In this document: piece after piece, positions 1 through 64,000 of the stretch
Layout of the letters: each line of letters opens with the position of its first letter
How positions within the stretch are numbered: position 1 is the first letter of the stretch
Assembly: GCA_021154885.1 (NCBI GenBank)
Contig: JAJKHS010000136.1
Location: 1 to 64,000 of the forward strand
Direction of reading: 5' to 3'
Length of the DNA: 64,000 nt
DNA from: Thermoanaerobaculum sp.
GTDB lineage: Bacteria; Acidobacteriota; Thermoanaerobaculia; Multivoradales; UBA5704
Notes under the pieces: model-generated
Databases searched by the model: none
Seen by the model: the letters and a program-made list of their open reading frames with translations, nothing else
Told to the model about the DNA's origin: nothing
Made by a program: the position numbers and the translations under genes

Positions 1-23
1 CCCGGTTGGAGCGACCTTGCTGG

Positions 24-92
24 TCTCCCTCTTCTCCCGGTGAGGGGGGTTGGGAGGGGGCGGGAGAAGAGGGCCGGGGTGATGAGGGTCTT
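24..92. repeat. G-rich palindromic intergenic repeat, copy 1
   Basis: This stretch is nearly identical to positions 8689-8755, with one base inserted here. The shared core reads tctcccggtgagggggg followed by a G-rich run and gggccggggtgatgaggg. It lies directly upstream of the B12-binding subunit gene. Only one arm of the palindrome is present here, whereas the copy at 8.6 kb has both arms. It is a non-coding repeat; any regulatory role is unknown. Confidence 0.75.
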
Positions 93-152
93 GGGAGGGG
101 GGCTCCGAGCGCCTATGGGGGACAGGTGAGGGCTCTGCTACAATCCCGCTCC

Positions 153-554
153 ATGAGCGACAGACGGGTTCGCATCCTCATCGCCAAGCCGGGCTTGGAC
201 GGGCACGACCGGGGGGCGAAGATCGTGGCGCGGGCCCTGCGCGACGCCGGCTATGAGGTGATCTACTCCGGGTTGCGGCAGACGCCCGAGCAGATCGCGG
301 CCGCGGCCGTGCAGGAGGACGTGGACGCGGTGGGGCTCTCCATCCTGTCCGGCGCCCATAATGCCCTGCTGCCCGAGGTGACCCGGTTGCTCAGAGAGCA
401 GGGGGCGGAGGATGTCCTGGTCTTCGCCGGCGGCATCATTCCCGAGCAGGACATCCAGACCCTGAAGACCGCCGGCATCGACGAGATCTTCCTGCCCGGG
501 ACCTCCACGAAGTCGATCATCGCCTACCTGCAGACCCGCCTCGCCGCGGCCTGA
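153..554 (+). CDS. Methylmalonyl-CoA mutase small (B12-binding) subunit
   Basis: The 133-residue protein is a stand-alone cobalamin-binding domain. It has the DxHxxG signature (DGHDRG, about residues 16-21) whose histidine is the lower axial cobalt ligand in the methylmalonyl-CoA mutase family. It also has the downstream SILSG motif (about residue 64), AGGIIP, and the FLPGTS loop near the C terminus. In families with split mutases this chain pairs with a separate catalytic TIM-barrel chain in propionyl-CoA and succinyl-CoA interconversion. The catalytic chain is not in the window. I chose ATG 153 because it begins the conserved domain; the open frame extends 5' only through repeat sequence. 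Other B12-dependent mutases of the same class (for example isobutyryl-CoA mutase) use a similar small subunit. Confidence 0.85.
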
Positions 555-582
555 CGGGCATAACCCCCGCGGTGAGAACGGT

Positions 583-611
583 TTGACGGCCCGGTCCCGG
601 GGTGCTACGTT
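583..611 (+). promoter_or_regulatory. Candidate sigma70 promoter for the response regulator
   Basis: TTGACG (583-588) and TACGTT (606-611) are separated by 17 bases and lie 24 bases upstream of the ATG at 635, with GGAGGAGG between. The -10 match is moderate. The call is by inspection only. Confidence 0.45.
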
Positions 612-634
612 ACTCTGAACAGGACGGAGGAGGA

Positions 635-1786
635 ATGAAAAGAAGGATCCTGCTGGCGGACGACAGCGTCACCATTCAGAAAGTCATCGAGCTGACGTTC
701 ATGGACGAGGACTTCGAGGTCCGCGCCGTGAGCAACGGTGACGAGGCGCTCGCCCTGCTCCCCGAAGTCAAGCCCGATTTCATCATCGCCGACGTGCACA
801 TGCCGGGCGCCAACGGCTACGAGGTCTGCCGGCGCGCCAAGCAGCTCCGGGCCGGCGTCCCCGTGCTGCTGCTGGTGGGAACCTTCGAGCCTTTCGACGA
901 GAACGAGGCCCGGGCCGCCGGCGCCGACTCCTTCTTGAAGAAGCCGTTCGACTCCCAGGAGCTGCTGCAGCGCGTGCAGGAGCTGCTCGCGTCCACCCCG
1001 CAGACATCGCAGATCCCGCAGGCGACGGCTGCCGCTGCCGCACCGCCGGTGACCGAGCGGACGCCGCTGCCCACCCTGGACTTTCTGCCAGCGGCCGGGA
1101 TACCGGCGGCGCCGGGAGCGCCGGGCCTGGAGTCTCCCCCTCCGGTCTTCTCTCCCGAGCCGGCCTGGGGGAGCTTCGACCTGGGGCCCGCGCCGACGCC
1201 GTTGCCGCCGCCGGCCCCGCCGGCGCCATCTCCGGAGCCGTTCGACCGCGAGCCGTCGTTCGCCCTGGAGCCCGATCCCACCTACCAGGTGGAGGAGGAG
1301 CCGGTGTTCGAGCTGGAGGAGAGCGCGACCTCCTTCGCGGTGCAGGGGGACGTCTTCGGCGCCCCCTCCGAGCTGGCCTTCGAAGAGCCCCAGGATCGCT
1401 ATCTGCCGGAGGAGCCCCCGGCCCCCGCCCCCGCAGCCGCCGGTTTCGACTGGGCGGCCGCCCCCACGGGCCCGGAGCCGGTTTTTGGCGCGCCGGCCCC
1501 GGAGCTCCGGCTGGACGAGCCACCTTCCTGGCAGGTGGAACCGGAGCCACAGCCGTGGAGCCCACCGGCCCCCGAGCCGGCCGCGGCGCCGGTTGCGGCT
1601 GTCGCCCCCGAGGCCGGCAATGGCGGCGGGCACCTCTCCGACGCGGACGTGGACCGCATCGCGCGCCGGGTGGTGGAGCTGCTGGGCGACAAGACCGTGC
1701 GGGACGTGGCCTGGGAGGTCATCCCGGACATGGCCGAGGTGATCATCCGCGACCGCCTGCGCGAGCTCGAATCCCAGGTCGAGTAG
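635..1786 (+). CDS. CheY-like response regulator with long proline-rich linker
   Basis: The N-terminal receiver domain (about residues 1-120) has the acidic pair in LLADDSVT, the phosphoacceptor aspartate in IIADVHMPG, and the conserved lysine in FLKKPF. A linker of about 200 residues follows, dominated by proline, alanine and glutamate. The last 50 residues form a conserved-looking helical tail (SDADVDRIARRVVELLGD, then VRDVAWEVIPDMAE). There is no DNA-binding output domain, so the protein probably acts through protein-protein contacts. ATG 635 is chosen over the in-frame ATG at 602 because GGAGGAGG precedes it at good spacing. It stands alone between the mutase subunit and valS. The tail loosely resembles the C-terminal helices of PopZ-type proteins, which is a weak analogy. 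Confidence 0.85.
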   Translation: MKRRILLADDSVTIQKVIELTFMDEDFEVRAVSNGDEALALLPEVKPDFIIADVHMPGANGYEVCRRAKQLRAGVPVLLLVGTFEPFDENEARAAGADSFLKKPFDSQELLQRVQELLASTPQTSQIPQATAAAAAPPVTERTPLPTLDFLPAAGIPAAPGAPGLESPPPVFSPEPAWGSFDLGPAPTPLPPPAPPAPSPEPFDREPSFALEPDPTYQVEEEPVFELEESATSFAVQGDVFGAPSELAFEEPQDRYLPEEPPAPAPAAAGFDWAAAPTGPEPVFGAPAPELRLDEPPSWQVEPEPQPWSPPAPEPAAAPVAAVAPEAGNGGGHLSDADVDRIARRVVELLGDKTVRDVAWEVIPDMAEVIIRDRLRELESQVE

Positions 1787-1886
1787 CGCCTGCCTTCGGC
1801 CAGGTCCGAGGGCGAACGGGGAGCGGTGCAGTCACCGCTCCCTTCTGTTTGATGGATGATTGGATCGCAGCGACGGAGGTCTGGTG

Positions 1887-4559
<2,673 letters not shown>

Positions 4560-4568
4560 GGGGAAGTG

Positions 4569-5393
4569 ATGGCCGTGGAGGACTTCGAGCGCTACGTCGC
4601 AGGGCTGCAACGGCGGCGGGAGCGCCGCGGCGGCCCCGAGAACCTGGTGATCCTCCCCACCGTGGACTCCACCAACGCGCTCGCCCGTGCCATCGCCACC
4701 GAGTACCAGAACGAGGCGCAGACGCTCCACCCCCTCGTGGTGCTGGCCCTGGAGCAGACCGGCGGCCGCGGGCGCCAGGGGCGGAGCTGGTCGAGCCCCG
4801 CGGGCAAGGGGGTTTATGCCACCTGGGTGCTGCGGGTGGAAGACCCCGGCCTGCTCCAGACCCTCCCCCTGCTGGCGGGCGTCGGGCTCTGCCGGGCCGT
4901 TTCGGCCCACCTGCCCGTGCCGTGCCGGCTGAAGTGGCCCAACGACCTGGTGGTCGAGGTGGGGAGCGAGCGCAGGAAGATCGGCGGTATCCTCATCCAG
5001 GCCGCGGTGCGCCCCGGGGAGGGCACCCTGGCCCTCATCGGTTTCGGAGTGAATTTTTCGCAGCAGGCGGCGGACCTGCCGGACAATGCGACCTCGGTGC
5101 GCGTCCTGCAGGGAGCGGGTGACCAGGACGAAAGCCTCGCGGACTTCGTTGACTTCACTTGGGACCTGGTGCTGGGGTTGGAGGCCGCGCTCGCCCATGC
5201 CGCCGACGGCGCCTGGGCCGTGGAGAGCTACCGTGCCCTGTCCATCCACCAGCCGGGGGAACGGATCGTCTGCCGCATCGGCGAAAATGAAATCACGGGG
5301 ACGTTCCTGGGCTTCGACGAATTCGGCCGGCTGCTGCTGGACAGCAACGGCCGGCTGGTGCCGGTGGCGTCCGGCGAGGTGATCGAGGGATGA
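4569..5393 (+). CDS. birA: Biotin--[acetyl-CoA-carboxylase] ligase, no DNA-binding domain
   Basis: It attaches biotin to the carboxylase carrier protein through biotinyl-AMP. The biotin-binding glycine-rich motif GGRGRQGRSWSS is near residue 65, followed by the conserved KWPNDL segment and a C-terminal SH3-like domain (ITGTFLGFDEFGRLLL). The protein lacks the N-terminal winged helix of E. coli BirA, so it is an enzyme only and not a biotin-operon repressor. The start ATG follows an AGGGGGA ribosome site. The end overlaps coaX by four bases (ATGA), which indicates translational coupling. Confidence 0.95.
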   Translation: MAVEDFERYVAGLQRRRERRGGPENLVILPTVDSTNALARAIATEYQNEAQTLHPLVVLALEQTGGRGRQGRSWSSPAGKGVYATWVLRVEDPGLLQTLPLLAGVGLCRAVSAHLPVPCRLKWPNDLVVEVGSERRKIGGILIQAAVRPGEGTLALIGFGVNFSQQAADLPDNATSVRVLQGAGDQDESLADFVDFTWDLVLGLEAALAHAADGAWAVESYRALSIHQPGERIVCRIGENEITGTFLGFDEFGRLLLDSNGRLVPVASGEVIEG

Positions 5394-6184
5394 AGAGAGG
5401 CCCGAGCGAGCCGGCCGGCATCCTCGTCCTGGTGGACGTGGGCAACACCAATACGGTGTTCGGCATCTACCGGGGCGACGAGCTGGTGGAGAGCTTCCGG
5501 CTGTCGACAGACACGGAGCGCACGGCGGACGAGTACGGCTCGCTGCTCCTCCCCCTGTTCACCCTGCGCGGGGTCGATCCCGTCGCGGCCGAGGCGGTGG
5601 TGATCTCCTCGGTGGTGCCCCCCCTCCACCTCACCCTCGAGCGCATGGCCCAGCGCTACTTCGGCAAGCAGCCGCTGTTCATCGAGCCGGGGGTGCGCAC
5701 CGGCATGCCCATCCGCTACGACAACCCGACCGAGGTGGGCGCGGACCGCATCGTCAACGCCGTCGCCGCCCGCGAGCGCTACGGCTCGCCGGTGATCGTC
5801 GTCGACTTCGGCACCGCCACCACCTTCGACGTGGTCAACGCGGCGGGGGAGTATGCGGGAGGCATCATCACCCCGGGGATCACCATCTCGGCCGAGGCCC
5901 TCTTCGCCCACGCCTCGCGCCTCTACCGGGTGGACGTGCGCAAGCCCACGGAGCTGGTGGGCAAGAACACCGCCGCCGCCATGCAGGCCGGCATCTACTA
6001 CGGCTACATCGGCCTGGTTGACGGCATCCTCGAACGGCTCCACGCCGAGATCCCGGGGGTCAGGAGCGTCGTCGCCACCGGCGGCCAGGCGCCGCTCATC
6101 GCCTCGGGCTCGAAGTACATCCGCGAGGTGGACCCCGACCTGACGCTCGCGGGCCTGAAGCTCATCTATGAGCGCAACCGCTGA
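5390..6184 (+). CDS. coaX: Type III pantothenate kinase
   Basis: It phosphorylates pantothenate in the first step of coenzyme A synthesis. The ASKHA-fold phosphate motif is at the N terminus (LVDVGNTNTVFG), GADRIVNAVAA is in the middle, and VVDFGTATTFDVV supplies the catalytic acidic residue. GGIITPGI and VATGGQAPLI complete the nucleotide site. Its 264 residues match the family. It overlaps the birA stop, an arrangement common in bacteria where both genes serve cofactor metabolism. Confidence 0.96.
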   Translation: MKRGPSEPAGILVLVDVGNTNTVFGIYRGDELVESFRLSTDTERTADEYGSLLLPLFTLRGVDPVAAEAVVISSVVPPLHLTLERMAQRYFGKQPLFIEPGVRTGMPIRYDNPTEVGADRIVNAVAARERYGSPVIVVDFGTATTFDVVNAAGEYAGGIITPGITISAEALFAHASRLYRVDVRKPTELVGKNTAAAMQAGIYYGYIGLVDGILERLHAEIPGVRSVVATGGQAPLIASGSKYIREVDPDLTLAGLKLIYERNR

Positions 6185-6199
6185 GGGTCCGGCGGCGGG

Positions 6200-7873
6200 C
6201 TACCTGAGGACCGACGCCAGGAGCTTCTGGAGATCGGCGGGATCCACCGGCTTGGTCAGGTGGTGATCGAAGCCCGCTTCCCGGGCCCGCCGCTTGTCGT
6301 CCTCCTGCCCCCAGCCGGTGATGGCCACGAGGACCATGTCCCAGCCCCCGGGTTGCTCGCGGATGCGCCGCGCCGCCTCGTAGCCGTTGAGCCCCGGCAT
6401 GCCGATGTCGAGCAGTGCGACGTCGGGGCGGAAGGTCGCCGCCGCCTGCACCGCCTCGAGGCCGTCGTGAGCCGTCCGCACCTCGTAGCCGACGTGCTCC
6501 AGGACCATGCCGAGGACCTCGACCGAGTCCAGATTGTCGTCGGCGATGAGGATGCGGCGCCGCGCGCCGGAGGGGGAACGTTGCTCGGCTTCCGGCTGCG
6601 ACGGCGCGGACGCTGGAGCCGCGGCCACGGGCAGGCGGACGACGAGCTCGCTCCCCTGGCTTAAGCCCGCGCTGTGCGCCTCGACGCTGCCGCCGTGCAG
6701 CTCGACCAGTCCCCGCACCAGGGCGAGGCCGATCCCGAGGCCGCCGGTGGACCTGTCCAGGGCCGGCGTCACTTGCGAGAACATCTCGAAGAGGTGAGGC
6801 AGGTGCTCGGCGGTGATGCCGATGCCGGTATCGCGGATGGACACCACGACTTCGCTGCCCCGTCTTTCGGCCGCCAGGCGGACGTGGCCGCCCGGCTCCG
6901 TGTACTTGACGGCGTTGTTGAGCAGGTTGGTGAAGATCTGGGTCAGCCGGGTCGGGTCGGCGTCCAGGTGGACCGGCTCCGCAGGGAGCGCGACCGTGAC
7001 CTCGTGCCCCGCGGTCTCGACGAGCGGCCGGACCGCCTCCAGCGCGCTCTGGATCGCGGTCGCCAGCTCGACGCGCTCCTTGCGGAGCTGGAGCTTGTTG
7101 CGGGTGATGCGGGACACGTCGAGCAGGTCGTCGATGAGCCGCACCATCTGCGCGAGCTGGCGCTCCATCACGCTGCGGGCCTTCTTGCGGAGGTCCGGAT
7201 CGCCGTCCGTCAGTTGCAGGAGCTGCAGCGCGTGGCGGAGGGGGGCCAGCGGGTTGCGCAGCTCGTGGGCCAGTGTCGCCAGGAACTCGTCCTTGCGGCG
7301 ATCGGCCGCCGCCAGCTCTGCCACCTTCTGGCGGAGCTCCTGTTCCAGCCGCGTCAGCTCCGCCGTGCGCTCCTGGACCCGCTCTTCCAGCAGGTCCCGC
7401 TCCTGCTGCAGCTCCTCCTCCGTCCGCTTCTTCTCGGTCAGGTCGCGGGTGACCTTCGAGAAGCCCAGCAGCCTGCCGCGGTCATACAGGGTCGTGATGA
7501 TCACGTTCGCCCAGAACTGCGAGCCGTCCTTGCGCACGCGCCAGCCGTAGTCTTCGAACCGGCCCTCGGCGGCCGCGACCTTCAGCTCGTACTCGGGCCA
7601 CCCTCGCGCCACGGACTCCTCGGGGTAGAAGATGGAGAAGTGACGGCCGATAATCTCCTGGACGCTGTAGCCTTTGATGCGCTCGGCGCCGAGATTCCAC
7701 GTCGTCACGATCCCGTTGGGATCGAGCAGGAAGATGGCATAGTCCGTCACGCCCTCGACGAGCAGGCGAAAGAGCTCCTCGCTCTGGCGCAGCGACTCCT
7801 CAGCCTTCAGGCGGCTGTCGCGTTCGGTCTGGACCGAGGGGTCGATCTCTGGAGTCTTACCAGTGCTGGCCAT
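6200..7873 (-). CDS. Hybrid PAS histidine kinase with receiver domain
   Basis: The 557-residue protein has a PAS domain (about 28-145), a coiled coil rich in Glu/Arg (145-195), and a HisKA domain whose phosphoacceptor is His203 (LAHELRNPLAP). An HATPase domain follows, with an N box (NLLNNAVKYTE), a DTGIGI box and GLGIGLALV. The C-terminal receiver has LIADDN, LLDIGMPG and a TKPVD lysine. No transmembrane segment or signal peptide is visible, so it probably senses a cytoplasmic signal through PAS. ATG 7873 is preferred because the in-frame starts upstream run into the divergent gene. No cognate separate regulator is adjacent. Confidence 0.93.
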   Translation of the reverse strand: MASTGKTPEIDPSVQTERDSRLKAEESLRQSEELFRLLVEGVTDYAIFLLDPNGIVTTWNLGAERIKGYSVQEIIGRHFSIFYPEESVARGWPEYELKVAAAEGRFEDYGWRVRKDGSQFWANVIITTLYDRGRLLGFSKVTRDLTEKKRTEEELQQERDLLEERVQERTAELTRLEQELRQKVAELAAADRRKDEFLATLAHELRNPLAPLRHALQLLQLTDGDPDLRKKARSVMERQLAQMVRLIDDLLDVSRITRNKLQLRKERVELATAIQSALEAVRPLVETAGHEVTVALPAEPVHLDADPTRLTQIFTNLLNNAVKYTEPGGHVRLAAERRGSEVVVSIRDTGIGITAEHLPHLFEMFSQVTPALDRSTGGLGIGLALVRGLVELHGGSVEAHSAGLSQGSELVVRLPVAAAPASAPSQPEAEQRSPSGARRRILIADDNLDSVEVLGMVLEHVGYEVRTAHDGLEAVQAAATFRPDVALLDIGMPGLNGYEAARRIREQPGGWDMVLVAITGWGQEDDKRRAREAGFDHHLTKPVDPADLQKLLASVLR

Positions 7874-7934
7874 CCCAAGATTGTACGTCACCCTTCTGAT
7901 ATCGTGATCGGCCTCGCGGATCTGCTGACCTTTC

Positions 7935-8591
7935 ATGAGCGCCACCGCTGACGGGCCGGACCCGGACCACGCCTACTTCCAGGCCGTCGAAGAGATCTTC
8001 GTGGAGCTGCGGGGCTCGCCCCTGCTGCTGTCGCCCACGGACTGGCAGGTGGCCCGGCGCTGGCATCAGGAGGGGGTCCCTCTCGATCTGGTGCGGCGGA
8101 CGCTGGAGGAGGTCTTCGCCAGGCGCAGGGAGCGGGGCGCGAAAGGGAAGATCTCCAGCCTGCGCTACTGCGCTCCCGCCGTCGAAGCGGCGTGGACCGA
8201 TCTCAAGGAGCTCACCGCGCCGGGGCACCGGGCCGCGGCACCGGCCTTCGAGGTGGCGCCCCGCCTCGCCGCCCTCGCCGCCTCGCTTCCCCCCTCCCTC
8301 TCCGGCCTGGCCACCCGAGTCGCCGCGCTCGCCGGCGATCCCCAGCAGGTCGAGGACCGCCTCGCCGCCCTCGACCGCGAGATGCTCGACGCCGCCGCGG
8401 CCGGCCTGACCGGGGAGGACCGGACCGAGATCGGCGCGGCGGTGGAGAAGACCTTGGCCCTGCTCCGCGGCCGCCTGCCGGCCGACGAGCTGGAGACCTC
8501 TCGCGATCGGCTCTTCCGCCAAACCCTGCGCCGCCGGCTGGGGCTGCCGGTGCTGTCGCTGTTCTCGCCGGAAGCGGAGCCCAAGAAATAA
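7935..8591 (+). CDS. Hypothetical protein, 218 residues
   Basis: I do not recognise a named family. The first 75 residues look structured and conserved (LLSPTDWQVARRWHQEGVP, then EVFARRRERGAKGKISS). The middle is rich in alanine and leucine and is predicted helical. There is no signal peptide or membrane segment. It is transcribed divergently from the hybrid kinase and upstream of a palindromic repeat. Codon use is as GC-rich as its neighbours, so it looks native. The N-terminal segment resembles a helical DNA- or RNA-associated domain, but that is only an impression. Confidence 0.75.
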   Translation: MSATADGPDPDHAYFQAVEEIFVELRGSPLLLSPTDWQVARRWHQEGVPLDLVRRTLEEVFARRRERGAKGKISSLRYCAPAVEAAWTDLKELTAPGHRAAAPAFEVAPRLAALAASLPPSLSGLATRVAALAGDPQQVEDRLAALDREMLDAAAAGLTGEDRTEIGAAVEKTLALLRGRLPADELETSRDRLFRQTLRRRLGLPVLSLFSPEAEPKK

Positions 8592-8608
8592 GCGCCCCTT
8601 CGGGGCGG

Positions 8609-8755
8609 GCCCTCACCCCGACCCTCTCCCGCCCCCTCCCACCCCCCTCACCGGGAGAGGGGGACCCGGCTGAAGGGTTCTTGCCTTTCTCCCTCTTCTC
8701 CCGGTGAGGGGGGTGGGAGGGGGCGGGAGAAGAGGGCCGGGGTGATGAGGGTCTT
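8609..8755. repeat. G-rich palindromic intergenic repeat, copy 2, both arms
   Basis: The left arm (about 8609-8661, ccctcaccccgaccctctcc onward) is the near reverse complement of the right arm (about 8696-8751), so the RNA could form a long hairpin. The right arm matches positions 24-92. It fills the gap between the hypothetical gene and comEC. A C-rich/G-rich block of this kind occurs widely in bacterial intergenic DNA. Confidence 0.8.
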
Positions 8756-8772
8756 TAAGCCGAGACTAAAGC

Positions 8773-8803
8773 TGAGCGATGGGAGCGAGTTTTTCCGTTT
8801 TTA
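8773..8803 (+). repeat. 31-bp repeat shared with the RAYT upstream region
   Basis: These 31 bases (gagcgatgggagcgagtttt core) recur at 32030-32060 with one mismatch. Here they end 6 bases before the comEC ATG. The other copy ends 6 bases before the REP-associated transposase ATG. The position suggests either a mobilised REP-type element or a shared leader or promoter element. Confidence 0.75.
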
Positions 8804-8809
8804 TGGAAC

Positions 8810-11095
8810 ATGGATACCAGAACCGCTCCCATGCTCCTGCCGGCCGCGAGTTTCGTCGCCGGTTCCCTGCTCGCCTTCGAGCTCCCGTACCTGCCGGTGC
8901 CGCTGCTCGCGGCCCTGGCCCTGCTGGCCCTTGCCCTCCGGCGGCCCGCCGGCATCTGCCTGGCCTTCCTGAGCCTGGGCCTGCTCGTTGCCGCCGTGCG
9001 GCTCGTCCTTCCCGCGGACCCGACTGCCGGCCTGATCCGGGAACGCCCGGTCGAGGCCGTGGTCCACGTCGCCGGCCACTGGTCCCCCGACGACGACGGC
9101 TGGTCCGCTCCCGCCCGCGTGCTTCGGCTGCGTCAGGGGGACCGCGTCGGGTCGCCGCCTCTGGAGGTCGTCGTCCACCTTCCCGATCCGGAGGCGCCGC
9201 CGCCGTCTTTCGGGTCGACCCTGCGCCTCCAGGGCTATCTCAGCCGCTCGCCGGGCTTCGCCAACCGCATTCCCGTGCCGCCGGGGCCGTGGCGGTTGCG
9301 GGTGAAGAGCCGCCAGCTCCTCGCCGTCGAGGCTCCGCCCGGCTGGGTCGCCCGCCTCTCGGATACCCTCCGCCGGCGGGTGGAGGACGCCTACCGGGCT
9401 GCAGGACCGGACAGCGATGGCGATCGCCAGGGCAAGGCCCTGGCCCGCGCCCTGGTGCTGGGCGACGCCGGCGGGCTCCCCCTGGAATGGAAGCGGGGCT
9501 TGCGGGTGACGGGCATCTACCATCTCCTCTCCGTCTCCGGCGTGCACGTGGCCCTGGTGGCGGGGGCGGTCTGGCTCCTCGGCGGCTTTCTCCCCCGGCG
9601 GCCCCGCCTGCTGCTGATGCTGGCGGCCAGCTCCCTCTACCTGCTGCTCGTGGGGCCGATGCCGGCGCTGGTGCGGTCCGCCGTGATGGCCTGGCTCGCC
9701 GTGCTCGCCCTCCTCGCCGAGCGCCCGCCGGCCGCCGCCAACGCCCTGGGTTGGGCGGTGATCCTGCTGGTCCTGGACCGTCCCGACCTGGTGCGGTCGC
9801 CCGCCTTCCAGCTCACGGTGGCCGCCACGGCAGGGCTGCTGCTGGTCGCGCCGCATCTCGCCAGACGCTGGCACAGTCGCCATCTCCCGAGGTGGCTCAC
9901 AGCGTCGCTCGCGGCCAGCGCCAGCGCCCAGCTCGCGACTCTTCCCTTTGCGCTGCCGCGCTTCTACCTGTTCTCGCCGCTCGCGCCGCTGCTCAACCTG
10001 CCGGCGGTGCCGTGGACGGGGCTGGCTCTGGCGGCCTCTCTCGTCTGGACGGCGGCGGCCCTCGTCTCGTCTTCTCTGGCGGCGCGGCTGCTCCCCATCC
10101 TCGATCTCCTGGCCACGCCGTTCTCCTGGCCCTCGCGCACGCCGCCGGGCATCTGGTGCCCCCTGCCGCTGGCGGTTCCCGCCTGGGCCGCCTGCCTGCT
10201 GGCCCTCGGTTTCGGGCTGGCTCTCCTGCTGCCACCGCGGCTCCGGGCTCTGCGCCTTCTCGCCGCCGCCTGTGCCGGGGCCGGGCTGTGGGCCGCCGTC
10301 TCCGGAGTTGGGATCGAGCGCCGTGGTCCCGAGCTGACGATGCTCGACGTGGGGCAGGGGGACTCGATCCTGCTGCGCGATGGCGACCACGCGATCCTGG
10401 TGGACGGGGGAGGGTGGGATGGCGCCGATCTCGGCGGCCGGGTGCTCCTGCCGGCCCTGCTGGGCGAGGGCGTCCATCGCCTGGACGCCCTCGTTATGAC
10501 TCACCCCGACCGCGATCACTGTGGTGGCCTGGTGGACATCGCCGCCTACCTGACCGTGAGCGAGGTGTGGAGCGCTCCCGGCTGGGAGCCCCAGGGCTGC
10601 GCCGGCCGCCTGCTGTCCCTGCCCGGCCTGCGCCATCGCTTCCTCTCGCGAGGCCAACGCCTCAAACTCGGGCGCTGGCGACTGGCGGTCCTCCATCCGG
10701 AGCCCGAGGGCCATCGCGCCACCAACGAGCGTTCGCTGGTGCTCCTGGCCTCGGTCCACGGGCGGCGAGCCCTCCTCACCGGCGACATCGAGCGGCAGTC
10801 CGAGCACGAGCTGGCGGACTGCTGCGGTCCGGAGCTGCGGACCGACGTCCTCAAGGTGGCCCACCACGGCAGCCGGACCTCTTCGACTCCGATCTTCCTG
10901 GAAGCGGCCACGCCGCGCCTGGCGCTGATCTCGGCCGGCGTGCGCAACGTCTATCACCACCCCTCGCCCGAGGTGGTGACGCGGCTGCAGGAAGGGGGAG
11001 CGAGGGTCCTGCGCACCGACCGCAGCGGCGAGATCCTGCTCGCCTTCGGGGCTGACGGGAAGATCCGGATCACGACGCCGGGAGCGCCGAAGTGA
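8810..11095 (+). CDS. comEC: ComEC/Rec2-type DNA uptake channel
   Basis: This 761-residue inner-membrane protein is expected to pass single-stranded DNA into the cytoplasm during natural transformation. The N-terminal 45 residues are hydrophobic helices. The competence core begins near residue 210 (ALVLGDAGGLP, then YHLLSVSGVHVALVAG) and continues as many membrane segments to about residue 500. The C-terminal domain is metallo-beta-lactamase-like, with LDVGQGDSILL and the metal motif THPDRDHCGG. The ATG starts the hydrophobic N terminus; a 31-bp repeat sits just upstream. No other competence gene is adjacent, which is usual. Confidence 0.95.
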   Translation: MDTRTAPMLLPAASFVAGSLLAFELPYLPVPLLAALALLALALRRPAGICLAFLSLGLLVAAVRLVLPADPTAGLIRERPVEAVVHVAGHWSPDDDGWSAPARVLRLRQGDRVGSPPLEVVVHLPDPEAPPPSFGSTLRLQGYLSRSPGFANRIPVPPGPWRLRVKSRQLLAVEAPPGWVARLSDTLRRRVEDAYRAAGPDSDGDRQGKALARALVLGDAGGLPLEWKRGLRVTGIYHLLSVSGVHVALVAGAVWLLGGFLPRRPRLLLMLAASSLYLLLVGPMPALVRSAVMAWLAVLALLAERPPAAANALGWAVILLVLDRPDLVRSPAFQLTVAATAGLLLVAPHLARRWHSRHLPRWLTASLAASASAQLATLPFALPRFYLFSPLAPLLNLPAVPWTGLALAASLVWTAAALVSSSLAARLLPILDLLATPFSWPSRTPPGIWCPLPLAVPAWAACLLALGFGLALLLPPRLRALRLLAAACAGAGLWAAVSGVGIERRGPELTMLDVGQGDSILLRDGDHAILVDGGGWDGADLGGRVLLPALLGEGVHRLDALVMTHPDRDHCGGLVDIAAYLTVSEVWSAPGWEPQGCAGRLLSLPGLRHRFLSRGQRLKLGRWRLAVLHPEPEGHRATNERSLVLLASVHGRRALLTGDIERQSEHELADCCGPELRTDVLKVAHHGSRTSSTPIFLEAATPRLALISAGVRNVYHHPSPEVVTRLQEGGARVLRTDRSGEILLAFGADGKIRITTPGAPK

Positions 11096-11126
11096 GGCGG
11101 GCCTGAGTCCTGTGCGGCAGACAAGC

Positions 11127-11238
11127 CAGGGACAGCAGGGACTCCAGCGACAGCAGGGACAAGATTCAACTTTGCCGGCGTTGTTGTCCTTGGAAGGCCT
11201 GCTGTCCCTGTCGTCCCTGAAGTCCCTGCTGTCCCTGT
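11127..11238. repeat. 9-base-unit inverted repeat, copy A
   Basis: The left side holds repeats of cagggac with two variable bases. The right side holds their complements. CAGGGACAGCAGGGACT near 11128 pairs exactly with AGTCCCTGCTGTCCCTG at 11221-11237. It lies between comEC and miaA. Related copies occupy 14409-14550 and 21114-21210. Confidence 0.85.
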
Positions 11239-11302
11239 AAAGCAAGGCGCCAGTGGAGCACTCCACACCCCGCCGCCGTAAACACTGTACCCTAAGGCAG
11301 CC

Positions 11303-12241
11303 ATGGAGCCCGTGCTCGCCATCGTCGGTCCCACCGCCACCGGCAAGAGCGCGCTGGGGATGGCCGTGGCCGGGAGCCTGGGCGGGGAGATCGTCAACGC
11401 CGACGCGCTCCAGGTCTACCGGGGGTTCGACGTCGGCACGGCCAAACCCGGCCCCGGGGAGCGCTCGCGGGTGCCGCACCACCTGATCGACGTCCTGGAG
11501 CCTCACGAGCGGTACTCGGCCGGCGACTTCGCCCGCCGGGCCCGGGAGGCCATCGCCGAGATCCAGGGGCGGGGGAGGGTGCCCGTCGTGGTGGGCGGCA
11601 GCGGCCTCTACCTGCGGGCCCTCTGCGACGGCATCAGCCCGGTGCCGGCGGGCGATCCGGAGGTGCGTCACGAGCTGCGGGAACGGCTGGAGACCGAGGG
11701 ACTGGCGCCGCTGCGGGAGGAGCTGCGACGGCTCGATCCGGCCACGGTGGAGCGGCTCGGAGCCGGCGATACCCAGCGGGTGCTGCGGGCCCTGGAGGTC
11801 GCTCTCGTCTCCGGCCGGCCGCTATCCGCATGGACGGCGGAGCAACCCTTTGGGACTCAGGGCATTGCGGTCATTCGTGTCGGATTGACGCTCCCACGTA
11901 GCATCTTATACGATCAAATCGCAGTGAGAGTGGCCCGGATGCTGGAAGCGGGCTGGTTGGAAGAGGTGGCGGCGCTCCTGCGCCGGGGTTTCTCGCCCAC
12001 CCTTCCCGCTTTCCAGGCGATCGGGTATCGTCAGCTCGTCCGTCATCTGGAGGGGATCGAGTCTCTCGAGACGGCGGTCGCTGACATCGTGAGGGAGACG
12101 CGGCGTTTCGCCAAGCGGCAGGAGACCTGGTTTCGGAAGGAGCCGGAGGTTACCTGGTTTTCCGCCCAGGATCTTGAACGGCAGATTCCGGGAGTACTTG
12201 AACATGCCAAGCACAGGGGTCTCGGGAGGGCGTATGGCTAA
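11303..12241 (+). CDS. miaA: tRNA dimethylallyltransferase
   Basis: It transfers a dimethylallyl group to adenosine 37 of tRNAs that read codons starting with U. The P-loop is GPTATGKSALG near residue 9. The substrate motif NADALQVYRGFDVGTAKP follows, then HHLIDVLEP and the FxAIGYRQL segment near residue 238. It ends with the RRFAKRQETWFRK motif. Length 312 is typical. The hfq ATG lies inside the last eight bases, so hfq translation is probably coupled to miaA, as in many bacteria. Confidence 0.96.
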   Translation: MEPVLAIVGPTATGKSALGMAVAGSLGGEIVNADALQVYRGFDVGTAKPGPGERSRVPHHLIDVLEPHERYSAGDFARRAREAIAEIQGRGRVPVVVGGSGLYLRALCDGISPVPAGDPEVRHELRERLETEGLAPLREELRRLDPATVERLGAGDTQRVLRALEVALVSGRPLSAWTAEQPFGTQGIAVIRVGLTLPRSILYDQIAVRVARMLEAGWLEEVAALLRRGFSPTLPAFQAIGYRQLVRHLEGIESLETAVADIVRETRRFAKRQETWFRKEPEVTWFSAQDLERQIPGVLEHAKHRGLGRAYG

Positions 12242-12449
12242 GCACAACATCAATATTCAGGATGGGTATCTCTTCCAGAGCCTCAAGGAAGGGCAGACGA
12301 TGTATCTCGAGCTTGTAACCGGCCGGCACCTTCTGGGGCGCCTCAAGCGCTTCGACCGCTTCGCCGTGGTGCTCGAGAGCGAAGGCAAGGAAATCCTCAT
12401 CTACAAGCATGCCATCGCCACCATCACTGCAGCGCCCCACCCTGCCTGA
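12234..12449 (+). CDS. hfq: RNA chaperone Hfq
   Basis: This 71-residue Sm-like protein should form a hexameric ring that pairs small RNAs with mRNAs. The Sm1 region is QSLKEGQTMYLELVTGRHLLG with the FDRFAVVL strand. The Sm2 hallmark is present as IYKHAIATI. The N-terminal MAKHNINIQDGYL differs from the proteobacterial QSLQDPFLN but keeps the NIQD spacing. ATG 12234 follows GGGAGG and overlaps the miaA stop. There is almost no C-terminal tail, so it is a minimal Hfq core. Confidence 0.93.
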   Translation: MAKHNINIQDGYLFQSLKEGQTMYLELVTGRHLLGRLKRFDRFAVVLESEGKEILIYKHAIATITAAPHPA

Positions 12450-13818
12450 GGTCGGGCGTCATGGCTGCCGGGCTACTGCGGCTCTCCTCCTGCTGGCCGT
12501 CCTGCTGGCGGCGGGCACCGCTTGCACCTCGGCACCGCCGCCGCCGGTCCGCGAGCCGGCCCGGCGTCCTCCGGAACCTCTGGCTCTCGCCCCGGCCGAC
12601 CGGCCGTACCTGATCGATCCCTTCGAGGGTTACTCCCCGGACGTCGACCCGGAGCGGCGGGAGCGCCTGACCGCCGCCTGGCGGGGCCTCCTGGAGAGGG
12701 GGGAGACCGACGCCGCCAGCCGCATCGCCGGCGAGATGCTGGCCGACGATCCCCAATTCTTCCCGGCCCAGGTCCTCGCCGCCCAGGTGGAATTCGCCGC
12801 CGGCGACCATCGCGCCGTGCTCCTCCGGCTGCTGCCCGTGGGCGACGCCCTGCCCGCCTACACGGCGAGCCAGCTCCTGCTGGGGCGGGCCACCGAGCGC
12901 ATGGGGGACGTCGCCCTGGCCTACGCCTCCTATCGCAGCGTGGCTGCCCGCAGCCCGCTGGCCTTGAAACGCGTCAACGAGCTCCACCCGCGGGCCCTGG
13001 AGATCGTCGCCAACCGGCTGGACGAGGCTCTGCGCGGGGGCAAGCTGCCGGAGGCCGAAAAGCAGCTCGAGCTGCTGCGGAGCTGGGCCCCCTCCGAGAC
13101 TCTCACCTACGAGGCCGCGCGCAAGGTGGCCGTGGCCCGGGGCGACCTCGCCGCCGAGCTCGCCGCTGTCAAAGAGCTCGCCGCCCGCCGGGCGGGCGAC
13201 CGGCAGCTCCTCGAGCGCCGCGCCGAGCTGGAGCTGGAGGTGGGCGACCCGAGCGCCGGCCTGAAGATCGCCCAGGACCTCGCCGCCCGCCATCCCGGCG
13301 ATTCCGCCCTGGCGCAGAAGCTGGAATCCGCCAAGTTCCGCTGGCGGCTCTCCCAGCTCCCCCGCGACGTGCAGGAGGTCGCCGCCAGGCCGGAGCTCAG
13401 CCGGGCCGACTTCGCCCTGCTCCTCTACTGGCTGGTGCCGGACGTGCGCAACAGCCGGCCCACGGCCGGGCGCATCGCCACGGACGTCCTCGACAATCCG
13501 CACCAGGAGGAGATCGTCCGCGTCGTCAATCTCGGCCTGATGGATGTCGATCCCACCCTCCACCGCTTCTCGCCCGGATCGTCGATCCGCCGCGGCCCGG
13601 CGCTGCGGGTGGTCCTGCGCCTGCTGGCGCGTTTCGGGGCCGGCGCCTGCGCCGGTCAAGGTGGGGGCAATGCCGGTGGCAGCGGCAACGTCTGCGATCC
13701 CGCCCTGGCGTGCGGGCTCCTGGCCGCGGAGGACGATTGCGACCCCACGGGCCCTCTCGCCGGCAGCGATGCCGTGGAGATCCTGCGACGCAGCGTCAAG
13801 CTCCTGGGCGGCGCATGA
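12409..13818 (+). CDS. Exported TPR-like repeat protein, probable lipoprotein
   Basis: The 469-residue protein starts with a hydrophobic segment (about 23-38, ALLLLAVLLAAG) ending in a TAC cysteine context, which is a weak lipobox. A short proline-rich spacer follows, then helical tetratricopeptide-like repeats (about 80-330) of the type used as protein-binding scaffolds. The C-terminal part has a cysteine- and glycine-rich stretch (AGACAGQGGGNAGGSGN). The start overlaps hfq by 41 bases, and the stop overlaps the next gene by ATGA. No name can be given beyond the repeat class. A role in envelope assembly is only inferred. Confidence 0.8.
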   Translation: MPSPPSLQRPTLPEVGRHGCRATAALLLLAVLLAAGTACTSAPPPPVREPARRPPEPLALAPADRPYLIDPFEGYSPDVDPERRERLTAAWRGLLERGETDAASRIAGEMLADDPQFFPAQVLAAQVEFAAGDHRAVLLRLLPVGDALPAYTASQLLLGRATERMGDVALAYASYRSVAARSPLALKRVNELHPRALEIVANRLDEALRGGKLPEAEKQLELLRSWAPSETLTYEAARKVAVARGDLAAELAAVKELAARRAGDRQLLERRAELELEVGDPSAGLKIAQDLAARHPGDSALAQKLESAKFRWRLSQLPRDVQEVAARPELSRADFALLLYWLVPDVRNSRPTAGRIATDVLDNPHQEEIVRVVNLGLMDVDPTLHRFSPGSSIRRGPALRVVLRLLARFGAGACAGQGGGNAGGSGNVCDPALACGLLAAEDDCDPTGPLAGSDAVEILRRSVKLLGGA

Positions 13819-14384
13819 CCTTCACGGTCCCCAATCTGCTCACCCTGCTGCGGATGGGGCTGGTCCCCCTGTTCATCATCGAGGTGGTGAACGGGGATTC
13901 CACCAAGGCGCTGCTGATCTTCGTGGCGGCAGGCGTCACCGACGCTCTCGACGGCTTCATCGCCCGCTTCTGGGGCCAGCAGTCGCTGCTCGGCGCCTAC
14001 CTCGACCCGATCGCCGACAAGCTCCTGCTGGTCAGCGCCTACGTGGTGCTCTCCATCCCGAGCCTCGCCCACGGGGCTCCGATCCCCCTCTGGGTGACTA
14101 TCCTGGTCATCGCCCGTGACGTGCTGCTCGTCTCCGTGGCCCTGGTGCTCTACCTGGCGGCGGGGGTGCGCCGGTTCCCGCCCACGGTCCTCAGCAAGGT
14201 CAACACCGCCCTCCAGGTCGTGGCCGTGGTCCTCGTCCTCCTCTCCGGCTCCCTGCACGACCTGCACTGGCTGGAGGATGTCTCGACGGGAGCGATCTAC
14301 CTGGTCCCCATCCTCACCGTGGCCTCGGGGCTCGACTACGTCGTCCGCGTCAGCCGGCTGGAGGCGAAGCGCCCTCACCCCTAG
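13815..14384 (+). CDS. pgsA: CDP-alcohol phosphatidyltransferase, PgsA-like
   Basis: This membrane enzyme makes phosphatidylglycerol phosphate from CDP-diacylglycerol and glycerol-3-phosphate. The CDP-alcohol signature is complete as DALDGFIARFWGQ continuing to GAYLDPIADK (about residues 40-66), with all metal-binding aspartates. Four or five membrane helices surround it. At 189 residues it has the usual PgsA size. It overlaps the preceding gene by four bases. A relative using another alcohol (inositol, serine) is possible, but the size and N-terminal TVPNLLTLLRMGLVP favour PgsA. Confidence 0.88.
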   Translation: MTFTVPNLLTLLRMGLVPLFIIEVVNGDSTKALLIFVAAGVTDALDGFIARFWGQQSLLGAYLDPIADKLLLVSAYVVLSIPSLAHGAPIPLWVTILVIARDVLLVSVALVLYLAAGVRRFPPTVLSKVNTALQVVAVVLVLLSGSLHDLHWLEDVSTGAIYLVPILTVASGLDYVVRVSRLEAKRPHP

Positions 14385-14408
14385 GAGCCTGCGCGCGCCT
14401 GAAAGCCG

Positions 14409-14550
14409 AAGGCAGGGACTGCAGGGACACCAGGGACAAGGGACACCAGGGACTGCAGGGACGGCAGGGACAAGAAGCTCCAGTCTCGGCCATGGACTTC
14501 GTCCCTATCGTCCCTGTTGTCCCTGCTGTCCTTGCAGTCCCTGATCCCTG
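14409..14550. repeat. 9-base-unit inverted repeat, copy B
   Basis: The left arm (14409-14474) carries tandem cagggac units (gcagggactgcagggacacc and on). The right arm (14499-14545) carries gtccctg complements. It lies between pgsA and dnaE and is the longest of the three copies. Confidence 0.85.
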
Positions 14551-14637
14551 CGCCACCACGCGCCACGCGAGGACGGCTCCGATTCTGGTAACATCAGCGG
14601 AGACCGATCTGACCCCGACTGATCCCCATTGACCGCG

Positions 14638-17600
14638 ATGTCCGACTTCGTCCACCTCCACCTCCACAGCCAGTTCAGCCTCCTCGACGGGGCCAACCGT
14701 CTCGACGACGTGATCAAGGCGGCGGTCGAGGCGGGCATGCCGGCGATGGCTCTCACCGACCATGGCAACATGTTCGGGGCCATCGAGTTCTACAACAAGG
14801 CCCGGGCCGCCGGCGTCAAGCCGATCGTGGGCATGGAGGCCTACGTCGCCCAGGGAAGCCGGCTGGACCGTACTCCCGGGCGGGGGAGCAGCAACCACCT
14901 GGTCCTCCTGGCCCGGGACGAGACCGGCTATCGCAACCTCCTCAAGCTCACCTCCAGCTCCTTCCTCGAGGGCTTCTACTACAAGCCCCGCGTCGACAAG
15001 GAGCTGCTGCGCCGGCACAGCGCGGGGCTGATCTGCCTCTCCGCCTGCCTCAAGGGCGAGGTCAACGAGCTGATCGTCGCCACCCGCGAGAAGGAGGCGG
15101 AGGCTGCGGCGCGGGAGTTCCAGGAGATCTTCGGCGAAGGGAACTTCTACCTGGAGATGCAGGACCACGGCATCCCCGAGCAGCGGCTCGCCAGCGACGT
15201 CGTGCGGCGCATCTCCCAGCGCACGGGAATCCCCCTGGTGATCTCCAACGACTGCCACTACCTGCGCAAGGACGACGCCTTCGCTCACGACGTCCTGCTC
15301 TGCATCGGCACCCAGAAGACCTTCGGCGACGCCGACCGGCTGCGCTACGCCTCGGACAACTTCTACCTGAAGTCCGCGGACGAGATGCACCGGCTCTTCC
15401 CCGACGACCATCAGGCGCTGGAGAACACGCTGGCCATCGCCGAGCGCTGCAACCTGGTGATCCCCACCGGGACCTTCCACCTGCCGGAGTTCCCACTGCC
15501 CGCAGGCTATGGCGATCTCCAGAGCTACTTCGAGAAGGTGGCCCGCGAGGGACTGGACGAACGCCTGGTCGAGCTGCGCCGGCGCCGCGCCCAGGGGCTG
15601 GTCCGCCACGAGGACGAGGCCTACCGCCAGCGCCTGGAGTACGAGATCCAGGTCATCGAGAAGATGGGCTTCCCCGGCTACTTCCTGGTGGTCTGGGACT
15701 TCATCCGCCACGCCCGGGAGAACGACATCCCGGTGGGACCGGGCCGCGGCTCGGCGGCGGGATCGGTGGTGGCCTACGCCCTGCGCATCACCGACATCGA
15801 TCCGCTGCAGTACGACCTGCTGTTCGAGCGCTTCCTCAACCCCGACCGCATCAGCATGCCGGACATCGACATCGACTTCTGCATGCGGCGTCGCGGCGAG
15901 GTCATCCACTACGTCGGCGAGAAGTACGGCCGCGACCGCGTGGCCCAGATCATCACCTTCGGCACCCTGGCCGCGAAGGCCGTGATCCGCGACGTCGGCC
16001 GGGTGATGGGGGTGCCCTACGTCAAGGTCGACCGCATCGCCAAGCTGATCCCCGACATGACGAAGTCGCTGGCCGCGGTCGCCAGGGACGAGCCGCTGGC
16101 CTCCGAGATCGCCAGAGACCCCGAGGTCAAGCAGATCGTCGAGGTGGGCTCCCGACTGGAGGGGCTCACCCGCCACGCCTCCGTCCACGCCGCGGGCGTC
16201 GTCATCACACCCCGCCGGCTCGACGATCTCGTCCCCCTCTACAAGGTCACCAAGGGGGACGAAGAGCAGATCATGACCCAGTGGGACATGAACGTCATCG
16301 AGAGCCTCGGGCTCCTGAAGATGGACTTCCTGGGTCTGCGCACCCTCACCGTCATCGATGACGCGGTGAAGATCCTCCGCCATCAGGGGATCGACCTCGA
16401 TCTGGAGGAGATCCCACTCGACGATCCCGAGACCTTCCGCATCTTCGCCGAAGGGCGCACGAGCGGCATCTTCCAGTTTGAATCGCGCGGCATGACCGAT
16501 CTGCTGCGGCGGTTCAAGCCCTCGCGCTTCGACGAGCTCGCGGCGTTGAACGCCCTCTACCGGCCGGGCGCCATGACCCTGGTCGACGAGTACATTCAGC
16601 GCAAGCAGGGCAAGAAATTCTCCTATCTCGCTCCCGAGATGCAGCCGATCCTGGAGGAGACCTACGGCATCATCGTCTATCAGGAGCAGGTGATGCTGAT
16701 CGGCGTGGCGGTCGCGGGCTTCAGCATGGCCGAGGCGGACACGCTGCGCAAAGCCATGGGCAAGAAGAAGGCCGACGTCATGGCCAAGATGAAGGAGAAG
16801 TTCGTCGACGGCGCGGCCACCCGCGGCATGCCGCGGCAGAAAGCTGCGGAGCTCTGGGACAAGATCGAGCCCTTCGCCGGCTACGGCTTCAACAAAAGCC
16901 ACAGCGTCGCCTACGCCAACCTCGCCTACAAGACAGCCTTCCTCAAGGCCCATCATCCAGTGCCCTTCATGGCCGCCATGCTCAACTCCGAGCTCTCCTC
17001 CTCCGACTCGATCGCCAAGTACATCGCCGAGTGCCGCAACATGGGGATCGAGCTGCTGCCGCCGGACGTCAACGAGAGCGGCTACATGTTCACCGCCGTG
17101 GGCGACAGGATCCGCTACGGCCTCGGCGCCATCAAGGGGGTGGGGGAGAGCGCCATCGAGTCCGTGCTGGCGGCGCGCCAGAAAGCCGGCCGGTTCCGCA
17201 GCCTGACCCACCTCGCCACCGAAGTGGACCTGCGCCTGGTCAACCGCAAGGTTTTCGAGTGCCTGGTCAAGTCAGGCGGCTTCGACAGCCTGGGCATTCC
17301 CCGCACTCCCCTCTGGCACTCACTCGACGGCCTGCTGGACTATGCCCAGCGCCGCCGCCGGGACCGTGAGGAGGGGCAGTCCAGCCTCTTCGGCATGCTC
17401 GGCGGCGGCCAGTCCAACGAGCCGTCGCCCGACCTCTCCGTCCGCCCGTGGCCCGAGCGCGAGCGGCTGCGCTATGAGAAGGAGGCCCTCGGGCTATTTC
17501 TCACCGGCAACCCGCTCTCCGAGCACCAGGCGGTCCTGGAGCGCCTCATCAGCCACACCACGGCCGCTTTGCGCGAAAGCATCGACAATCTCCCGGAGGG

Positions 17601-18123
17601 GACCGTGACCCTGGGCGGCATGGTGGCCGGCTTGAACCGGGTGAAGATCAAGAGCGGCGCCAACGCCGGCCGCTTCATGGGCCGCTTCGTGCTGGAGGAT
17701 CTCGTGGGGAGCCTGGCCGTGACCCTCTTCGCCAACCAGCTCCAGCAGTTCGGCCACCTGCTGGCCGACGAGGCGGTGGTGCTGGTCAAGGGCCAGGTGC
17801 GCGAGCGGGGGGGCGAGGTCGAGCTGACGGTCGAGGAGATCGTCCCTCTGGACAAGCAGCTCGCCTCCCGCCCTCTGGCCGGAGTCGACCTGACGCTCGA
17901 TCCCGCGCTCTCCCAGAGCAAGATGCTCAAGCTCCGCGACCTCCTCACCGAGCATCCGGGCGACGTGCCAGTGACCCTGGAGATGCAGTTCCCCGACCGC
18001 GTCGTGCGCATCGCCACGCAGGAGCGCTACAAGGTCCAGCTCGTTCCCGAGCTGGTCTCCTCGATCGAAGGGCTCCTCGGCCAGGGGAGCGTGCGCGAGC
18101 GGTATCAGGCCTCGGCCGGGTGA
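14638..18123 (+). CDS. dnaE: DNA polymerase III alpha subunit
   Basis: This 1161-residue C-family replicative polymerase begins with a PHP domain (FVHLHLHSQFSLLDGA; ALTDHGNMFG). The catalytic palm holds GPGRGSAAGSVVAYAL and the metal-binding aspartates in PDIDIDFC near residue 415. A helix-hairpin-helix segment (FNKSHSVAYANLAYKT) and a C-terminal OB fold (VTLGGMVAGLNRVKIKSG) follow. The absence of an N-terminal exonuclease domain marks it as DnaE and not PolC. ATG 14638 starts the PHP domain; its ribosome site is weak. A 42-base tandem repeat begins soon after the stop. Confidence 0.97.
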   Translation: MSDFVHLHLHSQFSLLDGANRLDDVIKAAVEAGMPAMALTDHGNMFGAIEFYNKARAAGVKPIVGMEAYVAQGSRLDRTPGRGSSNHLVLLARDETGYRNLLKLTSSSFLEGFYYKPRVDKELLRRHSAGLICLSACLKGEVNELIVATREKEAEAAAREFQEIFGEGNFYLEMQDHGIPEQRLASDVVRRISQRTGIPLVISNDCHYLRKDDAFAHDVLLCIGTQKTFGDADRLRYASDNFYLKSADEMHRLFPDDHQALENTLAIAERCNLVIPTGTFHLPEFPLPAGYGDLQSYFEKVAREGLDERLVELRRRRAQGLVRHEDEAYRQRLEYEIQVIEKMGFPGYFLVVWDFIRHARENDIPVGPGRGSAAGSVVAYALRITDIDPLQYDLLFERFLNPDRISMPDIDIDFCMRRRGEVIHYVGEKYGRDRVAQIITFGTLAAKAVIRDVGRVMGVPYVKVDRIAKLIPDMTKSLAAVARDEPLASEIARDPEVKQIVEVGSRLEGLTRHASVHAAGVVITPRRLDDLVPLYKVTKGDEEQIMTQWDMNVIESLGLLKMDFLGLRTLTVIDDAVKILRHQGIDLDLEEIPLDDPETFRIFAEGRTSGIFQFESRGMTDLLRRFKPSRFDELAALNALYRPGAMTLVDEYIQRKQGKKFSYLAPEMQPILEETYGIIVYQEQVMLIGVAVAGFSMAEADTLRKAMGKKKADVMAKMKEKFVDGAATRGMPRQKAAELWDKIEPFAGYGFNKSHSVAYANLAYKTAFLKAHHPVPFMAAMLNSELSSSDSIAKYIAECRNMGIELLPPDVNESGYMFTAVGDRIRYGLGAIKGVGESAIESVLAARQKAGRFRSLTHLATEVDLRLVNRKVFECLVKSGGFDSLGIPRTPLWHSLDGLLDYAQRRRRDREEGQSSLFGMLGGGQSNEPSPDLSVRPWPERERLRYEKEALGLFLTGNPLSEHQAVLERLISHTTAALRESIDNLPEGTVTLGGMVAGLNRVKIKSGANAGRFMGRFVLEDLVGSLAVTLFANQLQQFGHLLADEAVVLVKGQVRERGGEVELTVEEIVPLDKQLASRPLAGVDLTLDPALSQSKMLKLRDLLTEHPGDVPVTLEMQFPDRVVRIATQERYKVQLVPELVSSIEGLLGQGSVRERYQASAG

Positions 18124-18138
18124 GCAAGGACGTCGAGG

Positions 18139-18341
18139 ACAGCCTCTCGCGAGCCCACGAGAGCTCTCCACGAACAGGTACAGCCCTCTCCCCACTCCTC
18201 CGGGAGCTTTCCCGAGCGGGTACGAGCCTCTCCCCGCTCCTGCGGGAGCTCTGCCGGGCGGGGAGAGGCCTCTCCCCGTTCGTCCGTGGTCCTTTCCCCA
18301 ATGGGGATGAGCCCCTCCCCAATGGGGAGGGCCCTCTCCCC
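18139..18341. repeat. About 42-base tandem repeat, roughly five units
   Basis: Units start near 18139, 18180, 18222, 18264 and 18306 with the theme acgagcctctccccgctcct. Each unit contains a small internal hairpin (for example cccgctcctgcggg). The period is a multiple of three, so one reading frame gives a 14-residue repeat (LSPLLRELxRAGxx). I see no ribosome site or known domain to support translation. It fills the space between dnaE and a minus-strand broken gene. Confidence 0.75.
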
Positions 18342-18342
18342 G

Positions 18343-18931
18343 TCATCTGCCGCGGTCTCCCTCCTGATCTGGAGACACGGGGCGGCCGGGTTCCGGCCGG
18401 GTCTCCTCCTCGCTCTCTCCTCCCCCCTCGCCAGGACGCCGCGGGAGCGCGAAGCTGCGGCCGAGGATCTCCCCCAGCTCCTCCTGGGTCGAGGGGCCGG
18501 CCAGATCGAGCACCACGGCGAGGCCCTCTGCCAACTGGGCCGTGCAGGTGAGCACGTTCATGATGTCAATCCACTCGGGCTCGAAGACCTGAAGCCGCCC
18601 CTTCTCCTCTCCCTCCCGCAACACGGCATACCCCCTCCACCGGGTGAGGGAATTTCGGCTCCCGGAGCTGGTAGTACCTGGTCCTTCGGATCATCGCGCG
18701 GGCCACCACGGCCAGCCGTGCGTCCGCGAGCTCCGCGAACACGGCCAAAGGCTCGTCGCCGGCCTGCGGGTTCTGCCAGGGCCGGAACAGGCCGAAGCCG
18801 CCTCCGTACTGCCAGATCACCACCGGCTTGGCTGCATCTCCGGCCCAGGGACCGTCCGGCTCGTCCCGCGTGCGCAGGACGGCCTGGTACTCCTCGGAAA
18901 AGGCGTTTCTCAACTTCGACCCGTTGTTCAT
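18343..18931 (-). pseudogene. Hypothetical gene split by a single-base frameshift
   Basis: Two minus-strand reading frames abut. The first starts at 18931 (MNNGSKLRNAFSEEY) and runs in frame to PKFPHPVEG. The second continues as YAVLREGEEKGRLQVFEP if one G is removed from the GGGGG run near 18630. Joined, they give a protein of about 190 residues with no signal peptide, a WQYGGGFGLFRPWQ segment and a C-terminal acidic tail. I do not recognise the family. The frameshift lies in a homopolymer, so it may be a real mutation or a base-calling error. An XRE regulator is transcribed divergently next to it. Confidence 0.7.
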
Positions 18932-19113
18932 CGAGCCCTCCTCTCTGGCTGGTTCAGGGGGAGCTCGCCGCCGTCGCCCGGGTACGGCAAAAGTTCCGCC
19001 GGCGCGTCACGACTCCCCATGAAGAGAGGTTGTACACGGTGGAGATATTTTCGTCAAGATGTCTTCTCCAAGTCTCCATTGCGTCTCTAGCAGAATCGGT
19101 GTAAAGTCGTTCC

Positions 19114-19551
19114 ATGAGCCAGGAAAAGGACGAAGTCCGGCGTCTGCTCGACGCCCTCCACACGCTGCTGCGGATGCTTGCCGTCTCCAACCGCGAGGTC
19201 GAGCGCCGGCTGGGGCTCCAGCACGGCACCATCAGCCGCCTGCTGAACGGCACCATCGAGGCCAAGCTGGAGGTGGTGTTGGGCGTCGCCCGCGCCCTGG
19301 GGCTCGAGTATGAGGAGCTCTTCGCCTTCCTCTACCCGGCCCGGCCGGCGCCCAGGCCCGAGAGCGACGCGGCCCGCAGGATCCGCTCCATGCTCGAAGA
19401 CCTCATGCCCCACGGCGGAGGCTCGGTGGCCGCCACCGTGGCCGCGAGGTCGCCTGTGGACTATCAGGAGATCAAGAGGGCCGTGCGCGCGGTCCTGCAA
19501 GAGGGAACGGCGACCGGGGACGGGCCGAAGGCCGGCAATGGCGGCGAGTAG
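19114..19551 (+). CDS. XRE-family helix-turn-helix regulator
   Basis: The 145-residue protein has a Cro/C1-type helix-turn-helix at about residues 24-62 (VSNREVERRLGLQHGTISR, then LLNGTIEAKLEVVLGVARAL). A proline-rich hinge and a helical C-terminal part with RRIRSMLEDLMPHGG follow. It is divergent from the frameshifted gene and convergent with a TPR protein. The AT-rich 180-base gap upstream probably holds its promoter. XRE proteins paired with TPR partners often control small secreted or signalling peptides, and a small secreted protein lies 1.7 kb away. That link is inference. Confidence 0.88.
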   Translation: MSQEKDEVRRLLDALHTLLRMLAVSNREVERRLGLQHGTISRLLNGTIEAKLEVVLGVARALGLEYEELFAFLYPARPAPRPESDAARRIRSMLEDLMPHGGGSVAATVAARSPVDYQEIKRAVRAVLQEGTATGDGPKAGNGGE

Positions 19552-19691
19552 GAAGATGGAGGGTCAGGCTCTACGGGCCTGGCGCAGGCGGTTCAGCTCT
19601 TCTTCCATCGCCAGCAGCCGCTCTTCCATGAGCTCCCGTGCTCATCACTTTGAGGTGCTCGCGCCGGTCTATGGTAGCACGCGACGGGGTC

Positions 19692-21017
19692 CTACCCCAG
19701 CCCCAGCTCGATCATCTTCCGCCGCAGGTACTGCGCCGAGGCCTCCAGCATCGCCAGGTCCGTGATCTCGGCCCGGCAGGTTTCCTCCAGCAGCCGCGCG
19801 GCGCCGAGGATCTCCCGGTGGATGCCCAGGGCGGAGAACATCGCCGCGGACTCCAGCCCCTCTCGCACCGCCTCTTCCCGGCGTCCCTGACGCAGGAGGG
19901 TCATGGCCAGGTCGAGGCCGGCCAAGGCACACGCGAATCCCATCTCGGCCTCGGCGAGCCCCTCCTTCGCTTCACGGATTGCGATCTCCGCGCTCTTGAG
20001 CTTCCGCAGTCCGTAGCTGATGCGGCCCTCGATCCAGCGCAGCTTGAGACCCGCCACACTGCCCTGGTCCATGAACCGGGGCCGATTCTCGAACAACGCC
20101 CTCTGTGCGTCCTTGAATCGGTTGCTGTCCACGAGGAACAGGAGGTAGTCGAAGGCCGCCACCAGCGCCAGGGAAGGATCGCGCTCCCGGTCGATCAGGG
20201 CGAGCCCTTCCGCGATCGTCGTACACGCATCCTCGGCCTTTCCCTGGTAGAACAGGTACAGGGCCTTGGTGATGAGCGCCCGGCCGGCGAGATGGTCATC
20301 ACCTGCGTCGCGGTGGAGGCGGGCGAGCATCGTCAAAGCTTGCAGGGCCAGAGGGAATTGCCGCAAGGTGCCGAAGAGCGACGCTTCGAGGTCCAGCAGG
20401 CGCAGCAGCAGGCCCCGGTCCTCAGAACCCTGGACATAGAAGGCGAACGCCTCGCCGAAGGCCGTTTCAGCCTCGCGAAGCCGGTCCGCCACCCGGCAGG
20501 CGTTGGCGAGCTCGCCCCAGGCCCGCGCCTTGAGGTCCGCCACCTTCGCGGCGCCGTAGACCTCCGGATCGAACGAGTCGCACATCTGGACGGCCACGTT
20601 GGCGAGGTGCCACATCTCGCGGGGATTCTCGTAGCGGACGGCCCAGCTCCGGGCGAGGAGGGCCTCGTAGACGCCTATTCCCCCGACCGACATCCTGGCG
20701 GTCTCCGCGATCACGCGCACGCCGTCTCCCGAGCGCAGCAGGGAGGTGACCTTCAGGAACCGCCTCTGCTCCCGGGGCGGAAGAGCCGCGGCCCGGCGGG
20801 CGTTCTCGAGGGCCCGGTCCAGCACCGCATCGAGGGGGCCCTCACGGTCCTTGCCCGGCTCCGGGGCCGGCGTCTCGCCGCGGGCGGCCGCCTTCATGAA
20901 GTTCCAGCTCTCCTGGCCGGCCCGGCCGCAACCCCGGAGGAGCCGGCGGATGCCGTTCTTCGAGGACAGCAGCTTCAGATGACCGTCCACTCCCTCCGGA
21001 GTCTCGCAATCGCTCAT
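19692..21017 (-). CDS. TPR-like repeat protein
   Basis: This 441-residue protein has no signal peptide. After about 70 residues it becomes alpha-helical and repeat-like, with tetratricopeptide-type signatures (AWGELANACRVADRLREAE; FDYLLFLVDSNRFKDAQRA; AGLDLAMTLLRQGRREEAV). Such repeats bind peptides or proteins. ATG 21017 is chosen for the AGGAGG just upstream; an in-frame ATG at 21083 lies within a less likely leader. The gene is flanked by an XRE regulator and a small secreted protein, an arrangement reminiscent of regulator/TPR/peptide sets. Its function is unknown. Confidence 0.82.
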   Translation of the reverse strand: MSDCETPEGVDGHLKLLSSKNGIRRLLRGCGRAGQESWNFMKAAARGETPAPEPGKDREGPLDAVLDRALENARRAAALPPREQRRFLKVTSLLRSGDGVRVIAETARMSVGGIGVYEALLARSWAVRYENPREMWHLANVAVQMCDSFDPEVYGAAKVADLKARAWGELANACRVADRLREAETAFGEAFAFYVQGSEDRGLLLRLLDLEASLFGTLRQFPLALQALTMLARLHRDAGDDHLAGRALITKALYLFYQGKAEDACTTIAEGLALIDRERDPSLALVAAFDYLLFLVDSNRFKDAQRALFENRPRFMDQGSVAGLKLRWIEGRISYGLRKLKSAEIAIREAKEGLAEAEMGFACALAGLDLAMTLLRQGRREEAVREGLESAAMFSALGIHREILGAARLLEETCRAEITDLAMLEASAQYLRRKMIELGLG

Positions 21018-21113
21018 CGCCCCTCCTGCCCCAAGGCCCGTTTTCCGATGCAGCTCCTCATTATAGATCTCGCACGAGCGCAAGGGGAAGGAGGGGAGTC
21101 GGAAAACCAGAAA

Positions 21114-21210
21114 GGGACAGCAGGGACTCCAGGGACAGCAGGGACGAGACCGGCCACAATCTCCGCCCTTTTCTTCGTCCCTGCCGTCCCTGCCGTCCCT
21201 GCTGTCCCTG
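21114..21210. repeat. 9-base-unit inverted repeat, copy C
   Basis: The left arm is gggacagcagggactccagg and continues. The right arm is gtccctgccgtccctgctgt and continues. It separates the TPR gene from the small secreted protein gene. It is the same element type as at 11127-11238 and 14409-14550. Confidence 0.85.
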
Positions 21211-21254
21211 ACGACCCCCAGCCCACCCAGGCTGGCCTGCCGCCGCGCAGGCTC

Positions 21255-21584
21255 CTAGCCGTTGGGATCGAGGCCCGGACCCTGATCGGGACAGGTGCTG
21301 CCACAAGGGGGGGTGACGGAGCTCGGCCGGGGTGGGGTTCCTCCGTTCGGATCGACGCCGTACCCCTGTTTCGCCCAGGAGGGGACGACCTTCGATCCTG
21401 AGTCCCCGGCTCCGGCCCCGTGCCACAGGATGGAGACGCCCTGCGTCCAGACGTCCTGGAGCCAGAGCCAGGCGCGGCCGGCGGTGCCGACGTCGCGGGC
21501 GCTCGCCGGAGGGGCGCCGGCCGCGCTGAGGACGGCGGCGAGGACTCCCACCGTGAGGTAACGTCGAAGCGTTGTGTAGGACAT
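21255..21584 (-). CDS. Small secreted protein with N-terminal signal peptide
   Basis: The 109-residue protein has a classic signal peptide (MSYTTLRRYLTVGVLAAVLS followed by AAGAPPASA) with probable cleavage near residue 29. The mature part is about 80 residues and contains a tryptophan-rich stretch (AWLWLQDVWTQGVSILWHG). It ends in a proline/glycine region with two cysteines (PPCGSTCPDQGPGLDPNG). GGAGGGAG precedes the ATG. It is co-oriented with the TPR gene, with repeat copy C between them. No family is recognised. The two cysteines could form a disulfide. Confidence 0.75.
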   Translation of the reverse strand: MSYTTLRRYLTVGVLAAVLSAAGAPPASARDVGTAGRAWLWLQDVWTQGVSILWHGAGAGDSGSKVVPSWAKQGYGVDPNGGTPPRPSSVTPPCGSTCPDQGPGLDPNG

Positions 21585-21888
21585 GTCGTGCTCTCCCTCC
21601 GCCGCGGAGCGGAACGGACCTTCATGGCCCGGCGGCCCGCGGCTTGGCGCCGTCGAGCGCCAACGGCCCGGACGCACGGCGCGGGGCTCGTCCGTGCCGC
21701 GCGGTCTCGACGGAGTCTCCCGGCCCCTACGATACTCTCCTGACGCGCCCAAGTTCCGCTCAGCCGCGTTACGGCTTCGAGCCAATTCCCGCCCGCGACG
21801 CCAGCGCTCCTTTCCTGTCGCGTTCTTCAGACTATTGAACCCATTTCTCGCCACAGGAAAAAATCTTTGTGTCATTAACGTCTCCGTC

Positions 21889-21916
21889 TTGACATTCATA
21901 TCTCCATCTGTACAAT
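21889..21916 (+). promoter_or_regulatory. Strong sigma70-type promoter
   Basis: TTGACA (21889-21894) and TACAAT (21911-21916) are 16 bases apart in a locally AT-rich stretch. They lie about 80 bases upstream of the small gene at 21995, which has AAGGAGG as its ribosome site. Apart from this promoter, the 410-base gap from 21585 to 21994 shows no gene or repeat that I can support. Confidence 0.65.
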
Positions 21917-21994
21917 GCGGTCTTCAAGTCGTTGTTGCCGGATCGATCTTCCGGCGTCATGAAGGCGCCGGATTCTTGAACCAAGGAGGTTCAA

Positions 21995-22354
21995 ATGAGC
22001 ACGAAGAACAGCATCCAGACTCTGACCGTCCAGACCCCCAAGGCCGTGGCGCTCCAGCCCACGGAGCCGATCCAGACGCGGCTGAAGCCCGAGCGGGTGC
22101 AGGAGACGCTCGCCGGGGCTCCGGCCTGGCAGCTCCTCGGCGGCACGGCGGTCCTGCACCGGGAGAAGAAGTTCCCCGACGCGGTGGCGGCCCTGCTGTA
22201 TTCCTCCTACGTGTCGTCGCTCGCCTCGAGTCTCAAGGTGAATGCGAACGTGCGCCTCCGGGGTTTGCGGGTGCTGGTGACCCTGGGGAGCCGGAGGAAG
22301 GATCGCAGCCCGCTCACGGAGCCGCAGCTCGGCTTCGCGGTGATGATCAGTTGA
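21995..22354 (+). CDS. Hypothetical protein, 119 residues
   Basis: No family is recognised. The protein has no signal peptide. Its first 45 residues are polar. A more hydrophobic middle follows (FPDAVAALLYSSYVSSLASS), and the C-terminal segment (VNANVRLRGLRVLVTLGSR) ends in FAVMIS. Translation is well supported by AAGGAGG at ideal spacing and a TTGACA/TACAAT promoter. The next small gene begins 36 bases after the stop and is probably cotranscribed. Confidence 0.72.
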   Translation: MSTKNSIQTLTVQTPKAVALQPTEPIQTRLKPERVQETLAGAPAWQLLGGTAVLHREKKFPDAVAALLYSSYVSSLASSLKVNANVRLRGLRVLVTLGSRRKDRSPLTEPQLGFAVMIS

Positions 22355-22390
22355 ACGGTTTCCCTCGACAGAAAGGAAAGGAGGACACAC

Positions 22391-22798
22391 ATGCCCAGAC
22401 AGGCACATTCGGATGAAACCTCGGAATGGGATCATCTCTCGACGACCGTCGACGTGAACAAGGCGGACCTGGCGTTCCTGGAGCCGCTGCGCTTGCAACT
22501 CACGACGGTGCGGACCACAGCCAAGGACGCGATGATCCGTCAGGACGCCTTCAAGGCCCAGTTCCAGCAGGCGACCCGGGACCTGGAGAAGGCGATGTCG
22601 GAAGGCCGGGAGCTGGCCACGCGCCTGCGCAACGGAATTCGGACGCAGTATGGTCTGAGGGGAGAGAAGCTGGCGGAGTTCGGCCTGCAGCCGCGCCGCA
22701 AGCCGCAGAAGGTGAAGCAGAAGACAAAACCGGGACCGGTCGTGCAACCGGCCCCGGAACCTGTGCCTCACACTCCTGTGGAGCCCAAGCAGTCGTAG
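22391..22798 (+). CDS. Hypothetical protein, 135 residues, helical with Pro/Lys tail
   Basis: The first 95 residues are helical and charged (FQQATRDLEKAMSEGRELAT), suggesting a coiled coil. The last 40 residues are proline-, lysine- and glutamine-rich. There is no signal peptide or membrane segment. AAAGGAGG precedes the ATG. It is downstream of the 119-residue gene, and a terminator-like hairpin follows the stop. The pair looks like a two-gene operon of unknown role. Confidence 0.72.
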   Translation: MPRQAHSDETSEWDHLSTTVDVNKADLAFLEPLRLQLTTVRTTAKDAMIRQDAFKAQFQQATRDLEKAMSEGRELATRLRNGIRTQYGLRGEKLAEFGLQPRRKPQKVKQKTKPGPVVQPAPEPVPHTPVEPKQS

Positions 22799-22810
22799 TA
22801 TAGCCGGACC

Positions 22811-22834
22811 GCCGGGGGCTGCCAAGCCCCCGGC
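22811..22834 (+). terminator. Terminator-like GC hairpin
   Basis: A 9-base perfect stem (GCCGGGGGC / GCCCCCGGC) with a 6-base loop follows the 135-residue gene by 12 bases. Only a short T-rich run (ctttg) comes after it, so efficient intrinsic termination is likely but not certain. Confidence 0.6.
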
Positions 22835-22858
22835 GGCCTTTGCCAGGTCGATCTGCTC

Positions 22859-22878
22859 GTACCGGTTTCTGGTACAAT
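22859..22878 (+). promoter_or_regulatory. Candidate promoter/operator of the toxin-antitoxin operon
   Basis: GTACC (22859-22863) and GGTAC (22871-22875) form an inverted repeat with a 7-base spacer. The second half overlaps an extended -10 box (TGGTACAAT, -10 at 22873-22878). The antitoxin ATG is at 22886. Type II antitoxins usually bind such a site to repress their own operon. Confidence 0.45.
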
Positions 22879-22885
22879 CTGGAGC

Positions 22886-23158
22886 ATGAGAGAGATATCC
22901 GTTCATGAGTTCCGCAGTCACTTGCGACAGGTGGTGGAGGGAGTAGTGGAAGACCATGTCCCTCTGCGCGTCAAGCGTCGTGGAGGCCAGGACTTCGTCG
23001 TCGTCAGCGCTGAGGATTGGGAGCGGGAGCAGGAGACGCTGTACGTCCTCCAGAACAGATCGCTCATGGAGCAGATCGAGCGTTCGCTGAAGACTCATGG
23101 GGAAGGCACAGGCTATCGGCCCTCCCAGGATGAGCTCGATGCGCTCGATCGTGTTTGA
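22886..23158 (+). CDS. Phd/YefM-type antitoxin
   Basis: The 90-residue protein has the Phd/YefM N-terminal DNA-binding fold (MREISVHEFRSHLRQVVEGV), then a strand pair (PLRVKRRGGQDFVVVSAEDW) and a charged helical C-terminal tail that would wrap the toxin. It overlaps the YoeB-like gene by 20 bases in the usual antitoxin-first order. GGAG lies before the ATG, although the -10 box is so close that the transcript may start almost at the ATG. Confidence 0.85.
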   Translation: MREISVHEFRSHLRQVVEGVVEDHVPLRVKRRGGQDFVVVSAEDWEREQETLYVLQNRSLMEQIERSLKTHGEGTGYRPSQDELDALDRV

Positions 23159-23444
23159 GGGCGACACCTGGCAGCACTATGAGGATCTACGCCGGCGGGA
23201 TCCCGCACTGCACCAGGTGCTATGCCGGCAGCTCAAAGAGATGCAGCGGGACGACCCCGCAACAGGGACGGGTAAGCCCGAGCCTCTCAAGCACGCCCTG
23301 AGAGGGTGCTGGTCACGCCGACTCTCGCTCAAAGACCGGCTCGTCTACCGCTTCGATGAAAAGGCCATCTACGTGATGGCGATCGGCGGCTTCTGCCTGG
23401 CAAGTGTCCGCCCGGTTCATCCGCCGCCGCCCCATCCTCCGTAG
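23139..23444 (+). CDS. YoeB/Txe-type toxin with unusual C terminus
   Basis: The 101-residue product has YoeB family hallmarks: FEGDTWQHYEDL at the N terminus, GTGKPEPLKHALRGCWSRR, and RLVYRFDEKAIYVMAI. YoeB toxins cleave mRNA at the ribosomal A site. In YoeB the C-terminal His-Tyr pair is catalytic. Here the chain instead ends IGGFCLASVRPVHPPPPHPP, so that pair is absent or displaced and activity may be lost or altered. ATG 23139 is preferred; ATG 23130 is also in frame. It is paired with the upstream antitoxin. Confidence 0.82.
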   Translation: MRSIVFEGDTWQHYEDLRRRDPALHQVLCRQLKEMQRDDPATGTGKPEPLKHALRGCWSRRLSLKDRLVYRFDEKAIYVMAIGGFCLASVRPVHPPPPHPP

Positions 23445-23490
23445 AGAGGGGTGACCCGCCCGATCCGGCGGATTCCAAGGAGGAGATGAG

Positions 23491-24051
23491 ATGAAGAGGA
23501 TGGTCTCGAGGAAGAGCTGTTCTTTCGTGTTTGCCGTGGCGCTCGCCGCCGCGGCCACCCTGCCCGCCCTGGCGCAGCCGCCCGCGCCTCCGTCCGAGCT
23601 TGGACAGTTGGCGTTCTTCGCCGGCGACTGGACTTGCAAGGGCAAGGCGGAGGCCTCGCCCATGGGCCCGGCGCACGACACCCAGGCGACGGTGCACATC
23701 CGCAAGGAGCTCGGCGGCTTCTGGTACGTGGGGCATTTCGCGGAGACGAAGACGGCGCAGAACCCTCATCCCATGAGCTTCGATTTCTTCGAGGGCTACG
23801 CCGCGGGGGCCAAGGCCTTCACCCTCGACGGCTTCGACGCCTTCGGCAACCGCTCCCACCAGACGGCGCCCGGCTGGCAGCAGGGCAAGCTGGTCTATGT
23901 GGGTGAATCCACCGGCGACGGCCCGGCGACCCCCGCCCGCGACACCTTCACGAAAAAGGGCGACGCGGCGCTGGAGCACGCCGGCGAGATTCAGGTCGAC
24001 GGCAAGTGGGTTTTCACCGACCACGAGACCTGCACGAAGGTCAAGAAGTAG
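23491..24051 (+). CDS. Exported DUF1579-like protein
   Basis: The 186-residue protein has a signal peptide (CSFVFAVALAAAATLPALA, cleavage near AQP). The mature part resembles DUF1579/heme-binding-like beta barrels, with the motif LAFFAGDWTCKG near residue 48, a GGFWYVGHFAE strand, and DGFDAFGNRS. The gene follows GGAGGAG. It stands between the toxin gene and a convergent PKD-like gene. No substrate can be deduced. Confidence 0.78.
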   Translation: MKRMVSRKSCSFVFAVALAAAATLPALAQPPAPPSELGQLAFFAGDWTCKGKAEASPMGPAHDTQATVHIRKELGGFWYVGHFAETKTAQNPHPMSFDFFEGYAAGAKAFTLDGFDAFGNRSHQTAPGWQQGKLVYVGESTGDGPATPARDTFTKKGDAALEHAGEIQVDGKWVFTDHETCTKVKK

Positions 24052-24123
24052 GGCGGCCGAAATCGAGGCAAGGGCGACCCTCCAAGGGGCGCCCCGGCCT
24101 CGAAATTGCGGAGCAGGAGTTGT

Positions 24124-24480
24124 CTACGGGCAGCGGCCGTGGGTGGCCCTCGGCGGTCCGATGTTGTTCCAGACCACGATGTCGCAGGACACCGAGGCGG
24201 TGCTGGAGCTCAAGGGGACCACCGTCAACTGGACCGTGGGATAGGGGGTGGAGTAGGAGTGGGTGGTCGTGAGACCCGTGACGAAGGCGGTGTTGCCATC
24301 GCCGAAGTTCCAACTGGTTCCAAAGAGGTTGCCCGTCCAGCTTGAGCAGCTCGCGTCGAAGCTGCAGACGTGGGTGATGTCGTTACAGTCCCAGTCGAAG
24401 CAGGCCGTCGTCGCTCCGGCTCGGCTGGCCACGGCCATGAGCAGGAAGCAACCGGCGAAGAAAGCAATCTTGTTTCGCAT
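24124..24480 (-). CDS. Small secreted PKD-like domain protein
   Basis: This 118-residue protein has a signal peptide (KIAFFAGCFLLMAVASRAGA). The mature chain has four to five cysteines in CFDWDCNDITHVCSFDASC. A single Ig-like PKD domain follows, with the typical WNFGDG motif (about 57-62), HSY, and the VQLTVV strand. AAGGAG precedes the ATG. PKD domains in exported proteins usually mediate surface or carbohydrate contacts. It stands alone, convergent with the DUF1579-like gene. Confidence 0.78.
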   Translation of the reverse strand: MRNKIAFFAGCFLLMAVASRAGATTACFDWDCNDITHVCSFDASCSSWTGNLFGTSWNFGDGNTAFVTGLTTTHSYSTPYPTVQLTVVPLSSSTASVSCDIVVWNNIGPPRATHGRCP

Positions 24481-24657
24481 AGATCTCCTTAACGTAAAGC
24501 GGTCTTCTGTTCGCCGCAAGGGTTGTCCTGGCCAGGAGGGTTGCGGTACGACTACGGACTGTAGCGCGGACCTGAAATTGGCGACTATCCCTTTCTTGCT
24601 CTCCGGAGCCGCGGGCCACCAACGCGGCCATGGCTTTCTGCGGCGCAGGCCCTTAGG

Positions 24658-24882
24658 ATGGGCGGCATGGACGGCAGACGCAGGCAGGACATTCATCCCG
24701 GCCTCCTCGTCGAGGTGGTCCTCAAGAGAGATCAGGCGACGGGCCAGCGCACGCGCGGCATCGTGCGGGAGATCCTCACTCCCTCGCCGACGCATCCCCG
24801 CGGCATCAAGGTCCGGCTGGCGAGCGGCGAGGTGGGACGGGTGCAGGCCATCCTGCGCCCGGAGAAGGGCGAATCGGGCTGA
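24658..24882 (+). CDS. ywbE: YwbE family protein
   Basis: This 74-residue protein matches the YwbE/DUF2196 family across its length. It has RRQDIHPGLLVEVVLKRDQ, TGQRTRGIVREILT, SPTHPRGIKVRLASGEVGRV and QAIL. The family is small, cytoplasmic and of unknown function. The ATG at 24667 is an alternative start. It is divergent from the PKD-like gene and convergent with the YaiI/YqxD gene. The 177 bases before it (24481-24657) show no further feature. Confidence 0.9.
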   Translation: MGGMDGRRRQDIHPGLLVEVVLKRDQATGQRTRGIVREILTPSPTHPRGIKVRLASGEVGRVQAILRPEKGESG

Positions 24883-24922
24883 AGCGGGTCGCGCGCTGCC
24901 GTGAACCACCCACGGGGATTCG

Positions 24923-25396
24923 TCACCGGCGAATTTTACTACTCCGCAGTGCCCGCGTGAGCACGCGGTCGAGCGTGGCGGCGAAGGTCTGCTTGTCCTT
25001 GGGAGCGTAGGGCCGCGGCCCGCCCCCTTCGAGGAGGCCCGCTCCCCGCAGGCCGTCCATCAGGTCGCGTATGGCGAGGCGGTCGGCGACGTTGTCCGCC
25101 GTGTACTCCTCGCCCCGCACGTCGATCACCGCGACCTGCTTTTCGACCAGGCGGGCGGCGAGGGGAATGTCGGCGGTGATGGCGACGTCGCCCGGTTCGG
25201 CGTGGTCCGCGATGTGGCGGTCGGCGACGTCCTGGCCGCCCGCGACCCGCACGGCGGTGACGAAGGGATTGCCCGGAGGACCTTCCAGCCACGAGTTGGC
25301 GACGAGCACGGCCTCCACTTCGAGCCGCCGGGCGGACCGGAAGACGATCTCCTTCACATCGCGCGGCGCGGCGTCGGCGTCGATCCAGATCTTCAC
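24923..25396 (-). CDS. YaiI/YqxD family protein (DUF188)
   Basis: The 157-residue protein begins with the family hallmark KIWIDADAAPRDVKEIVFR. It continues with AVLVANSW, GDVAITADIPLAARLV and the C-terminal GPRPYAPKDKQTFAATLDR. The fold is PIN-like with conserved acidic residues, and the family is thought to be nuclease-related, though no activity is proven. Length and motifs are complete. Confidence 0.93.
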   Translation of the reverse strand: MKIWIDADAAPRDVKEIVFRSARRLEVEAVLVANSWLEGPPGNPFVTAVRVAGGQDVADRHIADHAEPGDVAITADIPLAARLVEKQVAVIDVRGEEYTADNVADRLAIRDLMDGLRGAGLLEGGGPRPYAPKDKQTFAATLDRVLTRALRSSKIRR

Positions 25397-25465
25397 GGTT
25401 TCTCAGCCTATCAGAAGAGGCCCACCCCTTCGGAGCGGGCCCGGAGAGGGGTGTAGTATGCCCTG

Positions 25466-26110
25466 ATGAGGAGGCACTTCATGGCGACACGCAAGGGACT
25501 GCCGTGGGCGCTCGTGGCGAGCGTGGCGCTGACCCTGGCCCTGGGGCTGGCGGTCGAGAGCCGCGGCCAGGAAATCACCTGTTACTGCCGGCTCGCCCTG
25601 GCGAGCGGCTCCGATCCTCTGACCGGCGGCCTGGAGATCCAGGATTGGAAGGAGCTCCACGTTTACGACAAGAGTCCGTTCGAGATGCTGGAATACCAGG
25701 TGAGGGACTGCACGAACCGGTGCATCGAGAGGGCGCAGCAGGACCCGGCGTTCTCCGATCCGACCGGGCTCTGCCGGAAAGTAGGCCGCCCGTTCGACGG
25801 CAAGAGGCAGGCGGTCGCGCGGGTCGACGAGAATCCGCCGGTGCGAGCTTTCTTCGTCCCGCTGAAATGCTGCCCTGCAACGGCCGGCCCGGTCTCCTGT
25901 CCCGCCGGCTGGACCTCCGACGCGAACGGCCCGGGGACCCTCAAATGCCGGCGCAACGCCGGCCATCTCGCGGCCGAGCCGCTGCCGCCGAACGGCACGC
26001 CGGTCGGCGCCTGGGGCATCGTGCTCGGTGCGGACGTCTGGCAGTGGGGTCCGCCGGCGTCTGCGCCAGCGGGCGCGGGAGCGCCCACCGAGTTTCGGCC
26101 CTGCGCCTGA
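25466..26110 (+). CDS. Exported cysteine-containing protein, unknown
   Basis: The 214-residue protein has a signal peptide (LPWALVASVALTLALGLAVE, cleavage near SRGQE). The mature part has eight or more cysteines (ITCYCRLAL, RDCTNRCIE, LKCCPATAGPVSC), suggesting disulfides in the periplasm or outside the cell. No family is recognised. It is convergent with the RiPP precursor genes; a 14-bp hairpin separates the two. Confidence 0.72.
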   Translation: MRRHFMATRKGLPWALVASVALTLALGLAVESRGQEITCYCRLALASGSDPLTGGLEIQDWKELHVYDKSPFEMLEYQVRDCTNRCIERAQQDPAFSDPTGLCRKVGRPFDGKRQAVARVDENPPVRAFFVPLKCCPATAGPVSCPAGWTSDANGPGTLKCRRNAGHLAAEPLPPNGTPVGAWGIVLGADVWQWGPPASAPAGAGAPTEFRPCA

Positions 26111-26114
26111 AAGC

Positions 26115-26149
26115 CGAAGGGGAGGGCGACGAGGCCGCCCTCCCCTTCG
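26115..26149. terminator. Bidirectional terminator-like hairpin
   Basis: CGAAGGGGAGGGCG (26115-26128) pairs perfectly with CGCCCTCCCCTTCG (26136-26149) around a 7-base loop. It sits between the stop of the exported protein and the end of the RiPP operon, where both strands need an end. There is no T-tract on either side. Confidence 0.55.
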
Positions 26150-26168
26150 TCAGGGCGTGAAGCCCGCG

Positions 26169-26330
26169 CTACTCGTTGTCGCCGTCCCGCTGGAAATCAG
26201 GGTTCGGGTTGGCGGTCTCGTAGATCGTGGTGGCCGTCTGGGTGCCGAACGTCGCGGAGATCCGCTTCGTCTCGGTCGCAGTCAGCGGCCGGAACAGCCC
26301 GTCGCCGAGCCTTTCCATCTTCTTCTTCAT
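26169..26330 (-). CDS. Graspetide-type precursor peptide 2 (GwsA-like)
   Basis: The 53-residue peptide begins MKKKMERLGDGLFRPLTA and ends DFQRDGDNE. It is paralogous to the neighbouring 55-residue peptide. Shared positions are the MKK(K/R)ME leader start, GLFRPLTA or KLFRPLTA, R-I-(S/T)-A, a T-x-T-A-x-T-x-x-E-T core, and the RDGDNE end. Hydroxyl (Thr) and carboxyl (Glu/Asp) side chains in the core are what ATP-grasp enzymes join into ester or amide rings. AAAGGAG precedes the ATG. It is the last gene of the operon, 31 bases after peptide 1. Confidence 0.82.
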   Translation of the reverse strand: MKKKMERLGDGLFRPLTATETKRISATFGTQTATTIYETANPNPDFQRDGDNE

Positions 26331-26361
26331 TCAGGGCTCCTTTCGTGCAAAACGCGACCGG

Positions 26362-26529
26362 CTACTCGTTGTCGCCGTCGCGAATGTAATCGTGGGCCTC
26401 GCCGTAGGTTTCCCGCAGCGTGATGGCGGTGTCGGTGACGGGGGTGAACCCGGCCGTGATCCGCTGCTGCTGCGCGGCAGTGAGCGGCCGGAACAGCTTG
26501 TCGTCGAGACTCTCCATCCTCTTCTTCAT
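26362..26529 (-). CDS. Graspetide-type precursor peptide 1 (GwsA-like)
   Basis: The 55-residue peptide starts MKKRMESLDDKLFRPLTA, with a probable leader to about residue 27 and a core TPVTDTAITLRETYGEAHD followed by YIRDGDNE. Its ATG overlaps the stop of the SPASM maturase gene (ATGA), so precursor and maturase are translationally coupled. AAAGGAG lies upstream. No GG cleavage site or signal peptide is visible, so release of the core, if any, would need an external protease. Confidence 0.85.
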   Translation of the reverse strand: MKKRMESLDDKLFRPLTAAQQQRITAGFTPVTDTAITLRETYGEAHDYIRDGDNE

Positions 26530-27617
26530 TCGGGAGCTCCTTTCGTGTGAATGCCGGCGGGCACGTCCGCCGGCGGCTGCCACTCGGCGGTGTAGGGGTC
26601 GTAGGTGCACTTCGACGGTTTCGAGTAGAGGTCCGCCGCGTCGCGGAGGTAGGCGCGGCAGTCGGTGCAGACGTAACGGAACTCGCAGTCCCTGCAGATG
26701 GCGATCTGGTCCTTGTTGATCGACCAGAGGGCCGCGAAGTCGCGTTGCGCGAGGGCGCTGTGCAGCGACACCTCGCGCACGTTGCCGAACGACCGGGTCA
26801 TCGAGGGGCAGTTCTTGATCTCGCCGCGGGCGTCGACGGAGAGCTTGCGGTTGAGGCAGGTGTTGTGCTTCTGACCCTCGGCAAAGGTTTCGAAGTCGAC
26901 CACGAAGTAGCCCGGATGGATCTGGCCGCAGCAGCGGGGGGAGTCGATGACCTCGGTGCGGTATTCGATCGTCACGCCGGTGCGCAGCGGCGGCATCTGG
27001 CGTCGCTCCGGGGCCGAGTGGACGACGATCCGGCTGATCCGCGGGTGCTCCCGGGCGAGGCCCTCCAGGGCGTCGGGTGTGAGCTCGGGGCCGTGGCCCG
27101 CCAGCAGGTCGATCGAGCGCAGGCGGCCGTGGCGCGCCGCCTCCAGGATGGCGCGCAGCTCGCGCAAGGAACAGCGATGGAAGCAGCGGACCTCGAGGGC
27201 CTTGCAGCCGAGATCGTCGAGCTGGCGCAGGATGGCGCCGTAGTCGTGGCGCGAGCCTTCGTCGACGTCGAGGATGGCGTTGGTGATCCGCTCCGGCGTC
27301 TCCCAGGCGAGGTCGAGGGCGGGGAAGCGCTCGGGGTCGCTGCTCCAGAAACCAAATTCATGGTGCAGCAGGAAGGCGAAATATTCGTCGATCTCCTCGT
27401 CGTACTCGTGACCGTAGATCGCCTTGATCTCCGCCACCGTCTTGCCGGCGTGCTCGCTCAGGATCTCGTACAGGCCGTTGGGGATGAATTGGAAGGACTG
27501 GCGCTGGAGGTCGCAGACGACGCTGCGGCGCGCCCCCTGCACCGGGATGCAGCAGGCGAAGAGGGTGAAGACCGGCTCACGGTTCGCGCTCGCCGCGCCG
27601 GGCTCAGAGGTCGTCAT
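26526..27617 (-). CDS. Grasp-with-spasm SPASM-domain peptide maturase (GwsS-like)
   Basis: The 363-residue protein has a C-terminal SPASM-type cysteine cluster. It includes CLNRKLSVDARGEIKNCPSM and ICRDCEFRYVCTDCRAYL (last 90 residues), which would bind auxiliary iron-sulfur clusters. The canonical radical-SAM CxxxCxxC motif is not seen; the middle has GCKALEVRCFHRC instead. This fits the known grasp-with-spasm subfamily, whose SPASM partner is not a standard radical SAM enzyme. It starts inside the end of the 70-residue gene and overlaps precursor 1. Its exact chemistry is unknown. Confidence 0.83.
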   Translation of the reverse strand: MTTSEPGAASANREPVFTLFACCIPVQGARRSVVCDLQRQSFQFIPNGLYEILSEHAGKTVAEIKAIYGHEYDEEIDEYFAFLLHHEFGFWSSDPERFPALDLAWETPERITNAILDVDEGSRHDYGAILRQLDDLGCKALEVRCFHRCSLRELRAILEAARHGRLRSIDLLAGHGPELTPDALEGLAREHPRISRIVVHSAPERRQMPPLRTGVTIEYRTEVIDSPRCCGQIHPGYFVVDFETFAEGQKHNTCLNRKLSVDARGEIKNCPSMTRSFGNVREVSLHSALAQRDFAALWSINKDQIAICRDCEFRYVCTDCRAYLRDAADLYSKPSKCTYDPYTAEWQPPADVPAGIHTKGAPE

Positions 27618-27816
27618 CTTGGCGGCAGCACTTCGAGATCGGTTTGCGGAAGCTCACGCAGACGTAGCCGCCGGCGCGGTAGGGCCGGCTGTCGACGAGG
27701 CGCATGATGGTGGCGACGCGGGTCGGCGACGCGTGGAGGAAGCGGTAGCTCACGGGCGCGAGCTGCCGGGCCTCCGGCGAGAGGCGTTCAAAAAGGGTTT
27801 TACGCTCGTCGCCCAT
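27604..27816 (-). CDS. 70-residue unknown within the grasp-with-spasm operon
   Basis: It overlaps both maturase genes, by 17 bases upstream and 14 downstream, and has AAGG before its ATG. The sequence begins MGDERKTLFERLSPEAR and ends FRKPISKCCRQDDDL, with an arginine-rich middle. It has no signal peptide or membrane segment. It could be an accessory leader-binding protein or a third substrate, since the CC and DDD tail is unusual. I do not recognise a family, and a non-coding shadow is not fully excluded. Confidence 0.55.
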   Translation of the reverse strand: MGDERKTLFERLSPEARQLAPVSYRFLHASPTRVATIMRLVDSRPYRAGGYVCVSFRKPISKCCRQDDDL

Positions 27817-28819
27817 CGGCCGCCTTGCGCATCAGGAGCTGCGCGACTTTCTTTTCCAGTCCATAGTTGCAGGGCTTCGAAACCATTCCAAACTGCCCGA
27901 CGGGGTTGATCTCCAGGAACACCTCGCGGCCGTCGCGCCCCTGGAGCAGGTCGAGCGATCCTGTCTCCAGGCCGAGGTCGGCCATCAACCGGTGGATGCG
28001 CTCTTCGGTCGGCGGGCTCAGGCGGTAGGGCACCATGCGGTTGGGCCGCTCGCGGTTGTAGTGACGGAAGTCGGTCTGTGTCTGCGGATCGGTCTGCGAG
28101 AAGATCGCCATGGCATGGCATTCGCCGGCGAGATAGAAGATCCGCAGCTCGTAATCCTTGTCCACTTTTTCCTGGAAGAGCGAGGGGGCGAAGCGCTCGG
28201 GCAGGGCGTCGACGGCCGCGAGGTCGAGGGCGGTGGTGAAGAGGAAGTGGGAGCGCTCCCCGTCGAGGAACATGTCGACCTCGCCGGCCGGCTTGGTGAT
28301 TACCGTGCCGTGCGCGGCGCAGAAGCGGCGCAGGGCCTCGCGCTCGGTGGTCACCAGGGTGGCGGGCGTGAGGAAGCCGGCACGGGCGGCGCGGGTCAGG
28401 GTGTCGAGCTTGTTGAGGCTGGCGCGGTGCGGGTGGCTGAGCCAGGGGAGGCCGGCGAGGCGCGAGAAGACGAAATCGCTGAGCTTGCGCGACTCCAGGG
28501 TGAGATGGCGGCGGAGCTCGAAGTCGAGCCTGAGGGTGTCCGCCGCCGGCTCCGCGAGCAGGCTCGAGGCCATCTCGGCGCGCCGCTCGTGGAGCCAGCG
28601 CCGGAACCAGACCGCCTCGGCCGAGGAGAGCGGCAGCTCGGCGCCGCCCACCTCGAAGGCCAGGTCGGCCGTGTCGTCCTCGACCCGGAAGCGCAGCGCG
28701 GCGCCGCCGTCGACGTCCTCGCCGTTGAGGCGGACACAGGACTCGCCCAGCGCCTCCAGCCAGTCCATGACCTCTTCGGTCGTGGGCTCCATGGAGGACT
28801 GGCTGAGAATGAGGATCAT
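27800..28819 (-). CDS. Grasp-with-spasm ATP-grasp peptide maturase (GwsG-like)
   Basis: The 339-residue enzyme has an ATP-grasp fold. RLAGLPWLSHPHRASLNKL leads into the ATP site, TVITKPAGEV follows, then SLFQEKVDKDYELRIFYLAG, and the C-terminal metal-binding part with LDLLQG, EVFLEINPVGQFGMVS and KPCNYGLEKKVAQ. The NPVGQF and NYGLEKK motifs match the family that makes ester or amide side-chain bonds in graspetides. It is the first gene of a minus-strand operon. GGAG lies seven bases before the ATG. Confidence 0.9.
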   Translation of the reverse strand: MILILSQSSMEPTTEEVMDWLEALGESCVRLNGEDVDGGAALRFRVEDDTADLAFEVGGAELPLSSAEAVWFRRWLHERRAEMASSLLAEPAADTLRLDFELRRHLTLESRKLSDFVFSRLAGLPWLSHPHRASLNKLDTLTRAARAGFLTPATLVTTEREALRRFCAAHGTVITKPAGEVDMFLDGERSHFLFTTALDLAAVDALPERFAPSLFQEKVDKDYELRIFYLAGECHAMAIFSQTDPQTQTDFRHYNRERPNRMVPYRLSPPTEERIHRLMADLGLETGSLDLLQGRDGREVFLEINPVGQFGMVSKPCNYGLEKKVAQLLMRKAADGRRA

Positions 28820-28900
28820 GACGCGGCTCCATAGAGCCTAGTGCGCACGAGTCGATGGATTGGGACAGTGCGACAGGGCCGCCGCTACGGGTCCTCGGCC

Positions 28901-29398
28901 CTATCGTCCCGCCTCCAGCGCCTTGCGAAGCAGCACGATCTGGCCGGTGTGGTAGGCGTGGTGCTGGATGAGGCCGTTGACCATGGCCCGGTGCGTGACG
29001 CCCGTGCCCAGGGCCGCGTCGCGGTCGGAGAGGGAGCCTCCCGTCCGCTCCAGGTCCTTCTCCGTGAGCTCCGACAGCAGCTCCAGCAACGTGGCGAGGG
29101 AGGCTCCCAGGCGCTCGCGGTCCCGCTGCCAGCCCGCCTCGGAGGCTTCGCCCGGCGCGGGCCAGTCCCCTTCCTCGGGGAGGGCCGGCTCCTTGCCGCT
29201 CAGGCGTCGGCGGACCTCGTTCTGCCAGGCCGTCAGATGGAGGACGAGCTCCCAGATGCTGTGCGCCCCCGGGATGGGATGCGCGGCCGCCTGCGCGGCC
29301 GTCACCCCTTCCAGGGCGGCCGTGGTCGCGGGGCCGTGCCAGGGGTCGTCGGAATATCCTTTGCGGAACTGGTCGTGGAGGAACGATGCGTCGCTCAT
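28901..29398 (-). CDS. DinB family protein
   Basis: This 165-residue four-helix metalloprotein has the DinB histidine set: GAHSIWELVLHLTAWQNE near residue 43, and GLIQHHAYHTGQIVLLRKA near the C terminus. Three histidines of this kind bind a metal. Family members include thiol transferases (bacillithiol- or mycothiol-dependent), but the cofactor is not predictable here. It ends about 80 bases upstream of gwsG, in the same orientation, and need not belong to that operon. Confidence 0.85.
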   Translation of the reverse strand: MSDASFLHDQFRKGYSDDPWHGPATTAALEGVTAAQAAAHPIPGAHSIWELVLHLTAWQNEVRRRLSGKEPALPEEGDWPAPGEASEAGWQRDRERLGASLATLLELLSELTEKDLERTGGSLSDRDAALGTGVTHRAMVNGLIQHHAYHTGQIVLLRKALEAGR

Positions 29399-29467
29399 GG
29401 CTGGATCTCCTGAGGATGCCGTAGACTACGCCGGCAGGCTAACCAAGTCGGGGACAGGGGGCAAGAG

Positions 29468-29830
29468 ATGGAAATCGTCGCGAACGTCGTCGTGGGTCTG
29501 GTCGCCGCTCTCCACCTGTATTTCCTCACGCTCGAGATGTTCTTCTGGAACAAGCCGCTGGGCCGGAAGGTCTTCGGCCTGACGCCCGAATTCGCGGCGG
29601 CCACGGCCGCGCTCGCCGCGAACCAGGGACTCTACAACGGCTTCCTCGCCGCCGGCCTGATCTGGGGATTGAGCCTCGGCGACGCGGGCTTCGCCATCAA
29701 GGTCTTCTTCCTCGGCTGCGTGATCGTCGCGGGCGTCTTCGGCGCCGCCACCGCCAGCCGCAAGATTCTCTTCGTTCAGGCCATTCCCGCGGCGGTCGCG
29801 CTGGCGCTGGTGCTGCTGGCGCGGCCCTGA
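29468..29830 (+). CDS. DUF1304 membrane protein
   Basis: The 120-residue protein has four membrane helices and the family pattern LVAALHLYFLTLEMFFWN, then ALAANQGLYNGFLAAGLIWG. DUF1304 members are small inner-membrane proteins of unknown role. The gene follows a weak purine-rich ribosome site and precedes the VIT gene by 40 bases. Confidence 0.88.
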   Translation: MEIVANVVVGLVAALHLYFLTLEMFFWNKPLGRKVFGLTPEFAAATAALAANQGLYNGFLAAGLIWGLSLGDAGFAIKVFFLGCVIVAGVFGAATASRKILFVQAIPAAVALALVLLARP

Positions 29831-29870
29831 CCGATCCTGACAAGATCGACCTCCAGGAGGTCTTGAGAGC

Positions 29871-30566
29871 ATGCCTGCCACACCCCACGTCGAGAAGCAT
29901 TTCACGGCCGGCGAGAAGGTCCGCGACGTCGTGATCGGCATGTCCGACGGCCTGACCGTCCCCTTCGCCCTCGCCGCGGGGCTGTCCGGAGCGGTCGCGT
30001 CGTCGAGCATCGTGCTGACGGCGGGCCTCGCCGAGATCGCGGCGGGTTCCATCGCCATGGGGCTCGGCGGCTATCTCGCGGCCCGCAGCGACGCCGAGCA
30101 CTACGCGAGCGAGCGGCGACGGGAGGACCAGGAGATCGTCGACAAGCCGGACGACGAGAAGGAGGAGGTCAAGGAGATCTTCCTCACCTATGGCCTCACC
30201 GAGCCGGAGGCGGAGCAGATCGTGGAGGCCATGAGCCAGCGGCCCAAGGCGTGGGCGGAGTTCATGATGCGCTTCGAACTGGGTCTGGAAGAGCCGGACC
30301 CCAGGCGCGCCCTGACCAGCGCCGCGACCATCGGCCTGTCCTACATCGCGGGGGGAGCCATCCCGCTGGCGCCCTATTTCTTCGTGCCCGTGGCCGCGAC
30401 GGCGTTGCTCGCTTCGATCGTGGTGACCGTCCTGGCCCTGCTGGTGTTTGGTTACGTCAAGGCCCGCCTCACGGGCGCCCGGCCAATCCTGGGCGCGCTG
30501 CAGACCACGGCGATCGGCGGCGTCGCGGCCGCGGCGGCGTTCGCCATCGCCAAGGCCGTGTCCTGA
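29871..30566 (+). CDS. VIT1/CCC1 family iron/manganese transporter
   Basis: The 231-residue membrane protein has the VIT1/CCC1 signature in the first helix (VRDVVIGMSDGLTVPFALAA) and GGYLAARSDAEHY ahead of a charged cytoplasmic helical domain (about 75-150, KEEVKEIFLTYGL). Three more helices follow. The family moves ferrous iron or manganese across membranes, generally for detoxification. The metal-binding glutamates of the cytoplasmic domain are present (EEVKE, EPEAEQ). Confidence 0.9.
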   Translation: MPATPHVEKHFTAGEKVRDVVIGMSDGLTVPFALAAGLSGAVASSSIVLTAGLAEIAAGSIAMGLGGYLAARSDAEHYASERRREDQEIVDKPDDEKEEVKEIFLTYGLTEPEAEQIVEAMSQRPKAWAEFMMRFELGLEEPDPRRALTSAATIGLSYIAGGAIPLAPYFFVPVAATALLASIVVTVLALLVFGYVKARLTGARPILGALQTTAIGGVAAAAAFAIAKAVS

Positions 30567-30579
30567 CCCTGGTGTCGAG

Positions 30580-30891
30580 TCAGGCCACTCCCCAGGTCCT
30601 CACGGCAAGTCCGATCAGGGCGCCGAAGACCGTCCCCAGGATCAGGATGGGCGCGTACGCCTTGGTGATGATCGCGTCGGGCAGGCTTACCAGGAAGCCG
30701 ATCAGGGCGCCGCCGGCCAGCGCGGGGAGCGGCAGAGCGGAGATGCCCACCACGAAGCCGATCAGGAAGCGGTTGAAGAACGCCCCGAGGAGCGCCGCCC
30801 GCCGGTCGGGGAACTTCATCGGCAGCATCATCGCCACGGCAATCCCTCCGGCCAACACCCCCAGCAGCGAGCCGAGCAGGATTCGATCCAT
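30580..30891 (-). CDS. Small membrane protein, unknown
   Basis: The 103-residue product has three or four hydrophobic helices with many glycines (LLGSLLGVLAGGIAVAMM; FLIGFVVGISALPLPALAGG; ILILGTVFGALIGLAV). The start ATG has GGAAGG upstream. Its stop is 13 bases from the convergent VIT gene. No family is recognised. Confidence 0.75.
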   Translation of the reverse strand: MDRILLGSLLGVLAGGIAVAMMLPMKFPDRRAALLGAFFNRFLIGFVVGISALPLPALAGGALIGFLVSLPDAIITKAYAPILILGTVFGALIGLAVRTWGVA

Positions 30892-31256
30892 TGGACCTTC
30901 CTCCGTAGAGGGGGCCACTCTACCATGGCCGGTCCTCGCCGCCCACTCCTCCTGCACCCACCCCCCTGGACAGGCGCGCCAAGACTCTCGATTTCGGATG
31001 ACCAGAGGATAGAGGAGCAACCTTACGGCGAACATTACGGCTCGGGACGCGCTCCGAAGCCGTGAAGAAAAGGGAACGCGCGCGGCAGAAGGAGACCCGG
31101 ATCTTCACGCCGGCGCTCCAGCCCTCCAGTTCCGCCGGAACCTGTTTCAGCGACAAAGGCCGCTCACTCAAGTCCAAATGATGGATCAACGAAAAAGGTT
31201 TCGATCTGCCGGTGCCGAGCGTTGGAACGGCATACGTCTTGCCCTCTCCCCCCGTC

Positions 31257-31886
31257 ATGACGGAGTTTCCGCGACCTTTTCCTCCGATGCTCCTCTCGGA
31301 GGTGAAACGGCCCTTTCACAAGGAGGGTTGGGTTTACGAAGAGAAATACGATGGCTATCGCGCGGTGGTTTACAAGCGCGGCGGGCACGTGCAGATCGTC
31401 TCGCGAAACCTGAAGGATCTCACGGCACAGTTCGCAGAGCTGGCGGGGGCGGTGGCGAAGCTGCGCGCTCCGAGCCTGATCCTGGATGGCGAGATCGCGG
31501 TCTTCGACGATCGACTCGCCTCGCACCTCGGCTATCTCAGGTCCCATGCGAGCGGGGAGAAGCTCCTGACGCCGCCCGTCCTGGTCGCCTTCGACTGCCT
31601 CTACGCGCGGGGGAAGGAGCTTTTCGGCTCGCCTCTGCGCCGTCGCCGCGTTGTCCTGGAGAGAGAGCTCGCAGGGGAGCCGGGCCCCCTGCTCGTCGCG
31701 CGCCGGCTCCCTCCGAACGGCCTGGCCGCCTGGGAAGAGGTGAAGGCCCACGGCTGGGAGGGGCTCGTGGCCAAGGACCCCGACTGCCTCTACGAGCCGG
31801 GCGTGCGGACTCGGAGCTGGGTCAAGGTGAAGTACAAGGTCCGCATCGGCTGGCCGGGGGAGGGGACCGAGTACACGCGAGGGTAA
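31257..31886 (+). CDS. ATP-dependent DNA ligase, adenylation domain only
   Basis: The 209-residue protein holds the nucleotidyltransferase core. Motif I is EEKYDGYRAVV with the lysine that takes AMP, motif III is LILDGEIAVFD, motif IV is VAFDCLYARGKEL, and motif V is EGLVAKDPDCLY ending in WVKVKYK. It stops where an OB-fold domain would begin, so it is either a minimal ligase or part of a system with a separate OB protein. It resembles the ligase domain of LigD-type repair enzymes. No Ku or primase gene is nearby. A triple 11-base tandem repeat overlaps its stop. Confidence 0.85.
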   Translation: MTEFPRPFPPMLLSEVKRPFHKEGWVYEEKYDGYRAVVYKRGGHVQIVSRNLKDLTAQFAELAGAVAKLRAPSLILDGEIAVFDDRLASHLGYLRSHASGEKLLTPPVLVAFDCLYARGKELFGSPLRRRRVVLERELAGEPGPLLVARRLPPNGLAAWEEVKAHGWEGLVAKDPDCLYEPGVRTRSWVKVKYKVRIGWPGEGTEYTRG

Positions 31887-31907
31887 CGCGAGGGTAACGC
31901 GAGGGTA
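31875..31907. repeat. Three tandem copies of acgcgagggta at the ligase stop
   Basis: The 11-base unit acgcgagggta occurs three times in a row, and the ligase TAA lies at the junction of the first two. It may reflect slippage that set the present 3' end. Confidence 0.9.
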
Positions 31908-32029
31908 GAGAGTCCCCGGCCAGACCGGCGGCTACGCAGAGCCGGGTTTGTCGCTTTCCGCATCTTCTCCTCTCCGTGAAGAGCGCATACGGTCGGTCGA
32001 TGCTCCTCTGGACGACGACCGAAAATAGT

Positions 32030-32060
32030 TGAGCGATGCGAGCGAGTTTTTCCGTTTTTA
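32030..32060 (+). repeat. 31-bp repeat upstream of the RAYT gene
   Basis: This differs from 8773-8803 by one base and ends six bases before the transposase ATG. RAYT genes are commonly flanked by REP-type repeats that they recognise. The element could be such a target, though no clear REP hairpin is visible in it. Confidence 0.75.
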
Positions 32061-32066
32061 GAGAGT

Positions 32067-32987
32067 ATGGCCAGAAAAATTCGCTACGTCCCCAAACCCA
32101 AGACCCTCGTGCACGTCACCAGCCGGACCCTCCAGGGGAGATACCTGTTCCTCCCGGGTCCACAATTCAACGACATCTTTCTTGGCACCCTCGGGAAGGC
32201 CCAGCGGGATTGCGAAGTCGAGATCAACGCAGTCTCAGTGCTCTCCTCTCACTTCCACCTGCTGCTGACGGTCGATGACGCCCAACAGACGGCGAATTTC
32301 ATGCGGAGCTTCAAAGCCAAGCTGGCGATCGAAGTCAACCGCCTGACTGGTTGGGAGGGAACGGTCTTCGATCGCCGCTACGAGATGGCCGTCGTTACCG
32401 ACGAAGAGGGCGCCCAGGCCGGAATCCTGAAGTACGTCCTCAGCCAGTCCGTCAAGGAGCAGCTTGTAGAACGGCTTGAGGACTGGCCCGGCGTCCACTC
32501 CATTCGGGCGCTGCTCGAAGGGATTCCCCTGACCGGCCATTGGTTCAACCGCAGCCAGGAGCAGGCGGCCCGCGATCGTGGAGAAGAGTTTAGCCGGCTC
32601 CGGTATGCGACGGAAGAGACTGTGATCCTTTCCAAAATTCCCTGCTGGGCTCATCTTTCCGACGAGGAATACCGCCGTCGCATTGCCTCTCTTCAAGAGG
32701 ACATCGAAGCCGAAGCTGCCGTCGCGAGAGAAGCGGCGGGGACCCAGGTCCTGGGAATCGAGAAGATCCTCGCTCGGGATCCTCAGTACCGTCCCCAGAA
32801 GCTCGCCCGTTCGCCCGCGCCTCTCGTGCATGCCGCGACCCAGGCGGCACGGAAGGCGTTCTACGAGGCCTACTCCTGGTTCGTGAGGGCCTTCCGCGAT
32901 GCCGCCGAGAAGCTGCGACGAGGAGATCGAATGGCCCCCTTTCCCGCCGGCAGCTTCCCCCCTGGCCTTCCCTTCGTCGCCGGATAG
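32067..32987 (+). CDS. REP-associated tyrosine transposase (RAYT)
   Basis: The 306-residue protein belongs to the Y1 (IS200-like) HUH superfamily. The HUH pair is in SSHFHLLLTVDD (about residue 71). The catalytic tyrosine is probably in ILKYVLSQSVKEQLV near residue 127. A helical C-terminal extension (SDEEYRRRIASLQEDIEAEA) is characteristic of the longer RAYT type. It is a single chromosomal gene with no inverted repeats around it, fitting RAYTs that serve REP elements. Part of its C-terminal region is repeated in decayed form at 37584-37858. Confidence 0.88.
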   Translation: MARKIRYVPKPKTLVHVTSRTLQGRYLFLPGPQFNDIFLGTLGKAQRDCEVEINAVSVLSSHFHLLLTVDDAQQTANFMRSFKAKLAIEVNRLTGWEGTVFDRRYEMAVVTDEEGAQAGILKYVLSQSVKEQLVERLEDWPGVHSIRALLEGIPLTGHWFNRSQEQAARDRGEEFSRLRYATEETVILSKIPCWAHLSDEEYRRRIASLQEDIEAEAAVAREAAGTQVLGIEKILARDPQYRPQKLARSPAPLVHAATQAARKAFYEAYSWFVRAFRDAAEKLRRGDRMAPFPAGSFPPGLPFVAG

Positions 32988-33236
32988 AGGCCAAGCCGGG
33001 GATTGATCTTTGACTGACGTACCGCCCGCCGAGGGCCAGCTCGTGAGCGCACCCGCTCGCTTGGGGCGAGGTGTGCCCGAAACGCTCTGAGAGCGAGGGC
33101 TGGAGGCTCAGATCCCAGGGAATCAACGCCGAAAGAGTAGGGTGGAGGCGAGAACGGGTCCCATCGAGCTTTCTTTTTGTCCTTTTTCAAAAAGTCCCTG
33201 ACGCTTATTTCTGGGTTTGTTGGCCCTGCCTCCTGA

Positions 33237-33734
33237 CTATTGCTTCGCGCCTGACTCTCGAGTCATCTCGATCATCGTTCGCCGGAATCCCGCGCGAGCG
33301 AAAAGGCGTTGCGCGGACTCGTTCCGCTCTGCCGTCGAGAGCACAACCCGGGGCGCGCCTTTCGCCTTGAGTGCCTCCAGTGTCGCGTCGAGCAACACCC
33401 GACCGACGCCTTGCCCGCGATGGGCGGGATCGACCACGATGTCATACAGCACGCCCGCCGGCCCGCGCAGCGACATGTAATCAGTCCCCTCGACTCCCGC
33501 ATAGGTATAGCCAACCACCTCGCCGTCGCGCTCGGCGACAAGGATGATGATGTTCGGCTCATCGAGCTGCGTCCCGAGAAACGAGCCGTATCCGTGCTCG
33601 GTCTGCGGCGTCGCGGCGATGAAGCGGTCCGGGTCGAGGTCGTGGTGCATACGGACGAGGAGTGCGCCGAGCCGGCCAATGGCTTTCAGGTCTGCGGCCG
33701 CTGCGGGGCGGACGAGAACGGCCGGCAAGCTCAT
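33237..33734 (-). CDS. GNAT-family N-acetyltransferase
   Basis: The 165-residue protein has the GNAT fold. An N-terminal helix with RPAAAADLKAI comes first. The acetyl-CoA pyrophosphate motif is RGQGVGRVLLDATLEALKA near residue 105, preceded by LYDIVVDPAHRG. ERNESAQRLFARAGFRR gives the last helix and strand. The acceptor is unknown. It is the first of a minus-strand run with a cupin, an SDR, an F420-reductase-like protein and an aldo-keto reductase. The 249 bases before it (32988-33236) show no gene. Confidence 0.9.
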   Translation of the reverse strand: MSLPAVLVRPAAAADLKAIGRLGALLVRMHHDLDPDRFIAATPQTEHGYGSFLGTQLDEPNIIILVAERDGEVVGYTYAGVEGTDYMSLRGPAGVLYDIVVDPAHRGQGVGRVLLDATLEALKAKGAPRVVLSTAERNESAQRLFARAGFRRTMIEMTRESGAKQ

Positions 33735-33758
33735 GTCTCCTGTGCTCGCATGTTGAAG

Positions 33759-34157
<399 letters not shown>

Positions 34158-34200
34158 CGTACGTCTCCTTGGTCCTGAGTTGTTCCGCACGCCGCGTCGG

Positions 34201-35050
34201 TCAGCCGGCGGGCGTGAGCTCGTCGAGAGCGAGCGACGTTGACAGCTCGCGATAGGCCTCGATCTGCGCCTTGAGATCGGCGACCTTCTGCTCGGCGGTG
34301 GCGATGGCATCGGCACCGGCGATGAAGCGGCGCGGCGGCTGCTCTTCGCTCGCGATCGTGACCAGCGCCTGGGCGAGCTTCGCCGGGTCGCCGCCCTGCT
34401 GGCCGTTCTGGGCCTTCCACCACTCCTGCTGCGCCGCTGTGCGCTCCGCGTAATCCTCGAGGGACGGCTCAGCGTAGGCCGTCGACTCCTGCGTGAGGAG
34501 CGCCGTGCGGAAGAATCCCGGGTTGACGAGGGTGGTGGTAATGCCGAACGGCGCGACCTCGGGCTGCAGCGACTCCATCCAGCCCTCCAAGCCGAACTTC
34601 GACGCGGCGTAGGCGGAACAGAACACAAAGCCGACGAGGCCCGCGCTCGACGAGATGGAGATGATGTGCCCCGAGCGCTGCCTGCGCATGACCGACAGGA
34701 CGGCGCGGGTGACGTTCATCGGGCCGATGAGGCTCGTCGCCAGCTGTCGCTCGATCTGCTCCGGCGTCAGCTCCTCGAAGTAGCCCGCATAAAAGTTGGC
34801 GGCGTTGTTCACCAGCACGTCGATACGGCCGAACCGGCCGACAGCAGCCTGCGCTGCCGCCTCGGCATCGGCGCGGCTGGTGACGTCCAGTTTTGACGAC
34901 CAGCAGGTCGTCCGACTCACCCACGGCCTTGGCGACGGCGTCAGTGTTCCGGCCGGTCGCCACGACCGCGTGGCCGGCAGCCAGGGCGGCCTTGGCGAAA
35001 TCGATGCCCATGCCGCGGCTGGCTCCAGTGATCAACCAAACTTTGCTCAT
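34201..35050 (-). pseudogene. Short-chain dehydrogenase broken by a one-base frameshift
   Basis: The first frame from ATG 35050 has the SDR cofactor motif (VWLITGASRGMGIDFAKAAL) and runs to SDDLLVVK. The second frame continues LDVTSRADAEAAAQAAVGRF and holds NNAAN, the catalytic serine ([13 protein letters not shown]), [10 protein letters not shown] (the Tyr-x-x-x-Lys pair) and the PGFFRT segment. Removing one A from the AAAA run near 34892 restores a 282-residue enzyme. The frameshift is homopolymeric, so it may be a real mutation or a sequencing error. Confidence 0.85.
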
Positions 35051-35060
35051 ATTACTTCTC

Positions 35061-35705
35061 CTATTCCCCAATCCGCTCGAACCGGTACGCCATCTCCGGC
35101 CCCTCGGTTCCTTCGTAGGCGAGCTGCCCCACCAGCAATGCGAACGGCTCGGTGTAGCGGGCGATCCGTAAGAGACCAGCATCCACAGGATCGAAACCCG
35201 CGTCGCGGATCAGCTCGGCGGCCATCCCTTTGCTGCCCGCATCGTCCCCACAGTAGACGAGGCTGGGTCGGTTGGCTTTGCTCCGGGCCTCGAAAACACT
35301 GAAGAGCACTTCGCTCGGCACGGTGTTGAAGGCACAGACGACTCGCGCTTCGGGAACCCTATTCTCGAGCTCCTCCGCGCCCGAGGTCGTGTGGCCGAGG
35401 GCGAGCCCGGTGTCGTCGGCGTTCATCGGCAGCGAGCAGGTCACGATCACCCTTCCCGACAAGTCGCCGGCCTGAGCCAGGACGTCGTCCATTCGAGACC
35501 AATGCACAGCCAGCAGGAGAGCGTCCGCATTCTGCGCGGCTTCGGCCGGTGTTCCCGCGCGAGCCTTCCGACCGGCGTCGCACGCGAGCCTCTCCAGCTT
35601 CTCCTTGCGGCGTGCATAGCTGAATACAACTTCGTGTCCCGCGCGCGCGAAGATCGTGCCGAGCTTGCCACCCATCAATCCCGAACCCAGAATGCCAACT
35701 CGCAT
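35061..35705 (-). CDS. NADPH-dependent F420-reductase-like protein
   Basis: The 214-residue Rossmann protein starts MRVGILGSGLMGGKLGTIFA, the nucleotide-binding motif, then HEVVFSYARR. It keeps the F420-oxidoreductase-type pattern ADALLLAVHW and VVCAFNTVPSEVLF. It may use F420 or only NADPH. The start is 28 bases from the end of the aldo-keto reductase gene, and the chain is complete. It is likely cotranscribed with its neighbours. Confidence 0.87.
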   Translation of the reverse strand: MRVGILGSGLMGGKLGTIFARAGHEVVFSYARRKEKLERLACDAGRKARAGTPAEAAQNADALLLAVHWSRMDDVLAQAGDLSGRVIVTCSLPMNADDTGLALGHTTSGAEELENRVPEARVVCAFNTVPSEVLFSVFEARSKANRPSLVYCGDDAGSKGMAAELIRDAGFDPVDAGLLRIARYTEPFALLVGQLAYEGTEGPEMAYRFERIGE

Positions 35706-35732
35706 ATTACTTATCCCTCCTCGATTTGCCGC

Positions 35733-37504
<1,772 letters not shown>

Positions 37505-37583
37505 GGCCGGGACTGCGTGGCGGAGTGCCAGCCGCTTGGTGAACGCCTGGATTCGCGACTCCCTACACGGTGCATCTCCAGTC

Positions 37584-37858
37584 TCTCTCCTGGGCGCACC
37601 TTTCGACCGAGGAGTACCGGAGGCGCATCGCGGAAATGGTCGAAGCGATCGAGGGTCAGGCCGCGCTCCAGCGTCAACTCCGCGACCTGCTGGCGAAAGG
37701 TCCCGACGCCATCCTGGCTCAATAACCTCAGGCAGCCCCCCGAGAGGCTGAAGAAGTCCTCCGCGCCGCTCTTCTATGCGGCGAGCCGGAAGATCCGCCG
37801 GGAGCTCTACGAGGGCTATAAGCACTTCATTGCGGCCGCGCCTTGGGTCGCTGGATAG
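37584..37858 (+). pseudogene. Decayed RAYT C-terminal fragment
   Basis: Translation gives SWAHLSTEEYRRRIAEMVEA and, after a frameshift, PPERLKKSSAPLFYAASRKI then RRELYEGYKHFIAA. These match the intact transposase at 32067-32987 (CWAHLSDEEYRRRIASLQED; KLARSPAPLVHAATQAARKA). The catalytic domain is missing. Confidence 0.85.
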
Positions 37859-38122
37859 AATCCAAATCGCGGCCGACTGCCTCTCTCCAAGTCTCTCGTG
37901 CCGCGCGCGCGAGGGGACGGGAGTTTTTTCTCTACATGCCGCCAAGAAGGGCCGGAGGGCCGGCGACGGCCAGCCGTGCCCTTTGCAGGCCTGATTCGGC
38001 CCCGCTCCGAGTCTTCTGGGCAAACCCTCTGCCTAGGACAGCAGGGGAAAACCAGACGGTAAGAATACTCAGGGCCATCGTCCGCCAAGTGCGATCTTCA
38101 ACGATCTCCAACTGGGTGGCAC

Positions 38123-39775
38123 TTAATGGGTGCTCTTCTGAGAATCGCTGCAGGGCGCCGACGTACGCGGCTGCGTCTCCGTGCAGGGAAACGGCTTCGC
38201 AGCACAGCTCGGAGTGAAGGTCCAGGAACCCGACTGGCTGCGGCTCCAATACACGAGAGTGGGATTCGGGAGGGCTGAATACGGAGCGATCTTTACGATG
38301 CTGTAACATGCCGGGAGGTCCTCCAGCTTGCAGCTGGTCAGGGTGCTGCTCGGCTTCAGGCCTCGTTCCGCAGCCAAGCTCCGCAGGTCGTCGACATGAA
38401 CGACCCTCTGCCAAGCCCCGGTATTCACGACGATCGGAGTCCACTTTGATTTCAGAGGGCTGAACGGTTTTTGCGCGAGGTGGGTGTGGCTGTAGACGAA
38501 CACGTGGAACGGCTCAGCCGCCTTGAGAATACCGCGCTCCACAAGCTTCTTGTTCACCTTCTTGAGTCGATCCGCCAACACCGCATCGCGCGAGCGCAAC
38601 AACTCCTCACCGATCGCCGATAGGTTCCCTCCCCCGCACGTGGGTACCGGAGCGAGATCCTTTTTTCCTTCCTTGACGTGCTCCTCGTAAGCCTTCATCA
38701 TCGCTGCATTGCGATCACAAAGCTCGTTCAACTCGTCGACCGTCCAGTCGCGGATGTCCAGTTTGAGAGGGCCGTCGTGAAGCGCCTTCTCAGCCTGCTC
38801 TCTCATTTCAGGATCGGCGATCGACTCGACGAGGAAGGTGGCTCCTTGGTCGCGGACTTTCTGGAGGTCCCACACTGGGCTTTTGTGCTTAGCGAGGACT
38901 TGCCTGAATTGCGCCCAGGACTCGTCGAGCAGTAAGAAGTGCAACATCCTGGAGGATTGCACCACCCCCCCACCGAGACCCTCCGCTGCCAAGCCCAGCT
39001 TGACTGCGGCGCTCTCGTTGTCAATGTTGTCGATGATTTCATAGGTGCACTCTACGTCATTGTAGAATTTTTGGACAAACCTTTCACCCCAAGTCCTCAA
39101 CAGATAATCGCCTTGGGCCGGTATGAACGGTCTGGGCCAGAGGTCTCCGAACGAATTCACATCATGTCCGATCTGTTGTCCGTGCTCAGCGTAGATCAAG
39201 CCATCCGGGGACAGCCAATAGCCTTGTTCCGCGACGCAGGCTCGATCTTCCTTCGCGCCGGTAGCAGCGACAGCAGCCTCTGCGACGGAGCGCCAGAGCA
39301 AGGCAGCGTCATGGTTGCCAGGCACCAGGATGAGTCTGTTGTTCCCCTGATTGGCGAATTGGCCAAGCGCTTTCAGCTCCTCGCGGTGAGCGGACATCAC
39401 CCGCTCGAGCCGCATTCGTGCCTCGGTCTCGCTACAGCCTGCTTCCGCGTCGTCGCTCATGCAGTCCGAGACAGTGGATTGCCAGAGCTCGAAGGTATCA
39501 CCGTTGAGGATCAGGTCCGTCTTACCCGCCCCTTCTGCGTTAATTGCATCGAGAAAGCTTGCGAACTCGTCTTGCCAACGGAAGTCCTCGTAGGGATTCC
39601 ATTTCTTGAGATCACCAGCCAGCCTTCCGACGCCAAAATGGGTATCGCTGATGAGAACCGTGAGCCGCTTGTCATGAACCGGAGCTGCTCCACAGAACGG
39701 CTTCTCAGCCTTGGCAGGAGAGCGGAAGAACAAGAACGCAATGCCCACCAAGGCTACATGTTTAGCTCGTATCAC
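38123..39775 (-). CDS. Exported metallophosphoesterase
   Basis: The 550-residue protein has a signal peptide (VALVGIAFLFFRSPAKA). The calcineurin-like metal motifs are ISDTHFG (Asp44, His46), NGDTFE (Asp93), PGNHDA (Asn154, His155), a later AEHGQQ histidine, and YSHTHLA. All five family blocks are present, so it is likely an active two-metal phosphoesterase outside the cytoplasm. The substrate is unknown. It starts three bases after the CHAT lipoprotein gene, in the same orientation. The 37859-38122 stretch downstream is without a supported gene. Confidence 0.85.
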   Translation of the reverse strand: MIRAKHVALVGIAFLFFRSPAKAEKPFCGAAPVHDKRLTVLISDTHFGVGRLAGDLKKWNPYEDFRWQDEFASFLDAINAEGAGKTDLILNGDTFELWQSTVSDCMSDDAEAGCSETEARMRLERVMSAHREELKALGQFANQGNNRLILVPGNHDAALLWRSVAEAAVAATGAKEDRACVAEQGYWLSPDGLIYAEHGQQIGHDVNSFGDLWPRPFIPAQGDYLLRTWGERFVQKFYNDVECTYEIIDNIDNESAAVKLGLAAEGLGGGVVQSSRMLHFLLLDESWAQFRQVLAKHKSPVWDLQKVRDQGATFLVESIADPEMREQAEKALHDGPLKLDIRDWTVDELNELCDRNAAMMKAYEEHVKEGKKDLAPVPTCGGGNLSAIGEELLRSRDAVLADRLKKVNKKLVERGILKAAEPFHVFVYSHTHLAQKPFSPLKSKWTPIVVNTGAWQRVVHVDDLRSLAAERGLKPSSTLTSCKLEDLPACYSIVKIAPYSALPNPTLVYWSRSQSGSWTFTPSCAAKPFPCTETQPRTSAPCSDSQKSTH

Positions 39776-39778
39776 GAG

Positions 39779-41851
39779 TCATTCCTTCCTTTCCGGCAGT
39801 GCGGGTGAGCATAGACGAATGTTGCCGTCGCCGACGAGCAGGTAGGTGAGGGCATCCGCACCGTACCTATATGTGTAATCGGGGTCGTCGGAATCACGGA
39901 TACACCGAAGAGTCTTCACGAACAGGGCGGACAGTTGTTCTTCATAGGTTGCATCAAGTTGTTTATCGAAGCAGGTCAAGAACTGGGCCGCCAGAGAGGG
40001 TTTCGCAGTGGTGGTGGTCACGATCGCCGCTGCGATCCCCTGCTGGTTCAAGGTGGAGACGAGGTCGAGCCTGTCAGGCTCCAAGCTGCCGGTGCTGCAA
40101 GCATCGAGCAGGGCAAAAGAAGGCATGGGAAAGTAACGCTTCATGAACCCTGCCGGGGCCGCCGGCCCCTTCTGCTCAAAGAATACAGCCTGATTGGAGG
40201 CATCGTAGTGGCTCACTATCACCAATGCCGATGGGTCCGTTTCCTGTCCACCTGCGAGCCACCCCCGCAGGCTCCCGATATCGTGGAACTGCCCATCGGC
40301 AGCGATGCCGTTCTCCCACTTCTTCAGGACATCCCCCGCCTGCTCGACGGCGGCCAGCAGGTCCTTGTCGGTAGCGGGATCAGGATAAGCCAAGCGCCAG
40401 TTCGTAATGCACCGTGGAGACGGTGAGTACGTTTGCTGCGGAAGAGGTAGCTCGAATATGAAATGAAAGCCGAGAAATTCGCGGGGCAATTCTTCATCGA
40501 CCTGGGGTGCACCACATTGGTCGTGCAAGAGATAGCGAACATTGATGAGCCCCATCGGGATGCGCAGCTCCGGATCGCTTCCCGTAGTAATAATGCGCGC
40601 TGAGAACAAGGGGAGGTGACTGCCTTGGTCATTCTCTTTCGCCAGGCTGGATAGCGCCAGGGTAGTCATTGCCTGTCGAGCTGCATATCTCACACGACTG
40701 GCCGTAGGATCGATACTGCCGTCTGGAGTCGGGAAGAGGTGACCGTACAAGACACACCCGGCTAATTCCCAGTAGGAGTCGTTCTTACTCTCATCCGCCG
40801 GGTTCAGGGCTTGGGCGATCACTCCAGCTAGGTGCTTCACGTCGTCATCGAGCTGCCAGGCCAGATAGGGATCGGAGCGGCCGCAGTGGGGACACCAGAA
40901 AAGAGCGGTCGGCAGCCCGTTCGAGGGAGCGATCACATGGAGGGCAGCGGCCGGCACAGTGCTCTGCTCGCTCGCCGCCGTAAGCAGGCTCCAGTCTGCG
41001 GCTGTCGCTTGTGAGGCGGCGGGAGGATTTCCACATAGCGAAGCCGGATCGGAACCGGCGGTCACAACGCAGATGGGAACCTCGATATGACCGAGGAAGC
41101 GACCCAGCGAAGAGAAGCTCACCAGGAGAGACGAAAGACCCGGATGGCTGTCGGTTTTCATCCAGAAATCAACGGTGCCGAAAACAAAGTTCGGTAGAGC
41201 ACCTTTCGATTCTCGCCGGAGACTCCAGGCGTCAGGAGGTTCTCTATCCTGGCTCGACAGCCAGGATCGCACCTGATCCATATCGATGATCATGGTCTTT
41301 TGAGGATTCCCAGTAGGGACGGGGACATTCTTACCTGGGAGAACCCTGACTTCGATCGGCACTTGATGCACATCGGCTGTTTGAAGCCAACTCATGATCC
41401 AGGACCGGACGTCCCTTGCCGCCGGTGTGGACGCGACCGGTGCGTCGGCGGTGGAGACGTAGTTAAGCGCGCTGAGGTCAATGCGGAGACGGAATCGCGA
41501 GCTGGGTGCAATGGTCGAGAGGATGGGAGGAGCCGCGGGTGCGGATGCGGCCCCCTCCTTCCAATAGTTCCAGTGGAGCTGCAAGGGTTGAGCTGAAATG
41601 GAGGAGTCCACTGCATCTTGGATGAGTGAATATTCTGCTGCAACCGCGCTGATGCTGCCAGTTATGAGGTCGTTCTGCGGCGGCGGTGAAGGGGGCGGAG
41701 GAGAAGGCAGGTTCTCGGCGTCGACACGCCCCGCGACTTCGTCAAAGGCAAGGGTGGCGCAGCCGGATAGACTGGCCGCGAGCACGAGTAGCGACAGCAG
41801 TGAGATAATGAGGTGTTGTGACCTAAACGCGCTACTCCTGTACTCCCGCAA
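39779..41851 (-). CDS. CHAT-domain (caspase-like) lipoprotein
   Basis: The 690-residue protein has a lipoprotein signal ([18 protein letters not shown]) with cysteine near residue 31. A proline-rich spacer follows. The C-terminal third has a caspase/CHAT-type pair: histidine 548 in [12 protein letters not shown] and cysteine 585 in [14 protein letters not shown], followed by [14 protein letters not shown] and a last helix with [15 protein letters not shown]. This is the known catalytic layout of CHAT peptidases. The 500 residues before it are unrecognised. A CHAT domain on a lipoprotein is unusual, since most are cytoplasmic. It is coupled to the metallophosphoesterase. Confidence 0.78.
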
Positions 41852-42031
41852 GCTTACCCCCTATAGGCGTCCGTTTCCCTCATGTCGCTGCGAGCCGGAC
41901 AGACTGGGGAAAGAATACAGGAGCCACCAAAAGGACATCAAGGATATCTGGCTATGATCATATACGCCACAAGCGATGCATACGCGATGATCGCGCAGAT
42001 CGAACTCACACCTCGCCGGTCGGATGGAGGG

Positions 42032-42171
42032 GCGAGAGCCTGGATGCCGCCAGTGCCGGCTACCGCGTGGGCTACGACGACGCCTCGCAGTTCAGCCGGG
42101 AGTACAAGCGGCTGTTCGGACAGCCCCCCATGCGGGACGTGGAGCGGCTGCGCGAGACGGCGAGGAGTTAG
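42032..42171 (+). pseudogene. AraC 3'-end fragment, copy 2
   Basis: It encodes [20 protein letters not shown] then [20 protein letters not shown] and a stop, with no upstream gene. It matches the end of the AraC pseudogene, and here the CCCCCC run is followed by ATGCGG, which preserves the frame. It ends nine bases before the sigma-factor gene stop. Confidence 0.9.
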
Positions 42172-42179
42172 TCCGGGAG

Positions 42180-42881
42180 TTACCCTCGCCGAGGAGGTGC
42201 CGGCTCCAGGTGCAGACGCGCGAAGACCCCCTCGACGATCCGGTCACAGCGGGGACCGTCGAAGAGGTAGAGCCGGCGCACCTCGCGGCCGATCCGCTCG
42301 TCGAGCGTCTGCCGCAGGCTGCGCTTGGCCCGGTGCAGGCGCACCCTCACGTTCTCCACCGTGAGATCGAGAGCGCCGGCGGTCTCCTCGGTCGAGAGGC
42401 CTTCGATCTCACGCAGGCAGAAGACGGCCCGCAGCGGATCGGGGAGGAGCTCCACGGCTTCGCGCAGGACGGCTTGGAGCTCGCGGTTCTCCTGCTCCCG
42501 TTCGGGACCGATCGCCTCGGACGGCGGGTCCGGAGGCTCGCCACCACCGCCGTCACCGCCGGCGATGGGGACCAGCCGCCGCCGTTTCCGGGCGCGAGCC
42601 AGCGCTTCGTGGCAGGCGATGCGGGTGAGCCAGGTGGAGAAGAGGGCTTCGCCGCGGAAGGTGGCGAGCTCGCGGAAGGCCCGCATGTAGGCCTCCTGCA
42701 CGACGTCCTCGGCCTCCGCGTCGTCGGCGAGGATGCCACGGGCGACCCGGAAGAGCCTCTGGTTGTAGCGCCGCATCAGGATCTCGAAAAGCGAGACGTC
42801 CCCCGCCAGCACGCGCTCCACGACCTCCTCGTCGGAGAAGACCATGGGCGCGGCGGCGGGTTGCAGGGCTAGCTGGCTCAT
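42180..42881 (-). CDS. ECF RNA polymerase sigma factor
   Basis: The 233-residue sigma-70 family protein has region 2 (DVSLFEILMRRYNQRLFRVA; DAEAEDVVQEAYMRAFREL; FSTWLTRIACHEALARARKR). After an acidic glycine-rich linker, region 4 follows (LPDPLRAVFCLREIEGLSTE; VRVRLHRAKRSLRQTLDERI). It would guide RNA polymerase to an ECF-type promoter set. GGAG lies eight bases before the ATG. No anti-sigma gene is seen next to it. It precedes the broken AraC 3' fragment. Confidence 0.92.
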   Translation of the reverse strand: MSQLALQPAAAPMVFSDEEVVERVLAGDVSLFEILMRRYNQRLFRVARGILADDAEAEDVVQEAYMRAFRELATFRGEALFSTWLTRIACHEALARARKRRRLVPIAGGDGGGGEPPDPPSEAIGPEREQENRELQAVLREAVELLPDPLRAVFCLREIEGLSTEETAGALDLTVENVRVRLHRAKRSLRQTLDERIGREVRRLYLFDGPRCDRIVEGVFARLHLEPAPPRRG

Positions 42882-42904
42882 CGGCTCGGCTCCAGTCTTC
42901 GAGT

Positions 42905-43336
42905 CTACACCCGGCTTTCCCGCAGGCTGGACGCGTTCGCCACCGCGGGCGCTCCCTGCCGCAACTCGGCGAGCCGGGCGAGCGTGTATGCGCCGACCGC
43001 CATCGCGAGGTCCCGCACGGCGATGTCGAACAGACCCATGGTGATGAGATTGATCGCGATGAGCACCAGCCAGGCGGCGGCGATCCAGGCCCCGATCCGC
43101 GTCCAGCGCGTGAGCACCAGCAGGCCGACCGCGATCTCGACGACCCCCACCACGTGCATGAAAGTCGACGCCGACACCGGCAGCAGGCCCGCCACTGCGG
43201 GGCTCAGGTACTTCGGCCAGTCCGTGAGCAGGTTGAAGAACTTGTCGAGCCCCGCGAGCAGCGGGACCAGTCCATAGGTCAGCCACAGAGGCCGGTAGAG
43301 CGACTCCAGGTTCAGGTTCGGTTGCGTCGTAGGCAT
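42905..43336 (-). CDS. DoxX-like membrane protein
   Basis: The 143-residue protein has four membrane helices with LYRPLWLTYGLVPLLAGLDK, SASTFMHVVGVVEIAVGLLV, RIGAWIAAAWLVLIAINLIT, and a C-terminal MAVGAYTLARL. The pattern matches the DoxX/DoxD-like family of small quinone- or redox-linked membrane proteins. AGGAGG precedes the ATG. Its stop is 24 bases upstream of the sigma-factor start. Confidence 0.85.
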   Translation of the reverse strand: MPTTQPNLNLESLYRPLWLTYGLVPLLAGLDKFFNLLTDWPKYLSPAVAGLLPVSASTFMHVVGVVEIAVGLLVLTRWTRIGAWIAAAWLVLIAINLITMGLFDIAVRDLAMAVGAYTLARLAELRQGAPAVANASSLRESRV

Positions 43337-43406
43337 CGCATCGTCCTCCTTTCTCCTGTACAGAGTCGCGAGGACGGAGAACGTTACAGCGAGGCGAAGG
43401 AGGGTG

Positions 43407-43434
43407 GGAGAGACGCCTCCACGGGCGTCTCTCC
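43407..43434. repeat. GAGACGCC-type hairpin
   Basis: GGAGAGACGCC (43407-43417) pairs with GGCGTCTCTCC (43424-43434). It lies between the DoxX and IPTL-CTERM genes. A relative is at 63593-63627. It could act as a terminator stem for the minus-strand gene upstream, but has no T-tract. Confidence 0.7.
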
Positions 43435-43458
43435 AGTCTCTGCATCGGGGCACACCGC

Positions 43459-46400
43459 TCAACGCGCGGCAACGCGCCGGCGCAGCACCGCGATGCCGAG
43501 GAGGGCCAGGACGGCCGCGAGCAGGATCAGCGCCCATTCCGAGAGCGTGGGTATTTCTGGGGGCAGGCTGGGGGCCGCCGTCACCTGCACGTTTTCGCGA
43601 GACTGCGCCGTACCGGCGCCAAAGCTGAGGGCACCGGACACGGTGGGCGCGGCCACGGAAGCCATGTTGTCCACCGATACCGTCGTCGCCGGCATCAGCG
43701 CCTGATACGTGAACTGCAAGGCGGTATTCGGGCCGAACGTCGCGATGATCGCGCTTAACCCCGACGCGTTGCTGGTAATGCTCGGGCACGCCACCACCCC
43801 CTTGGGCGATGGCACGAACGACAGAGAGGTGACGTTGGTGCACGTGACGTTGCTGTACCCGCCGGGATTCGATGACAGGAGCGCCGCCGGCAAGGGATCG
43901 GTGAACACCGCGTTGTTGGCCGCCGCGGCGCCGATGTTGGTCACGATCACCGTGTAGGTGACCCAGGTATTCGGCGCCGCGATCTGCGGCGATACCTTCT
44001 TTTGCAGGCTGAGCTCAGGCGAGCGAGGGGGCACGATCAAGACGGACTGGCTCGCCGGGGTCCAGCCATTGGGATCGTTCTCGCCCGAGAACGTGGCCGC
44101 GTTGTTGACGAAGAGGAAGTCCCGGGTGGGATTGCTCAGTTGCACGGTGATCGTGAACTTGAGCGAGCTGTTGGGCGGGAACGTGTTGTTGCCGACGAAA
44201 CCCCATTCATGATCGATGTCGAAGGGGTCCGGGAGCGGCGTGGGGCTGCCGACGGCTGGCGTCTTGATGCCTGGGACGACCGTAGTGGGCGGGCATTTGG
44301 CTCCGCCGCTCAGCACGGTGCAGGTGATGCCGGCCACGGAGAGCGTGACGCCCGGGGCGTTCGGGGTATCGACGAAATGCGGTATGTCCAGGGTTGCCGT
44401 GGAGGACGTATTGGTCAACGTCACGTCATATTTGATCAGCCCGGACGGCGGGATGCTGGTCGCGGTCACCGGCGGCAGGAAGACCTTCTGAAGGCTCAAC
44501 ACGCCGGGAACACAAGGCGGCATGCCGATGTACTGATTCACGGGGTTGGCGACCGCAGTCCCATTGCCGCCTAAGGCGTCGACGAACGCTGCCGATACGA
44601 AATTGGAAGTCTGCACGGTCGGTTGACACTTGTTCGTGTGCGTCGGCGTCGTGAATGGAATGACGTACGTCAAGCTTGCCAGAGGCGCCAGGCTGACCTC
44701 TGTGCTGCCACCGTGGAGCGTGGGATCGTAGCCCAGCGTGAATTGGTTGTTATAGCCGCTGGGAATGGCCGTCGTCGCAAGCTCATGGCATGTCTCGGTC
44801 GCTGGCGAAGCGACACAGGTGATCCCCCAACTCGCCAGGGTGTTGCCCGTGTGGAGGAAGCCGGAAGGCGGCGTCGCGTTGACGCCGGCCAGGAAGAAGT
44901 TGTTGTCCGTGACGTCCCCGAGCAGCAAGGGTACGCTGGCATTGGTATTGGTCACGACGACCTTGTACCAGACCTGACTCGCATCGGGCAGGAAGGTGGC
45001 AGGGGTCTGACCCACCAGCGGTGTGCCGGCATTGGCGTCGGCGGCCGACGCAAAGGGGCCGGACTTGACAATGGAGATGCCAGGGGGCGTGCCGCCGCCA
45101 CCTCCGGGGCACTGGGTCAACCCGCTGACGGTGACGATCGCCTGCTGGCCATTATTGCCAAAATACACGCCCGGCGTGAAGTCCGGAGGCTGAGGAGGCG
45201 TCGTGGGATCGTAATTCGGATCGAACAGCGCCGGCGACGGATTTGCAGTGCCGGACAAATTGATCAGAGCCGAAGTGCCAGCCCACCAGCACGTGGTGCG
45301 GGTCTCGGTAACCTGTTGCGAAAACGTCACGGTGGCCAGGGGCGGCAGCGATGGAATCGTCGTCGTGAACGAGGAGCCGCTCGTGCTCGAGCTTGAAACG
45401 ATTCCGCTCGGCAGAGGGCAGAGCCCCGGCGGTGAAGAGGTACACGACAGGGTCCCTTGCGTCTCGGTGAACGCGAACTGGTGATGCTCGAATTGGACCG
45501 GCACGTTCGTCGCCGTGCCGGCCGTTCCCCCGGAGCTGAGGTTCGTCACCGTTGCTGAATAGGTCCAGGTGCCGACGCCGCTGCCGTTGAGGCTGAAGCT
45601 CGGAGGGGTGCCGCTGGTGGTGAATTGAACGTCGGCCACTTTGCAGGTGCCTGGCACCTGGGTCTTGACGGTCGCCGTATTGTCCACGGGGGTAGCCCCC
45701 AGCTTCGTCTCCGGCAGGCCGCTGGCGCTGACCGTGAAAACCAGGTCCCGAGTTCCGCTGTCCGGCGCGCCTACACAGACGGGATCGCCCACCAGGACGT
45801 GGGCCCTGAACCTCATCACGCCTCCGGCCGGCGGAGCATCCAGGAGCCCCGGTAGATTGTCCAGGAAATTGACGCTCGGAAATCCCGTGGCCGGGGGAGA
45901 GTTGGTCGGGCTCGACGGCGACGGAATCGGGATCAGGCCCGTCGTCGGACAGGTCTGCCAAACCGCCGGCAGGCTGGGGAAGACGGACACGGGAGGATAG
46001 GTCCCCAGCACCGTGGACAGACAATCGATGGATTGCAGGATCGTGTTGGGCAGGGTGGAGCCGTTGCCGCCATAGGGGTTGTTGGACGCCGTCAGCGGCA
46101 GCATGGTTCCGGTCTGCCCCTGAATCGTCGCCAGGAGTCTCAGCTTGTCGGAGGGCTGGCTGCCCGTGCTTTGCACCTCAAAATCGTAGTCGGCGATCGT
46201 TCCGGGCGCGGCCGTGGCGGGAAAATTCGTAATGACCACCTTGTATTCAATCACTGGCGGATACAGAAAGATGTTGGTGGTGGCGGTGTTCGTCGGGCTC
46301 AGCGCATCGGATTCGGTCGCACTGACGGTCGCCGTAATGGGATAGTTCCCCGCGGGCGCGCCGAAGCACCGGGTCTCCTGACCGGCTGGCGAGCCGCCTT

Positions 46401-46914
46401 TCGCGGGGCAGCGCGACCGGTTGTCGAATTGAATCATCACCTGGCTTTGACTGGGGATGGCCGGGATGGTCACCTTGAGCAGCGTGCCCATCCGCGTAAA
46501 GGCCGGCGATGGAGCGGTTCCCGATCCGGGCGGACAAGTCGCGGGACCGTTGGGGTTGGGACCCGGCACAGCCTGGCATGTGGCGCTGGCTTCGAAGGGG
46601 ATGTCCGCCAGCGGGTGATTCACTGCCAGCGCTACGTTGGTGGCAGGGTCCGGGCCGTTGTTGGAAATCGTAACGGTGAAATGCTCGAGATCGAAAGACA
46701 TGTACGCGGGCTGGTCGCTGACGATGTTGACGACCAGGTCAACCGTCGCGGCACCGGCTGGCTGGATGCCGGCGAACACCAAGCAGAGCTGGACTATGAA
46801 AGCAGACAAGAAGAGCGTTCGATGTCGATGTGCGCATAGCTGCTGCCGGGGAATGCTTGGCTGTCTCGACGCCCTGAGACCGCGATCCGCGAGCTTCCGA
46901 CTCTGGTCGTCCAT
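43459..46914 (-). CDS. Large exported repeat protein with IPTL-CTERM anchor
   Basis: The 1151-residue protein has a long N-terminal signal region (TLFLSAFIVQLCLVFAGIQP) and many DUF11-like Ig repeats (TVDLVVNIVSDQPAYMSFDL; FTVTISNNGPDPATNVALAV; YTVIVTNIGAAAANNAVFTD). The C terminus carries IPTLSEWALILLAAVLALLG followed by RRRVAAR, the IPTL-CTERM sorting signal known from bacteria with an exosortase-like enzyme. That enzyme is not in the window. The protein is likely a surface or extracellular-matrix structure. ATG 46914 is favoured by GGAGG; an in-frame start at 46950 exists. Confidence 0.88.
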   Translation of the reverse strand: MDDQSRKLADRGLRASRQPSIPRQQLCAHRHRTLFLSAFIVQLCLVFAGIQPAGAATVDLVVNIVSDQPAYMSFDLEHFTVTISNNGPDPATNVALAVNHPLADIPFEASATCQAVPGPNPNGPATCPPGSGTAPSPAFTRMGTLLKVTIPAIPSQSQVMIQFDNRSRCPAKGGSPAGQETRCFGAPAGNYPITATVSATESDALSPTNTATTNIFLYPPVIEYKVVITNFPATAAPGTIADYDFEVQSTGSQPSDKLRLLATIQGQTGTMLPLTASNNPYGGNGSTLPNTILQSIDCLSTVLGTYPPVSVFPSLPAVWQTCPTTGLIPIPSPSSPTNSPPATGFPSVNFLDNLPGLLDAPPAGGVMRFRAHVLVGDPVCVGAPDSGTRDLVFTVSASGLPETKLGATPVDNTATVKTQVPGTCKVADVQFTTSGTPPSFSLNGSGVGTWTYSATVTNLSSGGTAGTATNVPVQFEHHQFAFTETQGTLSCTSSPPGLCPLPSGIVSSSSTSGSSFTTTIPSLPPLATVTFSQQVTETRTTCWWAGTSALINLSGTANPSPALFDPNYDPTTPPQPPDFTPGVYFGNNGQQAIVTVSGLTQCPGGGGGTPPGISIVKSGPFASAADANAGTPLVGQTPATFLPDASQVWYKVVVTNTNASVPLLLGDVTDNNFFLAGVNATPPSGFLHTGNTLASWGITCVASPATETCHELATTAIPSGYNNQFTLGYDPTLHGGSTEVSLAPLASLTYVIPFTTPTHTNKCQPTVQTSNFVSAAFVDALGGNGTAVANPVNQYIGMPPCVPGVLSLQKVFLPPVTATSIPPSGLIKYDVTLTNTSSTATLDIPHFVDTPNAPGVTLSVAGITCTVLSGGAKCPPTTVVPGIKTPAVGSPTPLPDPFDIDHEWGFVGNNTFPPNSSLKFTITVQLSNPTRDFLFVNNAATFSGENDPNGWTPASQSVLIVPPRSPELSLQKKVSPQIAAPNTWVTYTVIVTNIGAAAANNAVFTDPLPAALLSSNPGGYSNVTCTNVTSLSFVPSPKGVVACPSITSNASGLSAIIATFGPNTALQFTYQALMPATTVSVDNMASVAAPTVSGALSFGAGTAQSRENVQVTAAPSLPPEIPTLSEWALILLAAVLALLGIAVLRRRVAAR

Positions 46915-47005
46915 CGGGTCACCTCCGCACGAGTTGGAGTGCGACGTCACGAGACGCTATGGCGATATGAGGGGAGTGTACGCCGGGGCCGGGGCCGCGT
47001 CAAAT

Positions 47006-49306
47006 TCAATCTACGGCACGGACCGGAACGTCGACGAAGCTGCCGCCGAACCACCTGAGGGTCAGCGGCGCCCTGGCGTCGGCGATGGTTTCATCGCTGA
47101 CGTCCTTTCCCGTCCCGTAGTTGATCTGCGTCCCGGGCTGCTTGACGACGCTGAGCACCACAATCAGCCGGCTGCCCGGCTGGAATTGACGGCTGGTCAG
47201 GCGGCCGCTCACGAAGTCCAGGCGCTGGCGCCTGCCCGGCGTCAACAGCCGGCGGTGGACGCGATCCCCGACGTGGCTGGCGCGTGCCCAGTAGTAGGAG
47301 AGCTGAACGTACTCGCCCCTGGACGTCAGCTCGTAGAGCTGGACCTCGAAGTCCAGGTCCTTCTTGTTGGCGATGAAATCGAGCCGCCCCGAGAACAGGC
47401 CGCTCACCTCTATCGCCTTCGGGAAGGGATCGCTTACAAACTCGACGCCGTTCCAGGTGTCGAGAGCGGTGTCGACGAAGCCGCCGCCGGGGGAGATGCG
47501 ATCGACGTCGGTGCGATCCGCGAGATCGACCTTCTGGGTGATGAAAGAGCCGCGCGCAGGTTTGCGCCGGCTGAGTCGATAGCCGTCTCCGGATCGCACC
47601 GCGCTCAGGTGGAGCCTCAATTTCTGATCGCCCATGGCGGCGAGGGAGGGAGCATGCTTCCATGTGTTGGCACCCATCACTTCGTAGTTCACCTTGTCTT
47701 TCAATAACGCGGGCTTGGGGCCGCCTTTGAAGATGTAGTCGAACCATTGATAACGAAGCTCGCCGAGGTCGATCAGGGCCACCGGATCCAGCTTGTATCC
47801 GCCCAGCACGCTCTGCGTGTCGCCCAGGACGCCCACCGTCCCACGCTGTCCGCTGACGTGGTTGTAGGGACCGATCAGCAGATAATGCTCGGCCGCGGGA
47901 TTGTATTTGTAGTGCTGGGCGAAATAGTAGAGGGCGCCCATCTGGCCGCCGTCGTAGTAGCCGGTGGTGGTCAGGACCGGGATGTCGATCCGGGCGAACT
48001 CTTTTTCGTAGGGGATCATACTCTGCCAAAAGGCGTCGTAGGCCGGATGGTCGAGCCAGCGGTCGAAGATCGGGTTGGGGGTGCCGTCGATCTTGTCCAG
48101 GCTGCGGTAGGCTCGACCGCTGACATACCAGTCGTGGTTCAGCCGGTTCCAGCGCGCAAAGTCGTAGTAGGTCGCGTTGTCGAGCCCTTTGCCGTTCGTG
48201 GTATAGAAGGTCCAAGGGTACACGAAGCTCAGGAAAAGGTTGCCATCCATCGGCACGTCGATCCCCGGCGCCACCGTCACCGACGGCATCAGGGCCTTCA
48301 GCGCTTTGGGCAGGTGCTTGGCCGCGGCCCATTGCGTGAAGCCTTCGTAGCTCCCGCCGTACATGCCCACCCGGCCGTCGCTCCACGCCTGCCGGCTGAT
48401 CCAGTCGATCACCGCCGCCGCGTCCGTGCCGTCATGCTCGTAGGGGACGGGTGAGTCGGGGCTGCAACCCTTGCCGCGGGTGAGGCCCTCGACGCCGGCA
48501 TAGCCGTTGGACGCAGACCGTCGCGCCTCGCTCAGCAGCTTGTTGGGATCGGCATAGATGGTGAAGTTGAGCAGGGCCGGCAGGCGTCCGGAAGCCGTGC
48601 GGGGCCGCACGACCAGCGCGCAGACGGTGGCGCCGTCCAGCGTCCTCACCGCCACGTCCCGGTCGACGACGTAACGGCGGCCATCGTCCTCGGCGATGAG
48701 CGGCGCCGTCAGCGGCGCGAAGCTGCGGTAGGCCTCCGCGACCTGATAGGCGCGGATCAGCCCCAGCGCGTCCGGGAGTGAGATGGCGCTCTTGCCCTTC
48801 TGCTGTGCCAGATCGTTTTGCAAATCCCGCTGCAACGCAGATGGATCGACGAGGCTGAGCGCGCGCATCACCAGGGCCGCCGTCCGGTCGTCCAGCCGGC
48901 CGAGCGTTTCGCGGAACGAACGCTGAAACGCCTCGTCGAACGACGATCCATCCCCGCTCTGTCCGGCCCTGGCCCTGGCGAAGATTTCGTACTGGACGTT
49001 GTTCGCCCTCGCCCGAGGCGAAACGCTGCCCGCCTGCAGAGCGCGCAGCGATGTCAGGGTCTCGGACGCCCGCGCGTAGCGGCCCGCGACCAGTTGCAAG
49101 CGAAACAGGTTGTCGAGATACTGACCGCGATCCTCCTCGCGGTAGACGGCGATCACCTGCTCGGCCAGTCTGGGCATGGCCTTGGAGAGCGCCGCGGAAT
49201 CTTCGACCGCCACGCTCGGGAAGTCGAACGGCTGCACCGCAGCGCGGTGCGCGCCGCTGGCGGCGATGAGAGCGGCGAAGGCGAGCAGGGCGATCCGGCG
49301 GAGCAT
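47006..49306 (-). CDS. CocE/NonD family hydrolase
   Basis: The 766-residue protein has a signal peptide (RRIALLAFAALIAASGAH). A helical leader of about 200 residues follows, then the alpha/beta hydrolase domain with nucleophile serine in GMYGGSYEGFTQW near residue 347. The C-terminal jelly-roll domain (FDFIANKKDLDFEVQLYEL-like) is typical of CocE and X-Pro dipeptidyl aminopeptidase relatives. It would cleave esters or acyl-amino acids in the periplasm. It is divergent from padR and may share the operator region at 49.3 kb. Confidence 0.87.
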   Translation of the reverse strand: MLRRIALLAFAALIAASGAHRAAVQPFDFPSVAVEDSAALSKAMPRLAEQVIAVYREEDRGQYLDNLFRLQLVAGRYARASETLTSLRALQAGSVSPRARANNVQYEIFARARAGQSGDGSSFDEAFQRSFRETLGRLDDRTAALVMRALSLVDPSALQRDLQNDLAQQKGKSAISLPDALGLIRAYQVAEAYRSFAPLTAPLIAEDDGRRYVVDRDVAVRTLDGATVCALVVRPRTASGRLPALLNFTIYADPNKLLSEARRSASNGYAGVEGLTRGKGCSPDSPVPYEHDGTDAAAVIDWISRQAWSDGRVGMYGGSYEGFTQWAAAKHLPKALKALMPSVTVAPGIDVPMDGNLFLSFVYPWTFYTTNGKGLDNATYYDFARWNRLNHDWYVSGRAYRSLDKIDGTPNPIFDRWLDHPAYDAFWQSMIPYEKEFARIDIPVLTTTGYYDGGQMGALYYFAQHYKYNPAAEHYLLIGPYNHVSGQRGTVGVLGDTQSVLGGYKLDPVALIDLGELRYQWFDYIFKGGPKPALLKDKVNYEVMGANTWKHAPSLAAMGDQKLRLHLSAVRSGDGYRLSRRKPARGSFITQKVDLADRTDVDRISPGGGFVDTALDTWNGVEFVSDPFPKAIEVSGLFSGRLDFIANKKDLDFEVQLYELTSRGEYVQLSYYWARASHVGDRVHRRLLTPGRRQRLDFVSGRLTSRQFQPGSRLIVVLSVVKQPGTQINYGTGKDVSDETIADARAPLTLRWFGGSFVDVPVRAVD

Positions 49307-49349
49307 CGACGGCAGTATAGCCGGATTGCCCCCGCCCGTCACTATAGCC

Positions 49350-49378
49350 TTGACGAGTATAGCCAGTGTGGCTATACT
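49350..49378 (+). promoter_or_regulatory. Sigma70 promoter with embedded operator palindrome
   Basis: TTGACG (49350-49355) and TATACT (49373-49378) are 17 bases apart. A perfect inverted repeat, GTATAGCCA (49357-49365), GTG, TGGCTATAC (49369-49377), fills the spacer and overlaps the -10 box. Extra half-sites GTATAGCC (49315) and CTATAGCC (49342) lie toward the hydrolase gene. The expected transcription start, seven bases after the -10, is the padR ATG at 49385, which suggests a leaderless mRNA. PadR proteins repress at such palindromes, so autoregulation is likely. Confidence 0.75.
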
Positions 49379-49384
49379 CGGTGC

Positions 49385-49744
49385 ATGACGAACGATCGCG
49401 AGCTCGTGGACGACCTCCTGCCGCTGCCGCCAGCCACCTTCCACATCCTCCTCGCGCTCCTCGACGAAGAGCGCCACGGCTACGCCATCATCCAGGACGT
49501 CGAAGCGCGCACCGGGGGCGAGCTGCGCCTGAGCGCCGGCACGCTCTACCGCTCGATCGCCCGCATGGTGGAGCAGGGGCTCATCGCCGAGGTTGCCAAA
49601 CGGCGCACGGCGGCCGACGACCCACGGCGGCGCTACTACCGCCTCACACCCTTCGGCATCGCCGTGGCGCGCGCCGAAATGCGGCGCTTATCCGAGCTCG
49701 TGCGGCTGGCCCGGGCGCGCGGGCTCAAACCCGAGACGGCGTGA
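49385..49744 (+). CDS. PadR-family transcriptional regulator
   Basis: The 119-residue winged-helix protein matches PadR: PATFHILLALLDEERHGYAI, SAGTLYRSIARMVEQGLIAE, and DDPRRRYYRLTPFGIAVARA. Its stop overlaps the ADOP start by one base. Such regulator/permease pairs are common in acidobacteria. ATG 49385 is chosen because the promoter -10 ends six bases upstream, and an in-frame extension to 49366 would sit inside the operator. Confidence 0.94.
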   Translation: MTNDRELVDDLLPLPPATFHILLALLDEERHGYAIIQDVEARTGGELRLSAGTLYRSIARMVEQGLIAEVAKRRTAADDPRRRYYRLTPFGIAVARAEMRRLSELVRLARARGLKPETA

Positions 49745-52326
49745 TGCGTTTCTACCATGCGCTGCTGCGCCTCTATCCCGCGTCCTTTCGCGCCGAGTAT
49801 CGCGAAGAGCTCTGCTACGCCTTCGGCGAGCGGACGCGCGAGCTCTCCGGTCCCCTGGCCTCCGTGATGATCACGCTGGCGGCGCTCGCGGACGTGATCC
49901 CCAACGCGGTCGCGGCGCACTGGGACGTGCTGCGGCAGGACGTCGCCTACGCCGTGCGCTCCCTGTGGCGCACGCCGGGCTTCGCGCTCACCGCCGTGCT
50001 GGTCGTCGCGCTCGGCGTGGGAGCGAACACCGCGGTTTTTTCGCTCGCGGATTTCGTGTTCGTGCGGCCGCTGCCGTATGCCGAGGCCGGCCGGCTCGTG
50101 AAGCTCTGGCAGGGCTTCGGCTCCGGGACCAACGAGGTGTCCCCGGCCAACTATCGCGACTGGAAGGCGATGACGTCCTCGTTCTCGGGTATGGGCGCGT
50201 ACTGGCGCCGCGCCGCGAACCTCGTGGGCGCCGCCGAGCCACGGCGGCTGGAGACTGTGCGGGCGACGCCGGAGCTGCTGCCGCTACTGGGCGTCGCGCC
50301 GCTGATCGGCCGCGTCTTCACGATGGAAGAGGCCAGGACGGGACAGTTCGCCTTGCTGAGCCACGCGCTCTGGAAGTCGCAATTCGGCGGCGATCCCGGC
50401 GTGATCGGCAGGTCCGTGCGTCTCGACGGCGTACCGCACACGGTGACCGGCGTGATGCCGGCGTCCTTTCAATTCCCGAGTCGTTCCGTCGAAGCCTGGA
50501 CGTCGCTCGTCCTGCGCGAAGGGGACTTCACCGATCGCAGCGACACCTACCTTGAGGTCGTCGCGCGCCTGCGTCCGGGCGTGCCGGCCGAGCAGGCGCG
50601 CCGAGAGCTGGCGGTGGTGAGCGCCCGCCTCGCGCAACAATATCCCAAGGATAACAAGGATATCGGCGCCGTGCTCCTCGGGCTGCGCGACGAGCTCTCG
50701 GAGCGCTCGCGCCTGCTCGTGCTGGCGCTCTGCGGCGCAACATTGTGCATCCTGCTCCTGGCCTGCGCGAATCTCGCGAGCCTGTTTCTCGCGCGTGGCG
50801 CCCACCGCGCGCGCGAGCTGGCCGTACGCGCCGCGCTCGGCGCCGGGCGTGAGCGGCTGGTGCGCCAGCTCGTCACCGAAAGCGTGGGGATATCGTTCGT
50901 CGGCGGCATCGTGGGAGTCGCGGCCGCTGCGGTGGGTGAACCCTTGCTCGCGCGCCTTGTTCCCAGCACGCTGCCGATCGCGGAGCACGCCTCCCTGGAT
51001 CTGCGCGTCCTGATTCTTGCGGCGGCCTTCGTGCTCCTCACCGGCCTCGCTTTCGGGCTCGCGCCCGCGGTGCGTGCGGGGCGGAGCAGCGCGCTCGACG
51101 CGCTGCGCAGCGGCGCACGAACGGCAGGCGGACGCACGCAGCGGCTCCGCGCCGCGCTCGTCATCGTGGAAGTTGCCGCGTCGGTCGTGCTCCTCGTCAC
51201 CTCGGGACTGCTGATTCGCGCCGTCTGGCGCATTCAGACGACCGATCCCGGGTTCGTCGCGGACGACGTGCTGACGCTGCAAACGGCGCTCCCACTGCCC
51301 AAGTACGATTCGACCGCGCGGCGGGCGCAGTTCTACGGCCGCGTCCTGGAGGAGGTGCGCGCGCTCCCGGGAGTGCGCAACGCCGCGTACACGACGGGAC
51401 TGCCGATGGCGATGCGCGGCGGGATCTGGCCGGTGTCGCTCACGGGAGAGGAGGTCCTCCGCGACAGCTCGAACACCGTGAGCCTGCGCTACGTCACATC
51501 GCGCTACTTCGCGACTCTCGGCATTCCCATGCGACGCGGGCGCGACACGGCGGAGACGGACACGCGCGAGCAGCCCTTCGTCGCGGTGGTGAGCGAGTCG
51601 CTCGCGAAACGTCATTGGCCGAACGAGGATCCAATTGGCAAGCGTTTCCGCCTCGCGAACCACGAGCGGACGGTCGTGGGAGTGGTGGGCGACGTCCGGG
51701 TGCGCGGGCTGGAACGGCAAAGCGAGCCCCAGGTGTATCTGCCGTACCAGCAGGTGCCCGACGGCGATATCATCGGATATATCCCGAAGGATCTCGTGGT
51801 GCGGACCGCGACCCCTTTTAATTCTGACAATCTGTTGCCGCAGATTCGCGAGATCGTCAAGTCGGCGGACCCGGAGCAACCGATCTCCAACGTGCGCACG
51901 ATGTCCGAGATCGTCGCCGAAGAGACGGCGTCGCGCGTGACGCAGCTCCGGCTGCTCGGGGCCCTCTCGGCGATTGCGCTGCTGATCGCGGGGCTCGGCA
52001 TTCACGGATTGCTCACCTTCACCGTGTCGAAGCGATCTCAGGAGCTGGGCGTGCGTCGGGCCCTGGGAGCGCAGGGCGGGGAGATCATCGGATTGGTGCT
52101 GCGCGAAGGGTTGGCGCTCGCGCTGATCGGCATCGCTATCGGCGTCGCCGTGGCCTATGCCGCTGCGAGAGGGATGGGCGCGCTGCTTTTTGGCGTGCGG
52201 CCTGAGGATCCGCTCACCATCGCCGTCGCCACGGCGCTGTGTCTCGCGACCGCCGTGGTGGGGTGTCTGCGTCCGGCGATGCGCGCCGCGCGCGTTGACC
52301 CGCTGTCGGCGCTGCGCGCGGAGTAG
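49744..52326 (+). CDS. ABC-type permease of the acidobacterial ADOP family
   Basis: The 860-residue protein has an N-terminal helical domain (RFYHALLRLYPASFRAEYRE) specific to ADOP. Then come two MacB-FtsX permease halves, each with a periplasmic MacB-core-like part (VLRQDVAYAVRSLWRTPGFA; GVGANTAVFSLADFVF) and a FtsX block (CNLASLFLARGAHR-like, then SVGISFVGGIVGVAAAAVG). A final FtsX block follows (GLALALIGIAIGVAVAYAAA). ADOP members generally lack a partner ATPase next door, and none is present here. The native substrate is unknown. It is coupled to padR and followed by two hydrolases. Confidence 0.93.
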   Translation: MRFYHALLRLYPASFRAEYREELCYAFGERTRELSGPLASVMITLAALADVIPNAVAAHWDVLRQDVAYAVRSLWRTPGFALTAVLVVALGVGANTAVFSLADFVFVRPLPYAEAGRLVKLWQGFGSGTNEVSPANYRDWKAMTSSFSGMGAYWRRAANLVGAAEPRRLETVRATPELLPLLGVAPLIGRVFTMEEARTGQFALLSHALWKSQFGGDPGVIGRSVRLDGVPHTVTGVMPASFQFPSRSVEAWTSLVLREGDFTDRSDTYLEVVARLRPGVPAEQARRELAVVSARLAQQYPKDNKDIGAVLLGLRDELSERSRLLVLALCGATLCILLLACANLASLFLARGAHRARELAVRAALGAGRERLVRQLVTESVGISFVGGIVGVAAAAVGEPLLARLVPSTLPIAEHASLDLRVLILAAAFVLLTGLAFGLAPAVRAGRSSALDALRSGARTAGGRTQRLRAALVIVEVAASVVLLVTSGLLIRAVWRIQTTDPGFVADDVLTLQTALPLPKYDSTARRAQFYGRVLEEVRALPGVRNAAYTTGLPMAMRGGIWPVSLTGEEVLRDSSNTVSLRYVTSRYFATLGIPMRRGRDTAETDTREQPFVAVVSESLAKRHWPNEDPIGKRFRLANHERTVVGVVGDVRVRGLERQSEPQVYLPYQQVPDGDIIGYIPKDLVVRTATPFNSDNLLPQIREIVKSADPEQPISNVRTMSEIVAEETASRVTQLRLLGALSAIALLIAGLGIHGLLTFTVSKRSQELGVRRALGAQGGEIIGLVLREGLALALIGIAIGVAVAYAAARGMGALLFGVRPEDPLTIAVATALCLATAVVGCLRPAMRAARVDPLSALRAE

Positions 52327-52335
52327 GAGGAACGG

Positions 52336-54234
52336 ATGATCAAATTCCGATCGTTGTGGATCGCCCTCCTGCTGCTGATGATGATCATCAGCGCGGCCCT
52401 TCCTGCCGCCGCCCAAGTGCCGGGGCAGTCTCCGGCGGCGGACGATCCTCTCCTCGGCCTCTGGACGAGCGAGACGACGTTCGGTCCCGCGCTGCACGGC
52501 GAGCTCACCGTTACGCGCGAGGGCTCGAGCTGGCGTGCAACTCTGGCGAGCGCCGAGTCGAGATTCAAGCTCGCCGGCGGCACGCTCCACTTCGCTTTTG
52601 CAGGCGATCTCGGTCAGTTCCGCGGCGCGCTGACCGACAACGGACGAGCGATCACGGGTTTCTGGCTCCAGCCCTCAGGGGTGACAGAGGAGCGCCGCAA
52701 CCCGGTCGGATCGCGCCAGGCGTTCGCCACACCGCTCGTCCTGCAACGCGCGGGGCGCGACGTGTGGCGCGGCACGGTGCGGCCCCTGGAGGAACGCTTC
52801 ACGCTCTATTTGAAGATCTATCGCAATGCCGAGGGTTTGCTCGTCGGCGCATTCCGCAATCCCGATTTCAACTCGAACGGCGGCGCGTCGCTGTTCCGCG
52901 TGACGCGAGAGGGCGAGACGGTGCTCCTGGCCGCCCGTCCAGACGAGACGCTGCCCGAGATCCGTCACCGCGCGACGCTCGCCCGTTCGCCGGACCGGCT
53001 GCAAATTTTCTGGCCCGACGTCGGCCGTGTTCTCGAGCTCGCGCGCCGCACGCCGGAGCAGGCGCCGAATTTCTTTCCGCGTCCGCCGGGCGAGAAGCCT
53101 TATACGTACAGGGAGCCGCCCGCCATCGGCGACGGCTGGAGAACCGCCCGCGCACGTAAAGCCGGCATCGACGAGGCCGTGCTCACGCGCCTGGTACAAA
53201 GGTTGACCGCAACCGATCCATCCGTCCGTCGCCCCTCGCTGATCCATTCGATGCTGGTGGCGCGGCGCGGCAAGCTCGTGCTCGAAGAGTACTTCTTCGG
53301 CTTCGATCGCGACCGGCCGCACGACCTGCGTTCGGCCGGCAAGACGTTCGCCTCGGTCATGCTGGGCGCGGCGATGATGAAGGGCACGAAGATTGCGCCC
53401 GAGACAAAGGTTTATGATCTGCTCGCGGGGATGGGCCCCTTCGCCAATCCCGATCCGCGCAAGTCGCAGATCGCTCTCTCCCACCTCATGACCCACACTA
53501 CGGGCTTGGCCTGCGACGACAACGATAACGCCTCGCCTGGGAACGAGAACACGCTGCAGACCCAGAGCCGTGAGCCCAACTGGTGGAAATACACGCTCGA
53601 TCTTCCGATGGCGCACGACCCGGGAAGCCGCTACGCCTACTGCTCCGCCAACATGAACCTGATGGGTGCCGCGCTGACGACCGCAACCCGCACCTGGCTG
53701 CCCGAGCTGTTCGAGCGCACCCTCGCGCGCCCGCTCCAATGCGGCCCCTATCACTGGAACCTGATGCCGACCGATGAGGGCTATCTCGGCGGCGGCTCCT
53801 GGCTGCGGCCGCGGGATTTCCTGAAAATCGGCCAAGCCTATCTCGATGGGGGCGTGTGGCGGGGACGGCGGATCGTCGACGCGTCCTGGGTGACGCGATC
53901 CACCGCGCCGCACGTGCACGTCTCGCCGGCAACCACGGGGCTCAGCGCGGAACAGTTTCACGATTCCTACCTCGAGGGCGACGACGCCTGTGCCTGGCAC
54001 CTCAACGAGGTGCGTTCCGGGGAGCGTACCTATCGCGAGTACGAGGCGAACGGCAATGGTGGCCAGCTCCTCATCGTGATCCCCGAATTCGATCTGGTGG
54101 TCGTTTTCACCGGCGGGAATTATCGGCAGGGCGGCATTTGGCTCCGCTGGCGGAATGAGATCGTGTGCGGGGAGATCATTCCGGCCATCCGGCGCAACAA
54201 TATTGCGCGCGATCGAGAAAGGGGACGAAAATGA
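52336..54234 (+). CDS. Exported beta-lactamase-fold serine hydrolase 1
   Basis: The 632-residue protein has a signal peptide (LWIALLLLMMIISAALPAAA). A beta-rich N-terminal domain of about 240 residues follows, then a class C beta-lactamase/esterase domain from about 270. The catalytic Ser333-x-x-Lys336 is in LRSAGKTFA. The tyrosine-based motif is YAYCSANMN near residue 433, and HTTGLACDDN is typical. It follows ADOP by ten bases. It may be a peptidase or esterase; the N-terminal domain distinguishes it from true beta-lactamases. Confidence 0.9.
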   Translation: MIKFRSLWIALLLLMMIISAALPAAAQVPGQSPAADDPLLGLWTSETTFGPALHGELTVTREGSSWRATLASAESRFKLAGGTLHFAFAGDLGQFRGALTDNGRAITGFWLQPSGVTEERRNPVGSRQAFATPLVLQRAGRDVWRGTVRPLEERFTLYLKIYRNAEGLLVGAFRNPDFNSNGGASLFRVTREGETVLLAARPDETLPEIRHRATLARSPDRLQIFWPDVGRVLELARRTPEQAPNFFPRPPGEKPYTYREPPAIGDGWRTARARKAGIDEAVLTRLVQRLTATDPSVRRPSLIHSMLVARRGKLVLEEYFFGFDRDRPHDLRSAGKTFASVMLGAAMMKGTKIAPETKVYDLLAGMGPFANPDPRKSQIALSHLMTHTTGLACDDNDNASPGNENTLQTQSREPNWWKYTLDLPMAHDPGSRYAYCSANMNLMGAALTTATRTWLPELFERTLARPLQCGPYHWNLMPTDEGYLGGGSWLRPRDFLKIGQAYLDGGVWRGRRIVDASWVTRSTAPHVHVSPATTGLSAEQFHDSYLEGDDACAWHLNEVRSGERTYREYEANGNGGQLLIVIPEFDLVVVFTGGNYRQGGIWLRWRNEIVCGEIIPAIRRNNIARDRERGRK

Positions 54235-56117
54235 GATGGGCTCGAGCTCTCACTTGCCTCGTGGCGTTGTCGGTTGCGTTGCCGGTTGCGCAGGCGGCCG
54301 CACAGGCGCCTGTCGACACGGTGGAGCTCGCGGGCCTCTGGAAAGCGAAGCGGTGGTTCGGGCCTTTTGCTCGTGGCCCGTTGGTGATTCAACGGACAGG
54401 ATCGATGTACACCGCCGAGATGATCGGGCGGACATTGCCCGTTCGCGTGGACCAGGGCGAGCTGTCCTTCGAGCTGCCGAATGGCCAGGGATCGTTTCGC
54501 GGCAGGCTGCAGGCCGGAGGCGCCCTTCACGGCCATTGGTTTCCACCGAGCTCGCTCAGCGGCAAATATGCATCGCCTGTCAAGCTGAAGCCGGACGGTC
54601 CGAACCGCTGGAGCGGGCAGGTCGTGCCTTTCGAGGACGTGTTCACCCTCTATCTCCTGGCGCAGAAACGGCCGGACGGATCGCTGGGCGTCTTCCTGCG
54701 CAATCCGGAGCGCGACTTCGGCGCCTGGCTCGGCGTCGATCGACTTGTTCGCGACGGCCGCGACGGCAATATCGTGAAGCTCATCGGCAAGCGCCGGGGG
54801 CAGAAGGAGGAAGGCGAGCTGGCCAGCGGAACCTACGATGCGGACAACGAGGTGATCACCCTCAACTTTCCGTTTCGCGGTGGGAGCTACGACTTTCGCC
54901 GCGACGACGAGCAGAGCGATTTCTATCCGCGAGGCAAGAACCCGGGCCGCTACGTCTATCATCCGCCGCTGGCCCGCGACGACGGCTGGCCCACGGGGAC
55001 TCTCGAAGAGGCGAACATCGATCGCGCGGCCATCGAGAAATTCATCCAGAAGCTCATCGACATTCCCATGGAGTCCGTGGACACGCCGGAGATCCACGGC
55101 ATCCTGATCGCGCGCCATGGCAAGCTGGTGCTGGAGGAGTATTTCCACGGCGAGCACCGCGACAAGCTGCACGAGACGCGCTCGGCGGCCAAGAGCGTGA
55201 CGGCGACGCTCGTGGGCGCCGCGATGCAGGCCGGCGCGCCGCTCAAGCTGTCAACCCCGGTCTACGAGATCATGAATGGAGGCGCCTTCCCGGCGGACCT
55301 GGAGCCGCGGAAGCGGGCCATGACCCTGGAGCACCTGCTGACCATGTCGTCCGGGTACTTCTGCGACGACACCAACCCGGACGCGCCCGGCAACGAAGAC
55401 GCCATGCTCGATCAATCCGGCGAGCCGGACTACTACCGCTATACGCTGAAGGTTCCGATGGCCTGGGCGCCTGGCGAGAAATCCATCTACTGCAGCATCA
55501 ACCCCAACCTCGCCCTCGGCGTCGTGAGCCGTGCGACGGGTGAATCCCCGCTGGACACCTTCGACCGCCTGCTCGGGGCTCCCATGAAGATCGATCGCTA
55601 CGGGTGGCCTCTGGATCCCGCGGGACACCCGTATGGCGGCGGCGGCGTGCAGTTGCTGCCGCGCGATTTCATGAAGCTCGGTCAGCTCATGCTCAACGGT
55701 GGCACGTGGCAGGGCCGCAGGATTCTCAGCCGCGACTATGTGACCCGTGCGTCCTCGCACCTGTACCACCTGCGCGGTATTTACTACGGATACCTTTGGT
55801 GGGGCATCGACTTCCCCTACAAGAATCGCACCGTGCACGCCTTCTTCGCCGGCGGCGCGGGCGGCCAGAGCGTGATGGTGATCCCGGAGCTCGACCTCAT
55901 CATCGCCACCTACGCCGGCAACTACAGCAGCAAAGGCACGATCAACACTTCCCACAACCTCCCTCCCCGGTACATCCTGCCGGCCGTGCGGGAGCCGGGC
56001 GACGACAAGAGCGCGCCCGTGATTCCACGCGAAGACTACGTCACCCCCTACGGCCCGTCGCCAGAGTCGGGGCCGGTCTCGGGGTCGATTCCCAAGCCGT
56101 CGGCGAGCCGGTTGTAA
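54231..56117 (+). CDS. Exported beta-lactamase-fold serine hydrolase 2
   Basis: The 628-residue protein is paralogous to the preceding gene throughout. Its signal peptide is ALTCLVALSVALPVAQAAA. The catalytic Ser318-x-x-Lys321 is in TRSAAKSVT, and YCSINPNLALG holds the Tyr motif. The ATG overlaps the preceding stop by ATGA, so the pair is translationally coupled. Tandem duplication after divergence is the simplest origin. Its end overlaps the convergent selenoprotein-like gene by 70 bases. Confidence 0.9.
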   Translation: MRWARALTCLVALSVALPVAQAAAQAPVDTVELAGLWKAKRWFGPFARGPLVIQRTGSMYTAEMIGRTLPVRVDQGELSFELPNGQGSFRGRLQAGGALHGHWFPPSSLSGKYASPVKLKPDGPNRWSGQVVPFEDVFTLYLLAQKRPDGSLGVFLRNPERDFGAWLGVDRLVRDGRDGNIVKLIGKRRGQKEEGELASGTYDADNEVITLNFPFRGGSYDFRRDDEQSDFYPRGKNPGRYVYHPPLARDDGWPTGTLEEANIDRAAIEKFIQKLIDIPMESVDTPEIHGILIARHGKLVLEEYFHGEHRDKLHETRSAAKSVTATLVGAAMQAGAPLKLSTPVYEIMNGGAFPADLEPRKRAMTLEHLLTMSSGYFCDDTNPDAPGNEDAMLDQSGEPDYYRYTLKVPMAWAPGEKSIYCSINPNLALGVVSRATGESPLDTFDRLLGAPMKIDRYGWPLDPAGHPYGGGGVQLLPRDFMKLGQLMLNGGTWQGRRILSRDYVTRASSHLYHLRGIYYGYLWWGIDFPYKNRTVHAFFAGGAGGQSVMVIPELDLIIATYAGNYSSKGTINTSHNLPPRYILPAVREPGDDKSAPVIPREDYVTPYGPSPESGPVSGSIPKPSASRL

Positions 56118-56635
56118 TAGGAGAAGAAGCCCGTGATCTGAACGACGTCGTGAATGGCCGTGTCGCTGAAGCCGGCGGCGCGGAGGGTCTCGACGTCGTC
56201 GCGGGTCGTGCTCCGGGGATCGCGGGCGAGCTTGACGGCGAAGTCGAGCATCGTGCGGTCGGCGTCCGTGAGGCCGGCCGCTGGCGGGGCCTCGCGGTAA
56301 TCGCTTCGCACCGCTGCGACCAGCGCCTCACCCCTCTCTCCCTGATCCGCGACCTCGCCCCGGAGGTCGTCCGCGTGGGAGCTGGTTCAGTAGTGGCAGT
56401 CGTTGGCGCGGGAGACAGCGACGGCGATCATCTCCCGCTGCGCCCGGCTGAGCGGGCTCTCCGGCGAGAGCATCAGCGCCTGGTAGAGGTCGACTCCGGC
56501 CTGGAGCACCTCCGGGCGGAGGCTCTGGATGCGCAGGACGTTGAACACCTTCCCGGCGCGGGCGATGGCGTCGTCGTAGATGCGCCGGAGAAGGCCGGTC
56601 GCCTCCCCCGGGGCGATGGTGCGTATCCAGGCCAT
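56048..56635 (-). CDS. AhpD-like protein with in-frame TGA, probable selenoprotein
   Basis: The frame from ATG 56635 runs in register to 56048 except for one TGA at 56387-56389. Upstream it reads MAWIRTIAPGEATGLLRR, then SRANDCHY. Immediately downstream come TSSHADDLRGEVADQGERG and LTDADRTMLDFAVKLARDP, both conserved in the peroxidase-related carboxymuconolactone decarboxylase/AhpD family. The TGA stands exactly where the second Cys of CxxC would be (CHY-U-TSSH), so selenocysteine is the parsimonious reading. It would act as a thiol or peroxide reductase. A sequencing error or pseudogene is less likely, because the frame and motif continue intact. Confidence 0.85.
56350..56369 (-). promoter_or_regulatory. 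Candidate bacterial SECIS hairpin
   Basis: Seventeen bases after the TGA, CGACCTC (56369-56363) and GAGGTCG (56356-56350) form a seven-base-pair stem with a CGGGGC loop. A stem-loop soon after the UGA is how bacterial SelB is recruited; the apical loop has several G residues. The match is positional, not a proven SECIS. Confidence 0.5.
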
Positions 56636-56692
56636 GACGCGTAGGGTATCAGAGACCGCCCCTCGTCCCATCCCAGACCGAAGCACGCCAGG

Positions 56693-57187
56693 CCGGCGTC
56701 TATAGACATCAGCTCAGAGTCTCCAGATGCGGGCCGTCGTCGATAGATCCGCGCCAGAGTCTGCAGACGTCGGTCCAGCGTCTGTAGATCCAAGCCGTTG
56801 TCTGTAGATCCAGTCCGGCGTCTACAGACATCGGTTCAAAGTCTACAGATGCAGGCCGTCGTCCGTAGATCCGCGCCGGAGTCTGCAGACGTCAGTCCAG
56901 AGTCTGTAGATCCAGACCGTTGTCTGTAGATCCGGGCCGGCGTCTACGGACATCGGTTCAAAGTCTACAGATGCAGGCCGTAGTCCGTAGATCCGCGCCA
57001 GAGTCTAGAGACATCGGTCCAGCGTCTGTAGATCCAGACCGTTGTCTGTAGATCCAGGCCGGCGTCTACAGACATCAGCTCAGAGTCTCCAGATGCGGGC
57101 CGTCGTCTGTAGATCCGCGCCAGAGTCTGCAGACGTCAGTCCAGCGTCTGTAGATGCAGGCCGTTGTCTGTAGATCCAGGCCGGCGC
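56693..57187. repeat. 122-bp higher-order tandem repeat, four units plus
   Basis: The phrase ccggcgtct or its variant recurs at 56693, 56815, 56937, 57059 and 57181, an exact 122-base period. Each unit splits into six subunits of 20 or 21 bases, each starting gtct and centred on TCTGTAGA, TCTACAGA or TCTGCAGA, which are palindromic or mutually complementary. No gene or ribosome site is supported inside. It lies where an hsdS gene would be expected downstream of hsdM. Confidence 0.88.
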
Positions 57188-57261
57188 TACAGACATCGGA
57201 AGGATCCTCGCCGACTCCGGGTGCCGGATTCTTCTCTCTGCCCTGGCGGGCGTAGGAGCTT

Positions 57262-58778
57262 CTACCGCCCCGCCAGGTCCGTCTGGATCGCCGCGAACTG
57301 CTCCAGCGCGGCCTGGAGGTCCTCGATGATGTCGGCGGCGATGACGTCCGGGTCCGGCAGGTTGTCCGTGGCGTCGAGGCTCTCGTCGCGCAGCCAGAAG
57401 AGGTCCAGGCTGCACTTGTCGCGCTGGATCAGCTCCGCGTAGGAGAAGGAGCGCCAGCGGCCTTCCGGCGTCTCCTCGGACCAGGTGGGCTCGCGGTCGT
57501 GGCGGTTCTCCGGGCGATAGCAGGCGACGAATTCGTCCAGATCCGCGCGCTTCAGAGGGTTGGTCTTCAGCGTGAAGTGTCGGTTGGTGCGCAGGTCGTA
57601 GATCCAGAGTTGCTGCGTCCACGGCGTCTCGCTCGCCGGCTTGCGGTCGAAGAAGAGGACGTTGGCCTTCACTCCCTGGGCGTAGAAGATGCCCGTGGGC
57701 AGCCGCAGCAGGGTGTGGACGTCGCACTCGTGGAGCAGCGTGCGGCGCACCGTCTCCCCGGCTCCGCCCTCGAAGTGCACGTTGTCGGGCACCACCACGG
57801 CCGCCCGGCCGTGCATCTTCAGAAGGGTTTTCACGTGCTGGACGAAGTTGAGCTGCTTGTTGGTGGTGGAGGCCCAGAAGTCCTCGCGCACCACGGTGAG
57901 CGCCTGCTCTCCTGCTCCCCCTCCTCGTTGACCACCATGACGCTCGACTTCTTGCCGAACGGCGGATTGGTCATCACCACCTCGAAGCGCGTCCCGGGAT
58001 CGGCGGCCAGACTGTCGTTCGTCTGTACCGGCGGCTCCGCCTCGTCGGCCGCGCTGGGGCCGATCCCGTGAAGGAGGAGGTTCATGGCGCAGAGCCGGGT
58101 GACGGCGTCCACCAGCTCGACTCCGCGCAGGGCCTGGAGCTTCAGGTGGCGCTTCTGGTCCCGGTCGAGGTTCGGGAAGTGACGGGCGATGAAATCGTGA
58201 GCGGCCAGGAGGAAGCCGCCCGTGCCGCAGGCCGGATCGCAGATCGTCTCGCCCGGCTGCCCCGCCTGCCCCGGCTGTGGGCGGATCACGTCCACGATCG
58301 CCTGGATGAGCGGCCGCGGCGTGAAGTACTGGCCGGCGCCGCCCTTGGTATCCTGGGCGTTTTTCTCCAGCAGCCCCTCGTAGGCGTCGCCCTTGACGTC
58401 CGCATCCAGGCTCGTCCACTGCTCCTTGTTGATCAGGTCCGCGATCAGCCGCCGCAGCTTGGCCGGGTCCTGGATCTTGTTCTGCGCCTTGCGGAAGATG
58501 ATGCCGAGCATGCCGGGCCTCTTGCCCAGCTCCTCCAGGAGATGCCGGTAATGAGTCTCCAACTCATCGCCGTCGCGCTTCATCAGGCTCGGCCAGTCGA
58601 ATTCCCTGGGAATGGCTGACGCCTGATTCCACGGCGGCTGCGTCCGCTCGTGGGCCATCTTGAGGAAGAGCAGGAAGGTGAGCTGCTCCACGTAGTCGCC
58701 GTAGGAGAGCCCGTCGTCCCGCAGGACGTTGCAGTAATTCCAGAGCTTTTGGACGATCTGCTGGGAATGGTTGCTCAT
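57262..58778 (-). pseudogene. hsdM: Type I restriction-modification M subunit, frameshifted
   Basis: The first part from ATG 58778 has the HsdM N-terminal helical domain and the SAM motif DPACGTGGF (residues 181-189), followed by the catalytic NPPF (271-274). A one-base change near 57903-57920 shifts the frame just after VVNEEGEQE. The other frame then carries ALTVVREDFWAST, VKTLLKMHGRAAVVVPDNV and the C-terminal half to LAGR. Without correction, the product ends shortly after NPPF. The adenine methyltransferase is therefore probably broken. hsdS is not found. Confidence 0.9.
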
Positions 58779-58900
58779 GGGTTCGTCGGGTCCGTTCGCG
58801 GGAAATCTATCAGAGGATGTCTCTACAGTCACCGCCTCGCAACCATGCCGCCTCCTAACGCGGCCCTTCAGGCCGCACCGAATTCCATCCCATTTCCATT

Positions 58901-59190
58901 CCCAGGGCGTTGCCCTGGGCTGAGGAAGGGCGGCCCTTTGGGCCTCAGGAATCGTGGCGTGCCCAGGCCGCAATCCGTGGCCAGACCCGCGTCCATTCTC
59001 GGCCAAAGACCCGTTCTCCGGTCGGCGATGTGCGACGCGGAAACTCCGGTAACCCCCCCGCGATTTCGGATCGCCGACGACCGGCACCAGCCCGCGTCAT
59101 TCCGGGCCAAAGGTCCGCGCTCCCTCAGCCCAGCCCAACGGGCTGGGTACGGACGGCCCACCTTCCCAGCATGCGCCCCAACGGGGCGCG
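58901..59190. repeat. Set of small GC hairpins
   Basis: Hairpins include cccagggc-gtt-gccctggg (58901-58919), cccagccc-aac-gggctggg near 59129, and gcgcccc-aac-ggggcgc near 59170. They fill the space between hsdM and the 59.2 kb gene. The 58779-58900 stretch holds nothing I can support. Confidence 0.7.
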
Positions 59191-59754
59191 CTAAGGACTG
59201 GACGTGCGGGCCACCTCTCCGCGTTTGCGAATCACCTCGCCCGCCTTCACTGCCTCCTCCAGGGTCGTCCTCAATCCCCTGAGGATCACGCCGTCCTTCC
59301 GAAGCCGGGCAAAGCCGAGACCCAGATTCTCGCGGGCCCATTCGGCCGCATTCCGGAGGGCCTCCTCCTCCGGGACCGCATCCCCGTCGAGAGACCGGAG
59401 AACACAGAGCTTCCAGTCCTTCGCCGAGTAGCCTTTGGCATCGGGAAGAATGGCCCGGACGTGACCGCGCTTTGGCCGGTCGAAGGAGCCCTCGCGAACG
59501 CCGCGGTCGAGGGCCGTCGCAATCACCTCGTAGAGCGGTCCGCCCTCGCGAAGCCTTTGGAATCGGGCCAGGCCCCGGTCGCGAAGGATCTGAGCCGCGT
59601 TTCGGATCGCGGCGTCCTTGTCGAGAAGACCCTGACCGAGGAGAGATTCCCAGACGTGATCGATCTGTTCTTCGCGCGGAAGATCGAGGAAATCCCCATC
59701 CCCCTGGATCGGTGTTGCGACCGCCACCGTCGCCGTGTCCGGCGTCCCTCCCAC
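59191..59754 (-). CDS. Hypothetical protein with an internal duplication
   Basis: Two parts of the protein resemble each other: AIRNAAQILRDRGLARFQRL, then EGGPLYEVIATALDRGVREG; and ALRNAAEWARENLGLGFARL, then KDGVILRGLRTTLEEAVKAG. Each looks like a small helical winged-helix-like unit. The start is uncertain; GTG 59754 is chosen, and the frame is open to a TTG at 59805 inside an inverted repeat. No ribosome site is clear, so it could be a 5'-truncated relic. It lies inside the broken restriction locus. Confidence 0.5.
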   Translation of the reverse strand: MGGTPDTATVAVATPIQGDGDFLDLPREEQIDHVWESLLGQGLLDKDAAIRNAAQILRDRGLARFQRLREGGPLYEVIATALDRGVREGSFDRPKRGHVRAILPDAKGYSAKDWKLCVLRSLDGDAVPEEEALRNAAEWARENLGLGFARLRKDGVILRGLRTTLEEAVKAGEVIRKRGEVARTSSP

Positions 59755-59784
59755 CGCGAGGTCTTTGGTCCCATCGGGACCGTG

Positions 59785-59948
59785 GCGTAAAGCCTGGGAT
59801 TTCAACCCCAGGGGCCGGCCCTCCGATTCCTCGGGAAGCCCCGTCGGGGCGGCGGCGGATTCGCGAACGCCGCCGCCGCCCCTACGGGGCTGGGGGGAAG
59901 AGGGGGCGGATTCGAGACCTGGGGTTGAAACCCCAGGCTTTACGCCAT
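59785..59948. repeat. Inverted repeat with gtaaagcctggg arms
   Basis: The left arm (59785-59812, ggcgtaaagcctgggatttc and on) is nearly the reverse complement of the right arm (59918-59948, cctggggttgaaaccccagg and on). Inside are smaller inverted repeats (gccccgtcggggc). It may be a MITE-like or hairpin element between two unrelated genes. Confidence 0.8.
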
Positions 59949-60074
59949 GGCCCCTACGGGGCCGGTCTTCGGCGCCAGCTACTCGAACTCCATGCTTCCC
60001 GGCAGCTCTCGGAACTCCCGTGTACCGTTGTGATAGACTTTAAGGTGTAGCCCAACTCAGGAAGGAGATCTCTG

Positions 60075-61475
60075 GTGTCAGAGGCTCGCGAAGCACATAG
60101 GGGGGGAGTATTCATAACGGATCAGGTTGCTAGCTCCGTGGATGACCGGGTCCCTCGTGTCTTCATCAGCTACAGCCACGAGCCGGAGCACCATCGCGAG
60201 ACCGTGGTCAAGCTCGCGAACCGCTTGCGTGATGATGGCTTCGAATCTTGGATCGACCGATACATCCCCGCGCCCGCCGAAGGTTGGCTACGCTGGATGC
60301 ATAATCAAGTCCAAGATTCGGATTTTGTTCTCCTGTTTTGTACGGAGGTCTATTGCCGACGATTCGAGGGAAAAGAAAAGGGAAAGGGGCGTGGCGCGCG
60401 GTTTGAGTCGCGGTTGGCCGAAACAATCCTCTATTTTGCTGATGATATGGAGAGCCGGAGATTCGTCCCGGTGTTGCCCGATGGGGAGCCCGAGAGTTCT
60501 GTACCTCTCTCCTTCTTGCCCTGTTCTCATTACTTCTTCCCTTCGCAATACGATGATCTGATCTGTCATCTGGAGAATCGACCTCCGATCAAACCACCGC
60601 CGGTCCAGCCACGCGGGAGAAAATTCAAGTCCCTCGCCATCCCCGAGATCAGGCCGATCCCCGACATCGCCTGCAAAGAGCATGGATGGGCCGGCTGGAT
60701 CTTCCTGTTGGTGACTTTCCTGGCACCCCTGGGACTCTGGCTCGCGCTCGCTCCCCTGTCCCAACTAAAGCTTCTAGCGCTGACGGTCAGCGATGCTGTG
60801 CTCGCCGGCGCCACCGCCTTTTTTCTCGGGCCTGAAGTGTTTGGATCTTTTGCTCAGAAGCGCCTACCGAGGATGCTTATCGCTTTCTTTGCTTCGGTCG
60901 TCATCTCCCTGTTCTGGCAGAGCTCTCTGTCGTTCCTCCGCCCTCCGCAGATGTATAAGTTTCATGTGGAGATCCTGGATCACGACGGTACTCCTATTAA
61001 CACACTACAGCCCACCTTACAACTGCCCAACCTGGTCGGACAGGCCAGCCACTCTGACGAGAAGGGCTGGACGTTCGAGGTTTCTGCCTCATCCTTACCC
61101 TGGAGCTGGGACGGTAGTTTCAAGGTTCTTTTCCCTGGAGCGGAACCCATCGTGGAACATATCGACCCCGGTGAGGCACAAAAAAATCTATCCTATCGCA
61201 TGGCTCCGCCGCGCTTTGCAGGGATAGTCTTGAACGATGACCTAGGCCATGATCGCCCAATCCAAAGCGCCTGTGTACAGCTTACTGAGGACCTCGAATG
61301 CCGAAAGGTGACTGGACCGGATGGGAAATTTGACTTCACTCTTGAGGCCCGGCATGGTCAAAAGAAATTGCTTGTGGTCAACGCACCCGGATTCTGTCCG
61401 AAGAGAGAGTGGAGAGATGCCGGAGATACAGGCGTGAAGCTGTTTCTATCTTCTGCGAAAGGAGGATGCCCATGA
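60075..61475 (+). CDS. SEFIR-domain membrane protein
   Basis: The 466-residue protein starts (GTG, with GGAG upstream) with a SEFIR domain, the TIR-like fold. Motifs are RVFISYSHEPEHHRETVVKL near residue 28, DGFESWIDRYIPAPAEGWLR, DSDFVLLFCTEVYCRRF, and the late LPCSHYFF. Three hydrophobic segments follow (about 205-280), including WAGWIFLLVTFLAPLGLWLA and LIAFFASVVISLFW. A beta-rich C-terminal region without assignment completes it. SEFIR domains in bacteria belong to immune or signalling proteins. It is coupled (ATGA) to the TPR gene downstream. Confidence 0.82.
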   Translation: MSEAREAHRGGVFITDQVASSVDDRVPRVFISYSHEPEHHRETVVKLANRLRDDGFESWIDRYIPAPAEGWLRWMHNQVQDSDFVLLFCTEVYCRRFEGKEKGKGRGARFESRLAETILYFADDMESRRFVPVLPDGEPESSVPLSFLPCSHYFFPSQYDDLICHLENRPPIKPPPVQPRGRKFKSLAIPEIRPIPDIACKEHGWAGWIFLLVTFLAPLGLWLALAPLSQLKLLALTVSDAVLAGATAFFLGPEVFGSFAQKRLPRMLIAFFASVVISLFWQSSLSFLRPPQMYKFHVEILDHDGTPINTLQPTLQLPNLVGQASHSDEKGWTFEVSASSLPWSWDGSFKVLFPGAEPIVEHIDPGEAQKNLSYRMAPPRFAGIVLNDDLGHDRPIQSACVQLTEDLECRKVTGPDGKFDFTLEARHGQKKLLVVNAPGFCPKREWRDAGDTGVKLFLSSAKGGCP

Positions 61476-62692
61476 GTATGACAGTGACCAAGATGCTCGC
61501 TTTTGGTGCAGTCGCCATCGCGTTATTATCCATGCGTTCTCTGGCGGATGAGATCCAGCCCAGAGTCTATCGATGGGACTTGGAGGTCAGGGTCTTAGAC
61601 GTAGAGGACAAGCCAGTTTCCGGTGTCAAAATTCGCATCCTCAACGGAGCAAGAACCAATCCCATCACGACTGATTCCCAGGGTCAGACGGCTTTTTCGA
61701 TCCCGGATCTATTCGGGCGTACTCTTCGGGTAGGAGATCAGATCAAGGTCATGATCGAGTCACCGCGGGGACAGAAGGACGAGGATGAGTGGGTCATCCT
61801 TTCTCCCTGGGGCGGGGAATTCCAGCTTCCTCCACAAGCTAACGGGAGTATCATCTCTATGCGAGTCGCCAGAAAGAAAGATTTCGAAGTTCTCGTCTCA
61901 GCAACAGGCCCGCAGGTTCTCTTAAGGGGAATGATTGAGATTCTGCGGCCATCACTCCAAGCGTATGCCGAGAGCAACGAACTGGAATGGAAGCCAATAG
62001 CTAACTTCCTTGACACCCTGGCTGAAAGCGCCGGGCTTTACTATGAGAAGGGACTTGCCAGTCTGGCATCCCGGCGGCCGAGACCGGAGGTTCTCCTGCC
62101 TGTCGAGCGAGAGCAATGGTCCCAGATGCTGCGCCAGCGAGGAGAGGATCTTCAAGTTGAAAAGAAATACAACGACGCTGCCGAGAGTTTTCAAACGGCT
62201 GTCTGTCTCTCACCCAATGATCCAGAGCTTCTCGTGTCCCTGGGTCAAGCACTGAGTCATTCAGGTCGATTGAATGAGGCAGAGTCAAATTTACAGAAGG
62301 CGCTCGAGCTTCGACTGAAGAGGCCTGAGGAAGGTTTGCAGGTTGCGACTGCTTTCGAGAGGTTAGCCCGAGCTTACGAAGAGAGCGGGGACGAGGAAGA
62401 GATCCATGCTCTGAATAATAGGGCTCTCATTGAGCTCGAGACAGCACAGCGAAACAACGAAGAGCTCGCCCGCTTTGTATCCAGGTACCCTGCTCTGCTT
62501 CATGAGAAGGGGCGGGACGATCAGGCTGAGATTATCACGGGACGACTGCGAGCCGCGGGATGGGGGCGCCTCCTCACCACAACTCCGCCATCGGAGCAGG
62601 GTGCGAAAGATAACGCGACGAAGACTGAGCTATCGGGGCAGACGTCATCGAAGGACACGCCCCACGAGTCGCCTCGGAAGCCGCCGGTCTAG
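61472..62692 (+). CDS. Exported TPR protein partnered with the SEFIR protein
   Basis: The 406-residue protein has a signal peptide (TKMLAFGAVAIALLSMRSLA). An Ig-like carboxypeptidase-regulatory-type domain follows (EVRVLDVEDKPVSGVKIRIL). A helical middle with TPR repeats comes next (about 235-330, VEKKYNDAAESFQTAVCLSP; GRLNEAESNLQKALELRLKR), and then a low-complexity Thr/Ser/Lys tail. ATG 61472 is chosen: AAAGGAGG is six bases upstream, and it overlaps the SEFIR stop by ATGA. The paired genes likely act together across the inner membrane. Confidence 0.8.
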   Translation: MSMTVTKMLAFGAVAIALLSMRSLADEIQPRVYRWDLEVRVLDVEDKPVSGVKIRILNGARTNPITTDSQGQTAFSIPDLFGRTLRVGDQIKVMIESPRGQKDEDEWVILSPWGGEFQLPPQANGSIISMRVARKKDFEVLVSATGPQVLLRGMIEILRPSLQAYAESNELEWKPIANFLDTLAESAGLYYEKGLASLASRRPRPEVLLPVEREQWSQMLRQRGEDLQVEKKYNDAAESFQTAVCLSPNDPELLVSLGQALSHSGRLNEAESNLQKALELRLKRPEEGLQVATAFERLARAYEESGDEEEIHALNNRALIELETAQRNNEELARFVSRYPALLHEKGRDDQAEIITGRLRAAGWGRLLTTTPPSEQGAKDNATKTELSGQTSSKDTPHESPRKPPV

Positions 62693-62705
62693 ACCTTGTT
62701 AGACT

Positions 62706-63053
62706 TGTCTCGGTGAAGCGGGTCTCGACGCCGGTGCTCTGGTAGAGGAAGGGGAGGGGATCGGAGGCGCGCGGGAGGTGGTCCGGCATGCCGGTGGAGT
62801 ACTTGCCGGTCTGGGGCTCGACGCCGGTCAAGGTGGCGCCGGCCTTCTTGGCTTCGACGACGCCGGCGGCCCGGCGATCGACGTAGAGGAGATAGTCGGC
62901 GGAGCCGTGGCCCGATTTGAGGGGGAGCTCCCGGATGGCCACGCCGCGACCGGCGTGGAGATTGACGGCGCTCGCATCCTGCACGGCCCAGCCGGCCGCG
63001 ATGAGGGCGGCGTCGATCGCCTCGCGGGCGGCGGCTTCGGGTAGCTTGGCCAT
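62706..63053 (-). pseudogene. hsdR: Type I restriction enzyme R subunit, N-terminal fragment
   Basis: Only the first 115 or so residues remain, starting MAKLPEAAAREAIDAALIAA and ending near LPFLYQSTGVETRFTET. It keeps the PD-(D/E)xK-type nuclease motif (GSADYLLYVDRRAAGVVEAK followed by K). The helicase region is missing, cut off where the SEFIR/TPR gene pair ends. The orientation matches hsdM, so these are probably two pieces of the same operon. Confidence 0.88.
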
Positions 63054-63118
63054 CGAGCGCATTCTGTCTGATTCTTGAGGCAGGTGCCAGCGCCTCTGAT
63101 TCTGGATATCCCGGCCCT

Positions 63119-63444
63119 TCAGGCGGCGGCAGAGAGGCGCAGGTTCATCACTCGCCAGAACGTGGCGACCGCTTCGGGCTTGCCGTCGAAGTAGTCCTCG
63201 AAAAATCCGCAGTCGTTGAGGGGGGCGGATAGGCGTAGCGCTCGTTGTCTTCGCCGAGCTCGTTCACCCAGTCGTCCGGCTCGCGGGCGTCGACGACAGT
63301 GAAGATCTTGTGTGGGTAGAGGTCGGGCCTTCCCTGGTCGTTCAAGATCCGGAGGTCACCGGCCTCGATACCAAGGACCACGTAGGGTTGGCCCGGCGTC
63401 AGGTCCGGGTAGCGTGAGTCGCGTTCGGGTAGCTCGACGATCAT
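63119..63444 (-). pseudogene. Small hypothetical gene with a C-run frameshift
   Basis: The reading frame from ATG 63444 ([20 protein letters not shown]) is intact to RYAYPP. The C6 run at 63221-63226 then shifts it out of frame. With one more C it continues LNDCGFFEDYFDGKPEAVAT then FWRVMNLRLSAAA. The joined protein is about 108 residues. It has an immunity-protein-like composition (acidic, WVNEL), but no family is recognised. The frameshift could be real or a base-calling artefact. Confidence 0.65.
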
Positions 63445-63592
63445 CGTTCGGTGGCCTGTTTCCGCCTCAGCTCCACCCCGTTCGGCCCGTCGGGCTACCA
63501 CGCGCCCGCGGTTCCATCCTAGCAGAGCCAAGGCTGCGGTCCATGGTGCCCGCGGGGCGTCCGGGATGTCGGGCCGAAGGCCGCCGCCCCCT

Positions 63593-63627
63593 GGAGACGC
63601 CCCACGGGGTTCCCCGTGGGCGTCTCT
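63593..63627. repeat. GAGACGCC-type hairpin, copy 2
   Basis: The arms gagacgccccacgggg (from 63593) and ccccgtgggcgtctc (to 63627) almost completely pair around a short loop, with one bulged base. It lies just upstream of the E1 alpha gene and is related to 43407-43434. Confidence 0.8.
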
Positions 63628-63680
63628 ACATTTGGGAGGTACCGCCCAGAGCCCTCTCTCCTGATACCATCCCCCCGCCC

Positions 63681-64000
63681 ATGACGACCTCGCTGCCCAC
63701 CCTGCCCGACCGCGACCTGCTGCTCTGGATGTACGAGCGGATGGGACTGATTCGCGAATTTGAAGAGCGGCTGAAGACGCTGGTGGAGCGGGGGGTGCCG
63801 GTGGGGCCCGTCCACTTCTATACGGGGCAGGAGGCGGTCGCCGTAGGGGTGTGCGCGGCGCTGCGGCAGACGGACTGGATCGCCTCGACTCACCGCGGCC
63901 ATGGCCACTGCATCGCCAAGGGGGTGGACGTGCGCGCCATGATGGCCGAGCTGTATGGCAAGGTGACGGGGACCAACCGCGGCAAGGGGGGCTCGATGCA
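63681..64000 (+). CDS. Thiamine-dependent dehydrogenase E1 component alpha subunit (5' part)
   Basis: The window ends inside this gene. The visible 107 residues match E1 alpha subunits of pyruvate or branched-chain 2-oxoacid dehydrogenases: [20 protein letters not shown] near residue 13, [33 protein letters not shown] (typical HRGHG), and [19 protein letters not shown] near the end. Thiamine-binding GDG-type residues lie beyond the window. The substrate (pyruvate, acetoin or a branched-chain oxoacid) cannot be told from this part. Confidence 0.92.

Follow-up and report, generated by a model that had tools for sequence, protein, structure and literature searches.

A compact operon of five genes occupies the minus strand (28819..26169) of the window, a stretch of 64,000 nucleotides from Thermoanaerobaculum sp. 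All the open reading frames claimed in the original prediction are present, together with the serial overlap of the ATP-grasp, 70-residue and SPASM genes and the ATGA overlap of peptide 1, and the five-gene operon is confirmed as real and well preserved (Table 1). Both peptide genes are preceded by a strong Shine-Dalgarno sequence (GAAAGGAG). The hairpin 3' of peptide 2 has a folding energy of -43.1 kcal/mol (z -4.4); it lacks a U-run and was not called by the terminator scan. A promoter scan at the operon, which is uninformative for a high-GC genome, found none. The flanks are ordinary, with a DinB-like protein upstream, a YaiI/YqxD family protein past the convergent neighbour, and DUF1304. 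Elsewhere in the window, positions 32067-32987 (+) encode a 306-residue protein that by eye resembles a REP-associated/IS200-like transposase (HFHLLL motif).

Table 1. Features of the operon and their positions in the window.
Feature	Position	Strand	Remarks
ATP-grasp peptide macrocyclase (339 aa)	27800..28819	minus	TIGR04192; homologous to solved macrocyclases
LPL-type auxiliary protein (70 aa)	27604..27816	minus	APVSYRFL motif, C-terminal FRKPISK; overlaps both neighbours
SPASM protein (363 aa)	26526..27617	minus	TIGR04193; RRE-like N-domain, degenerate barrel, 7-Cys SPASM domain
Precursor peptide 1 (55 aa)	26362..26529	minus	Overlaps the end of the SPASM gene by ATGA
Precursor peptide 2 (53 aa)	26169..26330	minus	Paralogue of peptide 1
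Terminator-like GC-rich hairpin	26105..26168	minus	3' of peptide 2; common to convergent plus-strand gene

In NCBIfam profile searches, the ATP-grasp enzyme scores 258.3 bits against TIGR04192 (cut-off 230) and the SPASM protein 332.7 bits against TIGR04193 (cut-off 175); the earlier assignment to the grasp-with-spasm class thus holds at the curated cut-offs for both maturases. The ATP-grasp protein does not group with non-RiPP ligases, the RimK and glutathione synthase profiles yielding 13-22 bits. It is homologous over its full length to the solved graspetide macrocyclases AMdnB, CdnC and 5ig8/5ig9, and residues K176, R226, D250, R252, D290, E303 and N305 are invariant in 24 relatives. C317, in the motif SKPCNY, is likewise invariant in 24 grasp-with-spasm ATP-grasp proteins, at a site where AMdnB reads RDLNY. 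By its profile matches, the operon is a grasp-with-spasm graspetide locus; the class corresponds to branch 5 of PMC8939145 and is probably graspetide group 14 of PMC13097080. The window genome holds three such loci, namely the window locus, one on contig C13 (L008) and one on contig C81 (L009). Contig C32 encodes one more ATP-grasp peptide maturase of graspetide type, the fourth in this genome (393 aa; L010 5390-6571, minus strand); its nearest models, TIGR04187 and MvdC, give 204 and 197 bits, in both cases below the cut-off.

Precursor peptides, conservation and distribution

Peptides 1 and 2 are paralogous (56% identity, E 1e-18), and a congeneric MAG (Acidobacteria gp7 AA5, locus L011) has the identical order of the five genes with both peptides conserved, which argues that the operon is not a product of chance; the proposal of two related precursors is supported. 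The L011 locus is itself matched by L060 in G397, which is classified in one genus with the window genome. Between the window and L011, dN is lower than dS in all five genes, with dN/dS of about 0.40 for the ATP-grasp gene, 0.37 for the 70-residue gene, 0.38 for the SPASM gene, 0.20 for peptide 2 (75% amino acid identity, dN 0.15, dS 0.76) and 0.76 for peptide 1 (55% identity, dN 0.31, dS 0.41). Judged by substitution rates, the coding sequence of the operon is under selection, which is purifying on the enzymes. A decaying or silent locus is very improbable: peptide 1 evolves fast, and the window peptides lack a Gly run at the leader-core junction where the congener still has one (GGGGG and GGG) and the C13 peptide has GGG at its leader end, but the five frames are intact, the enzymes are under purifying selection, and the genome carries further loci of the same class. 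The C13 locus has its own MKRHKMEKLDNELFTPLT... precursor upstream.

The T-x-T-A-x-T-x-x-E-T core of the original prediction is kept in all four peptides of the window and L011. Over these four, the core reads T-x-T-A-x-T-[IL]-x-E-T-x5-D-[FY]-x2-D-G-D-N-E, and the terminal DGDNE is common to them all, as RDGDNE in three and HDGDNE in one. Four Thr (T1, T3, T6, T10) and five acids (E9, D16, D20, D22, E24) are invariant, and the leader follows the pattern MKK(K/R)MExLxxxLFRxLT. The ATP-grasp enzyme would phosphorylate the side chains of the five core acids, and the hydroxyls of the four Thr residues would attack them to form ester rings, with a loss of about 18 Da each. Counting against such Thr-acid rings, E9 precedes a core Thr, whereas the usual order places the nucleophile before the acid. 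There is perhaps one chance in four that the pattern departs from full Thr-acid esterification, through fewer rings, another pairing or the modification of one peptide. Macrocyclases of the ATP-grasp type form rings of many topologies, through ester or amide links (PMC13097080), and the conserved Thr and acid sets allow many pairings, but the four Thr and five acids stay in register in all four sibling precursors.

Neither peptide matches any NCBIfam or Pfam model, including the precursor models TIGR04139, TIGR04149 and PF14406, and most branch 5 precursors likewise miss the known models (PMC8939145). The window leaders read LFRPLT and do not contain Phhx(1,2)h, a motif that about half of graspetide leaders have and that is not required (PMC8939145); in branch 5 it is usually absent. 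Neither window core contains Cys, so thioether chemistry on these peptides appears unlikely.

The earlier observation that no transporter or protease is seen stands for the locus, which has no exporter; three C39-peptidase proteins occur elsewhere in the genome, and the contig of the C81 locus carries one of these, an NHLM exporter. The missing transporter therefore need not be a problem, and export in trans of the window peptides is possible from the gene content; one C39-peptidase exporter of the genome would then remove the leader and export the product. Two stretches of contig C81 (L079 918-11259 and L009 1750-3099) are rich in RiPP genes, with an NHLM exporter pair (TIGR03796, TIGR03797) beside two genes that look HlyD-/TolC-type, and an active-looking radical SAM/SPASM maturase with a Nif11-type precursor.

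Grasp-with-spasm is rare in Acidobacteriota: among the 396 genomes of the phylum that were searched, the TIGR04193 cut-off is passed in the window genome only, and one congener was added as a carrier by the search of relatives. Elsewhere in the phylum, weaker TIGR04193 matches reach at most 91 bits, under the cut-off, and mostly cover the SPASM end; they were not counted as members. The cut-off is passed in 12 of 395 genomes of a Bacteroidota sample (the phylum of L014) and in 4 of 298 of a Gemmatimonadota sample (the phylum of L012). In the trees, Acidobacteriota and Gemmatimonadota form one supported group (99/93 for the ATP-grasp protein, 98/99 for the SPASM protein), and the window sequence adjoins L011 in both. 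One genome of the Gemmatimonadota sample (L108) has a SPASM-family frame of 497 residues, over the usual length, possibly a fusion or an upstream read-through.

Motifs and predicted fold of the SPASM protein

None of 45 distinct SPASM relatives has the CX3CX2C motif, the GGE/GGD-P motif is absent from 44 of them, and the window protein does not match PF04055; a radical SAM/SPASM protein of the same genome, the positive control, shows CNFRCTYC and GGEP and matches PF04055. The SPASM domain itself is well recognized, with 29.6 bits against TIGR04085 (cut-off 27) and a score above the cut-off of PF13186. Simultaneously, CX2CX5C..C is kept in all 45 relatives, and the whole seven-Cys signature CX9-15GX4C-CX2CX5CX2-3C-C is kept in 37 of them, the window protein and 36 others, while some relatives have one cluster only. 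Outside the SPASM domain, C23 alone is invariant among the Cys of the relatives, leaving too few for a cluster. Judged by the motif that defines radical SAM enzymes, the SPASM protein is not one of them.

A search of PDB sequences with the SPASM profile found no true relative, and the fold was read from the C81 homologue as modelled by AlphaFold on a 24-row alignment, with block pLDDT mostly >90 over the SPASM protein. Residues 101-188 of the model resemble the ends of TruD (Z 8.0, 87 residues, 2.9 Å) and MccB (Z 7.0) that bear an RRE; the SPASM protein has no sequence-profile match for an RRE, and the assignment comes from fold similarity at Z of about 8. Residues 194-426 resemble PqqE (Z 13.0, 191 residues, 4.7 Å), and also SuiB, CteB and anSME. 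Radical SAM enzymes carry their cluster in the loop after the first strand of the barrel, and in the model this strand is followed by a seven-residue loop without Cys. Because CX3CX2C is missing, the barrel loop is Cys-less and the N-terminus is RRE-like, the model suggests a pseudo-radical-SAM protein that carries a leader-binding domain. NCBIfam provides a precedent for this state in another family, TIGR04347, which is named pseudo-SAM/SPASM.

Two other roles for this protein have to be weighed, each of them unlikely. In the first, it would be a radical SAM maturase that is active through a cluster site of unusual kind and adds a second C-C, C-O or thioether link atop the ester rings. The family is called radical SAM in PMC8939145, which supposes such modification, its closest folds are PqqE, SuiB and CteB, and most relatives keep the SPASM clusters intact; however, both the cluster motif and the PF04055 match are lacking, as is the GGE/GGD-P motif in nearly all relatives, a single Cys is invariant outside the SPASM domain, and the window precursors offer no Cys as a thioether donor. 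In the second, which we consider equally improbable, it would not be a leader-binding adaptor but would gate the ATP-grasp enzyme by transferring electrons or sensing redox state. The auxiliary 4Fe-4S sites are retained without a catalytic cluster, and C317 is invariant in the PCNY motif of the ATP-grasp enzyme, but the RRE-like N-terminal fold points to peptide binding, the operon contains no gene for a redox partner, and not all relatives keep both clusters. A redox or binding role, suggested by the intactness of the SPASM clusters, is left unexplained by the adaptor reading.

The LPL-type protein and a proposed mechanism

A small open reading frame of 53-111 residues lies between the ATP-grasp and SPASM genes in every grasp-with-spasm locus compared. 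A strict LPL-like motif of the hPhx[YF] type occurs in 13 of 21 small proteins and is absent from the other 8 (shuffles: mean 0.15, maximum 3), and the C-terminal K-x-[IVA]-[SAV] (KxIS) occurs in all 21 (shuffles: mean 1.9, maximum 7). The 70-residue protein had been listed as unknown; by position and LPL/hPh-type motif it is an LPL-type protein, the LPL family having no curated model to score. The motif reads APVSYRFL in the window protein and MPVNYRFM in the C81 protein, both close in sequence to PFFARFL, the microviridin leader motif whose helix binds and activates MdnC (PMC7823629). The model of the 70-residue protein has helices at residues 14-19 and 22-26, at the APVSYRFL stretch, with good local confidence. 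A PqqD-like chaperone role was proposed by the LPL authors, who also remarked that the LPL motif resembles Phhx(1,2)h of precursor leaders (PMC8939145).

In the C81 locus, a single frame of 435 residues joins the LPL-type part to the SPASM protein (L009 6397-7704, minus strand), and this fusion, seen once, in one draft genome, suggests that the LPL and SPASM proteins work together. MAFFT placed the small proteins on the SPASM end of the fusion and those rows were left out of the model alignment; as a result, pLDDT is <50 in the LPL portion of the C81 model, where the interface is not readable. A candidate GG-type precursor of 66 residues lies upstream of the C81 ATP-grasp gene, at L009 8829-9029.

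On balance, we favour a reading of these sequences in which the ATP-grasp enzyme alone would make the Thr-Asp/Glu ester rings and the SPASM and LPL proteins would together form its leader-binding partner. The SPASM protein would perform no radical chemistry on the window peptides, although this step is less secure than the ring chemistry. With similar reserve, its RRE-like N-domain may hold the precursor leader, and SPASM and LPL, the latter through its PFFARFL-like APVSYRFL helix, may dock the precursor on the ATP-grasp enzyme and activate it. The Arg of PFFARFL is bound by E191, D192 and N195 of MdnC (PMC7823629), whose equivalents are Ala in the window enzyme, and thus LPL may be wrongly cast as the activator; E and D recur at these sites in several relatives. 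Conservation of the MdnC leader contacts was accordingly rejected as proof of LPL binding. A partner requirement is known from the rosaritides, whose formation by MirB needs the partner protein MirC (PMC13097080). More tentatively, the system could be a split-leader RiPP, in which the RRE of a pseudo-radical-SAM/SPASM adaptor holds the leader and LPL supplies the ATP-grasp-activating helix in trans. Just as tentatively, that helix could correspond to the one located within the leader of other graspetide precursors.

Relation to known systems and significance

The operon is ordinary in kind: it is a new member of the grasp-with-spasm class, which it extends to a further phylum, and no model covers its precursor family. 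Like the branch 5 loci (PMC8939145), it combines two maturases above their cut-offs with a small LPL-type gene directly upstream of the SPASM gene, an MKK-type leader and a core rich in Thr and Asp/Glu. However, its host belongs to Acidobacteriota and not Bacteroidota, its precursors lie 3' of the SPASM gene, match no known model and have Cys-free cores and a leader end without GG, and the locus has no exporter.

Compared with the microviridin-type ligases (MdnB/MdnC, AMdnB, CdnC), the ATP-grasp enzyme shares homology over its full length and conserved active-site-type residues, but the window leader contains neither PFFARFL nor Phhx(1,2)h, a similar motif sitting on the separate LPL protein, and the leader-binding residues of MdnC are not kept. 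The rosaritide mir cluster (PMC13097080) is an analogue of mechanism, as its synthetase likewise depends on a co-encoded partner; MirC is a PPIase-type chaperone, unlike SPASM or LPL, and homology of the partners is not claimed. PqqE, SuiB and CteB resemble the SPASM protein in overall fold, with the barrel, the SPASM domain and, in the window protein putatively, an RRE-like domain, whereas the catalytic CX3CX2C and the SAM-binding GGE-type motif are missing from the window protein.

The literature searched contains no account of a product from any grasp-with-spasm system and refers to the SPASM partner as a radical SAM enzyme. Branch 5 has been called Bacteroidetes-specific and highly specific for Bacteroides (PMC8939145); the present loci extend the system to Acidobacteriota and Gemmatimonadota, the maturases of which form one clade. 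The NCBIfam name reads 'SPASM domain' and not 'radical SAM/SPASM', and the absence of the site may already be familiar to its curators. Should the SPASM protein prove to be a leader-holder without catalytic activity, the radical SAM pathway reading of such loci, 190 of them in PMC8939145, would need correcting. Of note is the combination of a family-wide loss of the radical SAM site, a putative leader-binding fold and a leader-like motif in trans, which leads to a testable split-leader hypothesis, and the three small loci of the window genome are suited to testing the roles of SPASM and LPL.
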